Virus record (IMG/VR): IMGVR_UViG_3300042691_008014
Location: 1 to 64,000 of that record
Source of the DNA: a virus
Length of the DNA stretch: 64,000 nucleotides
Strand: one strand, 5' to 3'
In this document: one piece after another, positions 1 to 64,000 of the stretch
How positions within the stretch are numbered: position 1 is the stretch's first letter
How the letters are laid out: each line of letters begins with the position of its first letter
Notes under the pieces: model-generated
Database searches by the model: none
What the model saw: only the letters and a program-made list of their open reading frames with translations
Told to the model about the DNA's origin: nothing
Position numbers and translations under genes: made by a program

Positions 1-112
1 CCGTTTTGATGATGTATGATTCAATACCATTGATTTCCATAATAAATCTATTCCCCAATTTGGGTTCAAAATTTCTGTAGAACATCTTGTCAAACTCTAA
101 TATTTCTGGCAT
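1..112 (-). CDS. 19: Tail tube protein, gp19-like (partial, N-terminus only)
   Basis: The first 37 codons of a minus-strand gene run off the left edge. The reading begins MPEILEFDKMFYRNFEPKL, and residues 14-24 (NFEPKLGNRFI) followed by a MEINGIESYIIK stretch resemble the start of T4-type tail tube proteins. Its place directly downstream of the tail sheath gene is the standard 18-19 order in T4-like phages. A TATAAATAT-complement motif lies about 25 bases before the start. Only the N-terminus is visible, so the call rests on this short match plus context. Confidence 0.75.
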   Translation of the reverse strand, partial: MPEILEFDKMFYRNFEPKLGNRFIMEINGIESYIIKT

Positions 113-137
113 CTTTTTTTTATTTAATTGTTTCTAA

Positions 138-146
138 TATAAATAT
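138..146 (-). promoter_or_regulatory. Candidate late promoter motif ATATTTATA (before gp19)
   Basis: Coding strand reads AGATATTTATATTAG in the 46-base gap between the sheath stop and the tube start. It is one of a family of identical 9-mers found in gaps across the window. Promoter function is inferred from recurrence and position. Confidence 0.5.
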
Positions 147-158
147 CTAATTTCTAAA

Positions 159-2393
159 TTATCCGTTAAAACTTGCTCCAGTTGGTAAGATGTTGAAATC
201 AATTTGAATGAATTCAGCGGTTTTAGTCGGTTGTAAGAAGATAGCTCCTGCTAATATGTTTCTATCAATTACATCAGGCGTATTGTTAGTATCATCCATC
301 ACTACTCTAAACGCGTAAAGTCCTTGTCTCTGTTGGATGCTATCCAAATATGGATTAACAATGTTTAAGAATCTGTTTCTAGTTTCAGAAGTATTTTGTT
401 CAAACACTAAATATCTAGATGAAGATGCGATATACTTTCTAACAGTCAACAACAATCTTCTTACGTTGATTCTATCCAATGCAGATGGTCTATCTTGCAA
501 TGTTTTTTGTCCGAATACTACAATTCCTTGTCCAGGGAACTGAACGATTGGGTTTACTTTGTTTTCGTATAATGAATCTTTTTCGGATTGAGTTAAACGA
601 TTTTGAACACTTACTGCTCCAATTAAACCACCTCTATTCAAACCTGCTGGTGCAAACCATTCAGCTGCTACTCTATCGTTAGCCGCAAATACCCCAGGCA
701 ATAATACTGATGGTGGTACTGCGATTAGTTTGTTAGTGTTAACATCGATTGTTTTAACCCAAGGGTAGTAAGTTGCTACCATATTTGAATCGATTGATTG
801 TGCTTCTGTATTTGCTTGTCCAATTGAATCACCATAAGCGGTTGTATCCAAAATGTAGAAACAATCATTTCGTTGCTCAACCATATCCAATACTGAAGTT
901 GCTACTGAAGAGTGTAATCGTTTGATAACACCTGGAGTTACAACCATATTGATGTCAAATTCATCTACATTTGATAATGCCGCGATATGTTTAGCGTATG
1001 CTGCTGAACCACTAGCATTTACTGTTGATAAGTTAAATCCTTGTGAGTTTCCTGCTGAAATATCTGCTCCTGTCAATATTGGAGTTGCTGGATTCATACC
1101 ATCAAATCCTTCTTGGAATCCTACAATGAATTGTGCCGAAGTTGAACCTACTGCTAATGTACCACCATTTGATGCATCTAATCCAAATACAGAGTTAGAA
1201 CCTACACCTGCTCCAGTCGGAATTGGCTTTAAGTAGATATTGTTATCAGTATTACCATCTAAATTGATACCACCATATTGTGTTGCCGATGAAGTTAAGA
1301 ATGTTACTGCAGGAATCAATGCTCCAACTGCTGCCGATGCGGATACTGGTAAAGTATACGCTGCGTGTCCGAATGGAACTGCTTGTACGGGAGCCGATGT
1401 ATTTAAGTTAGCAATTCTAACATATTTTGAATTACTTACCCAATCTCCAGATTCAGATATTTTACCCTCTGAATCAATTGATAATTTTCTATCACCGATT
1501 ACTCTACTAATATAGTTAGGAGAATTAGGGTCTAAATTTACATTTGAATAAGTTTCTAATACTACTTTTTTCTTATTTGTATCACCAAATTCTCTTACAA
1601 CTACGGTGAATGTACCATAATCAGTACCATTTACAGAACCTGCTGCTTTAATATTTGTGATACCAATTTTTACTTTAGTATTTGCCGCATTACCTGCTCC
1701 GATTGTTTCAAATTGGAATAAGTTATATCTATCACCAGAGATTACTTGAGATGTAATCATTGGTGTTAACGCCTCTTGCGCATCAAATGTAAAAAGTTGG
1801 TCACCCAATACAGTTACTGAAGAAGATGCACTGGAATTAAATGTTATAGAAGAATTTTTAAAGAATCCATACACATAAGGGTCTTTAGAACCAAACGCAG
1901 ATGTTCCAAATACTGCTTCAATATCGTTTGTATCGGTTACATCCAAAGAAGCAGATAGGTTTAATCCACTACCTCTTAATACGAAATCACCTGCTCCTGC
2001 ATTAGAAGAAGTTAATTGTGCGTCTGCAAAACCTCCGTTTGCACTTCCTGAAGTATTGAATAAGATACCTAAAGATGCTGATACAGCTCCTGAAGTTGCA
2101 GTTAATAATAAAGGTGCTACTTCGGTATATCCTCCAACACCCCCAACTCTACAAATTGTAGCAGTTCCTGCCTCTCTTAAATAATTTTGTACGGCTAAAG
2201 GAGTAAGATATGTGCCATCTGCTGCTCCAAATAATTTTTCAAATTCTGCCTGTGAATTTACGATTGTAGGTACCAATGGTCCTTCTTTGAAAGGTCCGAT
2301 AAATGCTGCTCCAATATCTGCTACCCCTTGCTGTAAGAATGAAAGGTCATTTTCTTTTGTAAATACACCTGGTGATACTATTTTGTCTGCCAT
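159..2393 (-). CDS. 18: Contractile tail sheath protein, gp18-like
   Basis: A 744-residue protein that would polymerise around the tail tube and contract at infection. The N-terminus (MADKIVSPGVFTKENDLSF, then AFIGPFKEGP and an LTPLAVQNYLREAGTATICRV segment, residues 1-85) is the conserved sheath start. The C-terminus (residues about 670-744) contains the conserved sheath fold with FVEQNT-like FEQNTSETRNRFLNIVNPYL and FLQPTKTAEFIQIDF. T4 gp18 is 659 residues, so the central surface-exposed part is somewhat larger here. The start follows an A-rich leader (AAAATGGC) without Shine-Dalgarno pairing. It sits between the Hint/LamG protein and the tube gene. Confidence 0.95.
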   Translation of the reverse strand: MADKIVSPGVFTKENDLSFLQQGVADIGAAFIGPFKEGPLVPTIVNSQAEFEKLFGAADGTYLTPLAVQNYLREAGTATICRVGGVGGYTEVAPLLLTATSGAVSASLGILFNTSGSANGGFADAQLTSSNAGAGDFVLRGSGLNLSASLDVTDTNDIEAVFGTSAFGSKDPYVYGFFKNSSITFNSSASSSVTVLGDQLFTFDAQEALTPMITSQVISGDRYNLFQFETIGAGNAANTKVKIGITNIKAAGSVNGTDYGTFTVVVREFGDTNKKKVVLETYSNVNLDPNSPNYISRVIGDRKLSIDSEGKISESGDWVSNSKYVRIANLNTSAPVQAVPFGHAAYTLPVSASAAVGALIPAVTFLTSSATQYGGINLDGNTDNNIYLKPIPTGAGVGSNSVFGLDASNGGTLAVGSTSAQFIVGFQEGFDGMNPATPILTGADISAGNSQGFNLSTVNASGSAAYAKHIAALSNVDEFDINMVVTPGVIKRLHSSVATSVLDMVEQRNDCFYILDTTAYGDSIGQANTEAQSIDSNMVATYYPWVKTIDVNTNKLIAVPPSVLLPGVFAANDRVAAEWFAPAGLNRGGLIGAVSVQNRLTQSEKDSLYENKVNPIVQFPGQGIVVFGQKTLQDRPSALDRINVRRLLLTVRKYIASSSRYLVFEQNTSETRNRFLNIVNPYLDSIQQRQGLYAFRVVMDDTNNTPDVIDRNILAGAIFLQPTKTAEFIQIDFNILPTGASFNG

Positions 2394-2426
2394 TTTATAT
2401 ACTAATTTAAAATTTTATTATCTCAT

Positions 2427-2435
2427 TATAAATAT
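2427..2435 (-). promoter_or_regulatory. Candidate late promoter motif ATATTTATA (before gp18)
   Basis: Perfect copy in the 68-base gap between the Hint/LamG gene and the sheath gene, 33 bases before the sheath ATG. Function inferred. Confidence 0.5.
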
Positions 2436-2461
2436 AAACTTTTATTTCAAAACAACAATTA

Positions 2462-4189
2462 TTACTTTAATGTTGTTGAGAAATGATTATATACCTGCGC
2501 TACTGATGTAGAATTCTGTAATACATTGTAGAATAATACGGCTTGGATACCTCCATTCCAAAATGTTGTTCTTGCACTATTACATCCAATTGTTACAAAG
2601 TTAGTAGAAGATGGAGCAGTAAATGCTGATGAAGTGAATGTTCCTACTGAACTACCATCAACGTATATGGTACAAGTACCTGATGGTTGGAATGCTGCTG
2701 AAATTAAATAGTTTACCCCACTCGTTAATGATGTGGTTAATTGTGCACTATTTCCTAATGAACTACCATAAAACTTAACTCTATTTAATGTAGAATTATC
2801 AGTAGATTCGATTGCTAACCCATAAAATCCAGCATAATCAAAAATATGTCGCGATGCTACACCCAATGTTGTAGTTGGTCTAATCCAAACGTGGATTGTA
2901 CCAGTATTTGTATTAAATTGTGAATATCCACCATTAATGTTAGTTGTCGTATCTTTGTAGAAGAATTGGTTAGTTCCGTTAAATGTTACAAATGATGCTT
3001 TCTTATTTGCACCATTTGTAGATGTTGGATTACCACCCGTAATTCCCGCATCGTTTATAACACCTGCAGGTCTAACACCTGTATTATATCCACTCAAATC
3101 TAACCAGTCTGCTGCTGCAGAACCTGAATTATAAGATGCCGTTTTATATTGGTCAACATATAATCTTAATCCTGAAGATGGAATATATGGTTGTGTAGTT
3201 GTTCCTTTGTTATGAGATATGATACCGTTTGCCAAATAAACGTCAGCATTTTCCACATTAAGTGTTACGATTTCAACATCTTCAATTATTACTTCAATAT
3301 CAGTAATTTCTACCTCATTTAAACCAGTTACCGAATCGTATGTTACTACTAAATCACCAATTAATACATCTTCGATATTCTTAAAACGATATTTTTCGAT
3401 TTCAGAATCCCAAACCCAAAGAGGGTGAGTTCCAGTTGCTTTTATCAATCCACCATTTAAATCGTAATATCCACTTGCAAAGTTAAATACAATATCTGCT
3501 ACATTTACTTCTTGATATGAACCAGATTGATTTTCTAACATATAGAATCTCCAATCAACTTGGTCTGATTCTGGATCCTGGTCTTCATCAGGTAAACCAT
3601 CAGGTACCCATGCTTTAATAGTATCACCTACTGAAAGGTCTTCTACATTTACAAGAGTTCCATCTGCTTTAGTTATTTTTGTTCCAAATAGTAAACAGAA
3701 ATCTGGTTGGTTAATTGTATTATAAACATCTACTGCAAATAGGGTTTTGGTAGATGGTGTGTTATATCCAGTTGCTGCCAAATTATAACCATCGGCATAA
3801 TTTAAAGTCAATACTGAAGATGCTTCCGAATATGTTGATTGTGCAATAGATGCAGGTGTAATTGGAAATGACGGAGATGCACCTAATGTTGGAGAACCTA
3901 CTGAAAAGTTTGCGTTATTAAAAGATGCAGTATAATTTGCAGCTACACTACCTACTTTCGAACCATGTAATGAACCCGCTGTCCCAAATGAGAATGTTGC
4001 GGTTTCTGTTGTAGATTCTACTATATAAGTAAAAGTTGGCAAATTTGGCGTTACGGAGTCTATTGCGAATGAAGTTAGTGAACTATTCGAAGCTCCACCT
4101 GATAACCCTCCCAATGAAACTGCTCCGGCTCTGTTTGAACCACTAACCGCTCTAAATAAATTTCCTAATGATAAATTAGTTCTTGGCAT
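2462..4189 (-). CDS. Virion protein with intein-like Hint domain and C-terminal LamG-like domain
   Basis: A 575-residue protein. Residues 1-164 are Ser/Gly-rich and unrecognised. Residues 165-327 form a Hint (hedgehog/intein) fold. It begins at Cys165 (CLLFGTKI), has an intein block-B-type TGTH at 252-255 and ends GIISHNK with His326-Asn327. The next residue is Lys328, not Cys/Ser/Thr, so classical splicing is not expected; N- or C-terminal self-cleavage is the likelier chemistry, as in bacterial intein-like domains. Residues about 338-575 look like a concanavalin/LamG jelly roll (GLRLYVDQYKTASY at the start, IYVDGSSVGTF near residue 530). No homing endonuclease is present. The gene lies between a glycosyltransferase and the tail sheath, so a tail or adhesin role is inferred. 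Confidence 0.75.
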   Translation of the reverse strand: MPRTNLSLGNLFRAVSGSNRAGAVSLGGLSGGASNSSLTSFAIDSVTPNLPTFTYIVESTTETATFSFGTAGSLHGSKVGSVAANYTASFNNANFSVGSPTLGASPSFPITPASIAQSTYSEASSVLTLNYADGYNLAATGYNTPSTKTLFAVDVYNTINQPDFCLLFGTKITKADGTLVNVEDLSVGDTIKAWVPDGLPDEDQDPESDQVDWRFYMLENQSGSYQEVNVADIVFNFASGYYDLNGGLIKATGTHPLWVWDSEIEKYRFKNIEDVLIGDLVVTYDSVTGLNEVEITDIEVIIEDVEIVTLNVENADVYLANGIISHNKGTTTQPYIPSSGLRLYVDQYKTASYNSGSAAADWLDLSGYNTGVRPAGVINDAGITGGNPTSTNGANKKASFVTFNGTNQFFYKDTTTNINGGYSQFNTNTGTIHVWIRPTTTLGVASRHIFDYAGFYGLAIESTDNSTLNRVKFYGSSLGNSAQLTTSLTSGVNYLISAAFQPSGTCTIYVDGSSVGTFTSSAFTAPSSTNFVTIGCNSARTTFWNGGIQAVLFYNVLQNSTSVAQVYNHFSTTLK

Positions 4190-4200
4190 ATTCGTATGTA

Positions 4201-5199
4201 TTATTCTCCGTTATAAATATCTAAAAGTTTTTCTTTCCATACTTCTTTGTTTGAAAAGTGGTTTATCATCCAACTTTTAAGTTTTTCAAATTCTGTTTTA
4301 CGGGTTTCGTAATCATCGTTACAAATCGTTTGGTAGGTCTGCTTAAATGTTTCCGCATCACTAGCTTTGTATTTGTAGTCAAGTGGAACATGCCAGTCTT
4401 CATGTAATATGGGAAGCTTACCCCAATCCACTGCCTCAAATATACCGTATCCGAAGGGTTCGTACTCAAAACAAGAATGAGAGATTCCCCAATCAAGTCC
4501 ATAGAACCTTTCTTTAAATTTGTAATCAAATTTGTAAACCTTTGACTTTTCGAATTTGAAGCCATATTTCTTTTTATAGTATTTGTTGAATGTTTCTGAA
4601 TTTGTAGAAATAAATCCACCCAAACCATCCATATATTCAACATTCTTTCTACCTTCTACTCTTGCGGCATATCCTATCTCAATAGATTTAGAAAGTTCTT
4701 TATTTTGTGTAAATTCATATACATTTGGAATGTGATATAAATTTTCTGTTTCGTATGGAAAATGGTATAATCCTACCCAAACTTTATTTTTAATTTTATT
4801 AATTAATTCACTTTCGTATTCCCAATTACCATACCAATGAAGATATTCATCTTTCTCCATTTGTGCCAATAAAGACACTTTTGTTAAATTGTGGAAAATA
4901 ATCGAATCAATTTTTTCCAAATTTTGATGTATAGCTCTGGTTGGAGTGTAATGACCATGTAATATGTGAATACGTCTAGCACTATCTAATATTTTTATAA
5001 TTTCATCTTCAGATGTTTCCCAAATATGTTCAATATCAATAGGGAATTCTTCGTAATTTTGGGGTTTATGTCTATGGAAAAGAAGAAGTGGCTTCACTTC
5101 TAAATGAGGAGCCACTTCTTTTATCCATTCGGTTACCCACATATCAGCACCGCTATTGAACCAAGGACCTCCAGCGGTGGTGTAGTACACATCATACAT
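4201..5199 (-). CDS. Glycosyltransferase, GT4/GT-B type
   Basis: A 332-residue protein that would transfer a sugar from an activated donor. The N-terminal MYDVYYTTAGGPWFNSGADMW resembles the first Rossmann half of GT-B enzymes. The C-terminal half has IGYAARVEGRKN and the donor-binding EX7E-type segment CFEYEPFGYGIFEAVDWGKL, both typical of GT4. The stop is 11 bases before the next gene, and the last codons (DIYNGE) contain the ATATTTATA motif of that gene. It sits inside the fibre array rather than with the other sugar genes, which suggests a dedicated virion-protein or receptor glycan substrate (inference). Confidence 0.75.
   Translation of the reverse strand: MYDVYYTTAGGPWFNSGADMWVTEWIKEVAPHLEVKPLLLFHRHKPQNYEEFPIDIEHIWETSEDEIIKILDSARRIHILHGHYTPTRAIHQNLEKIDSIIFHNLTKVSLLAQMEKDEYLHWYGNWEYESELINKIKNKVWVGLYHFPYETENLYHIPNVYEFTQNKELSKSIEIGYAARVEGRKNVEYMDGLGGFISTNSETFNKYYKKKYGFKFEKSKVYKFDYKFKERFYGLDWGISHSCFEYEPFGYGIFEAVDWGKLPILHEDWHVPLDYKYKASDAETFKQTYQTICNDDYETRKTEFEKLKSWMINHFSNKEVWKEKLLDIYNGE
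4212..4220 (-). promoter_or_regulatory. Candidate late promoter motif inside the 3' end of the GT4 gene
   Basis: Perfect ATATTTATA copy, read in frame as part of codons for DIY, 22 bases before the start of the Hint/LamG gene. Overlap with the coding end suggests the motif is under its own selection. Confidence 0.45.
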
Positions 5200-5202
5200 T
5201 GA

Positions 5203-8073
5203 TTATAAACCTTTGTTATTTCTACAATTATTTAAATCTATTCTTAATTGCTCTATTTGTAATTGTTGTTCTTTAATACCTTCAATTAGTAATGCTACTA
5301 ACTTATCGTATTTAACTGCTTTGAATCCACTTTCTCTCGTCTGAACTAATTGTGGTAATACTGCTTCAATTTCTTGTGCAATTACACCCACATCGTTTCC
5401 TTCGTATCCGTGCTCAACTTTATTTTCTTCTTTCCAATCGTAAGTGTTACCACTAATCTTTCTGATTTTGTCGATTGCGTTTTCAATTGGTTTGATGTTT
5501 TCTTTGAAACGAATATCAGAAGATGAGAATGCTACAACATCATTTGCCGCATCAATTCTACCAGCGGTAGCGGATGCTGTCATACCAATACCCAATGAGT
5601 TGAATTGTACGTTAGATGATGTTGCTACTGCTTGTCCGATTGCAATTGTTGGGGTTGCTCCCTCACCACTATTATTTGTAATAGTAACACCAGTTCCTTG
5701 TACCAAAGATGCTACATAATCACCCGTTGTATCAGTGCCCAATGCAACTTGATTTGCCGCTACCGTAGTTGCAAATGAAACATTACCTAAATTTGTAATA
5801 GTTCCTGTACCAGTTACATCACCAGTTAAAGTGATTGTAATATCAGTACCTTCCAAATTACTTAATCTTGTTAATGCAGAAGAACTAAATGCTTCTAAAT
5901 TAGCAGTTTCAACTTCCAATACACCTAATCTAGTGATTGCAGAACCACTTGCAGTTGATAATTGGTCTAATCTACTCGTTTGTGTAGTGTTAGTCGTATC
6001 ATTTGATGCGGTGTATGAGTTTAATGAACTCAATATGCCGATTACTTGCGATGAACCACTAACAACCGTTTCTGCATTTAATCTTGTCTTAATTGTTGTA
6101 TTAATAGAAGATGTAAATAATTCTAAATTAGCAGCTTCAACTTCTAATGCCGATAATCTAGTTAATGCAGAAGAACTAAATGATTCTAAATTAGCAGTTT
6201 CAATTAGTAAACTCGCAGTTGTGGAGTTTACATTTGAATTAAATACTGAAATATCAACTCCATCAACTGTTCCTGATATTGTTATACTACCAGTTACTGC
6301 TACATTTGAACCCAATGAAATTGTAGTTCCATCATCAAATATATTTGAATCTACGATATGCTCTTTACCAGTTCCTTTTACTAATCTATTATTTGTTAAG
6401 TAAGTTTCATTACCTAAATTATTATAAGTTTCAGGACCCATCAATAGAACCGATGATGTTGTATCAGTTCCATTTCCTCTGTGAATAAATAGAAGTTCGT
6501 CTTGTACCGCATCGTATAGGAATGAACCAGAACCACCAGATGAACCACTGTCTATAATTTGTAATCCTGCAAATCTAGATGATGGAGTTGCTGTATTTAA
6601 TGTTACAATTGATGCTCCAATTACTAAATTTGAAGAACTAATAGTTTGAATTGATGAAGAACCTAATACAATTAAATCTTCTGTTACAGTCAATGAACCA
6701 CTAACAGTTTGAGAACCGTTAAATGTATTTGTTGAATTTGTTCTTGCAAAAGTCCCACTAACTGCCTCATTTGCTGCAACTCTTTGTGTTAAACTTGCAG
6801 TTGTAGAGTTTAAGTTTGTTATTGAAATATCTTGTGAGTCATTTGTAGTTTTAGCAGCTGATGCCGAACTAATTAATGAACCTGTGATAGTTGCTAATGC
6901 ACTATTTTGAGTTAATTGCGAACCACTAAAATTATTTAAATTTGATACTGAAATATTTAAACTAGCGGTAGTTGATTCTAAATTAGTTAATCTACCATCT
7001 TGTGAGTCATTTGTAGTTTTAGCAGCTGATGCTGAACTAATTAATGAACCACTTATTGTTGATAAAGCAGTATCAAATGCGGAAAATCCAGTTGTTGATT
7101 GTAAAGTTACTTGAGATGAACCACTTACAACCCCATTTGTTGCTGCAATGGAACCAGTGATGTTTGCACGAATTGAGCCCGATATTTCAACTACCGAACC
7201 ACTATTACCTATAGTAATAAACTCACTATTATATGCTCCAATTTGTACATAATCACCATATACTAATGCTTGTGATTGTCCATTTTTTAAATCTTGGACA
7301 GATACATTTGCTGTATTGCCACCAAGTACCCCTCCCGAAGGATATGCCTGCATATGTGCTCTGAATGGTGATACATTTAATTCCGCACCATAAGTTGGAT
7401 TAGAATCATTATCAAAAGAATGTATTTGTAAAGAATGTTCGTATGTATCCGTACCATCATTCCAATGTTCAATTGCAATACCAATACCTTCATAAGGTCT
7501 GCCATTAGATGCAGTAAATGGTGCAAGTCTTAAAAAGTGTGACTCGCTTCCTACTGATGGCCATCCTCTTGTAAATTCTATATTAGAACCACTTGCAATC
7601 AATGAACCAGTTATACTTACACCGTTTGAAAAGTTTTGAGAACCATCTGCATTAGCAGATAATGTAGATATAACTGTATTATTTGCTACAAATTTAATAG
7701 AGCCTGTTGAAACATACAAATCTCTCCAAACTTTAGTAGCAGAACCTAAATCAAATGCATTTGTAGTTTGTGGGATAAGTGAAGAACTTAAAGATGCTAC
7801 AACATTTACAGTATCTGCAGTTGCATCACCAATTGTAATAGCTCCACCAATTGTTACGTTACCTCCAATGTTTGCGTTGCCAGTAATATCCAATCCAGAA
7901 CCTGAAATAGGTCCGAAATTTCCTGTGCTACCTGTACCACCTGCTGATAAAACGATGTCTCCGTTTGGACCACCGACTAATAGAGTTCCTAATGTTGTGT
8001 TTACGAATGGTTCTCCGAATGCTAACGAACCTGATTGTTGTGCGGTTGTCCCACGTCTAAATTTAAGTGCCAT
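5203..8073 (-). CDS. Tail fibre protein with C-terminal endosialidase-type chaperone (peptidase S74)
   Basis: A 956-residue modular fibre. The N-terminus MALKFRRGTTAQQSGSLAFG matches the RRGT...GE type attachment module seen in many phage fibres. The body is rich in SGS, SSQ and heptad-like ETANLEAFSSSALTRLSNLE segments, as expected for a trimeric shaft. The C-terminal about 105 residues begin SSDIRFKENIKPIENAIDKI and contain NDVGVIAQEIE, the S74 intramolecular chaperone. Its Ser and Lys are spaced five residues apart, as in the autocatalytic dyad. The chaperone would direct trimerisation and then be cut off. It is paralogous to the next upstream fibre gene and shares an internal module around GSSSIQTISSSNLVIG. 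Confidence 0.85.
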   Translation of the reverse strand: MALKFRRGTTAQQSGSLAFGEPFVNTTLGTLLVGGPNGDIVLSAGGTGSTGNFGPISGSGLDITGNANIGGNVTIGGAITIGDATADTVNVVASLSSSLIPQTTNAFDLGSATKVWRDLYVSTGSIKFVANNTVISTLSANADGSQNFSNGVSITGSLIASGSNIEFTRGWPSVGSESHFLRLAPFTASNGRPYEGIGIAIEHWNDGTDTYEHSLQIHSFDNDSNPTYGAELNVSPFRAHMQAYPSGGVLGGNTANVSVQDLKNGQSQALVYGDYVQIGAYNSEFITIGNSGSVVEISGSIRANITGSIAATNGVVSGSSQVTLQSTTGFSAFDTALSTISGSLISSASAAKTTNDSQDGRLTNLESTTASLNISVSNLNNFSGSQLTQNSALATITGSLISSASAAKTTNDSQDISITNLNSTTASLTQRVAANEAVSGTFARTNSTNTFNGSQTVSGSLTVTEDLIVLGSSSIQTISSSNLVIGASIVTLNTATPSSRFAGLQIIDSGSSGGSGSFLYDAVQDELLFIHRGNGTDTTSSVLLMGPETYNNLGNETYLTNNRLVKGTGKEHIVDSNIFDDGTTISLGSNVAVTGSITISGTVDGVDISVFNSNVNSTTASLLIETANLESFSSSALTRLSALEVEAANLELFTSSINTTIKTRLNAETVVSGSSQVIGILSSLNSYTASNDTTNTTQTSRLDQLSTASGSAITRLGVLEVETANLEAFSSSALTRLSNLEGTDITITLTGDVTGTGTITNLGNVSFATTVAANQVALGTDTTGDYVASLVQGTGVTITNNSGEGATPTIAIGQAVATSSNVQFNSLGIGMTASATAGRIDAANDVVAFSSSDIRFKENIKPIENAIDKIRKISGNTYDWKEENKVEHGYEGNDVGVIAQEIEAVLPQLVQTRESGFKAVKYDKLVALLIEGIKEQQLQIEQLRIDLNNCRNNKGL

Positions 8074-8120
8074 CTAGTTTACCTTTTTTTTAGTACGTTA
8101 ATAAAATTATTATGTATGTG

Positions 8121-8129
8121 TATAAATAT
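8121..8129 (-). promoter_or_regulatory. Candidate late promoter motif ATATTTATA (before 956-aa fibre)
   Basis: Perfect copy immediately after the stop codon of the preceding fibre gene (coding strand TAAATAGATATTTATACAC), 47 bases before the next start. Confidence 0.5.
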
Positions 8130-9725
8130 CTATTTATTTTCCAATACTTTAATTTTAGCTGATAATTCTTTGATTGCCTCAATTAGTAATGGAACTATTT
8201 TTTCATATTGAACTGCTTTAAATCCGTTATCTCTATTTGTTACAATTTGTGGAAGTATTTGTTCAATTTCTTGTGCAATTACCCCAACATCATTTCCTTT
8301 ATGAGAATGAACTACATCATATCCCTCTTTCCAATCGTAAGTGTTACCACTAATTGATTCAACTTTTTCTAATGCATTTTGAATTGGTTGGATATTTTCT
8401 TTTAATCTAATATCAGATGAATAAAATGCAGTAATATCTCCAGTTGCTCTAATCTCACCAGTAGTTGTTGATGCGGCAGTTCCTATACCCAATGAATTGA
8501 ATTGTGGATTTGCATCGGTTTTTATACTCTGTGCTAATGTCAATGTTACATCTGCACTTTCCAATCCGGAACCCGCAGCAGTTAAACCATTAGAAGTATT
8601 GCCCGTAATAGTTTGAACATAATTACCAGATGTTCTCGTTCCTAATGCAATATCACCCGTTGTGGATGCTACATTGATTTGAGATGAACCAGAAACAACA
8701 CCATCCGTATTTAATTTATCTTTAATAGTTGTATTAATGGATGATGTAAATGTATTTAAACTCCCAGTCGAAGTTTCTAATAAACCTAATCTAGTATTTG
8801 CTGATGATGTAAATGTTTCTATATTTGTTATAGAAATTTTAGCAGAAGCAGAAAATGTATTTAATTCAGTTAAAATTGATATTATTTGAGATGAACCCGA
8901 TACAATCCCCGCAGGTATATTTGATAAATTAGGATACGAAACTTGTGATGAACCAGATACTAATGTAGTTCCAGTTGCGTAAAATGTTCCGTTTACAACC
9001 GAATTTGACCCAAGAGTTATTAAAGTTCCAGTATCAGTGATATTTGAATCATTGAGGTGTTCTTTACCACTTCCTTTTGGTACTCTATTATTTGTAAGAT
9101 AGGTTTCATTTCCTAAATCATCGTATGTTTCAGGTCCTAATAGGAAATGGGATGATGTTACATTTGTTCCATTACCTCTGTGTACAAATATGAATTCATC
9201 TTGAAGTGCATCATATAGGAATGAACCAGATTGTCCTGCGGAACCACTATCGATTACTGCAATACCACCAAATCTTACCGATGGTTGATTTACTGCTACA
9301 GTAATTAAATTAGTTCCAATATCTAAAGTAGATGAACTAATATGTTGTATAGATGATGAACCCAAAACTACAAAATCTTGAGTTACAGTTAATGAACCAC
9401 TAATTATTTGATTATCAGTAAATGTATTTACCGCAGCTAATCTTGCAAAACTAGATGTTAATTGAGAAGAACCCGAAACTACACCTTCTGGAAGATTTGA
9501 ACTAACGCTTCCTATTTGTAATTGAGTCCAACCATTTGAATTTCCAACATTTGTGGTATCAGTCAATACCCATATTGTGTTACTATCTTGTTGAAAAACT
9601 AGTAACCCTTCATATACATTAGCAGATGATAAAGCGTAACGGGCAGTCTGGTCCGCTAATGTTATTCTAGCATCAACGGGTTCGTTGTTAGTTATGTTAA
9701 ATCCACCAGGTAATATAATTGCCAT
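8130..9725 (-). CDS. Second tail fibre with peptidase S74 chaperone end
   Basis: A 531-residue fibre. It starts MAIILPGGFNITNNEPVDAR, an N-terminal module different from its neighbour. Residues around 110-240 carry the same module as the 956-residue fibre (GSSSIQHISSS, then RFGGIAVIDSG, HRGNGTNVTSS and GPETYDDLGNETYLTNNR). The C-terminus holds SSDIRLKENIQPIQNALEK, NDVGVIAQEIEQILPQIV and a final coiled helix, the S74 chaperone with a Ser-x4-Lys pair. Two adjacent S74 fibres probably build two different trimers or alternative tips. It ends where the 956-residue fibre's promoter-like motif begins. Confidence 0.85.
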   Translation of the reverse strand: MAIILPGGFNITNNEPVDARITLADQTARYALSSANVYEGLLVFQQDSNTIWVLTDTTNVGNSNGWTQLQIGSVSSNLPEGVVSGSSQLTSSFARLAAVNTFTDNQIISGSLTVTQDFVVLGSSSIQHISSSTLDIGTNLITVAVNQPSVRFGGIAVIDSGSAGQSGSFLYDALQDEFIFVHRGNGTNVTSSHFLLGPETYDDLGNETYLTNNRVPKGSGKEHLNDSNITDTGTLITLGSNSVVNGTFYATGTTLVSGSSQVSYPNLSNIPAGIVSGSSQIISILTELNTFSASAKISITNIETFTSSANTRLGLLETSTGSLNTFTSSINTTIKDKLNTDGVVSGSSQINVASTTGDIALGTRTSGNYVQTITGNTSNGLTAAGSGLESADVTLTLAQSIKTDANPQFNSLGIGTAASTTTGEIRATGDITAFYSSDIRLKENIQPIQNALEKVESISGNTYDWKEGYDVVHSHKGNDVGVIAQEIEQILPQIVTNRDNGFKAVQYEKIVPLLIEAIKELSAKIKVLENK

Positions 9726-9739
9726 TTCTTATTTTTATT

Positions 9740-12700
9740 TTATGTTAATGTATATGTTATGCTACTTCCTGCACCACCTGCATTCGGAACAGTTGTTCTG
9801 TAAACCTTATACTGTCCAATCGTTGTTAATGTAAATTGTCCTAATACCGCAAAACCACTCGTTGAGATACCTGTTAAGTTTGGTCTTGCTGAATCAAATA
9901 CTATATAAAGATATTTATCACCCGTCCAACTAATTGTTAGGGTTTGTCCACTTGCAGTAGTTGTTCCTTTTGATATTGTACCAATTGAACCACCCAATGT
10001 AGTATCCCATGCTCCAATATTTTCCAATTCTCCGGCAGTAAATGAAGATGCGTCACTTGCACCATATCTTAAACTTCTAATTTTTGTATAAGTAGTAGTT
10101 GTCGTAGATGTGGTTGTTAAATCTGGTATATTATCACCTATTGGAGATGCGTAGTTCGCAGTAGCGGTTATACTAATTGAAGTAGAACCCGTTGCAGAAC
10201 CTGTCACAAAGTATGGTGTACTAACATTTGTTGTAGTATTTACCAAATTCCAACTATTAGATGGGTCTGCTGATGAAGATGTGAATGAAATACTACCAGT
10301 CGCACCTTGTTCGATTTGATTTGATGATGCCCCTAACTGAACTGTCGCAGTTGGTGTCAACGTAGGAGAAGCGGGGCTTGATTTGGAAATTGTTCCAGTA
10401 GCCGTAGTTGACGTTTTATACAAAGTACCATCTAATGGAGAACTTGCAGTATATTCTAATCTATATGTATGTGAACCAGATGTAGTTGTACTGAATGATA
10501 ATGATGTTCCACTACCAACTTCAGTTAATAAAGTAGAACCTTCGTATAAAGATGCACTTACTAATGTATATCCCTGATTACTCCAAGTACCATTTACAAT
10601 GTACGCATCATTTACATTATTAAATCTATCTGTTAAAAATCCACTTAAAGATGTTGCTATTGATGTTGGTATTGCTGGAGTTCCGAAAATAAATTTCAAA
10701 GTTCCATTTATAAATGTTACTGCCACATTACTATCAAAATCTGCCACTTCGATTCCTGTTAATTGTTCTATACTATTTGTTACATAATTGATATATCCAC
10801 TACTTGATTCTAATGCTGCAATAGATGCGGATACGGATTCACTAAAAGATGATGTAAATGTATTTAAATTTTCAATCGAAATTTTAGCAGAAGCAGAAAA
10901 TGTATTTAATTGTGTTAAAGGATTTCCTCCACTAATTCCACCAATTCCTTCTAAATACACAAGTCTTTCTTCGTGGTCTTTAACAGACGATGTCATCAAT
11001 GATGCACTTATATATGATTGAGATGCGGATATTATTAATGAACCCGTAATCGTTGCTAATGCAGTATTTTGAGTTAATTGAGAACCTGTGAAATTATTTA
11101 AACTTGCAGTAGTTTGGTAAATAGATTCCAACGAAGCGGTTACACTTGCACTAAATAAATTTATAGATGCAGTAGTTTGGTAAACGGATTCCAACGAAGC
11201 AGTTACACTTGCACTAAAATTATTTAAACTTGCGGTAGTTTGGTAAACGGATTCTAATGATGATGTTACACTTGCACTAAAACTATTTAAGCTTGCCGTA
11301 GTTTCGTAAATAGAACTCAACGAAGCAGTTACACTTGCACTAAAATTATTTAAACTTGCGGTAGTTTGGTAAACGGATTCTAATGATGATGTTACACTTG
11401 CACTAAATAAATTTAAAGATGCTGATGATTGGTGAATACTTGCCAAATCATTATTTACAGATTGAGTATATAAATTTAAACTCGCAGTCGTCTGATATAC
11501 GGAAACCAATGAAGCCGTTACACTTGCACTAAATAAGTTTAATGAAGAGGTAGTTTGATAAATGGATTCTAATGAAGTGGTTACACTTGCACTAAAATTA
11601 TTTAAACTTGCCGTAGTTTGATTTAAAGAGGCAGTTGTATTATTTATTTCAGTTAATTGTAGTGAAGATGTAAATACACTATCACCACCTGCTAAAAGTA
11701 TTTTTGATTCAGCTCCTTTTTTACCAGCCTTCCAATAATCGATTGTACTATCCCATAACAATGAACCCGATAGTAAAGAACCACCAGTTGCATCCGTTAC
11801 TTCAATACCCGCTTGGGTTTGAGAATATCCATAATTTAATTGTATTATGTTATCTCCAATATTAACTTCATTACTATGAACTGTTGTAGTTACACCTAAT
11901 ACTGATAAATTTCCTAAAATGGTTGTATTAACACCATCAACTGTGATTGCAGTTTTTAAAGATGATGTATAGGAATTTAAACTAGCCGTAGTTTGATATA
12001 TAGATTCTAATGATGAGGTTACACTTGCACTAAAATTATTTAGTGGATTTAATATAGATATTATTTGTGATGAACCTGATACTAGCGTTGGTTTATTTAG
12101 AACATTTGCAAATTCTACGTCAGCAGCGGTTACACCAGTCAATCCACTACCATCCCCAACAAATGAAGAACTAATTACCGATGCACTTACATATCCACTA
12201 AAGTATGTATTAGATGAACTAATCAATAGTTCATTTACATTTGCACTGATTGTGTATTCGGATGTAGTTGTTACTTCACCTAATCCAGCCAATTTCAAAC
12301 TTGCCAATCCTTCTCTTGCGGTTAAATTAGCCTGTGTAAATGTACCACCTACCAATACATTATCATTTGGTAGAAGTGTTACCGAGTTTACACTACCTGT
12401 GTTTAATCTATATGTACTAGTAGAAAATCCATCTATGAGACTTCCATTATCATAATCTACTATTATAAATCTATTAGTGGTTTGATATGATGCTAGAGGA
12501 TTTCCAAGACTGGTAAAACTACCACCTATTAATATTTTATCACCATCGTAAAAATCAAAATCATTTACATATTGTACTCCTGGAGTATTTTGGTCTGAAC
12601 CACTTATGTATAGTCTAAATCCATTATCATATGCACCCCTTCCAAAAGCCACATCATCGGTTGTTAATCTTGCAAATCCGGCATTTCTACCTTGTGCTCC

Positions 12701-14281
12701 TACTCTAGTATCTTTAAATCTACCAGCAATATAGATATAACCATTATCACCTGCGGTGTAGGCATCAGTTACTTTAATTTTTTGAATTCTATCTAAACTA
12801 TTACCAGTAGCTATATCTAAATTATTACCAGCAAATCCAAAATCTAAAGCACCACTAGGATGAAGTTTTACAAGATGATGGTAGTCGGAGAATGAATTCC
12901 ATTGTTGAAAATCACCACCAATTAAAATTGCCTCTTCGGAACCACTAGGTAGTAATGCTACTGAATAAAAATTATCATCTCCAAATCCAGGAGATGTAGA
13001 TACTACTAAAGAAGTATCAATAGTACCATCTGGATTTACTCGTCTACTTCCTGATGGAAAACTACCTACACAAACTATTTTATTATCGCTTTGAATTGCA
13101 ATATCTCTAATTTCACCAAATGAACCCCAAGATTGAGCCTCAAATGATGTATCTAATATACCATCGGAATCTAACCTTGCAAGTCCATAACGCAATGCAC
13201 CATTAACTCTACTAAAATTACCACCTACTATAATTTTACCATCAGATTGAGTAACAAATGTATTTACATATCCGCCAGTATCACCTCCTATTGTTGTACT
13301 AAATACAGGTGCGGAGAAAGAAGTATCTATCGTACCATTCGAATTTAATCTTGCTATATCATTTGTAGTATGTCCATCTACAGATGTAAATCTACCAGCA
13401 ATTAATATCTTACCATCACCTAATACTAATGATTTTTTTATAATTGTAGATTCTGAACCTGAAAAATCTAAATTGAATGTGGAATTTAAAGCAGGTATAT
13501 TTTGTGTCAATGATGCATCTAATTCAAACCCATCAGAATTAATACTACCACTCACTAAAACTGAACCAGATAGTATTGTTGGACCTATATTTCTAAAAGT
13601 AGATGAACCACTAATAGTTAAGGAACCACTAATAGTTTGATTACCTACAAATATATTACTTCCAGTAGTCGCATAACTTGCAGTTACACTTTGTAAATTA
13701 TCTACTTCACCTTGTAATGATGAAGTGATAAGTTCTATATTATCTAATCTACTATCAGCAGATTGAGTAAAAGTGTTATATCCAGTATTGATTGATTCTT
13801 GTGATGCAGTAAATGCATTTAAAGATTGAGATACAATTGATATTGCATCAAATTGGGAATCTATTGAAGATGATAATAATACTATATCAATACCATTTAC
13901 ACTACCAGTAAAAGATGCACTTATACTATTAGCATATACAGTTCTCCATTTTGCACCAGATGTTCCTAAATCGAGAGTTCCGTTTCCACCTGGAACTAAA
14001 TTAGTTGTAAATACACCTGGAACACTAATATTATCCCCGGTGTTGTTTCCTAAAAATAAGTTACCAGATATTGCAACATCACCACTAAAATATGCGTTTG
14101 ATGCGGTTATATTTCCTGTCAATATAACATCACCATTTACAGGTGCATTTAAAGTTAATACATTGTAGTTATTTGAACCACTACCAAATTGTAAAGAACC
14201 AGAACCCTGATGTAGATATAATTCACCTTCTGTAAGTGATTCATTTGTAGTTCCTCTTCTTATTTGAAATATAGCTGCCAT
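9740..14281 (-). CDS. Giant modular tail fibre with delta-60-repeat propeller and 21-residue coiled-coil repeats
   Basis: A 1513-residue fibre and the largest tail gene here. The N-terminus MAAIFQIRRGTTNESLTEGEL is the RRGT...GEL attachment module. Residues about 260-685 hold repeated blades of the form GKILIAGRFT...ARLNSNGTIDTSF, matching delta-60 repeats (DUF5122-type beta-propeller). After a VSGSSQ linker comes the IGDNIIQLNYG module shared with other fibres. Then come eight tandem 21-residue units of the SLNNFSASVTASLESVYQTTA kind, a trimeric coiled-coil shaft. The C-terminus is Ser/Thr-rich with Ig-like beta segments and no S74 domain. It probably forms the long receptor-binding fibre. 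The start is 20 bases after an ATATTTATA motif. Confidence 0.8.
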   Translation of the reverse strand: MAAIFQIRRGTTNESLTEGELYLHQGSGSLQFGSGSNNYNVLTLNAPVNGDVILTGNITASNAYFSGDVAISGNLFLGNNTGDNISVPGVFTTNLVPGGNGTLDLGTSGAKWRTVYANSISASFTGSVNGIDIVLLSSSIDSQFDAISIVSQSLNAFTASQESINTGYNTFTQSADSRLDNIELITSSLQGEVDNLQSVTASYATTGSNIFVGNQTISGSLTISGSSTFRNIGPTILSGSVLVSGSINSDGFELDASLTQNIPALNSTFNLDFSGSESTIIKKSLVLGDGKILIAGRFTSVDGHTTNDIARLNSNGTIDTSFSAPVFSTTIGGDTGGYVNTFVTQSDGKIIVGGNFSRVNGALRYGLARLDSDGILDTSFEAQSWGSFGEIRDIAIQSDNKIVCVGSFPSGSRRVNPDGTIDTSLVVSTSPGFGDDNFYSVALLPSGSEEAILIGGDFQQWNSFSDYHHLVKLHPSGALDFGFAGNNLDIATGNSLDRIQKIKVTDAYTAGDNGYIYIAGRFKDTRVGAQGRNAGFARLTTDDVAFGRGAYDNGFRLYISGSDQNTPGVQYVNDFDFYDGDKILIGGSFTSLGNPLASYQTTNRFIIVDYDNGSLIDGFSTSTYRLNTGSVNSVTLLPNDNVLVGGTFTQANLTAREGLASLKLAGLGEVTTTSEYTISANVNELLISSSNTYFSGYVSASVISSSFVGDGSGLTGVTAADVEFANVLNKPTLVSGSSQIISILNPLNNFSASVTSSLESIYQTTASLNSYTSSLKTAITVDGVNTTILGNLSVLGVTTTVHSNEVNIGDNIIQLNYGYSQTQAGIEVTDATGGSLLSGSLLWDSTIDYWKAGKKGAESKILLAGGDSVFTSSLQLTEINNTTASLNQTTASLNNFSASVTTSLESIYQTTSSLNLFSASVTASLVSVYQTTASLNLYTQSVNNDLASIHQSSASLNLFSASVTSSLESVYQTTASLNNFSASVTASLSSIYETTASLNSFSASVTSSLESVYQTTASLNNFSASVTASLESVYQTTASINLFSASVTASLESIYQTTASLNNFTGSQLTQNTALATITGSLIISASQSYISASLMTSSVKDHEERLVYLEGIGGISGGNPLTQLNTFSASAKISIENLNTFTSSFSESVSASIAALESSSGYINYVTNSIEQLTGIEVADFDSNVAVTFINGTLKFIFGTPAIPTSIATSLSGFLTDRFNNVNDAYIVNGTWSNQGYTLVSASLYEGSTLLTEVGSGTSLSFSTTTSGSHTYRLEYTASSPLDGTLYKTSTTATGTISKSSPASPTLTPTATVQLGASSNQIEQGATGSISFTSSSADPSNSWNLVNTTTNVSTPYFVTGSATGSTSISITATANYASPIGDNIPDLTTTSTTTTTYTKIRSLRYGASDASSFTAGELENIGAWDTTLGGSIGTISKGTTTASGQTLTISWTGDKYLYIVFDSARPNLTGISTSGFAVLGQFTLTTIGQYKVYRTTVPNAGGAGSSITYTLT
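11105..11608 (-). repeat. Tandem 63-bp coding repeat, eight units
   Basis: Eight in-frame copies of a 63-base unit encode variants of SLNNFSASVTASLESVYQTTA in the giant fibre. Hydrophobic residues (L, V, I) recur every seven residues, so each unit is three heptads. One unit (SLNLYTQSVNNDLASIHQSSA) is strongly diverged. A ninth partial unit (SLNNFTGSQ) follows. Confidence 0.8.
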
Positions 14282-14301
14282 TTATTGTTATTTCTGTTTT
14301 G

Positions 14302-14310
14302 TATAAATAT
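14302..14310 (-). promoter_or_regulatory. Candidate late promoter motif ATATTTATA (before giant fibre)
   Basis: Perfect copy in the 30-base gap, 20 bases upstream of the giant fibre start. Confidence 0.5.
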
Positions 14311-14311
14311 C

Positions 14312-15112
14312 TTAAATATTAAAATCTAAATCACCTGATTCCGAAATATATTTTGCCAAGTGCATATAGTTTGCAGTTATACTGCCAGTTGTTACATTTA
14401 TTGCAGATGCACTTACCGATAAACGAGTAGTATTACCAATTACAACATCAAATGAACCTGTCCGTGCTATTGCTAGAGTATTAGCAGTTGAATCTTCTAT
14501 GAAGTTTACAGTTCCTGCTGCTTCGGGGTCTAAATTAAAATCAAATGTGTTTGGTCCTGCGGATACACCAACTTCTGTTCCATTTACTAAAAATGAACCA
14601 CTTACAGAAACTGAACCTGTGAATGAATGAATATCATCGGATGTATTACCGAATTTAGAACTACCACTTTCAAAAAGTATAGATGAAGAAATTACTGATA
14701 TATTAAATTGTCTAGCATTTACTTCACCTAATACGGTTAAATTATTTGTAATGGTTTGAGAACCACTTAATATTAAGCTCCCACTTAATAATGCGGAACT
14801 ACCTGTAATATCTCCACTTATATCAATATCACCTGCTCCTATAATATCATTTGTTACATACAAATCTCTAGTTATATTGGCGTCTTGTGTTACTACTAAT
14901 TCCCCAAAGGAACCCGTTCGAGTTAAGGCTATAGAGCCAGTTGTAATTGAGTTTGTTACTACAATACCTTCTATGGAATCTAAATTTCCGGAACGCTTAA
15001 TAAATACCTTACCATCGTAAGTGTTTATTGCTATTTCCCCAACATTTAATGAACCAGTATCTGGTACTTTGCCAGGTAGCGATGAACGCTTTAGTATAAT
15101 ACTTTGTGCCAT
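14312..15112 (-). CDS. Short fibre/adhesin-like structural protein
   Basis: A 266-residue protein made of SGS-rich beta repeats (SITTGSIALTRTGSFGELVV, GSVSVSGSFLVNGTEVG). The N-terminus MAQSIILKRSSLPGKVPDTG is nearly the same as that of the next upstream gene, indicating tandem duplication and a shared anchoring site on the baseplate or a larger fibre. It also shares the NTFDFNLDPEAAGTVNFIED type segment with its paralogue (DFDFNSEPFAGTIGFIQG). There is no enzymatic motif. It is preceded by a terminator-like hairpin and a promoter-like motif, so it probably starts a transcript. Confidence 0.65.
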   Translation of the reverse strand: MAQSIILKRSSLPGKVPDTGSLNVGEIAINTYDGKVFIKRSGNLDSIEGIVVTNSITTGSIALTRTGSFGELVVTQDANITRDLYVTNDIIGAGDIDISGDITGSSALLSGSLILSGSQTITNNLTVLGEVNARQFNISVISSSILFESGSSKFGNTSDDIHSFTGSVSVSGSFLVNGTEVGVSAGPNTFDFNLDPEAAGTVNFIEDSTANTLAIARTGSFDVVIGNTTRLSVSASAINVTTGSITANYMHLAKYISESGDLDFNI

Positions 15113-15151
15113 ATATATGAGCTGTAGATTATTTGATATTATGTAATAAAA

Positions 15152-15173
15152 AAAGGTACTATATAGTACCTTT
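15152..15173 (-). terminator. Intrinsic terminator hairpin
   Basis: Perfect 9-bp stem AAAGGTACT/AGTACCTTT with an ATAT loop, followed on the coding strand by a run of U. It lies after the 216-residue fibre gene and before the 266-residue one. Its outer base abuts the promoter-like motif. Confidence 0.75.
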
Positions 15174-15181
15174 ATAAATAT
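15173..15181 (-). promoter_or_regulatory. Candidate late promoter motif ATATTTATA next to terminator
   Basis: Perfect copy touching the 5' side of the hairpin at 15152-15173, 60 bases before the 266-residue gene. If it is a promoter, its transcripts would begin within the hairpin and so escape termination. Confidence 0.45.
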
Positions 15182-15200
15182 ATGATATTTTTATAATCGT

Positions 15201-15851
15201 TTAAAATTCTCCAGCATCTGGACCCAATGAAGAAGATGCTTCTAAAGCTGCTAATCTATTAGCTACTGAACCACTAAATGCTAATACATCTCCAATTCCA
15301 TAAAGTGAACCACTAAAACCATTTGTAGTTGTAAAAGTTCCTCTAACTTCCTCATTGTATCTAAATTCAACTGCGGTAGGAGTAGTTGCTACTTTATAAA
15401 GAGAGCCACTACCTTGTATAAATCCGATTGTTCCTGCAAATGGTTCCGAATTGAAATCGAAATCATCGGGTCTCATTGAAGCAGTGATACCCGTCAATCC
15501 ACCACCAAAACCTACATAAGCAGATGCTGATACAATAGATGCGGATACTGCTCCTGCAATATCAATATCACCATTGCCAACAATATCTCTAGTTACAAAT
15601 AAATCCTGTCCAATGTTTGCATCAAAATCAATACTAGCTTCACCAAATGAACCAGTTCCAGTCAATGTTATTGAACCAGTGGTAATCGAATTGGTAGTAA
15701 CTAATGTTTGAATTGATTGTGAAGAACCCGATTTATGTAAATAAACTTTACCATCATATACGTTTACACCTAACTCACCTACTAATAGAGAGCCAGTATC
15801 AGGAACTTTTCCTGCTATGAGCGACCGTTTTTGTAATATTTTTTGAGCCAT
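15201..15851 (-). CDS. Short fibre/adhesin-like structural protein, paralogue of the 266-aa protein
   Basis: A 216-residue protein starting MAQKILQKRSLIAGKVPDTG, closely matching the downstream 266-residue protein through the first 90 residues (SLLVGELGVNVYDGKVYLHK, SITTGSITLTGTGSFGEASI). The C-terminal half is shorter and ends in a small helical region (RLAALEASSSLGPDAGEF). It is flanked on both sides by strong hairpin terminators and so looks like its own transcription unit. No catalytic motif is visible; a virion fibre role is inferred from composition and neighbours. Confidence 0.6.
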   Translation of the reverse strand: MAQKILQKRSLIAGKVPDTGSLLVGELGVNVYDGKVYLHKSGSSQSIQTLVTTNSITTGSITLTGTGSFGEASIDFDANIGQDLFVTRDIVGNGDIDIAGAVSASIVSASAYVGFGGGLTGITASMRPDDFDFNSEPFAGTIGFIQGSGSLYKVATTPTAVEFRYNEEVRGTFTTTNGFSGSLYGIGDVLAFSGSVANRLAALEASSSLGPDAGEF

Positions 15852-15886
15852 TATGATTGATGTTTTTTGTTCATTTATAATTTTAA

Positions 15887-15913
15887 AAACCCCCCTCTTT
15901 GGAAGGGGGGTTT
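15887..15913 (-). terminator. Strong intrinsic terminator
   Basis: 10-bp stem AAACCCCCCT/AGGGGGGTTT with a 7-base loop, six consecutive G-C pairs and a U-rich tail on the coding strand. It sits between the 871-residue fibre and the next gene, and is the most stable hairpin noticed in this AT-rich window. Confidence 0.85.
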
Positions 15914-15918
15914 AGTAT

Positions 15919-18534
15919 TTAGAATGAACCACCATCAATTGTGTTACTCATTACAAAATCAGTGCCATCCCATTGTAGTAAATCTCCAGCTACACTTGCG
16001 GTTGGAACTAAATCCAAATTACCATTTGTGTTTCGGAATGCCACTCGTTTAGAACTTCCTGCTGCCGAACCCAAATTAAAGGATGCGGTAACCGCAGGTG
16101 CAATTAATGCTACCGATGAAGTAAATGATGTAGATGAATGTTGATAAACAAAATTTGCATTTGCTCCAGCGATTTCTATACCAGCGCCATCTGCCGTTGC
16201 CGATGATGTTGAACCACTTGCTAATGTAATTAATTTATCTTCTACTATTAATGTTGCAGTGTTTAATGTTACAGTATTACCTTGTACTACTAAATCACCA
16301 CCTACTACTACATCACCTGTCGTTGTTACTTTTGCAAATGTTACATTATTGCCAGTACCTACTCCTTGTATTGTTCCAGTTCCTTCTAATGTATCTAATC
16401 TACTATCTACTGAAGAACTGAATGTTGTTCCAAAAGATGAAGTAAATGAGTTGATATTCGTAATAGAAATATCTACACTAGCTGATTTCGAATTTAAGTT
16501 AGTGATAGAAACACTAGCAGCGGATGCCGATGAAATCAATGAACCACTAACTACGCCGATTTCAGTCAATCTCGTATCAACGCTTGCAGTATAAGTTGCT
16601 AAAGTTGAATTTTGAGTTAATTGAGAACCACTAAATGTGTTTAAGTTTGTTATTGAAATATTAGCAGCGGATGCGGAACTAATTAATGAACCACTTACTG
16701 TTGCTAATGCAGTATTTTGAGTTAATTGAGAACCACTAAATGAATTTAATGCGTCAATTGATACTTGCTGTGATGCAGAGGATGAGTTTAATGCAGTTAC
16801 CGAAGTATTTACACTTGCACTAAATGTATTTAAGTTTGTTATAGAAACTCCTTGTGAATCATTTGTAGTTTTTGCTGCCGAAGCTGAAGCAATTAAACTT
16901 CCACTAACTACTCCTATTTCCGTTAATCTAGTTTCAACTGAAGCAGTGTAGGTTGCTAAAGTTGAATTTTGAGTTAATTGAGAAGATGTAAATGAGTTTA
17001 AGTTTGTTATGGAAACTCCAACACCAGAACCTACGTTTGCAACTACTTCTGCGATTGATGCGGATACTGAACCACTAAATGAACTAAAGTTTGTAGTTTG
17101 AGTTACATCAATTTGAGATGAACCACTCACTACTCCGTTAGTTGCGTTTAATGTTCCAACACTCAATGAACCTGTTACGATTACATCACCTGCTACTGAA
17201 ATACTTGTCGTACCATTCTGTGTGATAATGGAACTTCCAATGTGGTCTTCACCAAGCGCAACCATAATTTTACCAGCTGTCAATACGGTTTCATCACCCA
17301 ATGAACCAGTATTGATTGGACCGTATATTAGTACTGCGGAATTGGCAACTTCTGTTGAACTTGAAGGTCTAACTGAAACCCAATGGTCTCTTAATGAATC
17401 CCAATAAAGTGAACCTGTAGCTTGAGTTGAACCAGAATCAATTACATCGATACCTGCAAATCTAATTGCTGGGGTTGAGGTGTTCAATACGATTGTATTA
17501 TCACCTAATTGTAATACACTCGCAGTTACATTTAGAAGTGATGATGAACCATAAACAACTAAATCTTGTGTAATATATAATGAACCAGTAATTACTTGTG
17601 TTCCATTAAATACATTACCACTATCAGTTCTTGCATAAGAACCACTATCTGCTTCAATTGCATCTAATCTTTGTTCGTGATTTGATGCAGTTGCGATTAA
17701 TGAACCTGTGATGGTTGCTAATGCAGTATTTTGAGTTAATTGAGAACCACTAAATGAGTTTAAGTTTGTTATTGAAACACTAGCTGCACTTGCAGATGAA
17801 ATCAATGAACCACTAACAACTCCGATTTCAGTAAATCTAGTTTGAGCGGATTCAGTAAATGAGTTTATGTTACTAACTGAAGTATTTAAACTTGCAGTTG
17901 TAGAATTCAAATTAGTTATTGAAACGTTTTGAGAATCATTTGTAGTTTTAGCTGCTGATGCGGATGCTATTAAACTTCCACTTACAACGCCAACTTCTGT
18001 TAATCGTGTTTCAACGGAACCTGTATAAGTTGCTAACGTACCATCTTTTTCTAATTGAGAAGAACTGAATGAATTTAGTGCTCCTAAACTAACTAAAGTA
18101 CTACCACTAAAAGTATTTAATGCCGCTACAGATGTACCAATTGCACCACTACCAATTGATGCACTTAATGCGTTGATTGATGATGCAACCGATGAACTAA
18201 AGTTACTAATGTTACCTGTTAAATCAGGAATATCATTGGCTCCTTCACCCAACAAATATAAGGTAGAACTACCACTTGCGTAGTAAGGAACTCCTTTTAC
18301 TAATCCGTTGTAAGTACCAGCCGCAAATGTATTTGGTGCTGCGTTTCCTACGAGAAATCTATTTACCGCTTGTACCTGTCCATTTTCTGGAACTGCAAAT
18401 ACAATCGATGCACCATTCGTTACCGTAAGGTTAGATGAGCCTGAAGCAATTACTAATTCACCTTTCTGTAAGGATGATGTTACTGCGGATAGGGCTTCTA
18501 AACTACCGCGTCTGTGTTTAATGATTTGTGCCAT
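15919..18534 (-). CDS. Large modular tail fibre protein
   Basis: An 871-residue fibre starting MAQIIKHRRGSLEALSAVTS, a variant of the RRG attachment module. The body repeats the unit SITNLNSFSGSQLTQNTALA, VSGSLIASASAAKTTNDSQ and similar pieces, several of which also occur in the 956- and 1513-residue fibres. A central module (ITQDLVVYGSSSLLNVTAS, RFAGIDVIDSG, LGDETVLTAGKIM) is the diverged counterpart of the S74 fibres' module. The C-terminus lacks S74 and ends DLLQWDGTDFVMSNTIDGGS, a common end of phage fibre subunits. Long heptad-like stretches suggest a trimeric shaft. It is followed by a strong terminator. Confidence 0.8.
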   Translation of the reverse strand: MAQIIKHRRGSLEALSAVTSSLQKGELVIASGSSNLTVTNGASIVFAVPENGQVQAVNRFLVGNAAPNTFAAGTYNGLVKGVPYYASGSSTLYLLGEGANDIPDLTGNISNFSSSVASSINALSASIGSGAIGTSVAALNTFSGSTLVSLGALNSFSSSQLEKDGTLATYTGSVETRLTEVGVVSGSLIASASAAKTTNDSQNVSITNLNSTTASLNTSVSNINSFTESAQTRFTEIGVVSGSLISSASAASVSITNLNSFSGSQLTQNTALATITGSLIATASNHEQRLDAIEADSGSYARTDSGNVFNGTQVITGSLYITQDLVVYGSSSLLNVTASVLQLGDNTIVLNTSTPAIRFAGIDVIDSGSTQATGSLYWDSLRDHWVSVRPSSSTEVANSAVLIYGPINTGSLGDETVLTAGKIMVALGEDHIGSSIITQNGTTSISVAGDVIVTGSLSVGTLNATNGVVSGSSQIDVTQTTNFSSFSGSVSASIAEVVANVGSGVGVSITNLNSFTSSQLTQNSTLATYTASVETRLTEIGVVSGSLIASASAAKTTNDSQGVSITNLNTFSASVNTSVTALNSSSASQQVSIDALNSFSGSQLTQNTALATVSGSLISSASAANISITNLNTFSGSQLTQNSTLATYTASVDTRLTEIGVVSGSLISSASAASVSITNLNSKSASVDISITNINSFTSSFGTTFSSSVDSRLDTLEGTGTIQGVGTGNNVTFAKVTTTGDVVVGGDLVVQGNTVTLNTATLIVEDKLITLASGSTSSATADGAGIEIAGANANFVYQHSSTSFTSSVALIAPAVTASFNLGSAAGSSKRVAFRNTNGNLDLVPTASVAGDLLQWDGTDFVMSNTIDGGSF

Positions 18535-18579
18535 ATTGTGTTGGTTAATCCCTTTTTGATTTAATTACGATTATACTTT

Positions 18580-18588
18580 AATAAATAT
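18580..18588 (-). promoter_or_regulatory. Variant of the late promoter motif (ATATTTATT)
   Basis: Eight of nine bases match ATATTTATA; it lies 46 bases before the 871-residue fibre. The rest of the 102-base gap is A/T homopolymer-rich, with no further signal I can support. Confidence 0.35.
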
Positions 18589-18636
18589 GTTTTTTTTTAC
18601 GAACCGAATGTTTCGCATGTTACATTTATATTTTTT

Positions 18637-19056
18637 TTACCATTCACCCATGTCGATGTTAATGTTTGATTGGGATAAGGTAAGTTCTGCATCTGTTGCA
18701 AATGTATTATCCAACGATGCGGTGAATTGGTTAATAGATGCGGAATGTTGGTTCAATGGATTTAATATATCAATTACTTGTGATGAACCAGAAACTAATG
18801 TTGGTCTATTTAGTATATTTTCATATTCTATTGATGATGCCTGTGTTCCACCAACTACTCTAGAACCTGTGAGACTTCCCGTAGTATCTGATAATACAAC
18901 TTGTGCCGATGAAGATATAACTCCTTCGGGTAATACTGCACCAACTTCCGATGTAATAACATTAATTACAGATTGCGAAAAATCGTTACCAACTTGTGCC
19001 GCCGTATTTAATGCCGAACCACTTTCTATTTGTTTTAATCTTATAAAGTTTGCCAT
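18637..19056 (-). CDS. Small fibre-associated structural protein
   Basis: A 139-residue protein starting MANFIRLKQIESGSALNTAA. It carries the linker ENILNRPTLVSGSSQVIDIL also found in the giant fibre (ANVLNKPTLVSGSSQIISIL), so it is built from the same modules. The second half (NQFTASLDNTFATDAELTLS) looks like a short coiled coil. It may be an adaptor or a minor fibre subunit. An ATATTTATA motif ends only four bases before the ATG, leaving almost no room for a leader. Confidence 0.6.
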   Translation of the reverse strand: MANFIRLKQIESGSALNTAAQVGNDFSQSVINVITSEVGAVLPEGVISSSAQVVLSDTTGSLTGSRVVGGTQASSIEYENILNRPTLVSGSSQVIDILNPLNQHSASINQFTASLDNTFATDAELTLSQSNINIDMGEW

Positions 19057-19060
19057 ATCC

Positions 19061-19069
19061 TATAAATAT
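19061..19069 (-). promoter_or_regulatory. Candidate late promoter motif ATATTTATA abutting a start codon
   Basis: Perfect copy, with coding strand GATATTTATAGGATATGGCA. The motif is four bases from the ATG, so if it is a -10-type element the transcript would be leaderless. Confidence 0.45.
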
Positions 19070-19105
19070 CTTTCTTTATTATAATCCGTTTATTCAATTT
19101 TTTTA

Positions 19106-20500
19106 TTATGCAAATCTAGGAGATAAGAAATTATATTGTTGTTGTATTTCGTTCAATGATAATTTTCTATTATATAAATACAAATTAGCCAAATATCCCC
19201 AAGGTTGACTAACTACATCATTATTACCCCAACCCCAATGAATATTTCCACCTACACCTTGTGCAATTGAATTTCCCACTTGTGAACCATTTATATAAAA
19301 TGTTTGGGATGAATTATCACCAACTACTGCAAATTGAGTCCAAACTTCTTGAAATGCCGATGCATCGTATCCTGAACTTCTGAATGCAGTATCCCAATAA
19401 CCCAATATACTTCCACCATTTGAAATAGTAATCGGTGTATATCTTGGTGAACTTGTATAAAGTAATGTTCTAAATCCAGAATTATTATTTATCAATCTTG
19501 TCCAAGTAATGTATGTGTATCCCGTTGTTGGTAGGGTTGGACCTGTTCCGTTTACTGCAACTCTATTATTTCCGGTTGTGCAATCAAAACATTTTACACC
19601 ATTTAATGTAGTAAATGTTGCACCTATCATTGTATGATTATACGAATTAGTTAAATCATAAACAGTTGTTCCACTACCAGGATAACTTGTTGAATTATTT
19701 GCATCTAATTGAATTAACAATCCATCGGTGGTTAAATTAGGAAGTGTTGATACGGTAGAATTATAATTAGATAATATCTGTGCATCGGTTAGAGCAGAAT
19801 TATATACTCTCATTATACCAAATCTACCATCGAAATTAGTTCCATCACCTTGACTTGTAGAATCTGCAAAACCAAAATTCATATAAAATGCCATAGAACT
19901 ATTCATTGGTGAATCCCATGCTACATTTACCGAACCTTTATATACACCATCGATATATCCTTTACATACCGAACCATTATAAGTTAAAACTATTTGATGC
20001 CATTGATTAAATGAAACTGCACCTATGTTGCCACTTGATGTTACTATACCACCATTCCAAAATCCAACTTCTAAATTACCACCAACTATTTCTATTGCGG
20101 AATGGTGATATGATGTGTTTGGACTTGTACTATTATTGTACTGAACTAATACTCCATTATTGGTTGGATATACCCATAATTCTACTGAATGGGTTTCATT
20201 AGCCGATGTTATTAGTGAACTTAAATTTGGTGTTGTTATATAATCATCAACAAAGGTAAAATAATTACCAGTCCAAGTTGGAGAACCTGTAATTGTTCCA
20301 TTTCTACTATTACCACTTATATCAATAATAGTTACCCCACTACCATTATATGATGCCGTATTAAATGTGTTATAATGTAAAAGTAAATTTTGAGTAACTA
20401 CTGCAGATGTAGTTGGCCATATTTGATTATTATTCAAAAATGCTTTTGTTGCACTTACTCCGTTAAATTTTATATCGGTTGCATTTCCAAATACTGGCAT
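19106..20500 (-). CDS. Virion protein with two LamG/concanavalin-like domains
   Basis: A 464-residue protein with a short N-terminal module (MPVFGNATDIKFNGVSATKA) followed by two jelly-roll domains. The first (about residues 35-250) has SVELWVYPTNNGVLVQYNN, WHQIVLTYNGSVCKGYIDGV and MRVYNSALTDAQILSNYN. The second (about 258-460) has LLIQLDANNSTSYPG, TQFAVVGDNSSQTFYINGSQ and LYLYNRKLSLNEIQQQYN. The W-x5-Y-x(n)-Y-DG pattern and the A-L-T-x2-I-x2-Y-N ending are typical of LamG_3-type domains that bind glycans. It lies four bases from the next fibre gene, so it is probably a receptor-binding or decoration component. Confidence 0.75.
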   Translation of the reverse strand: MPVFGNATDIKFNGVSATKAFLNNNQIWPTTSAVVTQNLLLHYNTFNTASYNGSGVTIIDISGNSRNGTITGSPTWTGNYFTFVDDYITTPNLSSLITSANETHSVELWVYPTNNGVLVQYNNSTSPNTSYHHSAIEIVGGNLEVGFWNGGIVTSSGNIGAVSFNQWHQIVLTYNGSVCKGYIDGVYKGSVNVAWDSPMNSSMAFYMNFGFADSTSQGDGTNFDGRFGIMRVYNSALTDAQILSNYNSTVSTLPNLTTDGLLIQLDANNSTSYPGSGTTVYDLTNSYNHTMIGATFTTLNGVKCFDCTTGNNRVAVNGTGPTLPTTGYTYITWTRLINNNSGFRTLLYTSSPRYTPITISNGGSILGYWDTAFRSSGYDASAFQEVWTQFAVVGDNSSQTFYINGSQVGNSIAQGVGGNIHWGWGNNDVVSQPWGYLANLYLYNRKLSLNEIQQQYNFLSPRFA

Positions 20501-20503
20501 AAC

Positions 20504-21379
20504 TTATCCTATTATAATGTAAAGAGTTCCACTTACGGGTGTCAATGCTGCGTATGAAGCCGATGTTATGGTTTGTATTGATGCTACATTTGATGAACTA
20601 ACAAAACTAGCACTCAATGCATATCTTGTATCAAATGAAGATGTTAATTGTGATGAACCACTAATTACACTATCTCCACCAATTGTTAAATATCTTGCAT
20701 CGTATGATGAAGTTAATTGAGATGAAGAACTTATTGCTCCACTTAAACTTGTCAAAAATGAACCCGTTTCACTTTCAGTAATCCAACTACCACTTACACT
20801 CTCAATTGCATTTAATCTATTTACTAAACTACCAGTCGAAATACTTGCAGTATATTCATTAAAAGAAGATGTAGTTACTAAATGTGTTAAACTTTGTTCG
20901 TTTGTTGCTGCAATAATTCTATTATCTACCGATGCACTAAATGTATCAAATGAACTGGTTTGTAATCTAGCATTTATTCCGTTTGTAAATGCAGTATTTA
21001 GTGTAGATTGTGAAGATGTAAATGAATTCAATGAACTTATATCTACTGATTCGGATATAAACCCAAATGATGTTATTTGTGCAGATGAAGATATAGTTCC
21101 CGTTGGTATCGTTACCGATGAACTAATAAATCCAAATGCGGTTATTTGTGCAGATGAACTTATAACACTTCTACCTTTTGATTCAAACGAAGATGTTACA
21201 GATTCTAACGATGTTAATCTATCTCTATCTAATATATTTACTCTCGATGTAACTGCGTCTGCAAGAACATCCAATTCTATTCTATAAGTTGTACCACCAT
21301 CTACACCAACAATTGTTGTATCTAATGATGCGGATGGTAGTGGAGTTAATTCTAGTATTCTTTTTCTTACGTTTGCCAT
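20504..21379 (-). CDS. Fibre/baseplate-associated structural protein
   Basis: A 291-residue protein. The first 45 residues (MANVRKRILELTPLPSASLD, then TTYRIELDVLADAV) look like a small folded anchor. The remainder repeats ISSSAQITSFGFISSS and GSSQLTSSFDTRYALSASFV units characteristic of this phage's fibres. The end (TPVSGTLYIIIG) is a short beta segment. It is tightly packed between a neck-region gene (3-base gap) and the double-LamG gene, consistent with co-expression. The exact role is unknown. Confidence 0.6.
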   Translation of the reverse strand: MANVRKRILELTPLPSASLDTTIVGVDGGTTYRIELDVLADAVTSRVNILDRDRLTSLESVTSSFESKGRSVISSSAQITAFGFISSSVTIPTGTISSSAQITSFGFISESVDISSLNSFTSSQSTLNTAFTNGINARLQTSSFDTFSASVDNRIIAATNEQSLTHLVTTSSFNEYTASISTGSLVNRLNAIESVSGSWITESETGSFLTSLSGAISSSSQLTSSYDARYLTIGGDSVISGSSQLTSSFDTRYALSASFVSSSNVASIQTITSASYAALTPVSGTLYIIIG

Positions 21380-21382
21380 TTA

Positions 21383-21937
21383 TTATATTATTATATCTAA
21401 ACCATCTTCGGTTGTTATGATAAAATTATCTTCAGTTGCAATTGGAATATCTACCAATTTACCTATAACATATATATCGTTTATTGTTATGGAATCATAA
21501 TCTATATAATTATCTAATAATGTGATTACCACATTGTTTCCAACTTCTTTAACAGTGTAATGTCCTGGTAAATGTAATCCATAAACTAATATCTCAAAAT
21601 TTTCAGGAGATGCTCCTTCAGTTCCATAATCCAATGCTACATTATAAATCGTAAGAGTTCCAAAACCAGTATTATCAAAAGCATCTATTAGTCTTGATAC
21701 CACCCTTCCACTAAATTGTAAAATTTCATTATGAAATTCTGATATTTTTGTTTTATTATTTACTAATTTAGTTGGGTTTGGATTGGATTTAGAATTTGAA
21801 TTAAATTTATTTGTAGTCGGTGATTCTATATTCAACAAGCTACCTGTGATGTATAACTCATCATTTAAATTATTAGGATTTATTTTTGGTATAATCCTAT
21901 TTAATTTTTTCGCATTTGAATTAAATCTATTAAGCAT
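21383..21937 (-). CDS. Hypothetical neck/baseplate-region structural protein
   Basis: A 184-residue protein not recognised by family. Residues 1-65 are Asn/Lys/Ser-rich and probably disordered (NKFNSNSKSNPNPTKLVNNK). Residues 66-184 look like a compact beta domain (FGTLTIYNVALDYGTEGASP, YGLHLPGHYTVKEVGNNVVI). Its start overlaps the stop of the upstream 109-residue gene by eight bases, which indicates translational coupling. Placed between neck genes and the fibre array, it may be a linker between the two. The function is inferred from position only. Confidence 0.5.
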   Translation of the reverse strand: MLNRFNSNAKKLNRIIPKINPNNLNDELYITGSLLNIESPTTNKFNSNSKSNPNPTKLVNNKTKISEFHNEILQFSGRVVSRLIDAFDNTGFGTLTIYNVALDYGTEGASPENFEILVYGLHLPGHYTVKEVGNNVVITLLDNYIDYDSITINDIYVIGKLVDIPIATEDNFIITTEDGLDIII

Positions 21938-22259
21938 ATTGTTCTATATCACCTGTTACTTCAATATAATCATCGTCATCCAACTCAAATTCAAAATTAT
22001 TTTTTATAAATTTGATTAGTATCCCTTCACTTCCTTGCTCTACTATATAATCGTTTGCAGAAATATATTGAGTGTTAATTATTACTCTCAATCTATCCTG
22101 CATTGCTCTGTATTCTATTTCTCTTAATAACTCAACAAATCTCCAACCTTTTGCTTCCCATATCGAATATGTAGGATGATTTAAATCCTTTGGAGTCAAT
22201 TCAGGATCACCTAATTTTCTACTAATTTTTTGAGTTATATCTAAAAGGCTTCTCTTCAT
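21930..22259 (-). CDS. Hypothetical small protein in neck cluster
   Basis: A 109-residue protein, MKRSLLDITQKISRKLGDPE, then a helical segment (GWRFVELLREIEYRAMQDRL) and an acidic beta end (FEFELDDDDYIEVTGDIEQY). The last 60 residues resemble the C-terminal ends of the two neighbouring proteins (DSGDEISITGKF in the 371-residue protein; DYDSITINDIYVIGKL in the 184-residue one), suggesting a shared small beta module. The start shares a base with the upstream stop (coupled). Function unknown. Confidence 0.5.
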   Translation of the reverse strand: MKRSLLDITQKISRKLGDPELTPKDLNHPTYSIWEAKGWRFVELLREIEYRAMQDRLRVIINTQYISANDYIVEQGSEGILIKFIKNNFEFELDDDDYIEVTGDIEQYA

Positions 22260-23374
22260 TACACATTTATAAATTTACCTGTTATGGAAATTTCATCACC
22301 GCTATCAACTTCAAATCCTAAATTTGCTTGAATAAAATTAATAATTAAAGATGATGATGTTATACTGATAGAAAAGTGTGTATTATGATAATATCTTGTA
22401 CCATTTATATAAACTTTAATATCGTATGTATTATCACCAACGGTTATACCACCAGTAACTACGGATGTTAAAGCAGCTGGAGTTTTTATTAGTTTTATTC
22501 CAGCAAATGTAATCGTATTAGATGCTATTGGATTTTGTATTTTACTATTATTTAAAGAAAGAAAATCAATCAAATCTTTATTATCATAATATGGTGATGG
22601 TGTAGTTAATATACCTTCCAATCTACCAGTCCCACTTGTTACATCCGTTTCAGTTGATACCACCACTCTTTTCGTAGAAAATGATTTTTTAGTAGTATCT
22701 TCTCCATCAAATTTTTCAGGAAGTAAATGAGCTTTAACTGATAAACTAAATTCAATTCTGTTAACTCTTTCAGTACCATCCCCAACTTCGTTTATTACAT
22801 TAAAATCTCCTAAACTAGTTCTAAATTGAAACCCATTTTTATCTCCCCAATATGTACCTGTGTATTGTAATTGTTCTATTACAGAATTTAAATGCTCTAT
22901 ATAAGAAGTCCAAACCATACAATCGTAGTTTAGTTCTACATATTCTGGCATTTGAATTTTATATATTTCATACTTTGGTTGAGAATTATTTCCCAATAAT
23001 GTAAATCTATCATATCTATTATCTTTTGAGTATTTTGTGATACCCTGATATGTTACATGCCGATTTTGCATTGGCATAGCATCATCTTTTGCAATAGATG
23101 TTCTACGAATCATCATAATCGGTAATTGAAGTTTACCGTTTGCATCTCTGAAAACTCCCTGTCTCCTTGCTCCATTCCATCGTTCGGAATTACCATATAT
23201 GACAGGTATTTTTAAAGCTTTACCATTATCATCTAATGTAGGTAATGCAGTATCCTCCAAATAAGACATCATAGCATAATCAATATCAAATAAAGATATC
23301 GATTGTCTTAATTCTCCTTTTTCCTTTTTAGTTTGAAGAATTCTCTCCTGTTTTCTTAATGGGTTTGTAGACAT
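22259..23374 (-). CDS. Tail-completion/neck-region structural protein (possibly gp15-like)
   Basis: A 371-residue protein. The segments SISLFDIDYAMMSYLEDTAL, IPVIYGNSERWNGARRQG, LPIMMIRRTSIAKDD, NRYDRFTLLGN and EYVELNYDCMVWTSYIEHLN resemble a virion protein common near neck genes of T4-like aquatic phages, which I recall as a sheath-terminator or connector component. The C-terminal about 110 residues form an extra beta module also glimpsed in the two following genes. The assignment to gp15 is tentative; a neck or tail-completion role is supported by its place after the gp13/gp14-like genes. Confidence 0.45.
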   Translation of the reverse strand: MSTNPLRKQERILQTKKEKGELRQSISLFDIDYAMMSYLEDTALPTLDDNGKALKIPVIYGNSERWNGARRQGVFRDANGKLQLPIMMIRRTSIAKDDAMPMQNRHVTYQGITKYSKDNRYDRFTLLGNNSQPKYEIYKIQMPEYVELNYDCMVWTSYIEHLNSVIEQLQYTGTYWGDKNGFQFRTSLGDFNVINEVGDGTERVNRIEFSLSVKAHLLPEKFDGEDTTKKSFSTKRVVVSTETDVTSGTGRLEGILTTPSPYYDNKDLIDFLSLNNSKIQNPIASNTITFAGIKLIKTPAALTSVVTGGITVGDNTYDIKVYINGTRYYHNTHFSISITSSSLIINFIQANLGFEVDSGDEISITGKFINV

Positions 23375-23378
23375 ATTT

Positions 23379-23834
23379 TTATGTTATTCTCTTTTCAATA
23401 TTAAGATTAGATTTGCTTACTAAAAATGCAAAACATACTATACTATAAGTATTATTAGGTAAGCCACCAATAAATTGTACTTCATTCATATTACCTATTT
23501 CATAATACTGATTATCAAAATAAACAACATCACCTATTTCAGGATGTATATTTCGTTCTTCTAACAATCCTCTATCGAATTTAAATACAACATCTTGGTT
23601 TGTATCAGGTCCAAATCCTTCATATAGAGCCGATTCGGGTTCTTTATCAATTAATGCGTATAGTTCTACGCCAGTATGCCAGGTTTTATTTAATGCTTCA
23701 CCATAGATATTTACCTTCGTTTCGTTCAAATTTATTTTGTATAAAACGACAGTATTTTCTATGACAGTATCAACCAATTCTCTGGCTATACTTTTGAAAA
23801 AATCAATATCTCTACCTAATAAAAACTTTGGCAT
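23379..23834 (-). CDS. 14: Neck protein, gp14-like
   Basis: A 151-residue protein. The segments VNIYGEALNKTWHTGVELYA, FGPDTNQDVVFKFDRGLLEE and HPEIGDVVYFDNQYYEIGN match the pattern of T4-type neck protein gp14 (YGES...FGPD.NQ.V.F.F...L....I.PE.GD). It is shorter than T4 gp14 (256 residues), as in many aquatic relatives. It follows the gp13-like gene by one base, the standard 13-14 order. It would help seal the head after packaging and form the site where the tail joins. Confidence 0.6.
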   Translation of the reverse strand: MPKFLLGRDIDFFKSIARELVDTVIENTVVLYKINLNETKVNIYGEALNKTWHTGVELYALIDKEPESALYEGFGPDTNQDVVFKFDRGLLEERNIHPEIGDVVYFDNQYYEIGNMNEVQFIGGLPNNTYSIVCFAFLVSKSNLNIEKRIT

Positions 23835-23835
23835 A

Positions 23836-25044
23836 TTATCCTACATATATTTTAAGTGGAACTTTTCTCAACATTTCTTGCTGATGAGTTGATTCATGTG
23901 CTTTATTTTCCATCACATTTTTTCTACTCAATTCTTCCAAATTTTCTCTTAATTGATTTATCAACATATCCTTCTCCACTTGTGCTTCAGCTCTTAATGC
24001 AGCACCATCCAATGATACTTCACCATCAGGTATCGGAACATTTGAGTATTTCTCTCTAATTGCTCCTAATAATTCTTTTGAAAGTGCCAATGTGTATTTT
24101 CTAATCCATTGTTTACCAACATCATTTATATTTGAGTATTGAATAAAATCATATGGAACATCGGAATAATCGGAAAGAGAATCTGCTTGAACGGTTTGTG
24201 AATCATGTTCAAACTCATCTCTACTCATATATTCAAAATATATTCTACTAACCGTTCCTTCGGTTGGTATTGGGAATATTTCTAATTTATTATCTACAAT
24301 GTTAAAGGTATGTGCGGATTTACGAATGTGGTCATTAAACTCAATTTGTTGCATTCTCAATACATCCTCATATATTGGCATCATTAAGAATTGTGCAGCA
24401 GGTGAGAAATTACCAAACCCTAATTCACTAATTAAGTTTAGAGTACCTTGTGCACCAACTGAATATGGGTCAAAGAAACGTGCAATAGCAGGGGTTGCTT
24501 CGTGATACATTCTAGTTACATCAATTGTAGAGCTTCCTGAAAATAATGTTGTAAATGATGCCGATGTTTCCACATCAATAGATGCACTCATTATATTGTA
24601 TTTCTGTTGTCCAGGAGTTAAATTGATATATGCTTTCTTAATAGATGTATGCCCCCCAACTCCTGCCAATGTACCATATTGTTGGGACATACGAACTGCA
24701 GTTGGAAGAAACGAACCTTCGACAAGTGTTTGTGAATAGTTTGCAACTTTACCTTTCGGTTGTCCTTTTAGAATATCAAGGTTATTACGAAGATTGAATT
24801 GATTTATTTGTGCAGAATACTCTGAAGTTGCTTCTTCAAAACACGCCCAAATTTGTTGGTTATCCAATTCTATGTTTATAACTGGATACCCCAATCGTTT
24901 TGCAACCCATACGGCTGTTTTAGGTGCATCAGTTCTAAATTCTGAATCTGAATCATATAATCCAAACGGAGTTGCTTCTGCCGATGCCGATGCCGATAAA
25001 AATGCTGCTGCCGTTGAACCCGACCAATATGTGTTTATAGACAT
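23836..25044 (-). CDS. 13: Neck protein, gp13-like
   Basis: A 402-residue protein. The N-terminus (YWSGSTAAAFLSASASAEATP) is Ala/Ser-rich. The middle has NLTPGQQKYNIMSASIDV and ARFFDPYSVGAQGTLNLI. The C-terminal half has DNKLEIFPIPTEGTVSRIYF, QWIRKYTLALSKELLGAIR and KYSNVPIPDGEVSLDGAALR, a pattern I associate with neck/connector proteins of T4-like aquatic phages. It starts a tight run of connector genes and is preceded by an ATATTTATA motif 24 bases upstream. The name gp13 rests on gene order and these partial matches. Confidence 0.55.
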   Translation of the reverse strand: MSINTYWSGSTAAAFLSASASAEATPFGLYDSDSEFRTDAPKTAVWVAKRLGYPVINIELDNQQIWACFEEATSEYSAQINQFNLRNNLDILKGQPKGKVANYSQTLVEGSFLPTAVRMSQQYGTLAGVGGHTSIKKAYINLTPGQQKYNIMSASIDVETSASFTTLFSGSSTIDVTRMYHEATPAIARFFDPYSVGAQGTLNLISELGFGNFSPAAQFLMMPIYEDVLRMQQIEFNDHIRKSAHTFNIVDNKLEIFPIPTEGTVSRIYFEYMSRDEFEHDSQTVQADSLSDYSDVPYDFIQYSNINDVGKQWIRKYTLALSKELLGAIREKYSNVPIPDGEVSLDGAALRAEAQVEKDMLINQLRENLEELSRKNVMENKAHESTHQQEMLRKVPLKIYVG

Positions 25045-25068
25045 AATTCTTAATTATAGTTTTACGAC

Positions 25069-25077
25069 TATAAATAT
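25069..25077 (-). promoter_or_regulatory. Candidate late promoter motif ATATTTATA (before neck operon)
   Basis: Perfect copy in the 52-base gap after the C1q/TNF-like protein, 24 bases before the gp13-like start. It would serve the whole neck gene run. Confidence 0.5.
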
Positions 25078-25096
25078 AAGAATAAAAAAAGAAGTG

Positions 25097-25780
25097 TTAT
25101 GCTATTTGTGTAATTGTTGCAATAACGGATGGTGTACCTGGAATTGATGGTGTTCCTGCATCCGTATGTAAGATTCCACCATTATCATTACATGTCCATT
25201 TTATCTCCAAATAATCATTATCATTTAAATCTGATAGGAAATTCCAAGCAGCAGGTACTTTACCCAATTGTGCCGATTGTGCTTTTGCAACATCAACGTG
25301 TGTGTTTGAATTTGGTATTGAATTACCATTTTTTGCAAACCAAATGTTGAATACTATATTAGTATTTACAGTATTTTCTAATTGTGCACTAAATTGTAAA
25401 TTATAAACACCTGCATTTTCAACTTTGATTTGTGAACCACTTACAATTGAAACACCCTCACTTAAATCGGTTGTGTTTAATTTCATTGATTGAATTGAAC
25501 CAGATGAACCACTTTGAGAAGTCATATCATAAAACTGACCATAGTTATATTGTTTGTGGCCATTATAATATAATGAACCACTAATTTGTAAACTACCTGT
25601 AATTGTTTGTGTTCCTATTAAGTCATTGGAGCCAGTTGTTGCCAATTGTCCTGCGGAAATATACCCCAAATATCCGTCTTCTTGCTTTACTACAAATTCA
25701 TCGGATTGTTCTAATGTATATACTTTTGTATATTCTTTTGCGGTTTCTTGTCTATGATATTGTTTTTCTGGATACCCCAT
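25097..25780 (-). CDS. Head-decoration or fibre protein with C1q/TNF-like jelly roll
   Basis: A 227-residue protein. The chosen start is the ATG at 25780 (MGYPEKQYHRQETAKEYTKV), because the 14 residues before it run through a promoter-like and homopolymer region and because the neighbour starts alike (MAYPEQKY). Residues 30-50 (VVKQEDGYLGYISAGQL) match the neighbour's KNQDGNWGYISASNL. The C-terminal about 130 residues (AGVYNLQFSAQLENTVNTNI, WFAKNGNSIPNSNTHVDV, AAWNFLSDLNDNDYLEIKW, PSVIATITQIA) form a C1q/TNF-like beta sandwich common in phage head and fibre proteins. It lies just after the capsid gene, so a head-fibre role is plausible. Confidence 0.65.
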   Translation of the reverse strand: MGYPEKQYHRQETAKEYTKVYTLEQSDEFVVKQEDGYLGYISAGQLATTGSNDLIGTQTITGSLQISGSLYYNGHKQYNYGQFYDMTSQSGSSGSIQSMKLNTTDLSEGVSIVSGSQIKVENAGVYNLQFSAQLENTVNTNIVFNIWFAKNGNSIPNSNTHVDVAKAQSAQLGKVPAAWNFLSDLNDNDYLEIKWTCNDNGGILHTDAGTPSIPGTPSVIATITQIA

Positions 25781-25794
25781 TATATGATGTTTTA

Positions 25795-25803
25795 TATAAA
25801 TAT
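25795..25803 (-). promoter_or_regulatory. Candidate late promoter motif directly after a terminator
   Basis: Perfect ATATTTATA copy, placed between the U-run of the hairpin at 25808-25839 and the ATG at 25780. The terminator-then-motif order supports promoter function. Confidence 0.55.
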
Positions 25804-25807
25804 AAAA

Positions 25808-25839
25808 AAAAAGAGATAACATTTCTATTATCTCTTTTT
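25808..25839 (-). terminator. Intrinsic terminator, 12-bp stem
   Basis: Perfect 12-bp stem AAAAAGAGATAA/TTATCTCTTTTT with an 8-base loop and at least nine U in the transcript. It terminates the 114-residue gene's transcript. Confidence 0.8.
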
Positions 25840-25857
25840 AATAAATTTAATTATACT

Positions 25858-26202
25858 TTATGATAATCTTACTTTAACCGCTCCTTGTGAGTGATACATT
25901 TGCCCAACCGCAACACCTGCCGCAGATGCCGATGCATCGTTCCAAGCCGCCGATGCTGAACCTGTGATATATGCAAATGATGTGTTTGCCATTTTAGTTG
26001 CAACACTACCACTTAAATTAGTAATATCGGTATCAGTTGCTAAACCTGCACCATCTAATGTTGTTTGTAAGTTGGATGCAGAGATATATCCCCAATTACC
26101 ATCTTGATTTTTTGCTAATAAAGTTGTTCCTGTTACACTTTGATATTCAGGAAAGTCCATTGCTGCTCCAAATACGGAGTATTTTTGTTCGGGATATGCC
26201 AT
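25858..26202 (-). CDS. Small capsid-decoration-like protein
   Basis: A 114-residue protein starting MAYPEQKYSVFGAAMDFPEY. Residues 28-45 (LAKNQDGNWGYISASNL) match the downstream C1q/TNF-like protein, so the two share an anchoring module. The C-terminus (AAGVAVGQMYHSQGAVKVRL) is a short motif often seen at the end of small phage structural proteins. It is enclosed between two terminators with its own promoter-like motif 35 bases upstream, directly behind the major capsid gene. Separate strong expression fits a decoration protein (inference). Confidence 0.55.
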   Translation of the reverse strand: MAYPEQKYSVFGAAMDFPEYQSVTGTTLLAKNQDGNWGYISASNLQTTLDGAGLATDTDITNLSGSVATKMANTSFAYITGSASAAWNDASASAAGVAVGQMYHSQGAVKVRLS

Positions 26203-26237
26203 TTTTAATTTGTTTTTAGTTATTGTTAAATTACTAA

Positions 26238-26246
26238 TATAAATAT
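26238..26246 (-). promoter_or_regulatory. Candidate late promoter motif directly after the capsid terminator
   Basis: Perfect ATATTTATA copy lying just after the U-run of the hairpin at 26255-26276 and 35 bases before the 114-residue gene. Confidence 0.55.
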
Positions 26247-26254
26247 AAAAAAAA

Positions 26255-26276
26255 GAGGGAACATTACTGCTCCCTC
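26255..26276 (-). terminator. Intrinsic terminator after major capsid gene
   Basis: 8-bp stem GAGGGAGC/GUUCCCUC (one G-U pair) with a 6-base loop, followed by eight U on the coding strand. It begins about 25 bases after the gp23 stop. Confidence 0.85.
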
Positions 26277-26300
26277 AATTTTTATTTAAAACTCTAAATA

Positions 26301-27914
26301 TTAAAGAGTTTCTAAACCATCTACGAGAATCTTACCGTAGAATTCTGGTCTTACGATTTTCTTTGCGTAACGAGTCATAACACCTCTACGTGGAGTAAAG
26401 TTGGTTGGGTCGTACACTAAAGGAGTCATAATCAATGGTACATAAGGTGCGTAAACTGCTCCAGTCTCGAAGAAGTTAGAACCTTTGAAACCTAACAAGA
26501 TTACGTTTTCAGTCATGTAAGGGTTTTTGTAAACATCGTATCTGTTAGAGATTGAACCGATGTTAGTTACACCTGCTGCGAAAGTCAACGCATCTTTACC
26601 AGGGTTTGCAGAGAATCCGTTCATTGATTCCAAAATTGTAGCTACGTTTGGAGAAACAACCAAGAAGTTTGCTCCACCACGCATAGTCAATTGGTGAATT
26701 TTGTTAGATACTTTCTGCAATTTGATACCCAAAGTTTGGAACCAAGTATTCTTTTGGTAAGCCGAAGCAGCTGCTGCGTTAGAATCAATAGCGAATCCAG
26801 CACCAGTCCACTCATATCCTACTTTAGATGACCAGTATTCAGTTGTGAATGCGTTCTGCTGCAACATCTCAAGGATTTCCAAATCAATCTCCAAAGAGAT
26901 GTATTCAGATAACATTTGAGTCAATTCAGCTTCTGCATCTACAGAGTGATATGCGTTCAAATCTTGCGCCAATTCAGGAGTCCAAATTGCCTTCAACTTA
27001 CGTGTTTTAGCAACGATAGGCTCTGATTTCAATTCCAATTCAATTTCTGGAATTGCCAAATCTGTTCCTCTATCTTCGAAATCACCACGAGAAATATCAG
27101 TAGGTTGTACGTGATATGCCAATGATACACCAACAGTTGTAAGGTTAGATAAACCAGTTACAGATGCAACGAATTCAACATTTGAACCATTTTTAGTTGT
27201 GTATTGTGGATAGTATCCTGTTACAGAACCTGTTAATAAAGTTGGTTCGAAAGCTCTAACACCATTGAAATCAGCATCAGCTGGTAAAGCTACAACGATT
27301 TTCTTCAATGTGTTACCTGCGAATGATGCAGAAACTGAACCAGAAGATAAATCATAATCGATATCAGCTAAAGATGCAGATGCAAAAGTAGCAGTGATAG
27401 CAGCAGTAGCGTTGTTGATTGTATAACCAAAACGTCCTGCACCATAAAGACCTCCTTCTGGAGATTGAGTTGAACCTAGTTTGTTACCAGCTGGAGATAA
27501 AGAATCTTTACCGAAAGTACCACTGTTACCAAACAAAGATGAACCTGTGAAATTTGGATTACCCGCTGGGTTAGTACCATATTTGAAGTCCATGTAGAAA
27601 ATAAGACCTGATGGTAAGTTCATTGGTTGAACTGAAACGAATTCTTTCGCTGCAATAGAACCGAAGATACGTCTTACCAAAGGAAGAGCCACACCAGCCC
27701 ACTCTTCAGAACCTGAAGAAGTACCAGTACGAGTTGCCTCATCCAATAATTGTTTAGCCTGGTTTTCTAACATTACTGCCATACCATGCTTTGTAGTTTC
27801 AGAACCTACTCCTTCAAGTAGACCTGTTCTTTCCCATTTGCCTTTCAAACCTCTGGTTTGCTCAAGCATCACGCTCTGTGGGTTCGCGCCGCTCATTAAT
27901 TTTTTAATGTTCAT
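26301..27914 (-). CDS. 23: Major capsid protein, gp23-like
   Basis: A 537-residue HK97-fold shell protein. Residues 40-115 (TTKHGMAVMLENQAKQLLDE, EWAGVALPLVRRIFG, VQPMNLPSGLIFYMDFKYGT) and the C-terminal part (DAEAELTQMLSEYISLEIDL, FGSN-like GFKGSNFFETGAVYAPYVPL, FTPRRGVMTRYAKKIVRPEF) are the conserved gp23 signature. Length matches T4 gp23 (521). The first about 50 residues probably include the segment removed by the gp21 protease; MLEN at about 48-51 is one possible (L/I)xE site. It is followed by a strong terminator and preceded by the scaffold gene. Confidence 0.97.
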   Translation of the reverse strand: MNIKKLMSGANPQSVMLEQTRGLKGKWERTGLLEGVGSETTKHGMAVMLENQAKQLLDEATRTGTSSGSEEWAGVALPLVRRIFGSIAAKEFVSVQPMNLPSGLIFYMDFKYGTNPAGNPNFTGSSLFGNSGTFGKDSLSPAGNKLGSTQSPEGGLYGAGRFGYTINNATAAITATFASASLADIDYDLSSGSVSASFAGNTLKKIVVALPADADFNGVRAFEPTLLTGSVTGYYPQYTTKNGSNVEFVASVTGLSNLTTVGVSLAYHVQPTDISRGDFEDRGTDLAIPEIELELKSEPIVAKTRKLKAIWTPELAQDLNAYHSVDAEAELTQMLSEYISLEIDLEILEMLQQNAFTTEYWSSKVGYEWTGAGFAIDSNAAAASAYQKNTWFQTLGIKLQKVSNKIHQLTMRGGANFLVVSPNVATILESMNGFSANPGKDALTFAAGVTNIGSISNRYDVYKNPYMTENVILLGFKGSNFFETGAVYAPYVPLIMTPLVYDPTNFTPRRGVMTRYAKKIVRPEFYGKILVDGLETL

Positions 27915-27943
27915 TTTAAATGAATTTATTTGTTTTATTTAAA

Positions 27944-29197
27944 TTATTTAATAATACCTGCTAATTTCTTAAATCTGTTAGCAAAATTAGCTGATTCATT
28001 GATTACCGCTTTAGATTGAGCAGGTTTTGTAGATTTAACTGCTTTACTAGCGATACCTTCTGAAATAGCCTTTTTAGTTAATTTGTTAGAAGATGAAGTA
28101 TATTTGAAATTCTCTGCTAATGTAGAGAACACTAATTTAACCTCTCTTACTGATTTTGTTCTATCCAAAGTTTCAATCACTTTCACTTTTTGTTCGTTAG
28201 TCATGTTGTGAGCTCTGAATAATTTGTTTGCAAACAATAATTTGGCGTTCAATAAGTTCACCTCATTAATAGTTTTTTGAAGAGTTCTGATAGTTCGGTA
28301 CGCCTCATTCAAGTCTTTCTTTAGAGATTCTGCCTTTGGCTCTTCTTCACTTGAACCATACTCATCTTCCATTTCTCTCAAGATTTCTGCTAAATCAACC
28401 GTATCTTCATCTTCTTCTTCACCTTCGTTAGTTACCACTACTTTAGGGTCTTCACCTTTATCAGTACCTGCTTCTGAACCATCTGCTAAATTTTCGTTAG
28501 CTGGGAAAGGGTTTTCTTCGTATTCTTCTTCTTCACCTTCCATAGCTGGCTCTTCTTCATCACCTAACTGTGCTTCTAATTCTCTGATGATAGCTTCCAA
28601 TCCCATTTCGTCTTCTTCTTCACCCTCCATTGGGTCTTCTCCAAAAGAATCTTCTTCACCACCAGCCATTGCCATTGGGTCTTCTTCTTCTGTTGCTGCG
28701 AAAGGGTCACCTTCTTCTTCACCACCGAATTCATCTGCACCACCAAATTCGTCTTCACCTTCTAATTCTGCTAATCTTGCTTTTAATTCAGCAATTTCTG
28801 CATCCTTATCAGATTCTTCTTCACCACCGAAGTCGAATTCATCTTCTTCGTTAATATCTGCTACTTTTTTGTAGTCAGTACCTGCTGCCTCTGGCTTACC
28901 ACTATCTTTCTTTACACCTACTGATAAATCAGTAATTGCATCGTAAGATGGATTTGCTCCAGGGGTTTCAGGGTATCCAGCATCTGATTTAGACCCGATA
29001 CCATCTGAACTTAATTCCTCGTCTACTTGTTCTGCATCATCTTCCATTTCTGCTTCTGCTCTCATCTTTTGAGATAAGATAGATTGAAGTCGTGGAGTAA
29101 ATGCCTCTTCAAGCGCAAGTTTTGCGTTTGCTAAAGCGGTTTCTTTAACGGCTTTGGCATCAGCGATTGCTTCTTTCAATAATTTTGAATTTGCCAT
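27944..29197 (-). CDS. 22: Prohead scaffold protein, gp22-like
   Basis: A 417-residue protein that would form the prohead core and be degraded by gp21. The N-terminus (MANSKLLKEAIADAKAVKET) is helical. Residues 50-300 are extremely Glu/Asp-rich with EEE/DEEE blocks and several LAELEGE, LEAQLGDEEE type (L)xE cleavage options. The C-terminal helices (NLLNAKLLFANKLFRAHNMT, KVKVIETLDRTKSVREVKLV) are the conserved part of scaffold proteins in aquatic T4-like phages. T4 gp22 is 269 residues, so the acidic region is enlarged. The gene lies directly before gp23, as in T4. Ser-rich frames on the opposite strand are only its mirror. Confidence 0.9.
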   Translation of the reverse strand: MANSKLLKEAIADAKAVKETALANAKLALEEAFTPRLQSILSQKMRAEAEMEDDAEQVDEELSSDGIGSKSDAGYPETPGANPSYDAITDLSVGVKKDSGKPEAAGTDYKKVADINEEDEFDFGGEEESDKDAEIAELKARLAELEGEDEFGGADEFGGEEEGDPFAATEEEDPMAMAGGEEDSFGEDPMEGEEEDEMGLEAIIRELEAQLGDEEEPAMEGEEEEYEENPFPANENLADGSEAGTDKGEDPKVVVTNEGEEEDEDTVDLAEILREMEDEYGSSEEEPKAESLKKDLNEAYRTIRTLQKTINEVNLLNAKLLFANKLFRAHNMTNEQKVKVIETLDRTKSVREVKLVFSTLAENFKYTSSSNKLTKKAISEGIASKAVKSTKPAQSKAVINESANFANRFKKLAGIIK

Positions 29198-29315
29198 TTT
29201 TGTTGTATGTTGATTGTGAAGTTATTTCTAAAAAACTCCAATAGGATTATGCTGATTGTTCGGTCACATCTTATATGAAAGAGTATTCGTTAATCAACTG
29301 TACTTTAATTAAAAA

Positions 29316-29334
29316 ATCCTATATGAGATAGGAT
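29316..29334 (-). terminator. Intrinsic terminator between bS21 and scaffold genes
   Basis: 7-bp stem ATCCTAT/ATAGGAT with a 5-base loop, followed by about six U on the coding strand. The remaining 119 bases up to the scaffold start form a long leader in which I see no other clear signal. Confidence 0.7.
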
Positions 29335-29341
29335 ATTCGAA

Positions 29342-29350
29342 AATAAATAT
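29342..29350 (-). promoter_or_regulatory. Variant late promoter motif (ATATTTATT)
   Basis: Eight of nine bases match the motif family, upstream of the hairpin at 29316-29334 and 144 bases before the scaffold ATG. It is weak evidence on its own in AT-rich DNA. Confidence 0.25.
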
Positions 29351-29367
29351 ATAAATTTTTTAGAAAA

Positions 29368-29556
29368 CTAAAGAAAACCCAAATCTTTTTGATTCTTTCT
29401 TATAGCTTTTTCTTTTTCTAATCTATTTTTAACGGATGGTTTAACAAATGTCTGCCGTTCTCTTAACTGCTCTACTTGTTTAATGTTCTGAACTTTTCTC
29501 TTATATTGTTTCAGAGCTAGTTCTATATTACCGTTTTTAATATCAATTATAATCAT
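29368..29556 (-). CDS. rpsU: Phage-encoded ribosomal protein bS21
   Basis: A 62-residue basic protein, MIIIDIKNGNIELALKQYKR onward. The segment ALKQYKRK (14-21), the LRERQTFVKPSV stretch (31-42) and the total length match bacterial bS21, a small-subunit protein next to the 3' end of 16S rRNA. It is closest in feel to Bacteroidota bS21 (RYKRK, KPSV). Residue 53 is Arg where, from memory, Bacteroidota bS21 has a Tyr used to hold the anti-Shine-Dalgarno tail. It lies five bases after the previous gene, inside the head operon, so it would be made late. It would swap into or compete with host ribosomes. No Shine-Dalgarno precedes its ATG. Confidence 0.85.
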   Translation of the reverse strand: MIIIDIKNGNIELALKQYKRKVQNIKQVEQLRERQTFVKPSVKNRLEKEKAIRKNQKDLGFL

Positions 29557-29561
29557 AATTA

Positions 29562-29933
29562 TTATTGATGATTTACTAATTTGTATTTTGTTCTATATAA
29601 CAGAGATACAACCGTATCAATATCGTTTTGTAACCAACTATCTTTTAATTTAGGATTTTGTCTTAATCTAGCTACCATATTACATAAAGTATCAAAGTAT
29701 TTAATGATATTTTTAATATCATTATTTTTATCCAATGTTCCAATGCCAGATAATTGAATTAATCCTTCTTTACCCTGATATGTTTCTACTAACCCATCAA
29801 TCAATCCACCAATTGAATCATAGTAATCTCCCAATGCCAAATGAGCAGAATGAGAACCAATTCCTTTAACTCCTAAATGAAATGAGTGAGCTTGGGTTCT
29901 ACTTTGTAATAATAATGATGCTAATTCTTCCAT
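29562..29933 (-). CDS. Small helical protein, Dps/ferritin-like (DUF5856-type)
   Basis: A 123-residue all-helical protein. The first helix pair (LLLQSRTQAHSFHLGVKGIG, HSAHLALGDYYDSIGGLIDG, then LVETYQGKEG) has the H...H...H-x2-L-x3-YY pattern of Dps-derived small proteins common in T4-like aquatic phages. Whether metal ligands are complete cannot be judged. It is six bases from both neighbours in the head operon. A virion-internal or host-targeting role is unknown; the family call is by pattern only. Confidence 0.5.
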   Translation of the reverse strand: MEELASLLLQSRTQAHSFHLGVKGIGSHSAHLALGDYYDSIGGLIDGLVETYQGKEGLIQLSGIGTLDKNNDIKNIIKYFDTLCNMVARLRQNPKLKDSWLQNDIDTVVSLLYRTKYKLVNHQ

Positions 29934-29939
29934 TTATTT

Positions 29940-30377
29940 TTATGCTTTCCATTTCATTGCCTGCATTTTCTTACTCATGTCAGATGTTATTCCTCTTTCG
30001 GTAGCCTCATCATTCATTGCTTTGGTTGCAGTTCTTGTCAATTCCAATTCTAATTCTTGGTAATTAATATCTGGATCGTCTTTATATTGTTTTAATATCC
30101 GTTGTGTATATGAATCGTTAACAAATGCAGTTATCCAAGCTGGTCCAATTCCAGTAGTAGAAACAATATCATTCATTCTACTAATAAACCCTCTGTTACC
30201 ATATAATTTTTTGTAAATATCTTTTAATGCTCTCTGTACTCCAACACTTCTACCATGATAATATGCATCGACATTATCGGCTAATTTACTAAAGAACATA
30301 GTAATAAACCCAAAGAATGCAATAGTGCCAAGTATTGCCAATAATCCTAGTTCATTCAAAGGTTCTTTTTGTGACAT
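29940..30377 (-). CDS. Small membrane-anchored head-operon protein
   Basis: A 145-residue protein with an N-terminal LNE site (residues 7-9) directly followed by one transmembrane helix (about 10-31, LGLLAILGTIAFFGFITMFF). A soluble helical domain follows (ALKDIYKKLYGNRGFISRMN, DSYTQRILKQYKDDPD). The same layout occurs in the 31893-32228 gene when its reading is extended upstream (VNEN, hydrophobic helix, KFISDV, SDYIQSLIKKV), so the two look paralogous. An LNE before a hydrophobic helix could be a prohead-protease site. Function unknown; it may be delivered with the head contents. Confidence 0.5.
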   Translation of the reverse strand: MSQKEPLNELGLLAILGTIAFFGFITMFFSKLADNVDAYYHGRSVGVQRALKDIYKKLYGNRGFISRMNDIVSTTGIGPAWITAFVNDSYTQRILKQYKDDPDINYQELELELTRTATKAMNDEATERGITSDMSKKMQAMKWKA

Positions 30378-30389
30378 TATTTTTATATT

Positions 30390-31025
30390 TTAATATTTTG
30401 GACCCATATTACCTTTTGCCATAGAATCTGCCCAAATTTGGAACATCTTCTTTAAATCAGCAGGTAATTGTTTATCTCTAATGGATAGTTTTCCATCAGG
30501 TGAAATATGTGCGATTATTTTGTAATCACCATGTTGTTCTTCTGCTCTATTCCAAATAGTTAAACCATTTCCCATATAGCCAGAACCAATATCGTATTTT
30601 TTAGCTTCTTGAATTGAACTTCTACCCAATCGTTGCTTCATAACTTCTTCAGATACATCAGCAATTTCAAAGTATCTACCCAATACATGACCCATATCTT
30701 CGTACAATGCTTCTAATCTTTCTTCCTGTGCTTTTGCTTCAAGTGATTCTTTTTCGAATGCAGATTGTAATTTTTTCAATTCATTCATATTACGCTTAAT
30801 TGTAACTCTATCGAACCAATCACCACCCTCTCTTAAAGTATATTCTTGTGCAGCATCTGCAATCCCACCTAAAGTTTCTGCAATAGTTCTGATGTCAGAT
30901 TTTCTACGCATTCCCTCTCTATGCTGTCCATAGGTAGAAATAATTTCCAAAAAGTGTCTTTTCAACTCTGTTGGGAGTTGTTGAAGTTCTTCTGATTCTT
31001 TGAGTAAATTTTTTAAACGTATCAT
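30390..31025 (-). CDS. Probable prohead-internal protein
   Basis: A 211-residue protein. The N-terminus MIRLKNLLKESEELQQLP has an LKE site within ten residues, resembling the short capsid-targeting tags that T4 gp21 removes from internal proteins. Residues 15-135 are mostly helical (EAKAQEERLEALYEDMGHVL). The C-terminal 60 residues form a small beta domain (YKIIAHISPDGKLSIRDKQL). No enzyme motif is seen. It overlaps nothing and follows the 88-residue gene by one base. Confidence 0.45.
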   Translation of the reverse strand: MIRLKNLLKESEELQQLPTELKRHFLEIISTYGQHREGMRRKSDIRTIAETLGGIADAAQEYTLREGGDWFDRVTIKRNMNELKKLQSAFEKESLEAKAQEERLEALYEDMGHVLGRYFEIADVSEEVMKQRLGRSSIQEAKKYDIGSGYMGNGLTIWNRAEEQHGDYKIIAHISPDGKLSIRDKQLPADLKKMFQIWADSMAKGNMGPKY

Positions 31026-31026
31026 A

Positions 31027-31293
31027 TTATTTCTTTAATATATCGTTTTTCTTAATTTTTGAAACGTATCTCATCATTTCTTGCTTATCAATTCCCATAG
31101 CATCGATTACCTTTGCTAATACAAGAATTTCTTTTTTACGAGAAAGACTCATTCCTTTGATTTGAGCTACCATTTTATCCAAATATCTTTCTATCGATAC
31201 TGGTAAGTTAGTGTCCAAATCATCCAATGCTTCTTTGATTGTTGGTTTTGGAGCTGCGTTTCTGCCTGGTATAAAATTTACTAATTTTGCCAT
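31027..31293 (-). CDS. Small helical head-operon protein of unknown function
   Basis: An 88-residue basic protein, MAKLVNFIPGRNAAPKPTIK then helices (NLPVSIERYLDKMVAQIKGM, KKEILVLAKVIDAMGIDKQE). It sits directly after the prohead protease and might be a T4 gp67/gp68-type core component, but there is no specific match. The 1- and 7-base gaps to its neighbours imply the same transcript. Confidence 0.45.
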   Translation of the reverse strand: MAKLVNFIPGRNAAPKPTIKEALDDLDTNLPVSIERYLDKMVAQIKGMSLSRKKEILVLAKVIDAMGIDKQEMMRYVSKIKKNDILKK

Positions 31294-31300
31294 ATTTTTG

Positions 31301-31891
31301 TTAATTTAATTCTATTATAATTTCTCTCATTAAATCTTGTGATTTACACCACTTACCACATTCTTCTGCCATTTTAGCCCACTGCTTTGATTCATTCATT
31401 GGTGCCATAAATGCTCCATGTGTGGATGGATTAGAAACGAAATCCCAACCAACCAATTCGAAATCTTCCTGAACCATTACGGTCCCATCTTTTAATTCCT
31501 TTACTGAACCTAATCCTCGTGATGAAATACCTAAACGGATATTATTTTTTAATAATTCTTTTAAGATATTACCAGATGGAGTTGAAAGAATTTCTACTAC
31601 ACCACATACATCATCACCTTCCCAATAAATTTCTCTAATGTTGTGGGATACATTTTTTAAGTTGATAACAGGAGAATCTGGATGGTCCAACTCACCTAGC
31701 GCTCTACGTTCTTTAATAAGTTGTTTGTATTTTGCACATTCTCTTTCTAAAATTTCTCTAGGATAGCGTCTACCATTTTGATTAGCAGCACCTGCTCTTT
31801 GTAAGATGCCCTTTACCAAATATGTTCCATTTTCTTCTTGTTGAAGTTTTGCTTCAAACAAATGGGTTTCTATCAATAATCCTTTATTCAT
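31301..31891 (-). CDS. 21: Prohead core protease, gp21-like (peptidase S80)
   Basis: A 196-residue serine protease that would cleave scaffold, capsid and internal proteins during head maturation. Residues 25-72 (YLVKGILQRAGAANQNGRRY, ALGELDHPDS) include the catalytic-type His70. Residues 119-130 (RLGISSRGLGSV) include the nucleophile-type Ser at 123/124. The end of the domain (FELVGWDFVSNPSTHGAFMA) is also conserved. Length is close to T4 gp21 (212). In T4 its sites are (L/I)xE; many proteins in this window have (I/L/V)NE. It is one base from the 111-residue gene upstream. Confidence 0.93.
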   Translation of the reverse strand: MNKGLLIETHLFEAKLQQEENGTYLVKGILQRAGAANQNGRRYPREILERECAKYKQLIKERRALGELDHPDSPVINLKNVSHNIREIYWEGDDVCGVVEILSTPSGNILKELLKNNIRLGISSRGLGSVKELKDGTVMVQEDFELVGWDFVSNPSTHGAFMAPMNESKQWAKMAEECGKWCKSQDLMREIIIELN

Positions 31892-31892
31892 C

Positions 31893-32228
31893 TTACTTTA
31901 TATCGTTTTTAACCTTTTCAATTGCTTTCTTACTATCGTTAGACCAAGCTTTCAAAAATATATTTTTTAAACCACTTTCAATATCTTCTTTATCAACATT
32001 ATCGTTATTTACTTTTTTAATAAGAGATTGAATATAATCAGATTTAACCATTTTATCTGCAGCTGCAGCGTTTACTCCGTTATTCTTTTCAATATATTCA
32101 GTAACATCACTTATAAATTTTTTATTTGATTGTAATTCATCTAATATTCCTGATATTTCTTTTTCAGTTTCTTTAGAACCACTAAAGTATTTAATTCCTT
32201 TTTCTATTAAACCCCCTATGTAATACAT
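31893..32228 (-). CDS. Head-operon protein, probably missing its N-terminal membrane helix in this reading
   Basis: From the first ATG it is 111 residues (MYYIGGLIEKGIKYFSGSKE, then KFISDVTEYIEKNNG and SDYIQSLIKKVNND). The open frame continues upstream for 22 more codons without an ATG. That extension encodes VNENIAIGILATLTGIIIG, a hydrophobic helix, and reaches the A11 run at the end of the preceding gene. This suggests the real product is a fusion made by frameshifting on the A-run, or that the run has an indel. The extended form resembles the 145-residue membrane protein encoded at 29940-30377. Function unknown. Confidence 0.5.
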   Translation of the reverse strand: MYYIGGLIEKGIKYFSGSKETEKEISGILDELQSNKKFISDVTEYIEKNNGVNAAAADKMVKSDYIQSLIKKVNNDNVDKEDIESGLKNIFLKAWSNDSKKAIEKVKNDIK

Positions 32229-32290
32229 TGCAATTTTACCAATAATGATACCAGTTAGTGTTGCCAGTATTCCAATAGCTATATTTTCAT

Positions 32291-32980
32291 TTACTTTTTT
32301 TTTTTAACCCCCTCGTTTGTTGATTCAGTTGTTATCTTATTTTTTTTGAAATATGCAATTACATCTTTACCAGTATCAAATGCTTTTTGACCTCCCCAAG
32401 AAGAATGATACATCCAATATGAATTGCTTCCATCTTCCCAATCAAAATCACCCGAAGATATTTCTCTACCATCATAGGTTAAATACCCAACACCTTGTTT
32501 AGAATAAAAACGATATTTACCATCTCTAAAATTAACATCTTCGTTTACTTTTGATTCGCTTTTGTTTATTTCTTTACCAGCTTTTACCGCATCTTTATGT
32601 GCATCAGAATTACCATGTGCAGGTTCTTCTCCTCTGGCTTTTTTAGCTCTTATGTTAGCCCACAACCCTGGATTTTCTTCTTCTACTTTTTTACCAGCTC
32701 TTAATGCTGCTAAATCGGAACCTTCAATTTCACCATCACCATCGGTATCAATTTTCTTTTGACCCGCAGTTAATTCAGCTTCATTATATCCTCTTAATCT
32801 TCCTTCAGATTTCGCTTTGTAAGCGGTATCTACTGCATTAAAAAATTTCTTCTTTTGTTCATCAGACATATCAGTAATTGATTTACCAACTTTATCCAAC
32901 ATATGTTTAAAAAGTTGTTGATAGTCTTGTTCCTCTCTAACAACATTTTTAATAAGTTCCAATAATTGTGATTTTTTCAT
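32291..32980 (-). CDS. Probable prohead-internal protein with EF-hand-type calcium loop
   Basis: A 229-residue protein. The N-terminus MKKSQLLELIKNVVREEQDY may be a cleavable head-targeting tag. Residues 78-89 (DTDGDGEIEGSD) are a complete EF-hand loop with Asp/Glu at positions 1, 3, 5, 9 and 12. Residues 104-119 (PGLWANIRAKKARGEE) match a small Lys-rich module seen in other aquatic phage proteins. Two candidate processing sites follow, KVNE at 144-147 and ESTNE at 219-223, enclosing an aromatic beta module (KYRFYSKQGVGYLTYDG). The gene ends in VKKKK over an A11 run, and a -1 shift there joins it to the next frame. Confidence 0.55.
   Translation of the reverse strand: MKKSQLLELIKNVVREEQDYQQLFKHMLDKVGKSITDMSDEQKKKFFNAVDTAYKAKSEGRLRGYNEAELTAGQKKIDTDGDGEIEGSDLAALRAGKKVEEENPGLWANIRAKKARGEEPAHGNSDAHKDAVKAGKEINKSESKVNEDVNFRDGKYRFYSKQGVGYLTYDGREISSGDFDWEDGSNSYWMYHSSWGGQKAFDTGKDVIAYFKKNKITTESTNEGVKKKK
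32295..32305 (-). other. A11 homopolymer: possible frameshift site or sequence indel
   Basis: Eleven A in the coding strand occur five bases before the TAA of the 229-residue gene. A -1 shift, or one extra A, removes that stop and joins the frame to the downstream protein through K-VNEN and a hydrophobic helix with no further stop. Confidence 0.55.
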
Positions 32981-33012
32981 TATTTGTACTTTTAGTATTA
33001 CTTCTATAATGT

Positions 33013-33021
33013 ATAAATATA
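33013..33021 (-). promoter_or_regulatory. Candidate late promoter motif ATATTTATA (before protease operon)
   Basis: Perfect copy seven bases past the stop of the 557-residue gene and 32 bases before the EF-hand protein. It could drive the run through gp21 to bS21. Confidence 0.5.
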
Positions 33022-33027
33022 TGTATT

Positions 33028-34701
33028 TTATTTATCCGTAGTAGATTTACCAAAAACTCTTTGTATTTCCGGTCCTTTTGAAGAATCTACTTTTGATTTT
33101 ATAATTTTAAGTGCATCTTTTTTTAATTCACTAGGATGAGAATTAAACCATTCTGAAATATCTTCATTACTCTTTATTGCTCTTCTTCTTTGTCCACCAT
33201 CATCGATATAATTTGTGTAAAAATCATACCATCTTAATACGGAATCCGCTAATTCTTTTCCAGTTTTGGCAGGTGTGTTTTGACTTGCTTCGTTTACTGA
33301 TTCGTATTTAATCATATCTGGATTAAACTTTTCAAAATTCTTTCTTGCCCATTTTACGGCAGCTTCATAAGAATTGAATTTAATCCTATCCTGTTTGAAC
33401 CCCTTTGCCTTATTTAAGAAATCAATATAAACTTTTTCTTCGTTTATAGATTCTTGAATTTTATTTCTTTTCATCCATTCTTCTAAATTACGAATTGCTG
33501 AATCAAATACTCTACTTCTATCATGGTCCATTCCAAAGTTTTTGAAGTATTCTTTCATCATCTGATACGGTGAATCTAATTGCTCACCGTTTCTTTTCAT
33601 ATCTTTGATATTCATAGCAACTTGATAAGCTGCCATCTTACCACCAAAGAAAATAGCTTCGGATGTAATATCATTCCAAAATCTATCCACCAATGAAGAT
33701 AATGGTTTTCCTTTTGAGCGATACCCAAATTTTTCGTTACCTAATGATTCTACAAAGTAAATCAATCTTTCTGCGTTGGTTACTTTATCTAAAAACTTTT
33801 CCTTTACCATTCCTTGAAGAACTTTTTCACCCTGTGATGAAATTGGAATTTTGTTGATTCCTAATTCTTTCATTTTAGAATCAACATCACGAGGCATCAT
33901 AAATTCGTTTATTGATTTACCTTCACTAATTACTTTATTACTTGGAAATGATACTGATGGTTGGTTTCCAAATGTTTTATCAACTTTAGCATTGATTCCA
34001 AATTGTGATTTTAACATTTTTACAACACCACTGCCAAACTTTATATCAGTAAGTTTAAGATAAATGTAATTTCTATTAGGTGCATTCTTAATTTCACCAC
34101 TTACAAACTTTGAACCTATTAATTTAATAATATCATCTACTACATCTGCTGCAAGGTATCCTTTAAGTTCGGATTCTTTTACTACGGAATATCCAGTTAA
34201 ATCGGCTTGCCTCTTTCCCTTTTTCTCTTCACTATCTTTACCACTAAATGCGAATGGAGTATTGTATCCTTCAACACCACCAGTAGTATTCATCTCATCT
34301 ACTTTTAATTCGGCATCTTTGTACATATCACTAACTTTGTCATTCAATTCTGCTGCCAATTTTTTCTTTTGTGCAGTTAGTGTTTTTAGTTGTTGTATGT
34401 GTTGTTTTTCGGCAGGAGTACCTTTGGATTTTTTATATGCTTCTAAACTCTTTTCCATAGAATCTAAAACTTTTGCATAATCCGTTTGAATGGCCTTAAC
34501 AGAACGTAATTCAGCCAACACCATTTCTTTTATTTTATCAGGCAATCCTTTGTGAGATGTTGATGCAAAATCTTTAGCATCTTTATCACTCATTGAATCT
34601 GCTGCTTTTTCAACTTCTGGGGATGGGTTTTCCATATCGCCCTTTTGAGCGGCGTGTACCATACCCATAAATTTTTGTTGTGCTTTAGATACTGCTGGCA
34701 T
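33028..34701 (-). CDS. Modular prohead-internal polyprotein-like protein (DUF3008-type N-terminus)
   Basis: A 557-residue protein. Residues 1-57 (MPAVSKAQQKFMGMVHAAQK, then DAKDFASTSHKGLPDKIKE) match the small DUF3008-type family. Residues 60-135 form a coiled coil. Residues 180-260 are an alpha/beta domain. Candidate cleavage sites KSINE (262-266), ESINE (417-421) and ESVNE (467-471) separate four modules. One of these (KVYIDFLNKAKGFKQDRIKF to about residue 466) is a short alpha/beta unit of about 45 residues. Repeated identical linkers in one protein argue that it is cut by the head protease into several products (inference). No enzyme motif is recognised. Confidence 0.55.
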   Translation of the reverse strand: MPAVSKAQQKFMGMVHAAQKGDMENPSPEVEKAADSMSDKDAKDFASTSHKGLPDKIKEMVLAELRSVKAIQTDYAKVLDSMEKSLEAYKKSKGTPAEKQHIQQLKTLTAQKKKLAAELNDKVSDMYKDAELKVDEMNTTGGVEGYNTPFAFSGKDSEEKKGKRQADLTGYSVVKESELKGYLAADVVDDIIKLIGSKFVSGEIKNAPNRNYIYLKLTDIKFGSGVVKMLKSQFGINAKVDKTFGNQPSVSFPSNKVISEGKSINEFMMPRDVDSKMKELGINKIPISSQGEKVLQGMVKEKFLDKVTNAERLIYFVESLGNEKFGYRSKGKPLSSLVDRFWNDITSEAIFFGGKMAAYQVAMNIKDMKRNGEQLDSPYQMMKEYFKNFGMDHDRSRVFDSAIRNLEEWMKRNKIQESINEEKVYIDFLNKAKGFKQDRIKFNSYEAAVKWARKNFEKFNPDMIKYESVNEASQNTPAKTGKELADSVLRWYDFYTNYIDDGGQRRRAIKSNEDISEWFNSHPSELKKDALKIIKSKVDSSKGPEIQRVFGKSTTDK

Positions 34702-34713
34702 TTTTAGTAAAGT

Positions 34714-34938
34714 TTAGGCTAATACATAAACAGAACCACCATTGGTTACTGTTACACTTTTAACATAGCAAGGGAATGGTTCTCCTGCGGTTAGATGTGC
34801 TAACGAAATAGTTGTTCCACCTTCCAATGTAATTGTACCAGTTACACCACTTACAGGCAATACTCCCCAAACTCTATCTATTAATGAAGCAGAACCAGAT
34901 GTTACTAATTTTGCGTCAAATGCTCTATAATTTACCAT
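34714..34938 (-). CDS. Small beta-rich structural protein
   Basis: A 74-residue protein (MVNYRAFDAKLVTSGSASLI, TGTITLEGGTTISLAHLTAG, FPCYVKSVTVTNGGSVYVLA). The all-beta pattern with TLEGGTTI and a final VTRV-like strand is frequent in tiny phage virion proteins (decoration or spike type). It lies two bases after the 291-residue gene in the portal operon. The specific role is unknown. Confidence 0.5.
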   Translation of the reverse strand: MVNYRAFDAKLVTSGSASLIDRVWGVLPVSGVTGTITLEGGTTISLAHLTAGEPFPCYVKSVTVTNGGSVYVLA

Positions 34939-34940
34939 TT

Positions 34941-35816
34941 TTATTTATTTAAACTATTTTTTAATTCTTTTAACAACTCATAACTCATCATCATTGCCGA
35001 TAAATGTTGTTCCTTAATTTTTTTAACTGATTTAATTTTTCTAATGTTAGATATAGTTTCAGCTAATTTAATTTTTGTTACCTTATCTGGTATTTTAGAA
35101 CCAACTTCTTTCAACCCATTAATTAATTTAATAATTTCGGTTGAAATATATTCATTCAATTTACCAGTATTATTAATGTTATTTATGTATTCTCTCAATA
35201 AAAGTTTTTGTTCTTCTGTAAGGTTTTTGTATTTGTTATTAAAAGATTCTACCAACATCTTATAAGAGATTGCTCTCAAATCTTCGTCCTGCTTTTTATA
35301 TTCTTCCAAAACTGCATCTTTGATTCTAGCATCTTTATTTTGAATGGATGAATTGATTATACTTTCAGCAATAGTAAAACGAGAACTTACAATATCCGTT
35401 GGGTCATATTGTTGATTAGTTGATACTACTTCGAATATTTTATATATAGATGCTAATGTTTTATAATTAGAAATTGGAGATTTAATAAACTCATCTAAAC
35501 CATAAGTTTCTTTAATTTGTTTAATTAAATTATACTTTTCTTTTATAAGCTTCTTTTCATCCAATTGCTTTCGTGCTTCCAGAATTGTATCTATAAATTT
35601 TTCAGCTTTAACTTCTGAATTATATTTTTCATTTATCAAAAATTGATATAATTTTAATTCTTTGGATAATTCCTTTTTAGAATTAAAATGCTCTTTCAAT
35701 ATACTTTCTGCTACTGATTTATTTGCAGACATTATTTCTGATGTAATTTGTCTTACAAGCAATTCAAATATAAATCCAGTATTTTTAAACTTTGAATGTT
35801 TTATTTTTTTCATCAA
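34941..35816 (-). CDS. Helical portal-operon protein (possible prohead core component)
   Basis: A 291-residue Lys/Glu-rich, almost entirely helical protein starting MMKKIKHSKFKNTGFIFELL. The segments FIFELLVRQITSEIMSANKS and LIKEKYNLIKQIKETYGLDE recur in hypothetical proteins beside the portal gene of T4-like aquatic phages. The gene position corresponds to the T4 gp67/gp68 core genes, but no direct match can be claimed. Long helices suggest a core or chaperone role. An ATATTTATA motif lies 18 bases before the start. Confidence 0.5.
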   Translation of the reverse strand: MMKKIKHSKFKNTGFIFELLVRQITSEIMSANKSVAESILKEHFNSKKELSKELKLYQFLINEKYNSEVKAEKFIDTILEARKQLDEKKLIKEKYNLIKQIKETYGLDEFIKSPISNYKTLASIYKIFEVVSTNQQYDPTDIVSSRFTIAESIINSSIQNKDARIKDAVLEEYKKQDEDLRAISYKMLVESFNNKYKNLTEEQKLLLREYINNINNTGKLNEYISTEIIKLINGLKEVGSKIPDKVTKIKLAETISNIRKIKSVKKIKEQHLSAMMMSYELLKELKNSLNK

Positions 35817-35834
35817 TTTTTATAATTTGTCAGA

Positions 35835-35843
35835 TATAAATAT
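35835..35843 (-). promoter_or_regulatory. Candidate late promoter motif ATATTTATA (after portal gene)
   Basis: Perfect copy in the 44-base gap between the portal stop and the 291-residue gene, 18 bases from its ATG. Confidence 0.5.
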
Positions 35844-35860
35844 ATTTTTATATTTCTTTA

Positions 35861-37603
35861 TTACTTTTTGGTTAAATCTTCTGTCAAAATAGTTTTTTTA
35901 TTACCATCCATATCCTTAAAAACTTCAAAATATGAACTCTTTCTCGGTTTGTATGGAACAGAACCTTCTTTTGCTTTAAGAGTTTTTATTCCTAATGGGT
36001 CTCTACCTTCAGGATGGTCATCATGCCCATATCTAACAGGGTCTTTTGGTCTACCAACCTGTCCATCTAATTCAAGTTTTAACTTATTCAACTCCTCTTC
36101 AACATTAGTTGGTCCACCTTCAGTTCCAGTTTCTTTTGCTGGGTCTACACCTTGTGTTTCAATTGAAGTTAAACGGAACATTTGTTTAGTATCATCTAAT
36201 ACCTGCAATGTTAATTCATCCTGCTCATCTTTTGCCATCTTCATTACGGATTCATACATCCATTCTTTGGAGAACATCTTTGTTTGTTGCATTTGTTGAA
36301 TTAGGGCTACTTTTGAAGTGTATAGTTCAACCTGCTCCTGCTCATAAATTCTAGATGGAACTGTTAATTCCAATGTAAAGTCTGTTAAACGGTCATCGTT
36401 AATACCTTGTGCGTATAAATGAACGATTGCAATTTTAGTTAATTCGGAAATCAATACTCTCTGAACTCTTTCAATTGTTTTGGCAAAACGAATATCCATT
36501 GATGCCAATGTTGCTTTACCATTAGTATCTTCCTCATAACCCAAATATGCTTTTGGAATTTTAAGTGCAGCCATCAACTTCCCTTTTAAGTAATTGATGT
36601 CATCAATCATATTGTACTCTAAACCTTTTAGGGTATCAATTGAAGTTCCATTATCACTACCTCGAACTGGCATATAATAATCTTCAATAAGATTCATCAT
36701 ATTGTACTTTAAGTTGTACTCACCCGTTCTTTCATCAACAAATGGAACTTTCTTTGATGCGTTGATGATTTTTTGCATGTAGTTATCCACTTCGTTTGGT
36801 GGGATATTACCAACATCCACTTTAAAAATTCTCTTTTCAGGAGCTCTCATTACTCTGTGGATTAACATTGCATCTTCCATCAACATTAATTGTTTCCAAA
36901 CTCTTCTAGCTCCTTCAACCATAGATTTTCCATAAGGTAAGAAGTTTGAATCTGAATTTAAACGGAAGTGAGCAATCTCATAGTTTTCAAATTCCTTTTT
37001 AGTAGTTTGACCTACTGCCATATATGGGTTTTGATATGGGGCATATACGAATTTAACTCTTTGTGGATTTTCAGGATCAAATCCCTCTACTCTACTCATT
37101 TCGTATGATGATAATGGCATTACGTTTATAATTCCCAATTCATCTGCAATTTCTAATTCTAAAAAGAAATCACCATATTTTACCAAGTTTCGTGTCCAAG
37201 GCCATAAGTTGAACTCAATGTTAAGAATATCGTAAAATAAGTTTTCTAATATTTGTTTGATGTTATCATCATCGTGATGAATTTTTAAAATACTACCATG
37301 TTCGTTTTTAGCGGTACATTCATCTGCATATACATCCAATGCGGATGATAAAATGGGGTCCATATCCATTGAATCGTAATCTCTAAACAAATCGATACGA
37401 ACTTGTTGGTATGCCATTGCAGATTCCACCCCACCTACACCGTAGTTACTTACTTTGAGTTTCATATAACGGTCTACAAGGTTAGTTGTCATATTCTGAT
37501 ACTCATCAGTATCGACTATTTTAACTCCTTTTTCCGTTTTTCTTACTATGGTATTTGTTGAAAATAATTTCTGTAACCTACCGAATAATGTTTTATCTGC
37601 CAT
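35861..37603 (-). CDS. 20: Portal protein, gp20-like
   Basis: A 580-residue protein forming the dodecameric DNA entry ring at one capsid vertex. Strong family segments are MDMDPILSSALDVYADECTA, ILNIEFNLWPWTRNLVKYGD, FLPYGKSMVEGARRVWKQL, LMEDAMLIHRVMRAPEKRIF, MPVRGSDNGTSIDTLKG and DINYLKGKLMAALKIPKAYL. T4 gp20 has 524 residues; the extra length is a Pro/Lys-rich C-terminus (EGGPTNVEEELNKL to the end). It is placed after the terminase and before the core and protease genes, as in T4. Confidence 0.95.
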   Translation of the reverse strand: MADKTLFGRLQKLFSTNTIVRKTEKGVKIVDTDEYQNMTTNLVDRYMKLKVSNYGVGGVESAMAYQQVRIDLFRDYDSMDMDPILSSALDVYADECTAKNEHGSILKIHHDDDNIKQILENLFYDILNIEFNLWPWTRNLVKYGDFFLELEIADELGIINVMPLSSYEMSRVEGFDPENPQRVKFVYAPYQNPYMAVGQTTKKEFENYEIAHFRLNSDSNFLPYGKSMVEGARRVWKQLMLMEDAMLIHRVMRAPEKRIFKVDVGNIPPNEVDNYMQKIINASKKVPFVDERTGEYNLKYNMMNLIEDYYMPVRGSDNGTSIDTLKGLEYNMIDDINYLKGKLMAALKIPKAYLGYEEDTNGKATLASMDIRFAKTIERVQRVLISELTKIAIVHLYAQGINDDRLTDFTLELTVPSRIYEQEQVELYTSKVALIQQMQQTKMFSKEWMYESVMKMAKDEQDELTLQVLDDTKQMFRLTSIETQGVDPAKETGTEGGPTNVEEELNKLKLELDGQVGRPKDPVRYGHDDHPEGRDPLGIKTLKAKEGSVPYKPRKSSYFEVFKDMDGNKKTILTEDLTKK

Positions 37604-37660
37604 TTTAATATTTTGTATCTAATTTATAAAGATAAGTAAATTTTTGGAAATTTCCAAGTT

Positions 37661-38164
37661 TTACCATTTTCTACAAGACCAATATCTAGCTTTATGTCTA
37701 GGTCCTGGTTGGTCACAATTATGTCTTGCTCTAAAACTTCTTCTTCTATCTGGATTGTTCTTTTTAATTTTTACACCCTTTTGTCCAAAGTTTACTTTAA
37801 CAACATTACCTTGTGGATTTTTTACATATACTTTAAATTTCTTAACATCACCTGCCATTGGTTTTCCCAACTGCACTTCTCTACCCTGATATTCTGCTTC
37901 TCGTAAACATTGACAACCTTCATTTAATGTTTTATCGTACCCTCTCATAAAAGAAATAAAATCTTCCATGTCCTCATCTTCTACATCGTATTCTTCTGGT
38001 TCAACATATCCATAATTTACATCATCATCACTATCTATATCTTCCGACATAGGTACACAATTGGGAACTTCTCTACCATCTTTGGTTTTCATTCCAACTT
38101 GCTGATACCCTTTCCAACAAGGTCCTTGTTTTTCTTTTAAAGGAATTAAATTTATTAGTCTCAT
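37661..38164 (-). CDS. Small Cys-rich portal-adjacent structural protein
   Basis: A 167-residue protein. The N-terminus MRLINLIPLKEKQGPCWKGY with GMKTKDGREVPNCVP is a short module recurring in aquatic phage head proteins. An acidic linker (45-70) and an LNE site (80-82) follow. The C-terminal about 75 residues (LGKPMAGDVKKFKVYVKNPQ, NNPDRRRSFRARHNCDQPGP, HKARYWSCRKW) form a basic domain with paired Cys/His, found widely next to portal or protease genes (I recall it as DUF6321-like, uncertain). Processing at LNE would release the basic domain, possibly DNA-binding inside the head. Confidence 0.55.
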   Translation of the reverse strand: MRLINLIPLKEKQGPCWKGYQQVGMKTKDGREVPNCVPMSEDIDSDDDVNYGYVEPEEYDVEDEDMEDFISFMRGYDKTLNEGCQCLREAEYQGREVQLGKPMAGDVKKFKVYVKNPQGNVVKVNFGQKGVKIKKNNPDRRRSFRARHNCDQPGPRHKARYWSCRKW

Positions 38165-38182
38165 ATTATAATAGTTTCAACA

Positions 38183-38191
38183 TATAAATAT
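38183..38191 (-). promoter_or_regulatory. Candidate late promoter motif ATATTTATA (after terminase gene)
   Basis: Perfect copy in the 34-base gap after the terminase stop, 18 bases before the Cys-rich protein. Confidence 0.5.
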
Positions 38192-38198
38192 ATAAAAT

Positions 38199-39806
38199 TT
38201 AACGAAGTAACCAAGTTAGGTTTTCTACATCACCTTTACCTACTTCCATTTCGTATGGATTCTTACCAGACCAACCAGTGGAGTACACACCACTAAACTG
38301 ATTTATTTGAGTTGAGTTCAACATACTCTTTGTTAAATCAATACCTTCTTGTCTCAAACGAAGTGCAGTGTTACGAACCCACAACCCAATTGCCAATGCC
38401 ATTACCAAGTCATCATTGTACCCCTTCATTGCTTCTGCTCTACCACCATGCCATATAAAGGTAAACATCTCATCTATTAAACGATTTGAACGTATTAGAA
38501 TATCTTTATCACTCATATATGTATCCAATGCTGAAATGATAAGAGGACGAGTTTTAGATGTTGTGGAGAATCCGGCAACCATTTGTTTTTCATCTCTGTA
38601 AAACTTATTACTCATTTGTTTTTCAACATCAATATATTTCAAATCGTTACTCATATAAAACAGATTTGGATACCCTCTATCTATGATTTGTTGAATACAT
38701 GCCCAACCTACGTTTGAATTTTCTACAACTAATAAAGCGTTGTTATATTCAGTTGCTAATGAAGTTAAAAAATTACCAAAATCTTTTGTTTCAATTTTAC
38801 CTCTGTATTCTGCTACTTGACAACAATCTTCTATATCAATTACCTGTGCAGTAGAATAATCGGCTCCATCTCCTCTCGCAACGTCAGCACATACCATGTA
38901 CTGCTTGTTATAGTTTGGGTACTCCCATATCCATAAGTTATTATCAAACCCTCTCTTCTCAACTGGGTCCATCACATAGGTATCTTTGTACCAAGTTAAT
39001 AATGCGGGGTCAATTACGGTATCACCTGAACCAATAAAGTCACAATCACATTCTTGTGCTGCACCTTTAACCCCCAAAATACGAGTCTGTTCATCTCTCC
39101 AAGCCTGGTTTCTTTCAGGGTGTACTGTCCAATGTAGGTTAATACAATTGAAACCATTTGCACCACTTTCACCTTCTACCCACATTTTATGGAACCAGTT
39201 ACCAACACCGTTTGGTGTAGATAATACTATTGCGTTACCACCTGTTGATAGGGTTGATTGTGCCGATAACCAAATTTCATCGATATCTCTAATGAATGCC
39301 GCTTCATCCACTACTAAAAGTGATAGAGCTTCCGAACGACCTGCATCTGGTGAAGATGCAATTGCCTTTACCTGTGAACCATTCTTTAATTTAAGTGATA
39401 GTTTGTTATCTTCAGCCGCTGCAGTTCCACCATCTCTCAACCATACTGGCAATAAATCGTGCATAACCCTAACCTTTTCTACAAGGTTTTTGGCTACCGT
39501 TACTTTTGTTGCAATAACCAATGCGTTAAAGTCCTGATTGAATATCATTTTCCAAAGAATAAATCCCGCAGAAAGTGTTGATAAACCTAACTGACGAGAT
39601 TTTAGAATGATATTAAAACGATGGTCTTTAAAATCAGTTAAACACTCCTCTTGAAAAGGATAAAGGTGAAAGGGAATTTTCCCTCTCACCGGATGTTGAA
39701 TAACACAATACTTCTTCATAAAGTAAATGGGGTCAGCCGCACATTTACGATATTCTTCAGAAATTATTTCTTTTAAAGTTTTTTTTGGTTGTCCTTGAAC
39801 TCCCAT
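38199..39806 (-). CDS. 17: Terminase large subunit, gp17-like (packaging ATPase and nuclease)
   Basis: A 535-residue motor protein. The ATPase has an adenine-motif region (YPFQEECL, 49-56) and a deviant Walker A KSRQLGLST (69-77), in which the usual GK lysine is Leu and a Lys sits at the loop start. It also has SSPDAGRSEALSLLVVDEAA with the Walker B Asp-Glu, and the coupling motif VLSTPNG. The C-terminal RNase H-like nuclease shows the acidic residues in VCADVARGDGADYSTAQVI, LLVVENSNVG and KGYNDDLVMALAIGLW. T4 gp17 is 610 residues. It is one base from the upstream envelope-type protein. Confidence 0.95.
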   Translation of the reverse strand: MGVQGQPKKTLKEIISEEYRKCAADPIYFMKKYCVIQHPVRGKIPFHLYPFQEECLTDFKDHRFNIILKSRQLGLSTLSAGFILWKMIFNQDFNALVIATKVTVAKNLVEKVRVMHDLLPVWLRDGGTAAAEDNKLSLKLKNGSQVKAIASSPDAGRSEALSLLVVDEAAFIRDIDEIWLSAQSTLSTGGNAIVLSTPNGVGNWFHKMWVEGESGANGFNCINLHWTVHPERNQAWRDEQTRILGVKGAAQECDCDFIGSGDTVIDPALLTWYKDTYVMDPVEKRGFDNNLWIWEYPNYNKQYMVCADVARGDGADYSTAQVIDIEDCCQVAEYRGKIETKDFGNFLTSLATEYNNALLVVENSNVGWACIQQIIDRGYPNLFYMSNDLKYIDVEKQMSNKFYRDEKQMVAGFSTTSKTRPLIISALDTYMSDKDILIRSNRLIDEMFTFIWHGGRAEAMKGYNDDLVMALAIGLWVRNTALRLRQEGIDLTKSMLNSTQINQFSGVYSTGWSGKNPYEMEVGKGDVENLTWLLR

Positions 39807-39807
39807 A

Positions 39808-40458
39808 TTATTTTTTCAATTTAATCTTCCAATATGTTCCAAATCCAACATAAGGAGAGAATGCGCCAGTTGTTCCATCAGTGGTTCTATTGTTAACACC
39901 AATGTTTAAGTTGTAAATTTTATCTTTTTTAGTTTTAAGAATTAAACCAGCTCCAACTGCTGATACATAATCTTCTTTATTAAATCCCCCATTCAAACCG
40001 AAATATACTTGATTTTTTGCGGGTTCTTTAACAATGAGTTCTTCTCTTATAGTTCTTTCTCTAACTTTAGCATCAAATGTTCTACCTAAAATTCTGTTTT
40101 GAGATATAGTATCAGTTACCGATACGGTTCCCAATGAATCAGGTAATACTAATACATCTTTGTATAAAACTTTAGAATAGTAATTTTTTAACAATGCTGC
40201 CGTATCTATTACCGCAGGAATTTTTACTTCTTTTTCAACAATTATTTCATGATAGATGTCATCTCCTTTTTTGGTTACTACTTTGGTTTTGATTACATCA
40301 ACGGTATCAATTGTATGTTTAATTACTTCGTATTTTTTACCGTCTATTTTAATAATCCTACCACCTGGCATTACTCCACCTGGGTTAAACCATTGTAATA
40401 ATACATAGATAATTAGTACTGCTATTGCAATGTTTTTAAATGTTACAAATTTTTTCAT
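39808..40458 (-). CDS. Envelope protein with N-terminal membrane helix and C-terminal beta-strand region
   Basis: A 216-residue protein. Residues 8-24 (KNIAIAVLIIYVLLQWF) form a membrane anchor. The middle (HTIDTVDVIKTKVVTKKGDD to about residue 145) is extended and charged. The last 70 residues alternate as amphipathic strands (VYFGLNGGFNKEDYVSAVGA, IYNLNIGVNNRTT, FSPYVGFGTYWKIKLKK), resembling outer-membrane hairpins. The layout could span the periplasm, as a spanin-type lysis protein does, but no lipobox is seen. It sits between the zinc-ribbon protein and the terminase in a coupled run. Confidence 0.5.
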   Translation of the reverse strand: MKKFVTFKNIAIAVLIIYVLLQWFNPGGVMPGGRIIKIDGKKYEVIKHTIDTVDVIKTKVVTKKGDDIYHEIIVEKEVKIPAVIDTAALLKNYYSKVLYKDVLVLPDSLGTVSVTDTISQNRILGRTFDAKVRERTIREELIVKEPAKNQVYFGLNGGFNKEDYVSAVGAGLILKTKKDKIYNLNIGVNNRTTDGTTGAFSPYVGFGTYWKIKLKK

Positions 40459-40461
40459 AAT

Positions 40462-41130
40462 TTAGTTTTTTATTAATTCTGAATGATTCAACTCTCGTAA
40501 CTTATTTTCTAATGCCAATTTACGTTCTAACAATGCTTCAATTGCATCGTAAGCACCTTCAATATCAGTTTTTAAATCAGATTTTACTTTTTCAATGTCA
40601 ATATCCCATTGCCATTTACTAAATGTACCATCTTCATTAACCATTTCAATTTGTTGCGTTACACTATCCAACGCTTCTTCTAATTGTGATTTAGTATCTC
40701 TAACAAAATCCAATTTATTTAATGTTATTCTATAATCTTCATAAAAAGGCCAACTACCATCTTCTCGTAATGATTGTTCTATTTTCCTCATACAAGTTAC
40801 ACAATACCCAGTTCTAACAATTAATTTTTTATCTGCACTACTGTATTGTATTGTTCCACAATTTTCAGAAGAACAAGTTGTTATTTTTTTCAAATACTCT
40901 CTGGCATCATCTAATTTAGTGGCATTGATTTTGAAACCTTCTTTTTGTTCCCATTCGATACCATTTTCATCTACCCAAATTTCGCCAACTTCTCGTTTTG
41001 TTTCATCTGCCTTTTCATAACCAAACACATTTTGATTATCATCAGTTCTACCAAAAACCGTATCAATAATTAATTGACGGGATTTGTGTATGTGTTTATT
41101 TTTTTCGTCAAAACTTTTTCTTTTTGCCAT
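40462..41130 (-). CDS. Zinc-ribbon-like protein upstream of terminase
   Basis: A 222-residue protein. Residues about 86-115 contain Cys-x4-Cys-x18-Cys-x2-Cys (CSSENC ... YCVTC), a likely zinc site. The N-terminal part has a GEIWVDENGIEWEQKEGFKI segment, and the C-terminal 80 residues are a coiled coil (DAIEALLERKLALENKLREL). The position just before gp17 would suit a small terminase subunit, and coiled coils are typical of those, but no direct gp16 match is visible. Alternative: a DNA-binding packaging accessory. Confidence 0.45.
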   Translation of the reverse strand: MAKRKSFDEKNKHIHKSRQLIIDTVFGRTDDNQNVFGYEKADETKREVGEIWVDENGIEWEQKEGFKINATKLDDAREYLKKITTCSSENCGTIQYSSADKKLIVRTGYCVTCMRKIEQSLREDGSWPFYEDYRITLNKLDFVRDTKSQLEEALDSVTQQIEMVNEDGTFSKWQWDIDIEKVKSDLKTDIEGAYDAIEALLERKLALENKLRELNHSELIKN

Positions 41131-41175
41131 TTTTCTATATTGTTATAACCTATTTATTAATTATATATATTAAAA

Positions 41176-44100
41176 TTATTCGTAAAATATACCTAATATC
41201 TGATTTAGTGGTGCAAATGTGCCTGTAAGTTTGTATGTATTACCCTTATACACAAACACTATACCTTCATTAGGAACTATCTTACCCTTACCACCAATAC
41301 TAGCTAATCTACTTAATTCCATTTTTAATTTAGCTATTTTAGATACATCACCACTACCTCTTACTTTTTCCGCAGTAGATTCCAATCTGTTTTTCATATC
41401 GGCAACTGCTGCATTTGGATTTGCAGTTAAAACTGAACTCATAAACGAAAGAACATCGGCACCAACTCCCAAAAATATCTCTTCAAATTGTCTAACATTT
41501 TCTTTTTGTTGCTTTACTACATTTACTTTATCATTATCCATTGCCCACTTTTGAGCTTCCTTATCTACAATTGCATTTAAACGGAATGATTTATCACCAA
41601 ACGCCCATCTCTTTATTAATGCATCTCTTTCAAATTTCTCTAATTTAACTTTTGATTTATCTATAAAATTAGACCACCATGCTTGATGATATTCGGAAAC
41701 ACCATCGTTGTTAGATAATTGAAATTCAGATTGTAATTTTTGTAATTTACTTAAATACTTACCTTGCTTTGAACTCAAATTTTCATTTTTAGGAAGTTGT
41801 GTAACAGGAGGTCCTTGTATAGTATATTTAGATTGAACATCCGCATTCACTTGCTTAATCATCCCTGCCAATTTAGTTGCTGCAGATTGGTCAGCAGAAA
41901 CTGCTTTACCACTTTCATCATAACAAGTTGTGTTATGAAATACCAATAAAGCCTGTCCGTAAGGAATAACATTTACAGAAGTTGGCCATATTACTTCCAA
42001 ATTCATAAAACAATGTCCTTCATTAAATATTTTCTTTCGTTGTGGTTCCGAAAGAGATTGGATTGCCGCTGATAAATCTTTCATTGCAAAATTATATGCA
42101 TCGGTTAATCCACCTCTACCACTAAATTTAGATGCAACATCTTCAATTCCCATTGCGTTTGCTCCACCATTTGCCAAATGTCCTTTGTTTCTTGCTGCAA
42201 TCAATCTACCATTCTTCCAGCTAATTGCTAATGCCTGTCCATCGGTTTTTTCTCTTGTCAATTCTAACTCACCAGTCAATGCTCCTGTGATTATATTTTT
42301 TAAATCACCAAAAGTTAAATCCATATCATCAAATGGGTGAGACATGTGACCGTATGCACCACCTTCAGTTAAAATCGTTTCATTTGTCTTTTTTTTTAAG
42401 TTTCTTTTTTGAAGAACTAATTTATTTAATTCTGAAAATAAATCAGCAATATCTTTATCCAATTTTTTTTCATCAGCTGACATTGGGGATTCAATATCTA
42501 CATTGGAATAAAGTTTTTTCTTTTTAGCAATTAAAGCATCTACTTTTTTAAGTAAATCATTCTTTGCCGTATCTAAATCTTTTATTATATCTTCCGTTGA
42601 TGATTCGTTTAGCTTAACCCCCGCATAATCTAATCTATATTCATAATACGCCTTTTTAATATCAGCAGGAATCTTTGAATTTTTAGTGAATATTTGGTCT
42701 ACCATCTTACGAGTATCATTTGATGATAGATTCCATTTTAACTTATTTTTATCTAATGTAAAGAAAGTATTTAAAGTAAAATCTATCTTACTCAACATTG
42801 GTTTCAAAATTTCATTTTCAAAAAATGAATCGTATTCCTTTCGCTGCTCTCTCTCTAAATAATTAAGAGCGAAGTTCCCATCATACAAATACGCTTCCAA
42901 TGCCTTTCCAACCATCCCCAACACATACTTTTTATCGTTAGGACCTAAATACTTTTCATCGGAATTACCAATCACATATGTGTACTGATTACCTACCAAG
43001 TCCTTTAATTTTACTTCGTTTAATTTACCGGTATCCGTTTTAAAGAATGGACCTCTTCTTACACTTCTAAAATCTAAACTCATTTCGTTTCCAAAAATCT
43101 CTTTCGGTGCAAGTACTTTTACTCTAATAGTTCCATTTTTGTTATCTACACCTATTGTTTCAAAATCAATTTCGGAGTATTTTTTACCTTTAAATCCTAA
43201 ATTTTTACCAGTAATAAACTTATGAACTTTACCACTACTAACTGCCTGTGCTTCACTTACAGGTTCATATCCATTATCTTCGGTATCTTTTATATTGGGT
43301 TGATGTCCTGGCTGTCTTTTTCTATTATCATCAAAATCTACAGTATCTAATTCAGCTGATTGCCCAATATCGTTCTTGTGATTGTTTGTAAAATCTTTTA
43401 CGGCTTGAGATATAGATTCACCACGTGGTATTCTAAATGTTGTTGCCTTCTTACCATTGATTGTAGGCATTCCGTGGTCATCTTTACCAATATCTTTAAC
43501 GGTAACTCTTTTATTTTTAAACTTACCCATTAAAACCTCATCACCCTTATCAACATCTACATTAATATCTTCTTTGACAAAATCAGTTTCAACATATTCT
43601 ACACTTGGTAAGTTTTTTATAGTATATTTTATAGTTCTTTCTTCCGCATCATCATCACCAAATATAGCATCTGCTTTTGGAAAATCGGTTTGAGTGTATC
43701 CACCATTCGCATACCAGGATTCAGGTCTATCGGAATCTAATTTTCTTTTTTTACCTTTTTTAATAAATGAACCATCTGGAACATCTGCGGTATTTGCAGT
43801 TCCAACATTACTAACCTCTGTGTAAATTTGTTTGTTGATTCTACCATATTCTCTCATAAGAATACCTGCTACGGCATGTGCTTGGTTTTCAACTGGCGAA
43901 CCATCTGCCCCATCTTTAACTTCGTTTCGTATAAACCCCAACTCATCTTGTTTTCTATGAACCATTTCATGTGCAAGTGTTCTCAATATATCCGCAGTTA
44001 ATCTACCTTCAGTTGCAACATATATTGATTTACTAATCGGGTCATATCCACCCAACGATGTTTTGGCTTCTGCAAATTTTCTACCACCAACTAAAGTTAT

Positions 44101-46371
44101 TTTTGGAGTTTCTTTTAATTTTAATCGTTTAGTTGCAAACTCTACAAAATTTTGAATAGATTGTTGTTTTGTTTCTGAAAGATTTTCTTTCATCAAATCC
44201 GAAGCATTAGCCATAGATTGATTTTTAGTTCCTTCTTTTTTATATCTAGCAATCGTTTGTATTAATTGTTCATCGGATAGTTTATAGTTTTGCATTATTT
44301 CTAATGTTTTTTCTATAAAGTTTGGTACAAATTTTTTCGTATCAAATCCTTCTTCTCCCTTTTTATTTTCAAATATACCAGCTACTCCCAATGCAATACC
44401 ACCTGCAGAAGCTTGTGCCGCATTAGCACCTAAAGCTTCAAACGCAGAGTGTTTTATTATGTCTTTAACTATGTAAGACCCCAAATGACCTCCACCAAAT
44501 TTAGCTGCTATTTTTGCTCCGGCTGCTTGTGCAATACCACTAGCACTAGCACCTTTTGATGCTGCAGATATGCCACCCATTAAACCACCTGTCGTTGCAA
44601 TTGAACCCATTATTATTGCGGAAGTTTTTACAAAATTTCCAAGACCCTTTTTTTGTTTTTGACTTTCATTCCAAGACTTTTCTGCTAATTCCCGTTGTTC
44701 TGGAGTTAAATCTTTTCTATATACAGGTTCTTTTTTTGTTTTTGGTTTTCCTAATATAGTTTTAGCCTGTATAGGATTACCATTTTCATCTTTAATCGGA
44801 TGTCCATGCTTATCTTCTTTGTAAACAGGAACATCTTTCATTTTAGGTTTTACTTTTCCTTGAAAATCTAGTTTACGAGTTGTTGAATCTGGTTCTGTAA
44901 AATCATCCCAATGTTTAGTTTTACCTTCTGAATCTTTAACAGCCCCAAATCTTCCAGTAGTTGCCAATGATTTTATAGCACTAGCAGTTCCCACCAGCAT
45001 TTCTTTGTTATGCTTGAATGTATGCATAATACCATGCCCTACATACGATGCTGCTTTTTTTAGTATATTCATAGCCCCTTTTCTTTCTTCAGATTGTGGG
45101 TTATTTGCTTTATCAATTGATTCGTTATCTCCTTTTGATAAACCTTTTCTGGCATCAGTTACTTGTTGACTTGTTTCCGCATCTTTCTTTTCTTTATCAG
45201 ATTTTTCAGCAGACGCTTTTAATTCAGAACCACTTAATTTTTGAGGTGATGTAGGCGGTGGCGGAGGTGGTGGTGGTGGCGGTTTTGGGACACCTTGTTT
45301 TTGTTTCGTTGCATCCACCTTACCTTGTGCAGTAGCTCCCTTATTTACAGGTTGTCCAGGTTGTGATGGTTTTGGTTGATTTGCAGGTGCATCCGATGGT
45401 CCCTGTGCCATTCCTTTTTTCTTAACTGCATCAGCTTCAGCAGGAGTTAGGGTTCTGATTTTACCATCTTCAGATTTATGACTCGCAGGTTGTCCTTCTT
45501 TACCATAGTATCCACCACCCAAATGTTTCAATCCCATTTTTTCGGCTTCGGATTCTTCTTTGAAATATGTTCTGGTAAATTCTTCGAACATTTCTTCCAT
45601 TGCAACTCTACCAATTATTTCTGCAATTGGATTATATAATTCGTCCGTTGGATGTTCAATTTGATGTCGAGTAGGATGTGGTTCGGGTCTCATTTCATAC
45701 GATGGCTTCGTATTATTAGTCTCATCTACTGAACCCGTTGGTGCTCCATTAATATATCCTCCTGGAAGATTTAATCCAGTTCCTATACCGCCTGGAAACC
45801 CATTTTCATTTAATTTACCTGTTATCATACCGAATACCTCTTTATCAAATTTTGGATATGCTTTTAAAAATCCCTTTTTCTTTTCATCATCACTTCCCTT
45901 ACCTAACCAATTACGAACATCTGTTCCACTAATTGGGTTTGGTTCGGCGGGAACGGCATATACATATCCAATTTCATCGTATCCGTATCCAGCTTTTTCG
46001 TTATATGGTTTAAAGTATTTACCCGCTAATCTATCTGCATCCTTTTCTCCAACTGCTGCTACATACGCAGTAGTTTTACCATCAAATTGAGATAATATTT
46101 CTTTTGGAGCATACGGATTACGAACTTGAACTATCTTATCTTCCGGTATTCCAAACATTGTAGTAATTATTTTCACCTTCTCATTAAAATTAAAAGGAGA
46201 TTTAGGACCTGATGTATCATTGGATGTTCCAATATATACATTTGATTTTCCAAATTTTTGAGCAAGCTTTAAATAAGAAACATAATGTCCCTTATGGAAT
46301 GGTTGAAAACGACCTGAATATACTACTATGGTCCTTTTTACTATCGGTTTATCTTTTTCGTTCAAATTCAT
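41176..46371 (-). CDS. 1731-aa multidomain protein: HxGH nucleotidyltransferase, HExxH metallopeptidase-like, KxDG ligase-like domains
   Basis: The largest gene in the window. Residues 14-190 are an HxGH-type nucleotidyltransferase (GRFQPFHKGH at 20-29; ISGTDVR at 147-153), like NMN or pantetheine-phosphate adenylyltransferases. About 195-360 is linker with a YYGKEG..ASH module, then a poly-Pro run near 361-372. About 580-665 is a Gly/Ala-rich hydrophobic segment (IATTGGLMGGISAASKGASA). Residues 801-805 are HEMVH in ADILRTLAHEMVHRKQDELG, a zinc-peptidase motif. The C-terminus resembles the ligase/capping superfamily: EKTDGQALAI with Lys1375 as the possible nucleotide acceptor, MNLEVIWP, NEGIVFVYKG (1701-1710) and YKLTG. 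Several (I/L)NE-type sites lie between modules. It may be a head-packaged, protease-processed polyprotein (inference). The start leaves only a three-base leader after the ATATTTATA motif. Confidence 0.7.
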   Translation of the reverse strand: MNLNEKDKPIVKRTIVVYSGRFQPFHKGHYVSYLKLAQKFGKSNVYIGTSNDTSGPKSPFNFNEKVKIITTMFGIPEDKIVQVRNPYAPKEILSQFDGKTTAYVAAVGEKDADRLAGKYFKPYNEKAGYGYDEIGYVYAVPAEPNPISGTDVRNWLGKGSDDEKKKGFLKAYPKFDKEVFGMITGKLNENGFPGGIGTGLNLPGGYINGAPTGSVDETNNTKPSYEMRPEPHPTRHQIEHPTDELYNPIAEIIGRVAMEEMFEEFTRTYFKEESEAEKMGLKHLGGGYYGKEGQPASHKSEDGKIRTLTPAEADAVKKKGMAQGPSDAPANQPKPSQPGQPVNKGATAQGKVDATKQKQGVPKPPPPPPPPPPTSPQKLSGSELKASAEKSDKEKKDAETSQQVTDARKGLSKGDNESIDKANNPQSEERKGAMNILKKAASYVGHGIMHTFKHNKEMLVGTASAIKSLATTGRFGAVKDSEGKTKHWDDFTEPDSTTRKLDFQGKVKPKMKDVPVYKEDKHGHPIKDENGNPIQAKTILGKPKTKKEPVYRKDLTPEQRELAEKSWNESQKQKKGLGNFVKTSAIIMGSIATTGGLMGGISAASKGASASGIAQAAGAKIAAKFGGGHLGSYIVKDIIKHSAFEALGANAAQASAGGIALGVAGIFENKKGEEGFDTKKFVPNFIEKTLEIMQNYKLSDEQLIQTIARYKKEGTKNQSMANASDLMKENLSETKQQSIQNFVEFATKRLKLKETPKITLVGGRKFAEAKTSLGGYDPISKSIYVATEGRLTADILRTLAHEMVHRKQDELGFIRNEVKDGADGSPVENQAHAVAGILMREYGRINKQIYTEVSNVGTANTADVPDGSFIKKGKKRKLDSDRPESWYANGGYTQTDFPKADAIFGDDDAEERTIKYTIKNLPSVEYVETDFVKEDINVDVDKGDEVLMGKFKNKRVTVKDIGKDDHGMPTINGKKATTFRIPRGESISQAVKDFTNNHKNDIGQSAELDTVDFDDNRKRQPGHQPNIKDTEDNGYEPVSEAQAVSSGKVHKFITGKNLGFKGKKYSEIDFETIGVDNKNGTIRVKVLAPKEIFGNEMSLDFRSVRRGPFFKTDTGKLNEVKLKDLVGNQYTYVIGNSDEKYLGPNDKKYVLGMVGKALEAYLYDGNFALNYLEREQRKEYDSFFENEILKPMLSKIDFTLNTFFTLDKNKLKWNLSSNDTRKMVDQIFTKNSKIPADIKKAYYEYRLDYAGVKLNESSTEDIIKDLDTAKNDLLKKVDALIAKKKKLYSNVDIESPMSADEKKLDKDIADLFSELNKLVLQKRNLKKKTNETILTEGGAYGHMSHPFDDMDLTFGDLKNIITGALTGELELTREKTDGQALAISWKNGRLIAARNKGHLANGGANAMGIEDVASKFSGRGGLTDAYNFAMKDLSAAIQSLSEPQRKKIFNEGHCFMNLEVIWPTSVNVIPYGQALLVFHNTTCYDESGKAVSADQSAATKLAGMIKQVNADVQSKYTIQGPPVTQLPKNENLSSKQGKYLSKLQKLQSEFQLSNNDGVSEYHQAWWSNFIDKSKVKLEKFERDALIKRWAFGDKSFRLNAIVDKEAQKWAMDNDKVNVVKQQKENVRQFEEIFLGVGADVLSFMSSVLTANPNAAVADMKNRLESTAEKVRGSGDVSKIAKLKMELSRLASIGGKGKIVPNEGIVFVYKGNTYKLTGTFAPLNQILGIFYE

Positions 46372-46374
46372 ACA

Positions 46375-46383
46375 TATAAATAT
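46375..46383 (-). promoter_or_regulatory. Candidate late promoter motif ATATTTATA three bases before a start
   Basis: Perfect copy filling the gap before the 1731-residue gene (coding strand TATATTTATATGTATGAAT). No later in-frame Met precedes the nucleotidyltransferase core, so the start is firm and the leader would be almost absent. Confidence 0.45.
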
Positions 46384-46385
46384 AA

Positions 46386-47828
46386 TTAAATGAGAGTCTT
46401 ATTAAAAGATAGTAAAAATTTTAATACTAATTGCATTTCGGCATTGTTTTTTATATCTCCAAATGAAGCTTTACCATATTTTAAAAACAAACTTTGATTA
46501 TAAATACATATTTCTTTTACATTGTTTAAAAACTCATCTTTTTCTTCTTTTGTTTTATTTGAAAATTTAGTAATTTCTTGCTGAATCAATCGTAGTCTAG
46601 AAAAATCATCACACTCCATATCATAACTCTCATCAATATAAGGATGAAATGTTTTAAATCCAAATCTATTTTGTAAGTATTCTAATGATTTTGCAGGTCC
46701 TGCTAATATAAATGGTTGACAATGCCCAATTGGTTTCCATATTTTTTCTGAAAGATATCCTGTTGGGAAATTTACAAATATATCATCAACTCCTTTTGAT
46801 TGGAAAAATACCGATTCGGTTACAATGCTTACATACGAGTTTAGATAGATATTTTTATCTTCAAACCCAAACCCCGCTATTTTAGTTAAATCATTTATAT
46901 CCAATACAGAAGATGTTTCTTCGATTAATTTACCAAATTCTTCATTTCTGTCATGCACATACATTTCTTCCACTGCATTTTTTGAATAAAATCTTTTATC
47001 CCAAGATACTAAACTTTTATCCAATCCTAATTTATGCAAATGACTCAATAATAATAATCTATGTAATTTCCAATGTCTCGACAACAATAAAAAATCTTTT
47101 TTATCTTTTCCAATACTTTCTTCAAATTCTTCACAAGTTGCAACGGTAGATATGCCAGATTTAATAGCTCCTACCTGTGGTTCGTTTGAGTTCTCACCCC
47201 AATAACGAAAATCTGGATTATTTATTATATTATTAAATTCTTGAGATTTGGCAACCATATTTAATGCATAATCGGCTACATTGTATTTCAATCCTAGCTT
47301 TTTAAGATTATTTTTTAATTTAAAATCTGCAAATAAAAAATAAACTTTTTCTTCAGGTATTTCTTTATCACGAATATTTTTAATTAATCTTTCAAAGTTT
47401 TCTATTGTAACACCTTCACCACCATCTATTGTATAATGAAAAAATAATTTACCATTACCATTTTTTATTTCATCAATTGCTACTTTTGACATGAAATTTA
47501 GGGCAAATTCATGTATTGGGTGATTTCCAAAAAATTGATTTAAATTGCCAAATGGCTCTACAATGTAAAACCAATCATAATTAATACCGTTTCTTCTATC
47601 TTCTTTTATTTGATAAATTGATTTTTTTTCAACACATCTTTCAAAATAATTACTATTGTATACTGCCCAATCACAATTCCATCTTTTAGAAAAAAAGGCA
47701 CCTGAATTTGAAAAGTCAAAATCAGATGCGTTATGTATTGTATTTATATATTTTGGATTCATACAATTAGGCAATTCACCATTGTATGTTATTATATCAT
47801 ACCCAAATATTAATTTTTTATCGCTCAT
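46386..47828 (-). CDS. Glycosyltransferase-like protein of phage sugar cluster
   Basis: A 480-residue protein related to the one at 53470-54873. The shared C-terminal signature is YLSEKIWKPIGHCQPFILAG, then LQNRFGFKTFHPYIDESYDM and a D-x3-R helix. The SEK-x2-KP-x4-QPF pattern resembles the donor-binding end of fucosyltransferase-type (GT10-like) and similar retaining-loop glycosyltransferases. The N-terminal half is alpha/beta (KLIFGYDIITYNGELP; GKLFFHYTIDGGEG). No DxD motif is obvious. Its stop lies 14 bases before the giant protein gene, within the ATATTTATA region. Confidence 0.5.
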   Translation of the reverse strand: MSDKKLIFGYDIITYNGELPNCMNPKYINTIHNASDFDFSNSGAFFSKRWNCDWAVYNSNYFERCVEKKSIYQIKEDRRNGINYDWFYIVEPFGNLNQFFGNHPIHEFALNFMSKVAIDEIKNGNGKLFFHYTIDGGEGVTIENFERLIKNIRDKEIPEEKVYFLFADFKLKNNLKKLGLKYNVADYALNMVAKSQEFNNIINNPDFRYWGENSNEPQVGAIKSGISTVATCEEFEESIGKDKKDFLLLSRHWKLHRLLLLSHLHKLGLDKSLVSWDKRFYSKNAVEEMYVHDRNEEFGKLIEETSSVLDINDLTKIAGFGFEDKNIYLNSYVSIVTESVFFQSKGVDDIFVNFPTGYLSEKIWKPIGHCQPFILAGPAKSLEYLQNRFGFKTFHPYIDESYDMECDDFSRLRLIQQEITKFSNKTKEEKDEFLNNVKEICIYNQSLFLKYGKASFGDIKNNAEMQLVLKFLLSFNKTLI

Positions 47829-47904
47829 TGATTTACATATAAATTATAACTATATTATGATTTTATATCACTTTTCTAAATATGGTGCATATAATTCCCA
47901 TATC

Positions 47905-48030
47905 TTAAAATGATTTGTAAACAAATGGGTCTCTTTTTTTAAGTTCTTCTAATTTTTTCTTAATTTTTTTCTTTGTTTGGTATGCCTGATACCATTTTAC
48001 AAAGAATGAAATGATAGGTAAATTTTTCAT
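47905..48030 (-). CDS. 41-residue basic small protein
   Basis: A short open frame in the 207-base gap between the glycosyltransferase-like and E1-beta-like genes. It reads MKNLPIISFFVKWYQAYQTK, a Lys-rich stretch, then KKRDPFVYKSF. The hydrophobic start, basic middle and KRDPF-Y ending resemble very short proteins found in T4-like aquatic phages. The start is five bases after the upstream stop, fitting a coupled gene. Function unknown. The remaining 76 bases on the left of the gap hold no clear signal other than AT-rich DNA. Confidence 0.6.
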   Translation of the reverse strand: MKNLPIISFFVKWYQAYQTKKKIKKKLEELKKRDPFVYKSF

Positions 48031-48035
48031 ATTAG

Positions 48036-48578
48036 TTAGTTTTCGTAGTATAATGCAGGCCATTCAACAATAATATGAACCCCTCCTTCATTATACGCAT
48101 TTGTGTATATCTTATAAATATCGTTTGGATTTTTTAATTCCCAAATTTTTGTAAATTGTAATATAGATTTGAATTCTTGTGTATAATCGTTTCTATGTTG
48201 AATGCCTGGGTCTAATGGATTGGTGCTTCCTACACCTACTCTAATTATAATATTTGCATTTTTACCAGTCATGTTTTCAAACTTATCAGCATGATTTATT
48301 AACTGATTTGCCGCAGATACTAAAAAATCCCATCGTGGATAGAATGATATAACGGTTTTTCCTGTAATTGCCAATCCTAAACTGATTCCCATTTGAGTTT
48401 CTTCCATAACAGGTAGCTCAATCATTTTTTCTTTTGGTACTTCCGTTAAGGTTGTACTCATTGGATTTCCAGCATAAACTATTTGTTGTCCAATGAAGAT
48501 TGTATCTTCTTTTTGGGCAAGAAATGTCATTGCTTTGGATAATTCATCTTTATACGGAGATGTTTGTGGAGTACTCAT
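48036..48578 (-). CDS. Thiamine-diphosphate enzyme, E1-beta-like (PYR domain only)
   Basis: A 180-residue protein. The segments IELPVMEETQMGISLGLAIT, FYPRWDFLVSAANQLINHAD and NIIIRVGVGSTNPLDPGIQH match the pyrimidine-binding domain of 2-oxo-acid dehydrogenase E1-beta and transketolase-type enzymes. The Glu that activates the cofactor is probably in MEET. Normal E1-beta (about 325 residues) has a second C-terminal domain that is absent here, so the size is more like split decarboxylase subunits. Its partner is most likely the E1-alpha-like PP domain at 57465-58094. It would work in sugar or short-chain acyl transfer. Confidence 0.7.
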   Translation of the reverse strand: MSTPQTSPYKDELSKAMTFLAQKEDTIFIGQQIVYAGNPMSTTLTEVPKEKMIELPVMEETQMGISLGLAITGKTVISFYPRWDFLVSAANQLINHADKFENMTGKNANIIIRVGVGSTNPLDPGIQHRNDYTQEFKSILQFTKIWELKNPNDIYKIYTNAYNEGGVHIIVEWPALYYEN

Positions 48579-48579
48579 A

Positions 48580-49707
48580 TTATTTGTTTAAATGATTAAA
48601 ATTATGACCTATGCAAATCTTATCGTTTACAAGGGTATGATTATTTATTTTATTTAGTTCTTCTAAAAATTCAGGAAACAATTCATGCTCTTCATTAAAT
48701 ACCTGTAATTCTTTTAATGTATCCGAATCATAGGTTCCCCAATCTACTAATTGTCTATAATTTATGTCCAAATGAAATGTTGAATCTTTAAATATATTGG
48801 TTACTAATTCATAAAACGCAAACATTTCTTTGTAATTGTGTTTACTCACAACCATAGAAACAATAAACCATCCTATTGTATCAACAGTTGATAAAAACTT
48901 TAGATTTTTAATTAACCTATCCCAATTACCATTTAATCTCGTTTTATTTTCATAGGTATCTTTTGTAGCAGCATCTATACTAACTTCAATTGTTTTGATG
49001 TAAGGACTTGCTTTCATTTGATTCCACAATTTTTCATCTAATAAATTACCATTTGTAATTATTTGCAATTGTTCTAAATTAGGATATTTAGATATGTCAA
49101 AATTTATTAAATAATCTCTATAAATTTTTGAATAAAATGGGTCTCCACTACCTGTTATCATAATTCTTTTTAGATTACTCGCAAAGTTATCTTCTATAGA
49201 TTTTAGTAAATGTAGTTTTGCGTTATGTTGTGGTGATTCTAAATTATCATTTGGAATTAGAGATATTCTACAAGATGGGCATTTTAAATTGCAACTTCTA
49301 TCAAACCCAAATAAAATTTCTTCTGGTGAAGTTTTAAAATTTACAATATCTTCTTCTGTGTGGATATTGTATACTTCTCTAAATTCTTCAATTTTCCTAA
49401 AAAAATATGGGGTTCTATCAGTATTTATTAGTTCATTTAATCTTGGACATATCGTATGGTCGCAATATTTATAGCTACCGTCTAAAACGGATTTACGAAT
49501 ATTTTGTGCCCGTACTGATGTCCAATTTCTCATTACATCATCGGTTTCATCTACTGGAAACCAATTTTCATTTCCATTAGAATCTACTCTGATATTGTGT
49601 GGTGCCCAAGATGGGCAACACACAAATTGAGATACAGTTTGTACATCGGAATACATAAATGGCATTTCACAAACGTATTTTTTAAGTATCTCTTTTTTAT
49701 CATTCAT
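48580..49707 (-). CDS. Radical SAM enzyme
   Basis: A 375-residue protein. The CxxxCxxC iron-sulfur motif is Cys139, Cys143 and Cys146 (SCNLKCPSC), followed by a MITGSGDPF glycine/SAM-binding segment and EVSIDAATKDTYE strands of the partial TIM barrel. Extra cysteines at 13, 30-31, 82 and 87 and near the C-terminus may bind an additional cluster, as in SPASM/twitch-type members. The start overlaps the upstream epimerase's stop by one base. The substrate is unknown; a sugar or peptide in the virion glycan pathway is inferred. Confidence 0.8.
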   Translation of the reverse strand: MNDKKEILKKYVCEMPFMYSDVQTVSQFVCCPSWAPHNIRVDSNGNENWFPVDETDDVMRNWTSVRAQNIRKSVLDGSYKYCDHTICPRLNELINTDRTPYFFRKIEEFREVYNIHTEEDIVNFKTSPEEILFGFDRSCNLKCPSCRISLIPNDNLESPQHNAKLHLLKSIEDNFASNLKRIMITGSGDPFYSKIYRDYLINFDISKYPNLEQLQIITNGNLLDEKLWNQMKASPYIKTIEVSIDAATKDTYENKTRLNGNWDRLIKNLKFLSTVDTIGWFIVSMVVSKHNYKEMFAFYELVTNIFKDSTFHLDINYRQLVDWGTYDSDTLKELQVFNEEHELFPEFLEELNKINNHTLVNDKICIGHNFNHLNK

Positions 49708-50699
49708 TATGGTTTCGAATTTGGATTGTATTGATGTTTGTTTGTTTTATACCACTCAATGGTTTCTTTTAGAGCTTGTTTTAAATCTCTTTTTGGTTTC
49801 CAACCCAAATCATTAATCTTTTTAGAAGATAATAATCGAATCGGAATCATTGGTGCTTTATTATTTACATACTCAATAGGATTAGTGTTTCCATCTAATT
49901 CTTTAATTGTGGCAAGTGTTTCGTTTACTGTAAATCCTTCACCATAACATACATTGAAAATATCATATGTATCATTGTTCTCTGCAACAAAGATAAAACC
50001 ATCTGCCATATCTTCAACGTGCAACAAATCTCTCACTTCTGTTCCATCCCCCCAAACAGGAATAGGATTCAATCCATCTGCTACTTTACGGATGTTAGCA
50101 GGAGTAACGTGACACTTTTCGTAATCAAATTTATCATTTGGTCCGAATGCATTAGATGGTCTAACAATCAAACATTGCATTGGTTCGTGAATCTGATTAG
50201 AAAAGAAATCACATAACATCTCACCATACCGTTTCATACCACCAACTGCTTTGTAAACTGGTAACATTGGAGTTGCGTGTACATTTATATCTTCAGTACA
50301 AAATTCAGTACCCATATCTGGATATGTTGTATTTGATGAAATAAATAAGAATTTACGAACTTTATTTTTCCAACTTTGTTCCATTAAATTCGTATTCATC
50401 TCCACATTTGGAGTGACGTGAAGTAATGGATTGAATTTGGTATCCAACGCGTTTGATGTATTTGCTGCACAATGGAATACTACATCTACATCTTTACTAA
50501 CCAACTCACAAAACTCTGCAGTTTGTAAATCTCCTTTAATGTGTTCTACATTTTCAGTACCTTCGAAATCGTTTCTTAAATCTCTACTAAATGAGGTTGA
50601 GCGTAGGTTTTTGTACCCCTTTTCCCAAAGTAATCTTAATAAATGTGAACCAATAAATCCACTTGCACCTGTAACTAAAATCTTGTCTGTTTTTTTCAT
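49707..50699 (-). CDS. NAD-dependent sugar epimerase/dehydratase (extended SDR), atypical active site
   Basis: A 330-residue Rossmann enzyme with TGASGFIGSHLLRLL (NAD motif GxxGxxG), GDLQTAE and FHCAANTS. Next come LFISSNTTYPD and the substrate region IVRPSNAFGPNDKFD, then VRDLLHVEDMADGFIFVAE. It looks like GDP-fucose synthase or UDP-glucose epimerase relatives. The usual YxxxK is replaced by VYKAVGGMKRYGE: the Lys is present but the residue four before it is Val, not Tyr. Either a different acid/base is used or the chemistry differs. It is coupled by one base to the radical SAM gene. Confidence 0.75.
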   Translation of the reverse strand: MKKTDKILVTGASGFIGSHLLRLLWEKGYKNLRSTSFSRDLRNDFEGTENVEHIKGDLQTAEFCELVSKDVDVVFHCAANTSNALDTKFNPLLHVTPNVEMNTNLMEQSWKNKVRKFLFISSNTTYPDMGTEFCTEDINVHATPMLPVYKAVGGMKRYGEMLCDFFSNQIHEPMQCLIVRPSNAFGPNDKFDYEKCHVTPANIRKVADGLNPIPVWGDGTEVRDLLHVEDMADGFIFVAENNDTYDIFNVCYGEGFTVNETLATIKELDGNTNPIEYVNNKAPMIPIRLLSSKKINDLGWKPKRDLKQALKETIEWYKTNKHQYNPNSKP

Positions 50700-50707
50700 A
50701 ACTTTTT

Positions 50708-51751
50708 TTATTTAAATATATCCCATTTTAAAACTACATCATTTACAAATTTATGAGTTAATATGGATGATGTGTGTCCATACCAACTTCTTTCTAAATA
50801 CTTTTTTTGTTCCTCAATACTCATACCGTTCATCTCTCTCCATAAAACTTTTGGCAGATTATCTTTCTCCAATTCGAAATTAAAATTTCTTATACTCCAT
50901 TCTATTATTCCTCCGTATAAAGATACTAAATTTTCTTCAAAAAACCAAAAATATCTACTAAAATCTATCTTATCTGCATAAGTTTTTACATACGCATTAT
51001 CAAATTCTAATTGTTTTTGTTCCCAAGTATTACAAATATCTTTATTTTCAATTATACACTCATAAACTGATTTATTGGTTGGTGTATGATAATATGGTGG
51101 GGTTCTACCTTCTCTTAAATAATTTTTAGAAAAGTTATTACTCATATTAAAAAACTTTATTTTTGTAATTCCATTTATTTCTAAAAAGTTGAGCAATAAT
51201 AAAATATATTCGAACCATTCAAAATATCTTTCATTATAAGTCATAACTTTATCCAACCATTCAAATGTAACTGGGTCTATATTAATAGGATTTTTGGTTG
51301 GATTGAAACCACCAGTTAAATGAAAATAACCATGTTCGTATTCTGTTGTTTTATCTTTACCACCTATTAAGTAATCACTGGTATGTACCCAGCTATCATT
51401 TTGTTTAATATAACTGATTGCAGGGTTTTTGTTAGATTCATATTTTTCAGGTGAAATAAAAAATGAATTTCGTGTCAGAGTTGTCCATTGAGCAACTACC
51501 GATATATCATTTGGGTTTACACCTTGCTTTAATAAATCAGAAACTTTGTAAATAATAGAACGAGCAATTGTTTTATTATCATGTGTAATAGTTCCATAAT
51601 TATGTAATGTGTGTGTATCTTTTAATTTTTCTTGCAACCAATTGGCCCAAGTCCAATTTTCTATCGGGTCTCGTTCCCATCTTCTTTCATCACCAATATT
51701 AATTCTAAAATTGTTAGTAAATGAACAACCTGATACTACTATATGTTTCAT
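50708..51751 (-). CDS. SGNH-hydrolase-like protein
   Basis: A 347-residue protein starting MKHIVVSGCSFTNNFRINIG. GCSFT is the nucleophile-elbow form used by many phage SGNH/GDSL-type proteins (Ser in GxSxT). Later it has VVAQWTTLTRNSFFI, matching the block-III region of its neighbour (IIQWTNYIRTELI). The end, SWYGHTSSILTHKFVND, may supply the His. Its substrate might be O-acyl groups on the sugar made by this cluster. The start overlaps the downstream-named 238-residue SGNH gene's end by four bases. Confidence 0.5.
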   Translation of the reverse strand: MKHIVVSGCSFTNNFRINIGDERRWERDPIENWTWANWLQEKLKDTHTLHNYGTITHDNKTIARSIIYKVSDLLKQGVNPNDISVVAQWTTLTRNSFFISPEKYESNKNPAISYIKQNDSWVHTSDYLIGGKDKTTEYEHGYFHLTGGFNPTKNPINIDPVTFEWLDKVMTYNERYFEWFEYILLLLNFLEINGITKIKFFNMSNNFSKNYLREGRTPPYYHTPTNKSVYECIIENKDICNTWEQKQLEFDNAYVKTYADKIDFSRYFWFFEENLVSLYGGIIEWSIRNFNFELEKDNLPKVLWREMNGMSIEEQKKYLERSWYGHTSSILTHKFVNDVVLKWDIFK

Positions 51752-52464
51752 ATATAATTTAATGTTTGTAATTTATTTGATAGAAAATTTGCCCACATTT
51801 CATGTCCTTCTTTATTAGGATGTTCATTTTCAGTTGTTTTAGTGTATCCACCAAATGTTTCTTTTAAAAAATTTGGATAATTTGATATTTCATTATCTGA
51901 AATCATGCAGTTATCCCATCCAAAAAAGTGCAAATGTTTATAACCATTTAATTCCAAATATGCATATAGTGATTTTATATAATTTTTTGTTTTATTTATT
52001 TGATATTCTGTATCTAAAAAATATCTTATAAATCTTTGAAAATCATTATCATATAATTCTATTAATTTTTTTCTGTCTTCATCCGTTCTATTATAATCTA
52101 TATTTTCATTCATTACAAATTTAGTAAAATTCCCATAAAAATTTACATCTTTTAGTATTTTATCTGCCGATGCGTGTAATGCGTTTGGTATTGTAAAATA
52201 CCAGTTCTTATTATTGTGTGTTGTAATAAGTTCTGTACGAATATAATTCGTCCATTGAATTATTAATACATCTTCTTTTTTAAATTCTTCATTTAAAATA
52301 TAAAATACTTTTCTAAAAACATAATCGTTGGATGCTCCACAATTTCCAAAGTTATAACAATCTACTTTATGTTTTTCAGAAAGTAATTTTGTATAATTTT
52401 CTATTTCACAATTTTCTAACCCCTGACCTTCTGTAAACGAGCATCCAACGGAATATAATTTCAT
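51748..52464 (-). CDS. SGNH-hydrolase-like protein (second copy)
   Basis: A 238-residue protein, MKLYSVGCSFTEGQGLENCE, with nucleophile-type Ser9. It has the block with NFGNCGASNDYVFRKVFYIL, whose Gly/Asn would form the oxyanion hole, and HPNKEGHEMWANFL near the C-terminus supplying the catalytic His (block V). It is a more canonical SGNH member than its 347-residue neighbour and probably paralogous to it. It would add or remove an acyl group. It shares a base with the upstream epimerase's stop. Confidence 0.65.
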   Translation of the reverse strand: MKLYSVGCSFTEGQGLENCEIENYTKLLSEKHKVDCYNFGNCGASNDYVFRKVFYILNEEFKKEDVLIIQWTNYIRTELITTHNNKNWYFTIPNALHASADKILKDVNFYGNFTKFVMNENIDYNRTDEDRKKLIELYDNDFQRFIRYFLDTEYQINKTKNYIKSLYAYLELNGYKHLHFFGWDNCMISDNEISNYPNFLKETFGGYTKTTENEHPNKEGHEMWANFLSNKLQTLNYI

Positions 52465-53462
52465 TACAATCTACTTTTGTATTCTAAAATTGATTTTGTT
52501 AAACCTTCTTTCAAAGATGTTTGTGGTAAAATTCCATATTTTTTTTGCTTATCAGCTCCTAAACATCTAATTGGGTCACCATTTGTTTTGGTTTCATCCC
52601 ATACTATGTTTTTAGTTTTGCCTGTAATTTCGGTATAACACTCGACAATGGTTTCAATTGTATCTTTGATACTTACTGCTTCTGCACATCCAAAGTTGAT
52701 AATATCCCTAACTTCTTTTTTAACAACATCAATCGATGCCTGTGCAACATCATCTCCAAATACAAAATCCCTTTTAGATGAACCATTACCCCAACAAACC
52801 ATATCATCACCTTCTACATTGAATAGTTTCCAAATGTTAGATGATATTACAGTTGCATCTTGTGCAAAGTTATCGTTTGTTCCGTAGATATTTGAAGGTC
52901 TGATTACAGTCCAATTATCCCAACCATACTGAACTCTCAATGAATCCAAAGTAAGTTCTCCCATTCTTTTTGTCCAACCTGGATGCCAATCTAAACGAGA
53001 TGGAGTTGATGCCCAAGTTTCTTCCTGATTCCATGTATCTTCTTCGTTCATTATATCTGCTGGTCTATAAACCCCAACCGATGAAAGATACACAAACCAA
53101 TCAACTTTGGCATCAAACGATGCTTTAATCATATTGGTGTTAAACATCAACATTGGGAATAGATAATCAGCAGGACAAGTTGATGACCTTGCTGGTGAAC
53201 CTTTTACTCCTGCGATATGTAATACAATATTAATATCATCTAACTTAAATAAATTCTCACAATGTGAAAGATATGTTAAATCGGTTTTAACCAATTCCAA
53301 TCTATCTGTGTATTGTGCTTTTAAGAAGTTTAAATTTTCACTAAATTTAAGGTCTACTGCATATACTTTATCAGCTCCTTCTTCTAAACATTTTCTAACG
53401 GTTGGTAATCCTACCAACCCATTTGCTCCTGTAACCAGAACGGTTTTTCCTTTTAATTCCAT
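52464..53462 (-). CDS. NAD-dependent sugar epimerase/dehydratase, atypical active site
   Basis: A 332-residue extended SDR with VTGANGLVGLPTVRKCLEEG (cofactor loop), LHIAGVKGSPARSST, YLSSVGVYRPAD, VIRPSNIYGTNDNFAQD and KRDFVFGDDVAQASIDVV. The general fold is that of GDP-fucose synthase and UDP-sugar epimerases. At the YxxxK position it reads DWHPGWTKRMGE, with Lys retained and the Tyr position occupied by Pro, in the same way as the 330-residue enzyme. The two are therefore related and may form a distinct subgroup. Seven-base gap to the glycosyltransferase-like gene upstream. Confidence 0.75.
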   Translation of the reverse strand: MELKGKTVLVTGANGLVGLPTVRKCLEEGADKVYAVDLKFSENLNFLKAQYTDRLELVKTDLTYLSHCENLFKLDDINIVLHIAGVKGSPARSSTCPADYLFPMLMFNTNMIKASFDAKVDWFVYLSSVGVYRPADIMNEEDTWNQEETWASTPSRLDWHPGWTKRMGELTLDSLRVQYGWDNWTVIRPSNIYGTNDNFAQDATVISSNIWKLFNVEGDDMVCWGNGSSKRDFVFGDDVAQASIDVVKKEVRDIINFGCAEAVSIKDTIETIVECYTEITGKTKNIVWDETKTNGDPIRCLGADKQKKYGILPQTSLKEGLTKSILEYKSRL

Positions 53463-53469
53463 TTTATTT

Positions 53470-54873
53470 TTATTTTGTTGTGTAATCTATTTTTATTTTT
53501 TCAAATATTTCATCAAAACACTCATAGTTTTCAAATGAGTATATATGCTTTTGGTTATATAATAATATATCAATTATTGAATAATACCAATTATGTAATT
53601 CCTCAATTGGCATGTTTTTTAGTTTAATTAATTCTTTTTCTAAAAGTAACATTCGCTTTTTAGGGTCTTTTTCTAAATCATAACTTTCATCTATAAATGG
53701 TTCAAAGGTTTTAAACCCTAATCTCCGTAATTCTGCTAATGTTAAATAATCCCCAAATACTAAAAATGGTTGTAAATTTGATATTGGTTTAAATATTTTT
53801 TCTGAAAGGAATACGTTTGGTCCAAAGAATGTTTCGGTTACTAAATGAAAATATGAATTTGCGTACCATTCTTTTTTATTATTTCTAACTCCAAATGCTC
53901 TTTTTTTATCAGATGGCAATTCCTTTGTATCATCTTCATAAGGTAATAATTTCTCTAATTCAGATGTATATTTTTCAACATTTTCCTCCGTATCCTCATA
54001 TACTTTATTTACAATATTTTTTAATATATTTTTTTCTAATTTTTCAATAAATGTAAATAATCCATCTTTTAATAAATCGTATTTTAGTGCAAAATATCCC
54101 AACATAGTTCTTTGTGGTTTATTCATTGTTCTATTTGGGGATAAAAATTTATGTTTTCTAATTTTAGTGGAATCTAAATCTTTTTCTTCAAGTAACTCAC
54201 ACAAATATCCCAAATTACCAATCATTGGAAATGAATTTATTTCATCGGCATATCCTCTTATAAATAAATGCCCATTATATATTTTTATTTTACTATCAGG
54301 ATATATTTCATAGTATTCCGAAAATTTACTTCCTCCTAAAATTATGATATTAGAAGCATCTACTCCTAATTCATTTAATTGGATTTCAAATTGTTGTATA
54401 TTGTGTGAATCATATAAAGGGTCATGTATCATATTTACTAATATTTTTACTTTGCCCGATTTAATTAAATCAAATAATTCAGGTTCTATAATGTCTTTTA
54501 AAAACCAAGTATATTCTGTATCATTTAACAAAAAACTGTTTTTATTATGTAGTGCAGAAAGTGTATCTTTTATTTCTAATGGATATACATAAATGAAATC
54601 ATCATCTTTAATTTGATTAAATGATATTATATTTTTAGGAAAATTTCTAGAAAAATAATTAAACAATTCCGAATGGTCGAATTTTATACCCTTTTGTTCT
54701 GATTTATATTGTAGTATTTCATACCAATCTATTTTTAAATTGTTTTTTAAAACATATTGAATAAATTTAGTAATAACAGGATGCATTCCATTACCAAATG
54801 GCTTGAGTTGACCGTGGTCAATATACCAATCGGTATATATCATTTTAAAATTTGAACCATGTATTGCATTCAT
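53470..54873 (-). CDS. Glycosyltransferase-like protein, paralogue of the 46386-47828 protein
   Basis: About 467 residues from the ATG at 54873 (MNAIHGSNFKMIYTDWYIDH). An ATG nine codons earlier would overlap the previous gene by 26 bases, so the compact start is preferred. The N-terminus IYTDWYIDHGQLKPFGNG is typical of a phage glycosyltransferase family. The C-terminal signature is FLSEKIFKPISNLQPFLVFG and LRRLGFKTFEPFIDESYDLE, with D-x3-R following, the same as in the second copy. Two copies at the two ends of the sugar cluster suggest two different linkages. Confidence 0.55.
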   Translation of the reverse strand: MNAIHGSNFKMIYTDWYIDHGQLKPFGNGMHPVITKFIQYVLKNNLKIDWYEILQYKSEQKGIKFDHSELFNYFSRNFPKNIISFNQIKDDDFIYVYPLEIKDTLSALHNKNSFLLNDTEYTWFLKDIIEPELFDLIKSGKVKILVNMIHDPLYDSHNIQQFEIQLNELGVDASNIIILGGSKFSEYYEIYPDSKIKIYNGHLFIRGYADEINSFPMIGNLGYLCELLEEKDLDSTKIRKHKFLSPNRTMNKPQRTMLGYFALKYDLLKDGLFTFIEKLEKNILKNIVNKVYEDTEENVEKYTSELEKLLPYEDDTKELPSDKKRAFGVRNNKKEWYANSYFHLVTETFFGPNVFLSEKIFKPISNLQPFLVFGDYLTLAELRRLGFKTFEPFIDESYDLEKDPKKRMLLLEKELIKLKNMPIEELHNWYYSIIDILLYNQKHIYSFENYECFDEIFEKIKIDYTTK

Positions 54874-54874
54874 A

Positions 54875-55834
54875 TTAATATCTGTATATTTTTTTAACAT
54901 TATTTCCTACATAATTGTTATCGTGAAAGAAACTTTCAAATAACAATTCATTTTTTATATAATCTTTAGTACACATTAAATTAAAAATATTATCTGAAAT
55001 TTCTGGTGATAGATTATAATTTATATTAGCATTCAGCATATCATTTACGAAATTTTTAATTCCATCTACTATTTTTATTTTATCACTAAAGTATTTTTGA
55101 TTTTCTGTATCGTTTTCGTTTATAAACTCACCATTAACAATATCGATATATGTTCCAACTTTATCGGTAAATACTGATTCAAAGAATATGATATTGTTTT
55201 TAAAATTACATTTTTCAAAATCATAAAAACCTTTTGTATTTTTCAAATCTATATTTCCTTTATAGGTCATATACCTGCCTTTCAAATCCAAATCAAATGT
55301 TTTTTGTAAATAATATTGAGTAGTACCTTGATAACCACTATCTACCATATATACATTTTTACATTCTCCAATCGTATTATTAATATATTTTCTATACGAA
55401 TCTCTTAATACCTTTGATTTACCCAATATATCTGGAGCACATAAATTTAAATTTGGTAATCTATTTGAAGTATCAATTTGAATATCATTTTCAATAATGT
55501 AATTTATTTGAAATCTATCTTTAAGTAATTCGGATAAATTACCTTGGTATCTATGTAAATTAAATGATTCATAAACATCATATTCAGATACAAACGAAGA
55601 TAGTGATGCCAATTTTCTTGATGTTTTAAAATAAACTGAATTTGGTAAATTATATTTTATTTTAAAATCTTGATATAATTGATTAAGAAAATATCCTTCT
55701 CGTGAGTTAAATAAAATCAAATCACCGTCTTTTACTTCATCTTTTAACCAATTAAAATAATTAAATACTAATGGTCCAAAAAAGATATAACCAAGTTCTT
55801 CCAATGATTCTGGATTTTTAACAATGTGGTCCAT
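54875..55834 (-). CDS. Surface-polysaccharide-cluster protein, function unknown
   Basis: A 319-residue protein. The segments GYIFFGPLVFNYFNWLKDEV, LILFNSREGYFLNQLYQDFK and VYMVDSGYQGTTQYYLQKTF resemble a family found in capsule and O-antigen loci (GP...F..WL, SREG, VDxGYxGT), sometimes described as HAD-like. No full HAD motif set is visible. The end is rich in Asn. Its start overlaps the stop of the HAD phosphatase by one base, so the two are coupled. A TATTTATA sequence also lies across this junction. Confidence 0.4.
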   Translation of the reverse strand: MDHIVKNPESLEELGYIFFGPLVFNYFNWLKDEVKDGDLILFNSREGYFLNQLYQDFKIKYNLPNSVYFKTSRKLASLSSFVSEYDVYESFNLHRYQGNLSELLKDRFQINYIIENDIQIDTSNRLPNLNLCAPDILGKSKVLRDSYRKYINNTIGECKNVYMVDSGYQGTTQYYLQKTFDLDLKGRYMTYKGNIDLKNTKGFYDFEKCNFKNNIIFFESVFTDKVGTYIDIVNGEFINENDTENQKYFSDKIKIVDGIKNFVNDMLNANINYNLSPEISDNIFNLMCTKDYIKNELLFESFFHDNNYVGNNVKKIYRY

Positions 55835-56265
55835 TATAAATAAACTTTAAATGAAGGTATACCAAGTGAATTCCACAAATCAATTATTTCTTGTTTATCA
55901 TCAAATGCACAAAACACATCATCTTTGATAAAATCATTGTACATTTTTCGTTTTAATTCTACATCTTTAATATAATGATTTTCTTCACCTCTCATAAACA
56001 ATCCATCATATTTAATCCCATATATTTCTAACCAATCCTGTGTAGAATTAAGTATCATTCGTGGTCTACTAGTTAGTATATAAATCCCATAATCATTATA
56101 TAGGTGATTTATAATATCAATCATAGGTGCGTTTGGTTTATCTGATATTACATTTTTATAATCATATAAAACATCCCAATCGATACTACCATCAGATTTA
56201 GTTGCAAGTGCATACCTCTTTTTATTTATTGAAAGAGTATTATCTATATCTACTATAACAATCAT
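55834..56265 (-). CDS. HAD-superfamily phosphatase
   Basis: A 143-residue protein with the HAD nucleophile motif VDIDNTL (Asp6, Asp8), motif II YILTSRP, a Lys in ELKRKMYND (motif III) and the acidic pair in CAFDDKQE (motif IV). It is close in size to the 3'-phosphatase part of phage polynucleotide kinase. In this setting it could instead act on a sugar phosphate. The start overlaps the radical SAM gene's stop by four bases (ATGA type). Confidence 0.75.
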   Translation of the reverse strand: MIVIVDIDNTLSINKKRYALATKSDGSIDWDVLYDYKNVISDKPNAPMIDIINHLYNDYGIYILTSRPRMILNSTQDWLEIYGIKYDGLFMRGEENHYIKDVELKRKMYNDFIKDDVFCAFDDKQEIIDLWNSLGIPSFKVYL

Positions 56266-57461
56266 TTTCGTAAACCTTGTTCTTTATAAGTTACTGGTAT
56301 TTTAATACCAGTATTACACCCATTACAATTATCACAAAATGTGATGTATCCAAGTTCGGTAAATCCCAAATCAAACTTAATTAAATCTTTGGGGTATACT
56401 TCTGATAAATTTACATAATCATTTTCGTTTGGTGAAAACAATTTAGTTAGAACTGCGCTTGTATTAAGGTGACAATAATAAAACTTGCCATCATTCAATC
56501 CTCTAAATGGAGCAGTGCAACTATCAAAGTGATTTATGAGTTCTTCTTCACTCATATTATTTTTAATTCTCAAATCACCAAAATCATACCACTCGATATT
56601 ATTCCTTACATAGTGATTGATATTTTTCTCTTGGTAAGTTCCTAAAACTCTATCAACTTTACTTTTTAATTTTTCTAATTTATTAGAGTAATTACTTACA
56701 CTTAAAATAACATTATTATTTTTTAACACTTCTAGTATTTCTTCTTTTGGGAGGACTGTACCATTAGTGGTTATTATAAACTTATCAATCTTATCTGAAT
56801 ACTTTTCTAAAATGTATTCGATTACATCTTTGATATTTGGGTGTAAAAACGGCTCTCCACCAACTAAATGGAAAATACTTACATAATCAACAAGATTAAA
56901 ATATAAGTCAATATCATTTAAGATAGTTTGAGTATCTCTGTGTTTTGGTAGTTCGTAATGTGGTATAAACATATTACAAAACGAACACGCCAAATTACAT
57001 TTTTCAGTCACCAATACATCTGTTTGAAATATGTGAACCTTTTGTTTGTGTATAAATGGCCAAATAGATGCAATGTTTTTATACCAAGTATATTTTACAT
57101 TTAGTTTATCTAAATATTCTTTATAGTATTGTCTATACTCATCTGATGTGATAATTACATTTTCACCAGTTGGTTCAAAGTTATCTATATGAACTAATTT
57201 TAAATTCTCACGAGTGTTGACGAGGTTTTTTGATTGATGATAAAATGAACTAATTTCGTTTACATTCAATATAGTTGATTCATCTTTAACATCGTGGTCA
57301 ACTATGTATTTTATTTTTAAAACATTATTACCCAACAAATAATCTACACTTCTAATAAATTGGACACACTCTTTACTTGCACCGAATAGAACATATTCGG
57401 TTTCAGTATCCCATTCTTGGATAAATTTCTCAAAATTATGTAGATTAGGATTATATTTCAT
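56262..57461 (-). CDS. Radical SAM enzyme with N-terminal Rossmann-like domain
   Basis: A 399-residue protein. Residues 22-60 (EYVLFGASKECVQFIRSVDY, LKIKYIVDHD) look like a small nucleotide-binding domain. The cluster motif is Cys155, Cys159 and Cys162 (EKCNLACSFC), then HLVGGEPFLHP. The C-terminus has CDNCNGC and a further CTAPF cysteine, which may bind an auxiliary cluster. This layout occurs in radical SAM proteins of sugar and surface-structure loci. Coupled with the HAD phosphatase, and three bases from the E1-alpha-like gene. Confidence 0.8.
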   Translation of the reverse strand: MKYNPNLHNFEKFIQEWDTETEYVLFGASKECVQFIRSVDYLLGNNVLKIKYIVDHDVKDESTILNVNEISSFYHQSKNLVNTRENLKLVHIDNFEPTGENVIITSDEYRQYYKEYLDKLNVKYTWYKNIASIWPFIHKQKVHIFQTDVLVTEKCNLACSFCNMFIPHYELPKHRDTQTILNDIDLYFNLVDYVSIFHLVGGEPFLHPNIKDVIEYILEKYSDKIDKFIITTNGTVLPKEEILEVLKNNNVILSVSNYSNKLEKLKSKVDRVLGTYQEKNINHYVRNNIEWYDFGDLRIKNNMSEEELINHFDSCTAPFRGLNDGKFYYCHLNTSAVLTKLFSPNENDYVNLSEVYPKDLIKFDLGFTELGYITFCDNCNGCNTGIKIPVTYKEQGLRK

Positions 57462-57464
57462 ATA

Positions 57465-58094
57465 TTAAAATACTACCCATTTACCACTTCCGTAGTGCGG
57501 ATACTTTGATTTATATTTGTAGTGAATTACATCGGATGGAATATCTTTCTTTTTATTCCAAGTTGCTTCCGTTGGTGTGTAAGTTGAAACATCATTATCT
57601 TCAACTATAAAATGTAAAGGTAAATCAAAATTTCTAGCGTATTTATGAACTTCATAGAATATACCACTCTCAAAACTCATATCTCCTATAAATACCCAAA
57701 CCTTTTCATCACTACCTTTGGCCTTAATTCCCATTGCTACACCCAATGCAATAGAAAGAGTTCCACCTACAATTGCGGATGAATAAAACTTCTCATCTAT
57801 CTTACAAAGAGTTATAGATTTACCATCAAGTATTTCATCGGTAATCCATTGTGGAGATATTCCTTTTAATAAAGCATGGTAGTGAGACCTCCAAGTTGAA
57901 AACACCCAATCGTTTTTAGATATTCTTTTGAATACCTCTATTAGTTGTTCTTCATTTCCGTTTGATAAGTGAATTGGTCCTCTGATTTTACCATCTTCCC
58001 AGTTTTGAACTATATCATTCTCAAACTGAATGAGTTCTTCTGCATTCCAATTATGTTCTCTAACTATTGGATATTGTTCTAAATTTTGTATCAT
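57465..58094 (-). CDS. Thiamine-diphosphate enzyme, E1-alpha-like (PP domain)
   Basis: A 209-residue protein. The segments FSTWRSHYHALLKGISPQWI, CKIDEKFYSSAIVGGTLSIA and the diphosphate-binding motif IGDMSFESGIFYEVHKYARN to VEDND (Gly-Asp, then Asn about 29 residues later) identify the PP domain of E1-alpha-type enzymes. It is much shorter than full E1-alpha (about 330-360). The matching PYR domain is encoded nine genes away at 48036-48578. Its start overlaps the RmlC-like gene's stop by four bases, tying it to sugar nucleotide synthesis. Confidence 0.75.
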   Translation of the reverse strand: MIQNLEQYPIVREHNWNAEELIQFENDIVQNWEDGKIRGPIHLSNGNEEQLIEVFKRISKNDWVFSTWRSHYHALLKGISPQWITDEILDGKSITLCKIDEKFYSSAIVGGTLSIALGVAMGIKAKGSDEKVWVFIGDMSFESGIFYEVHKYARNFDLPLHFIVEDNDVSTYTPTEATWNKKKDIPSDVIHYKYKSKYPHYGSGKWVVF

Positions 58095-58627
58095 CTATCT
58101 CTTTTTTGTAGTATTGGATTGTTTGTTGGCCATTCCATTTGATATTCAGGGTCATTCCACTTTACCACACCTTGTTCATTTGCATCCACATAACCGTCTT
58201 TGTAAAATAAGTTATAGTGAAACATACAATCAGTTAATGCATAGTGTCCGTTTGCAAATCCTGGTGGAACTAATACCTGATTTCTTAATCTTTCCGTTAT
58301 AATAAAACTTTCCCACTCCCCAAAGGTAGGACTATTTTCTCTCATATCCAAAACAACTAAATAGATATCACCTACTGCTGCTTGTACCAATTTCCAAGTC
58401 TTTTTATCCCAGTGTAATCCTCTCAATACACCTTTATAAGAACGAGAGAATCTACCATGTACTTCACATTTGCCATCGATATAATCAACTATTGGGTGCT
58501 CAATTGAATGAAATGTTGTCCATATTTCACCTCTGTATTCTCTAAATACGGATGGTTGAAATACTGGAACCTCATGTCCAAATTTTTTTGATGGAGTAAT
58601 TTGAAACTCATCCCATTTACTACTCAT
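58091..58627 (-). CDS. rmlC: dTDP-4-dehydrorhamnose 3,5-epimerase-like protein
   Basis: A 178-residue cupin. The core GVLRGLHWDKKTWKLVQAAV (active-site His in RGLHW), GDIYLVVLDMRENSPTFGEW and the VPPGFANGHYALTDCMFHYN stretch match RmlC family proteins at the usual length. It would epimerise a 4-keto sugar nucleotide at C3/C5. It stands between an SDR and the E1-alpha-like gene, so the 4-keto sugar may pass among these enzymes. The exact sugar nucleotide is unknown. Confidence 0.85.
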   Translation of the reverse strand: MSSKWDEFQITPSKKFGHEVPVFQPSVFREYRGEIWTTFHSIEHPIVDYIDGKCEVHGRFSRSYKGVLRGLHWDKKTWKLVQAAVGDIYLVVLDMRENSPTFGEWESFIITERLRNQVLVPPGFANGHYALTDCMFHYNLFYKDGYVDANEQGVVKWNDPEYQMEWPTNNPILQKRDR

Positions 58628-58628
58628 A

Positions 58629-59594
58629 TTATGTATTATTTGCGTATCCTAAAGGAAATCCATTTCTAAATTCTGCTCCCATTTTTGGAACAATCATTTG
58701 GTATGCGTGAATTAATTCTTCGATACCTCTATCTAACCCCCACTCTGGTACCCATCCAGTTTCCTCTAGCTTTGCGTTAGAAACTATGTAATCCCTCTTA
58801 TCGGGGTCTTCGTAATAATCGTTGTATGATACGGCAAAATCCTTTACCTGGGATTGAATCTTTTCTAATAATTCTTGCTTTGAAAGATTGGCATTACTCA
58901 ACCCTACATTAAATACTTGTCCTTTATATTTTTCGTAATTTATAATCATAAATAAAAATGTAAATGCTACATCTTGAATATGAATAAAATTTCTCTTAAA
59001 GTTTTTCTCAAATACTACAATGTATTTATCAGTAATTGCTTTATAAACAAAATCGTTTACCAATAAATCGGTTCTCATACGAGGTGATACACCAAATACA
59101 GTTGCCAATCTAAATGTAATTGCCGATGTGGTTGCTCTTAAAAAAGTTTCAGCATCACACTTTGTTTGTCCATACACTGATATAGGTGTTAAAGGTGAAT
59201 CTTCGGTGCATTCAGTTTGTCCAACTCCAATACCATAACCACTATTTGTATTTGGATATAAAATTTTTTTATCCTTTGCAAATTTTACTATGTTACATAT
59301 TTGGTCAAAATTGATTTCCCTTGCCAGCTTTGGGTCTGCTGCGCAAGCTGGGAACCCAACAATTGCAGCTAATGGAATTATTACATCAGCTTCATTACAC
59401 AACTTTTCTAAAAGAGATTCATTACGAACATCTCCATATATGAATTTGAATTTAGGATTTGAAGTATATTGTAATAATGAGGTTTGATTAAATAATAGTT
59501 TATCCAATACTACTACCTTATAGTTTTGTTCCAATAACATACCAACTAATACAGAACCCAAATAACCTGCACCACCTGTAATTAATACTTTCAT
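58629..59594 (-). CDS. NAD-dependent epimerase/dehydratase (canonical SDR)
   Basis: A 321-residue extended SDR. It has ITGGAGYLGSVLVGMLLEQN (GxxGxxG), IYGDVRN, PLAAIVGFPACAAD, LYPNTNSGYGIG and a normal active site SVYGQTKCDAE (Tyr-x3-Lys). FRLATVFGVSPRMRTDLLVN and KRNFIHIQDVAFTFLFMI follow. It resembles UDP-glucose 4-epimerase or a 4,6-dehydratase relative. Unlike the other two SDRs of the cluster, the catalytic Tyr is present. One base from the RmlC gene. Confidence 0.85.
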   Translation of the reverse strand: MKVLITGGAGYLGSVLVGMLLEQNYKVVVLDKLLFNQTSLLQYTSNPKFKFIYGDVRNESLLEKLCNEADVIIPLAAIVGFPACAADPKLAREINFDQICNIVKFAKDKKILYPNTNSGYGIGVGQTECTEDSPLTPISVYGQTKCDAETFLRATTSAITFRLATVFGVSPRMRTDLLVNDFVYKAITDKYIVVFEKNFKRNFIHIQDVAFTFLFMIINYEKYKGQVFNVGLSNANLSKQELLEKIQSQVKDFAVSYNDYYEDPDKRDYIVSNAKLEETGWVPEWGLDRGIEELIHAYQMIVPKMGAEFRNGFPLGYANNT

Positions 59595-59598
59595 AATT

Positions 59599-60360
59599 TT
59601 AAAAATAAATGTTCTTTTCTATGTAAAATTGTGGATAGTTTCCACTAAAACTAACATCCCATACTTTATATCTATTGTAATGGTTAAAATCACATAAAAA
59701 TGCAAAATTATTTCTATATGGATAATCGTAATTTAATTTTCGTAAATCATTAAAAACTATATGTGAATACTGTTTTTCATAATTATCAATAAAATCTTGA
59801 ATTTCTTCAATTTTTAATTTTTTGTTTAATACAAACGCCATTTCAAATTCAAAATCTCCAATATGTTGATGTTCCTCTGGTCCAATCATACTACCACATC
59901 CGAACCAATAGAAAGAATTTTCGTATTTCACTTTTTCACCATCTTCAAATTCAATAATTCCTACCAACTTTCCATTTTTATAGCATTTAATATTTCTTTC
60001 CAAAAAATGGTCACAAATCATAGCGTACTCATTGAATTCATTAGTTTCTTCTGGTAATAATCCGGTAAAAATTTGTTTTGAATACATTTCTGTTTTACCA
60101 TCTATTTCTTTTGAAAACCAATATGTAAATGCAATTGAAACAATTCCCAAATTATCTTTATAAGCAGAAATACCAGAATGCATTCCATTTCTGGCAATAG
60201 CAAATGATTCTTTATTTTGAGCTACAGTATCAGGAAATATTTTAAACTTTAAGAATAAAGAAAAATCTTCATCCATATGTTTATCAATTCTAGATGATAC
60301 GGAGTATCTACTTTCCGGCAAAACGAAAAATATATTATCTTTGTTTACTCTTAAACTCAT
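59599..60360 (-). CDS. Stand-alone LamG/concanavalin-like protein
   Basis: About 253 residues from the ATG at 60360, which overlaps the upstream TGA as ATGA; an earlier ATG would overlap by 22 bases. Residues about 5-190 form a jelly-roll pattern: FFVLPESRYSVSSRIDKHMD, FSLFLKFKIFPD, HFLERNIKCYKNGKLVGIIE and FEFEMAFVLNKKLKIEEIQD. A C-terminal 55-residue extension (FNDLRKLNYDYPYRNNFAFL) is unknown. Its LamG part resembles that inserted in the neighbouring galactosyltransferases, so it may bind the same glycan. Confidence 0.6.
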   Translation of the reverse strand: MSLRVNKDNIFFVLPESRYSVSSRIDKHMDEDFSLFLKFKIFPDTVAQNKESFAIARNGMHSGISAYKDNLGIVSIAFTYWFSKEIDGKTEMYSKQIFTGLLPEETNEFNEYAMICDHFLERNIKCYKNGKLVGIIEFEDGEKVKYENSFYWFGCGSMIGPEEHQHIGDFEFEMAFVLNKKLKIEEIQDFIDNYEKQYSHIVFNDLRKLNYDYPYRNNFAFLCDFNHYNRYKVWDVSFSGNYPQFYIEKNIYF

Positions 60361-61772
60361 ATTTTTATTGTTGAACAAAAGTTATAAAATTCTTCTAATT
60401 CAGGAAATGTTTTACAAAAATCAGTTCCTCTACGTTTATCGTGGTTTGAAAAATATTGATAAAAACTATATCTATTTTTCATTTGTTGAGTCGCATCCTG
60501 TGGAGAAATCATCCAATCATAAATTCTTTTTACTTTTTGAACCTCAACATCGGAGTAACCAATGTGTTTTGGGTCAAATGATGGAGCTGCGTAGTAAGTG
60601 ATTAATTTAGCCTGGTCAGTTATATATTTAGCATAATCAAATGGAAGTACTTGGACAGTTTGATGTAAAGGGTATCGTAGATATGATGAATCTAAAAACA
60701 CTGCAGAATTCCAATATCTATCAGTGGATGCGTATACATCTTTTAATGTGTAAATATTATGAATTAATTGTTCATAATTAAAAACACTTAACGCATTATA
60801 TGTCGACATGAATGTTATAATAGTTCTTGGGCATTTTGTAAGAATTTTATTTACATTATCCCAAAATTTATTAAATTCTAATCCAGTACGAATGTATTCT
60901 GCTTGCTCTCCCCATGTATCAACCGATGTAAATATGACAATTTCTTTTGCTCTACCTTCATCTTCTATTTTTTGTATCTTTTCGATTAATTTATCTATCA
61001 ACTTATCTGGAACTCCCAAATTAGAATTAATAGCCAGTTTCAATTCAGTATTTGGATTTGGATGTTCTATGATATAATCAAGTACTCCCCAAGTATCTTT
61101 ACTCATAAGAGGTTCTCCGCCTGTGATTCTAAATGTATGAAGGTCTCTATACAAATCAGGCCACCATTTCCAAAATGCTTCTACATATGGATTATGTTCT
61201 TTATTTGGAATTGGTAATTTATCTTCGTTTTTCATCCAATCAACGGAATTAAAATTATCCAAAGTTGGGTATGCACCATGCTTTTCAATTTCTTCCATCC
61301 ACGCCGAACTATACGCAGGACCACAATATGAACATTTGAAATTACACGCATTACTAAATGCAACTTCTACATATTTTGGATTAAAATCATCTCTCCAATC
61401 AGATTGAATAATGTCATTGATAAATGGATAAGACCAACTTTCACCAGATTTAAATATTCTATCCGAAAATCTATCCGAATTATCTTCTACATTCCAACAA
61501 TAATCACATTCAGAAGGTCTTGCTCCCTGTAACATTTCCTTTCTACGAAGTTTCTTATATCTCGTATTATGAAGTGCTGATGGGTTTCTAGCAATTTCAG
61601 TTTCTGAAATTTTATGTGTTTTGGGGTGGTGACATGAATGATTATGTCCACTTTGTAATTGTAGTGTAACTTGCGTCCATTTGGCAGCACACATACCAGG
61701 ACCAACCACATTTAACTCGTCTTTAACGCGTAAATAAATTGGATTTTCACTATAAGTTTTATCTTCTGCCAT
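60357..61772 (-). CDS. Radical SAM enzyme, twitch-domain type
   Basis: A 471-residue protein. The cluster motif is Cys143, Cys147 and Cys150 (NACNFKCSYCGP), then TFRITGGEPLMS. The upstream region has cysteines at 28, 47, 89 and 92 (HNHSCHHPKTH; SECDYCW) and resembles the short SPASM-like twitch arrangement, here placed before the barrel, as in phage radical SAM proteins. Later segments FTSVDTWGEQAEYIRTGLEF and VFLDSSYLRYPLHQTVQVLP are conserved in these. The substrate may be a protein or sugar of the virion glycan pathway. Confidence 0.85.
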   Translation of the reverse strand: MAEDKTYSENPIYLRVKDELNVVGPGMCAAKWTQVTLQLQSGHNHSCHHPKTHKISETEIARNPSALHNTRYKKLRRKEMLQGARPSECDYCWNVEDNSDRFSDRIFKSGESWSYPFINDIIQSDWRDDFNPKYVEVAFSNACNFKCSYCGPAYSSAWMEEIEKHGAYPTLDNFNSVDWMKNEDKLPIPNKEHNPYVEAFWKWWPDLYRDLHTFRITGGEPLMSKDTWGVLDYIIEHPNPNTELKLAINSNLGVPDKLIDKLIEKIQKIEDEGRAKEIVIFTSVDTWGEQAEYIRTGLEFNKFWDNVNKILTKCPRTIITFMSTYNALSVFNYEQLIHNIYTLKDVYASTDRYWNSAVFLDSSYLRYPLHQTVQVLPFDYAKYITDQAKLITYYAAPSFDPKHIGYSDVEVQKVKRIYDWMISPQDATQQMKNRYSFYQYFSNHDKRRGTDFCKTFPELEEFYNFCSTIKI

Positions 61773-61776
61773 ATTT

Positions 61777-63243
61777 TTATTTTAAACAATGAACATTTAT
61801 TAATTTGTGTTTATCAAAAATGATTTTAGTACTGATATGTTTATACTTCATATTATTTATACCATCTTTTTTATAATCAATTTTACCTTGCTGCATTTCT
61901 AATACATATCTTCTTTCGTTTCTTGCAGTGGTTTCACCTTTAGCCCATTTTTCAATACCACCTTCTTTAATTAAACCTTCAGTTTCATGTGGTAAACAGA
62001 AAAATTTACCATCTCTTCTATGTGGTAGTATTACATGGGGTATTTGTATTTCTCTTTCTTCAATACCAACATTATACAATACACCATCGTTTAATTCGGC
62101 CTGGTCTATTACAAATTTATCATCAACTATTTCATCAAAGTTATAGTGTAATACCAAACTATCGGTTGAATACTGCTTATGTAATAAATTAACTTCTTCA
62201 CCAGTTAACGCTCTATCCCACATTTTAATATCAGCTATTTCACCTTTAAAAAATGCGTTTGGTTCAAATGGTTCAACCGTTGTCGTATGCCCTACATAAA
62301 ATGGTTCATTTCCATATCGTTTTAAGTTATACTGATATTCAAACGGTGATTGCGTACCCGTTCCATTTCTAGCATCACTTTCATTTCCATTTAGATAAAA
62401 ATGCATTTTCTTTTCCAAATCATCAATTACCATCGTAACCCACGTCCATTCTCCCTCATACCTTTTAAACCATTGGTAGATATGTTCTCTATGAGCATTC
62501 CATAACATACCAGTATATGCCCTACTATTGTTAAATGATAATCCCCAATCATAACCTGGTTTTCTGAATATAGGATATTCTACGAATTTTCTGTTTGAAT
62601 CACCAATTAACCAAATAGGGACTTTTTCTATTTGTTGGTCTGCCTTTACTAATACAGAAATTGTATGTGAATTGGATATTGCTATTCTATTTTTTTCAGA
62701 AGATGGTATTTTGATGTATGAACTTTTACCATCAAATACTGCTACATTTTTTACTTTAGCGAAATCAATAGTTTGTTTATTAACATATCCTTCCATCACA
62801 CATCTCCAAAACAAATCATCATCTTCCATGCCCCAATCCCAATAATCATTTGAATAACCATTGGTTGCTAAAACTTGCTCTTTTGTAAAAACAACCGCAC
62901 CACCAAAGTATTCCTGATATTTTAATTGGTAATCCGATTGTGAGATACGAACTGCAATGTGTTGTGGATTTTCCATAGGATATGAATAATCACAACTATC
63001 ATCTTCGGGTACCATATCAATATCATGCCAAACTATGTAATCACATCCATCATCAATTGCATGTTTTGCAGCAATGTTTTTCATCAATCCTCTATTGAAT
63101 AGATATTCATCACACTGATGTGCAATATAAATGGTGTGGTCAATTCCTTTCTTTGTTAAGAAATTAGTAACCCAAGGAACAAATTGATTCATATGTTCCT
63201 CTCTGTTTCTATATGGTACGCAGACCCCTAACTTATGCCCCAT
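61777..63243 (-). CDS. Galactosyltransferase-like (GT7) protein with inserted LamG-like domain
   Basis: A 488-residue chimera. Residues 1-150 have the animal-type beta-1,4-galactosyltransferase signatures VPYRNREEHMNQFVPWV, FNRGLMKNIAAKHA, the metal motif HDIDM (73-77), FGGAVVFTKEQVLATNGY and WDWGMEDDDLFWR (135-147). Residues about 168-385 are a LamG-like domain (VAVFDGKSSYIKIPSSEKNR, WTWVTMVIDDLEKKMHFYLN, IKMWDRALTGEEVNLLHKQY). The GT7 fold resumes near 403 with PHRRDGKFFCLPHET and NERRYVLEMQQGKIDYKKDG. A lectin-type domain inside the catalytic frame is unusual. The next gene upstream is a second such chimera. Confidence 0.8.
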   Translation of the reverse strand: MGHKLGVCVPYRNREEHMNQFVPWVTNFLTKKGIDHTIYIAHQCDEYLFNRGLMKNIAAKHAIDDGCDYIVWHDIDMVPEDDSCDYSYPMENPQHIAVRISQSDYQLKYQEYFGGAVVFTKEQVLATNGYSNDYWDWGMEDDDLFWRCVMEGYVNKQTIDFAKVKNVAVFDGKSSYIKIPSSEKNRIAISNSHTISVLVKADQQIEKVPIWLIGDSNRKFVEYPIFRKPGYDWGLSFNNSRAYTGMLWNAHREHIYQWFKRYEGEWTWVTMVIDDLEKKMHFYLNGNESDARNGTGTQSPFEYQYNLKRYGNEPFYVGHTTTVEPFEPNAFFKGEIADIKMWDRALTGEEVNLLHKQYSTDSLVLHYNFDEIVDDKFVIDQAELNDGVLYNVGIEEREIQIPHVILPHRRDGKFFCLPHETEGLIKEGGIEKWAKGETTARNERRYVLEMQQGKIDYKKDGINNMKYKHISTKIIFDKHKLINVHCLK

Positions 63244-63244
63244 T

Positions 63245-64000
63245 TTACAATAATACTGATAGATGATGATAGTTATTCATTGATACATCATTTAATACCT
63301 GATATAAACAATTGTTTAAACCATCCTTATCTGTGTTATATAATTTAGTTTTAATTTGATTTAAAAATCTTAATTGGTTTATACGAGTTTCTCTATGAAC
63401 CCAGTTTTTCTCATTCCAACTATTTGTTTTATGAGATAATAATTTAAATAAAGATTTTCTTCTATACGGAACCGTCATTTCTCTACCTAATGATTCATGT
63501 GATTTTATGAAATGGCAATTATTAATTTCACCATTATTACCGTTAAAAGATAAATCTAATAGAGTATTTTCTTTGTAGAATTTAAAATCATAATATAATT
63601 TTAAATGTTCCGCCGATTTATACGCTCTAAAATTTTCTAATAAAGAATTTTCCAAAACATTATCTGCTAATATAGAAATTTCTTTATCTTTCAATTTACA
63701 ATCGTATATTGCAAATTCAGAAATCATTCCATAAAAAAAGTTTGGGTTAGAATCCCTTTCAGGTGAACCAACGCCTAAATAAAAGTATTCTTCATCTGAA
63801 TAATCCTTTGGAGCATTCTTTAGTTTTTCTGTACCTACTAATTCACCATCTTTATAAAAAGAAATTTCATTTTTTTTATAATCAAAAGTTAAACAAATTT
63901 GAGTAAAATGATTAGTTAGTATTTCTGAATTAATAGAAGTGCAATCATCGGTATCATCCCAAAAATCTACTTTATATCTTCTAAAAGAATTATAACTTAT
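63245..64000 (-). CDS. GT7/LamG chimera, second copy (partial, N-terminus beyond the window)
   Basis: The frame is open to the right edge, so 252 C-terminal residues are visible. They begin in a LamG-like domain (TQICLTFDYKKNEISFYKDG, FYLGVGSPERDSNPNFFYGM, ISEFAIYDCKLKDKEISILA). The rest is equivalent to the C-terminal part of the neighbouring GT7 chimera: VPYRRKSLFKLLSHKTNSWN, then RETRINQLRFLNQIKTKLYN and TDKDGLNNCLYQVLNDVSMN, matching PHRRDGKFFCLPHET, NERRYVLEMQQGKID and YKKDGINNMKYKHIS. It is a diverged tandem duplicate. An internal Met at 63727 is not the start. Confidence 0.7.
   Translation of the reverse strand: MSYNSFRRYKVDFWDDTDDCTSINSEILTNHFTQICLTFDYKKNEISFYKDGELVGTEKLKNAPKDYSDEEYFYLGVGSPERDSNPNFFYGMISEFAIYDCKLKDKEISILADNVLENSLLENFRAYKSAEHLKLYYDFKFYKENTLLDLSFNGNNGEINNCHFIKSHESLGREMTVPYRRKSLFKLLSHKTNSWNEKNWVHRETRINQLRFLNQIKTKLYNTDKDGLNNCLYQVLNDVSMNNYHHLSVLL

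Follow-up and report, generated by a model that had tools for sequence, protein, structure and literature searches.

In Flavobacterium johnsoniae, Tyr54 of the ribosomal protein bS21 forms a stack with A1534 and seems to guide the 16S rRNA tail into a pocket, according to the sections of PMC9976891 cited here. Those sections also report that the Y54A change raises the output of strong Shine-Dalgarno (SD) reporters by 70% in vivo and 3-fold in vitro, that the yield of Y54A ribosomes from an SD-less template is similar to wild type, and that their initiation-complex formation on SD-less mRNA is somewhat less efficient. A-rich, SD-less start regions are described there as a signature of the Bacteroidia, and the SD before host rpsU (pairing energy used, -13) as part of SD-based autoregulation. 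Among phages, the cited part of Chen et al. (2022; PMC9723584) gives an aromatic residue at this site in 61 of 61 bS21 proteins of Bacteroidetes phages, 54 of them Tyr. One residue ties F. johnsoniae bS21 to the hiding of the anti-SD sequence, and mutants and reporters exist already. Here we describe a phage lineage whose bS21 has Arg at this site.

A bS21 gene in the head-gene block

The window, by which we mean the whole stretch of DNA analysed, covers 64,000 nucleotides (positions 1 to 64,000) of the IMG/VR virus record IMGVR_UViG_3300042691_008014, which is 105,600 bases (105.6 kb) long. Its rpsU-type ORF encodes a protein that scores 50 bits against Pfam PF01165 (E 2.4e-13; curated cut-off 27 bits) and matches PHROG 21469, 'ribosomal protein S21' (3.2e-7). 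A phmmer search of the PDB retrieved ribosome bS21 chains, with 9i5v the best (E 2.1e-9) and 7jil_z of F. johnsoniae at E 2.4e-9. These matches bear out the sequence-only reading, which had called the 62-residue product a clear bS21. The domain is nearly complete, more than a fragment, and lacks one residue near the N terminus (G-NI versus GENI). The predicted model has helices at residues 11-35 and 40-59 (mean pLDDT 85, pTM 0.44), and a fold search with it matched PDB bS21 chains weakly (best E 0.36); the PDB matches are ribosome chains, the first 11 of which fit bS21 or its mitochondrial form, all at E of at least 0.36. Judged from its sequence, the protein is a genuine bS21 of the Bacteroidia-phage type. 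It is ordinary as a phage bS21, and what appears unusual is the loss of the pocket aromatic across the whole lineage. Relatives were found by tblastn in only 7 of 50,697 phage records, a search that missed the distant bS21 of Microcystis phage Mel-JY01.

The gene sits in a block of terminase, portal, prohead protease and capsid genes that share one strand (Table 1). A tail sheath gene at the start of the window identifies a myovirus. The phage belongs to a lineage of T4-like myoviruses whose nearest cultured relatives are Flavobacterium phage immuto and Mel-JY01 (terminase and capsid 54% for immuto, 52% and 54% for Mel-JY01). A PHROG search with the scaffold-like protein gave no match. It is the place of bS21 between the prohead protease gene and the scaffold-like and major head genes that suggests late expression; its strand is uninformative on timing because 89 of the 92 ORFs of the record share it.

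Two radical SAM domain proteins are encoded outside the head-gene block, at 56262-57461 and 60357-61772. The sequence TATATTTAT occurs 15 times on the coding strand of the record and once on the other, with 9 occurrences in a reversed-sequence control; by eye, it stands several times just 5' of start codons and is perhaps a late promoter element.

Table 1 Features of the bS21 locus (window coordinates unless a contig is named)
Feature	Position	Strand	Basis or remark
Phage rpsU (bS21, 62 aa)	29368..29556	-	PF01165, PHROG 21469, PDB bS21 chains; ATG at 29556, stop at 29368-29370
Codon 53, AGA (Arg), site of F. johnsoniae Tyr54	29398..29400	-	Sequence and alignments
bS21 start region, no SD	29557..29580	-	ATG 5 nt past the stop of the upstream gene
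Upstream neighbour, 123 aa	29562..29933	-	PHROG 858, starvation-inducible transcriptional regulator
Structured leader RNA, four helices, before scaffold-like gene	29216..29339	-	Covariance model R1, 126.8 bits
Scaffold-like gene, 417 aa, next after bS21	27944..29197	-	Name inferred from place before capsid gene
Major head protein	26301..27914	-	PHROG 138, E 1.3e-72; 54% to Flavobacterium phage immuto
Prohead (head maturation) protease	31301..31891	-	PHROG 207, E 1.3e-53
Portal protein	35861..37603	-	PHROG 213, E 4.8e-66
Terminase large subunit	38199..39806	-	PHROG 2, E 3.4e-46; 54% to immuto
Leader copies or possible relatives	L286:7747-7850; L060:7004-7071; L051:3338-3409; L062:1633-1719		R1 model

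The pocket site across the lineage and beyond

The sequence-only reading had placed Arg53 of the window protein at the key Tyr, and two kinds of alignment agree with it. Tyr54 stands opposite Arg53 in the phmmer alignment with 9i5v (the 7jil alignment ends one residue short of the site), and Arg53 falls in the Tyr54 column of MAFFT alignments with an F. johnsoniae reference. A cell sequence nearly identical to that reference (L244) carries Tyr at site 54. The aromatic residue that marks the tail-sequestering bS21 of Bacteroidia is absent from the window protein, and the Bacteroidia-type N-terminal region is present, its nearest rows outside the lineage in the 46-column tree described below being Tyr-type phages. 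A conserved Tyr at another position, which would have spoken against the proposal, was looked for: there is none after residue 18 of the window protein, and the lineage has no fixed relocated site. An aromatic does occur near the end of 18 of the first 20 lineage proteins, but its distance varies and it is absent in L152 and L073, and we rejected relocation. A sequencing or assembly slip at codon 53 was also discarded, as Arg is found in separate contigs and with synonymous codons.

All 14 close IMG/VR loci (proteins 87-100% identical) have Arg. Among the 73 lineage contigs besides the window record, which were gathered by a profile scan and two further scans and assigned from bS21 similarity together with the leader RNA, the site is Arg in 70, Gln in one (L073), His in one (L327) and Tyr in one (L330). 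The replacement of Tyr by Arg holds lineage-wide, yet the His of L327 and the Tyr of L330 show that Arg is not indispensable. Purifying selection acts on the first 20 distinct lineage proteins (median dN 0.16, dS 1.06, ratio 0.13; 149 of 190 pairs usable), and the ratio rules out random decay of a useless gene. Their Arg codons at the site are AGA in 16 and CGA in 3, a synonymous change. They share the motif [RQ]-K-N (19 Arg, 1 Gln) at a place where Y-x-Q is frequent in the proteins of hosts and of other phages. Lys54 and Asn55 do not vary among these 20; members found later differ after the Arg, for example RKEK.

In a bS21 tree with few columns and unsettled bootstrap, made when the Tyr, His and further Arg members had yet to be found, the first 20 lineage proteins form one branch (100/99) beside Tyr-type Bacteroidia phages (82/79). 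Arg-type cell sequences stand apart from the lineage and group with Mel-JY01, L051, L060 and L061 (99/91). When the columns after residue 46 are left out, the lineage is still one branch (99/92) and its nearest outsiders are Tyr-type phages; this 46-column tree likewise predates the Tyr, His and further Arg members. Those members are placed by a tree of the protease, the scaffold-like protein and gene 30390, which has no bS21 in it, 66 rows, a quick method and long outgroup branches: the Tyr and His members come together (SH-aLRT 99) inside the Arg rows, and Gln lies elsewhere. This tree shows three changes at the site, making Arg the norm of the lineage, with the aromatic most simply regained once. 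The Arg itself may either have arisen from Tyr or be a survival from an older bS21 in this position, where Mel-JY01 too has a bS21 with Arg (by eye).

An alignment of 91 rows (89 distinct sequences and 2 typed references) has Y at the site in 66, R in 19, H in 2, M in 2, Q in 1 and K in 1. Every R and the Q fall inside the lineage; M and K belong to other bS21 types. With 152 rows, Arg appears outside the lineage in L375, L409 and L412. L409, together with L410, is Bacteroidia-like and has Arg-Lys-Asn, and L409 is without the leader; L375 and L412 are of other bS21 types, further rows of which have Val, Ile, Met, Lys, Ser, Leu or Ala. The scans behind both alignments were partly aimed at the lineage, and these counts are no measure of prevalence. 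The Arg lineage limits the claim of a universal aromatic in Bacteroidetes-phage bS21 made in the cited part of PMC9723584. We found no publication on an Arg-type phage bS21 in the open-licence PMC literature, whose coverage of subscription journals is thin.

Among the cell bS21 matches listed, the 72 loci read have Arg (49), Tyr (22) or His (1). They were drawn from the whole phylum and comprise the 30 best-scoring, L195 and L196, and 40 hand-picked among the matches listed; L195 and L196 repeat the MAG loci L055 and L056, and at least one genome entered the count twice. All 23 cell proteins that we judged to be of Bacteroidia type, a label given here from the N-terminal sequence, have Tyr or His, and two of these are again L055 and L056. 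The His-type bS21 of a viral contig (L016) is almost identical to that of a cell genome (L242), with which it pairs in the tree (100/97); the gene may have been transferred recently, or a host contig may have entered the virus set.

Start regions and the leader RNA

That the phage genes lack SDs had also been proposed from the sequence, and the whole record bears it out. An SD-like word of at least 4 bases precedes 6 of the 92 ORFs in the 105.6-kb record (6.5%, against 4.4% in shuffles), and AGGAGG plus spacing occurs 4 times, against 5 in the reversed control. We rejected an enrichment in strong SDs, the differences (6.5% versus 4.4%, and 5% versus 2% in shuffles) being within noise for about 90 genes. 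A 366-aa gene at 71590-72690 of the record has AGGAGGAGGAGG before its ATG and was given no weight, as this repeat encodes the Gly-rich end of the preceding gene; in the five records searched, the repeat recurs only in G001 and G002, both with identical bS21. The anti-SD pairing energy of 35 lineage bS21 start regions has a median of +0.6 kcal/mol. In cells, AAAGGAGGT precedes rpsU in both MAG genes examined, and 12 of 26 rpsU sequences of all types with a placeable start have an SD core.

Frequencies of A at -13, -12, -6 and -3 are 0.65, 0.61, 0.55 and 0.59 in the window start regions (background 0.44). The corresponding values are 0.64, 0.71, 0.46 and 0.51 in immuto (background 0.44, with -6 near background) and 0.54, 0.36, 0.31 and 0.44 in Mel-JY01 (background 0.44). 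Based on 20-kb stretches, 8 Tyr-type cell genomes pooled repeat the window pattern with 0.48, 0.55, 0.43 and 0.55 (background 0.36), and 12 Arg-type genomes pooled give 0.28, 0.30, 0.25 and 0.24 (background 0.29), the latter being mostly richer in G+C and including one at 33% G+C that has A at -3 (15 genes). Strong SD pairing is found in 3% of Tyr-type cell starts (shuffles 2%), 24% of Arg-type (17%) and 28% of those of Mel-JY01 (11%). Based on start-region statistics and relatives, the host is most likely a member of the Bacteroidia. Given this start signature and the aromatic in Bacteroidia-type cell bS21, the host group's own bS21 most likely keeps the aromatic.

Between bS21 and the scaffold-like gene lies a gap of 170-195 nt in the lineage (about 174-187 in most), which contains the structured leader; the whole gap at 29198-29367 has a fold z of -3.35. 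Our own covariance model, R1, was built from 17 sequences that include L002, a near copy of the window. In this set 64 of 124 core positions are invariant, with scaffold-like proteins down to 60% identical to that of the window. Seven pairs covary with 18 changed cells; none of 500 shuffles reached either count, and versions that were slid scored 0 or 1. R1 matches once per phage in five of five lineage records (matches above E 0.4 ignored) and in 72 of 73 lineage contigs (the earlier 35 and 37 of 38 added later, some copies clipped by contig ends); the one contig without a match, L322, stops before the site.

With default filters, Mel-JY01 is the sole R1 match among other viral loci (E 0.013). 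With filters off in five relatives, the best four are the scaffold leaders of Mel-JY01 (34.8 bits, E 0.0006), L060 (24.2 bits, E 0.05), LR756508 (22.3 bits, E 0.10) and L062 (22.2 bits, E 0.11); that of immuto ranks seventh of 24 (19.0 bits, E 0.38). The weaker matches are credible only because they agree in place. We rejected the idea that the leader was made as a partner of this bS21, as weakly matching leaders stand in relatives with other bS21 types and perhaps in immuto, which has no bS21 at this place. Related leaders beside another bS21 type make it probable that the leader predates the present type, and we read it as an old cis-acting element of the scaffold-capsid mRNA. It is so far undescribed. 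Rfam gave nothing near the gathering score (best E 0.31), and a literature search found no published description of such a leader. A search of 198 cell genomes with strict filters and no positive control did not find it, a result of little weight.

Possible roles and comparison with known systems

The literature makes incorporation of the phage protein into host ribosomes plausible. It would take the bS21 site of the host 30S subunit, either replacing host bS21 or on bS21-deficient subunits, and, like host bS21, would support initiation on phage mRNAs that are SD-less and A-rich. Without an aromatic stack on A1534, the 16S 3' tail would be held less firmly and the anti-SD partly exposed. Synthesis of the phage protein should escape the SD autoregulation of host rpsU, since its start has no SD and its ATG follows the upstream stop so closely. 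The published Y54A data lead us to expect both that SD-less initiation is supported and that the tail is somewhat loosened. The joint reading, a phage bS21 on the Bacteroidia 30S with SD-less initiation kept and the anti-SD partly exposed, is one we hold tentatively, at close to even confidence. The further proposal of the sequence-only reading, that the protein changes which mRNAs are translated late in infection, is weakly suggested: since the phage genes are SD-poor, loss of the Tyr would not obviously favour their translation, and because Y54A ribosomes are somewhat less efficient at forming initiation complexes on SD-less mRNA, a similar loss would cost the phage.

Arginine can stack on bases and could do so on A1534, and the pocket could then keep working. 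It is possible, if doubtful, that Arg stacks on A1534 or forms a salt bridge to it or to the tail backbone, that the anti-SD stays hidden and that the gene only supplies bS21. Beyond the Bacteroidia type, Arg is the residue seen most often at the site (49 of the 72 cell bS21 read among the matches listed), a hidden anti-SD costs nothing to SD-poor phage genes, and the first 20 proteins all keep Lys54 and Asn55, as might be expected of a contact motif, although later members vary. However, the tail appears to be redirected by Tyr54, and SD reporters yield more with Y54A (cited sections of PMC9976891), and Bacteroidia-type phage bS21 outside the lineage is aromatic with few exceptions (61 of 61 in the cited part of PMC9723584; L409 with L410 is one exception), which suggests that Arg is not equivalent. 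That the residue mirrors Arg-type bS21 of non-Bacteroidia Bacteroidota hosts is very unlikely. The phylum draw is rich in Arg-type cell sequences, and KAIRRNQ of L197 is close to the phage KAIRKNQ, but the 12 Arg-type genomes pooled lack the A-rich start signature of the window and some use SDs, the phage N-terminal region groups with Tyr-type phages, and one of the two nearest cultured relatives infects Flavobacterium. A role off the ribosome or as a decoy, for example in upsetting host rpsU control, is hardly credible for a bS21 domain conserved nearly end to end.

We also consider it unlikely that an exposed anti-SD favours SD-bearing late phage mRNAs, the scaffold-capsid mRNA first. What speaks for it is that, of the 29 distinct start regions of the scaffold-like gene in 66 of the 73 lineage contigs, 17 contain AAGGAG (7) or AAGGA (10), and that this gene directly follows bS21 with a conserved leader RNA. 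Yet the SD is missing in the other 12, including those of the window subclade, of L073 and of the members with Tyr or His, and its energies of about -5 to -8 kcal/mol by a simple calculation are weaker than the -13 of host rpsU (cited sections of PMC9976891). Relatives with SD-rich genes (L060, L062 and Mel-JY01) have an SD before the scaffold-like gene too, so that it may be a relic, and with no clear SD excess in the window start regions strong retargeting is not expected. The bolder version, in which the lineage evolved a bS21 that unmasks the anti-SD and so creates a second class of ribosomes reading the neighbouring scaffold-capsid mRNA, which has the conserved leader and in many members an SD-like start, better than host mRNAs, is likewise improbable. 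For existing assays, the natural Arg of the lineage and its Tyr and His members are matched natural alleles, and through the Arg-type protein nature offers a way to test how phages might change host ribosomes.

Host bS21 of F. johnsoniae (PDB 7JIL) is like the phage protein in family, length and N-terminal signature and can be aligned with it over residues 1-52. The phage protein differs by Arg for Tyr54, Asn for Gln two residues on and one N-terminal deletion, and its gene, unlike that of the host, has no SD. The phages of Chen et al. (2022) are likewise myoviral with bS21 amid terminase, portal, protease and capsid genes, whereas their bS21 has the aromatic in 61 of 61 and lies on the opposite strand, against Arg and the head-gene strand in the window (cited part of PMC9723584). 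By eye, the central signature KVxxxKQ is common to the window bS21 and many of the Tyr-type phages that we collected. The head-gene lineage is different: the window protease is 33-45% identical to those of the Tyr-type phages matched, whose bS21 is on the opposite strand, and 51-61% identical to those of immuto, Mel-JY01 and L060.

Flavobacterium phage immuto (vB_FspM_immuto, Immutovirus, MW353175) has a similar gene order and A-rich, SD-poor start regions. We found no bS21 between its protease and scaffold-like genes, the rest of the genome having been partly viewed. Where bS21 stands in the window, positions 125469-125625 of MW353175 hold a terminator-like hairpin and a 30-aa ORF, in an otherwise collinear arrangement. 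The gene is missing from this head block through either loss or never having been gained. Mel-JY01 (PP395634) has bS21 in the same place and orientation, with Arg at the site (by eye) and a related leader RNA. Its bS21 is nevertheless of another type, which groups with Arg-type cells, and its start regions are SD-rich, unlike those of the window.
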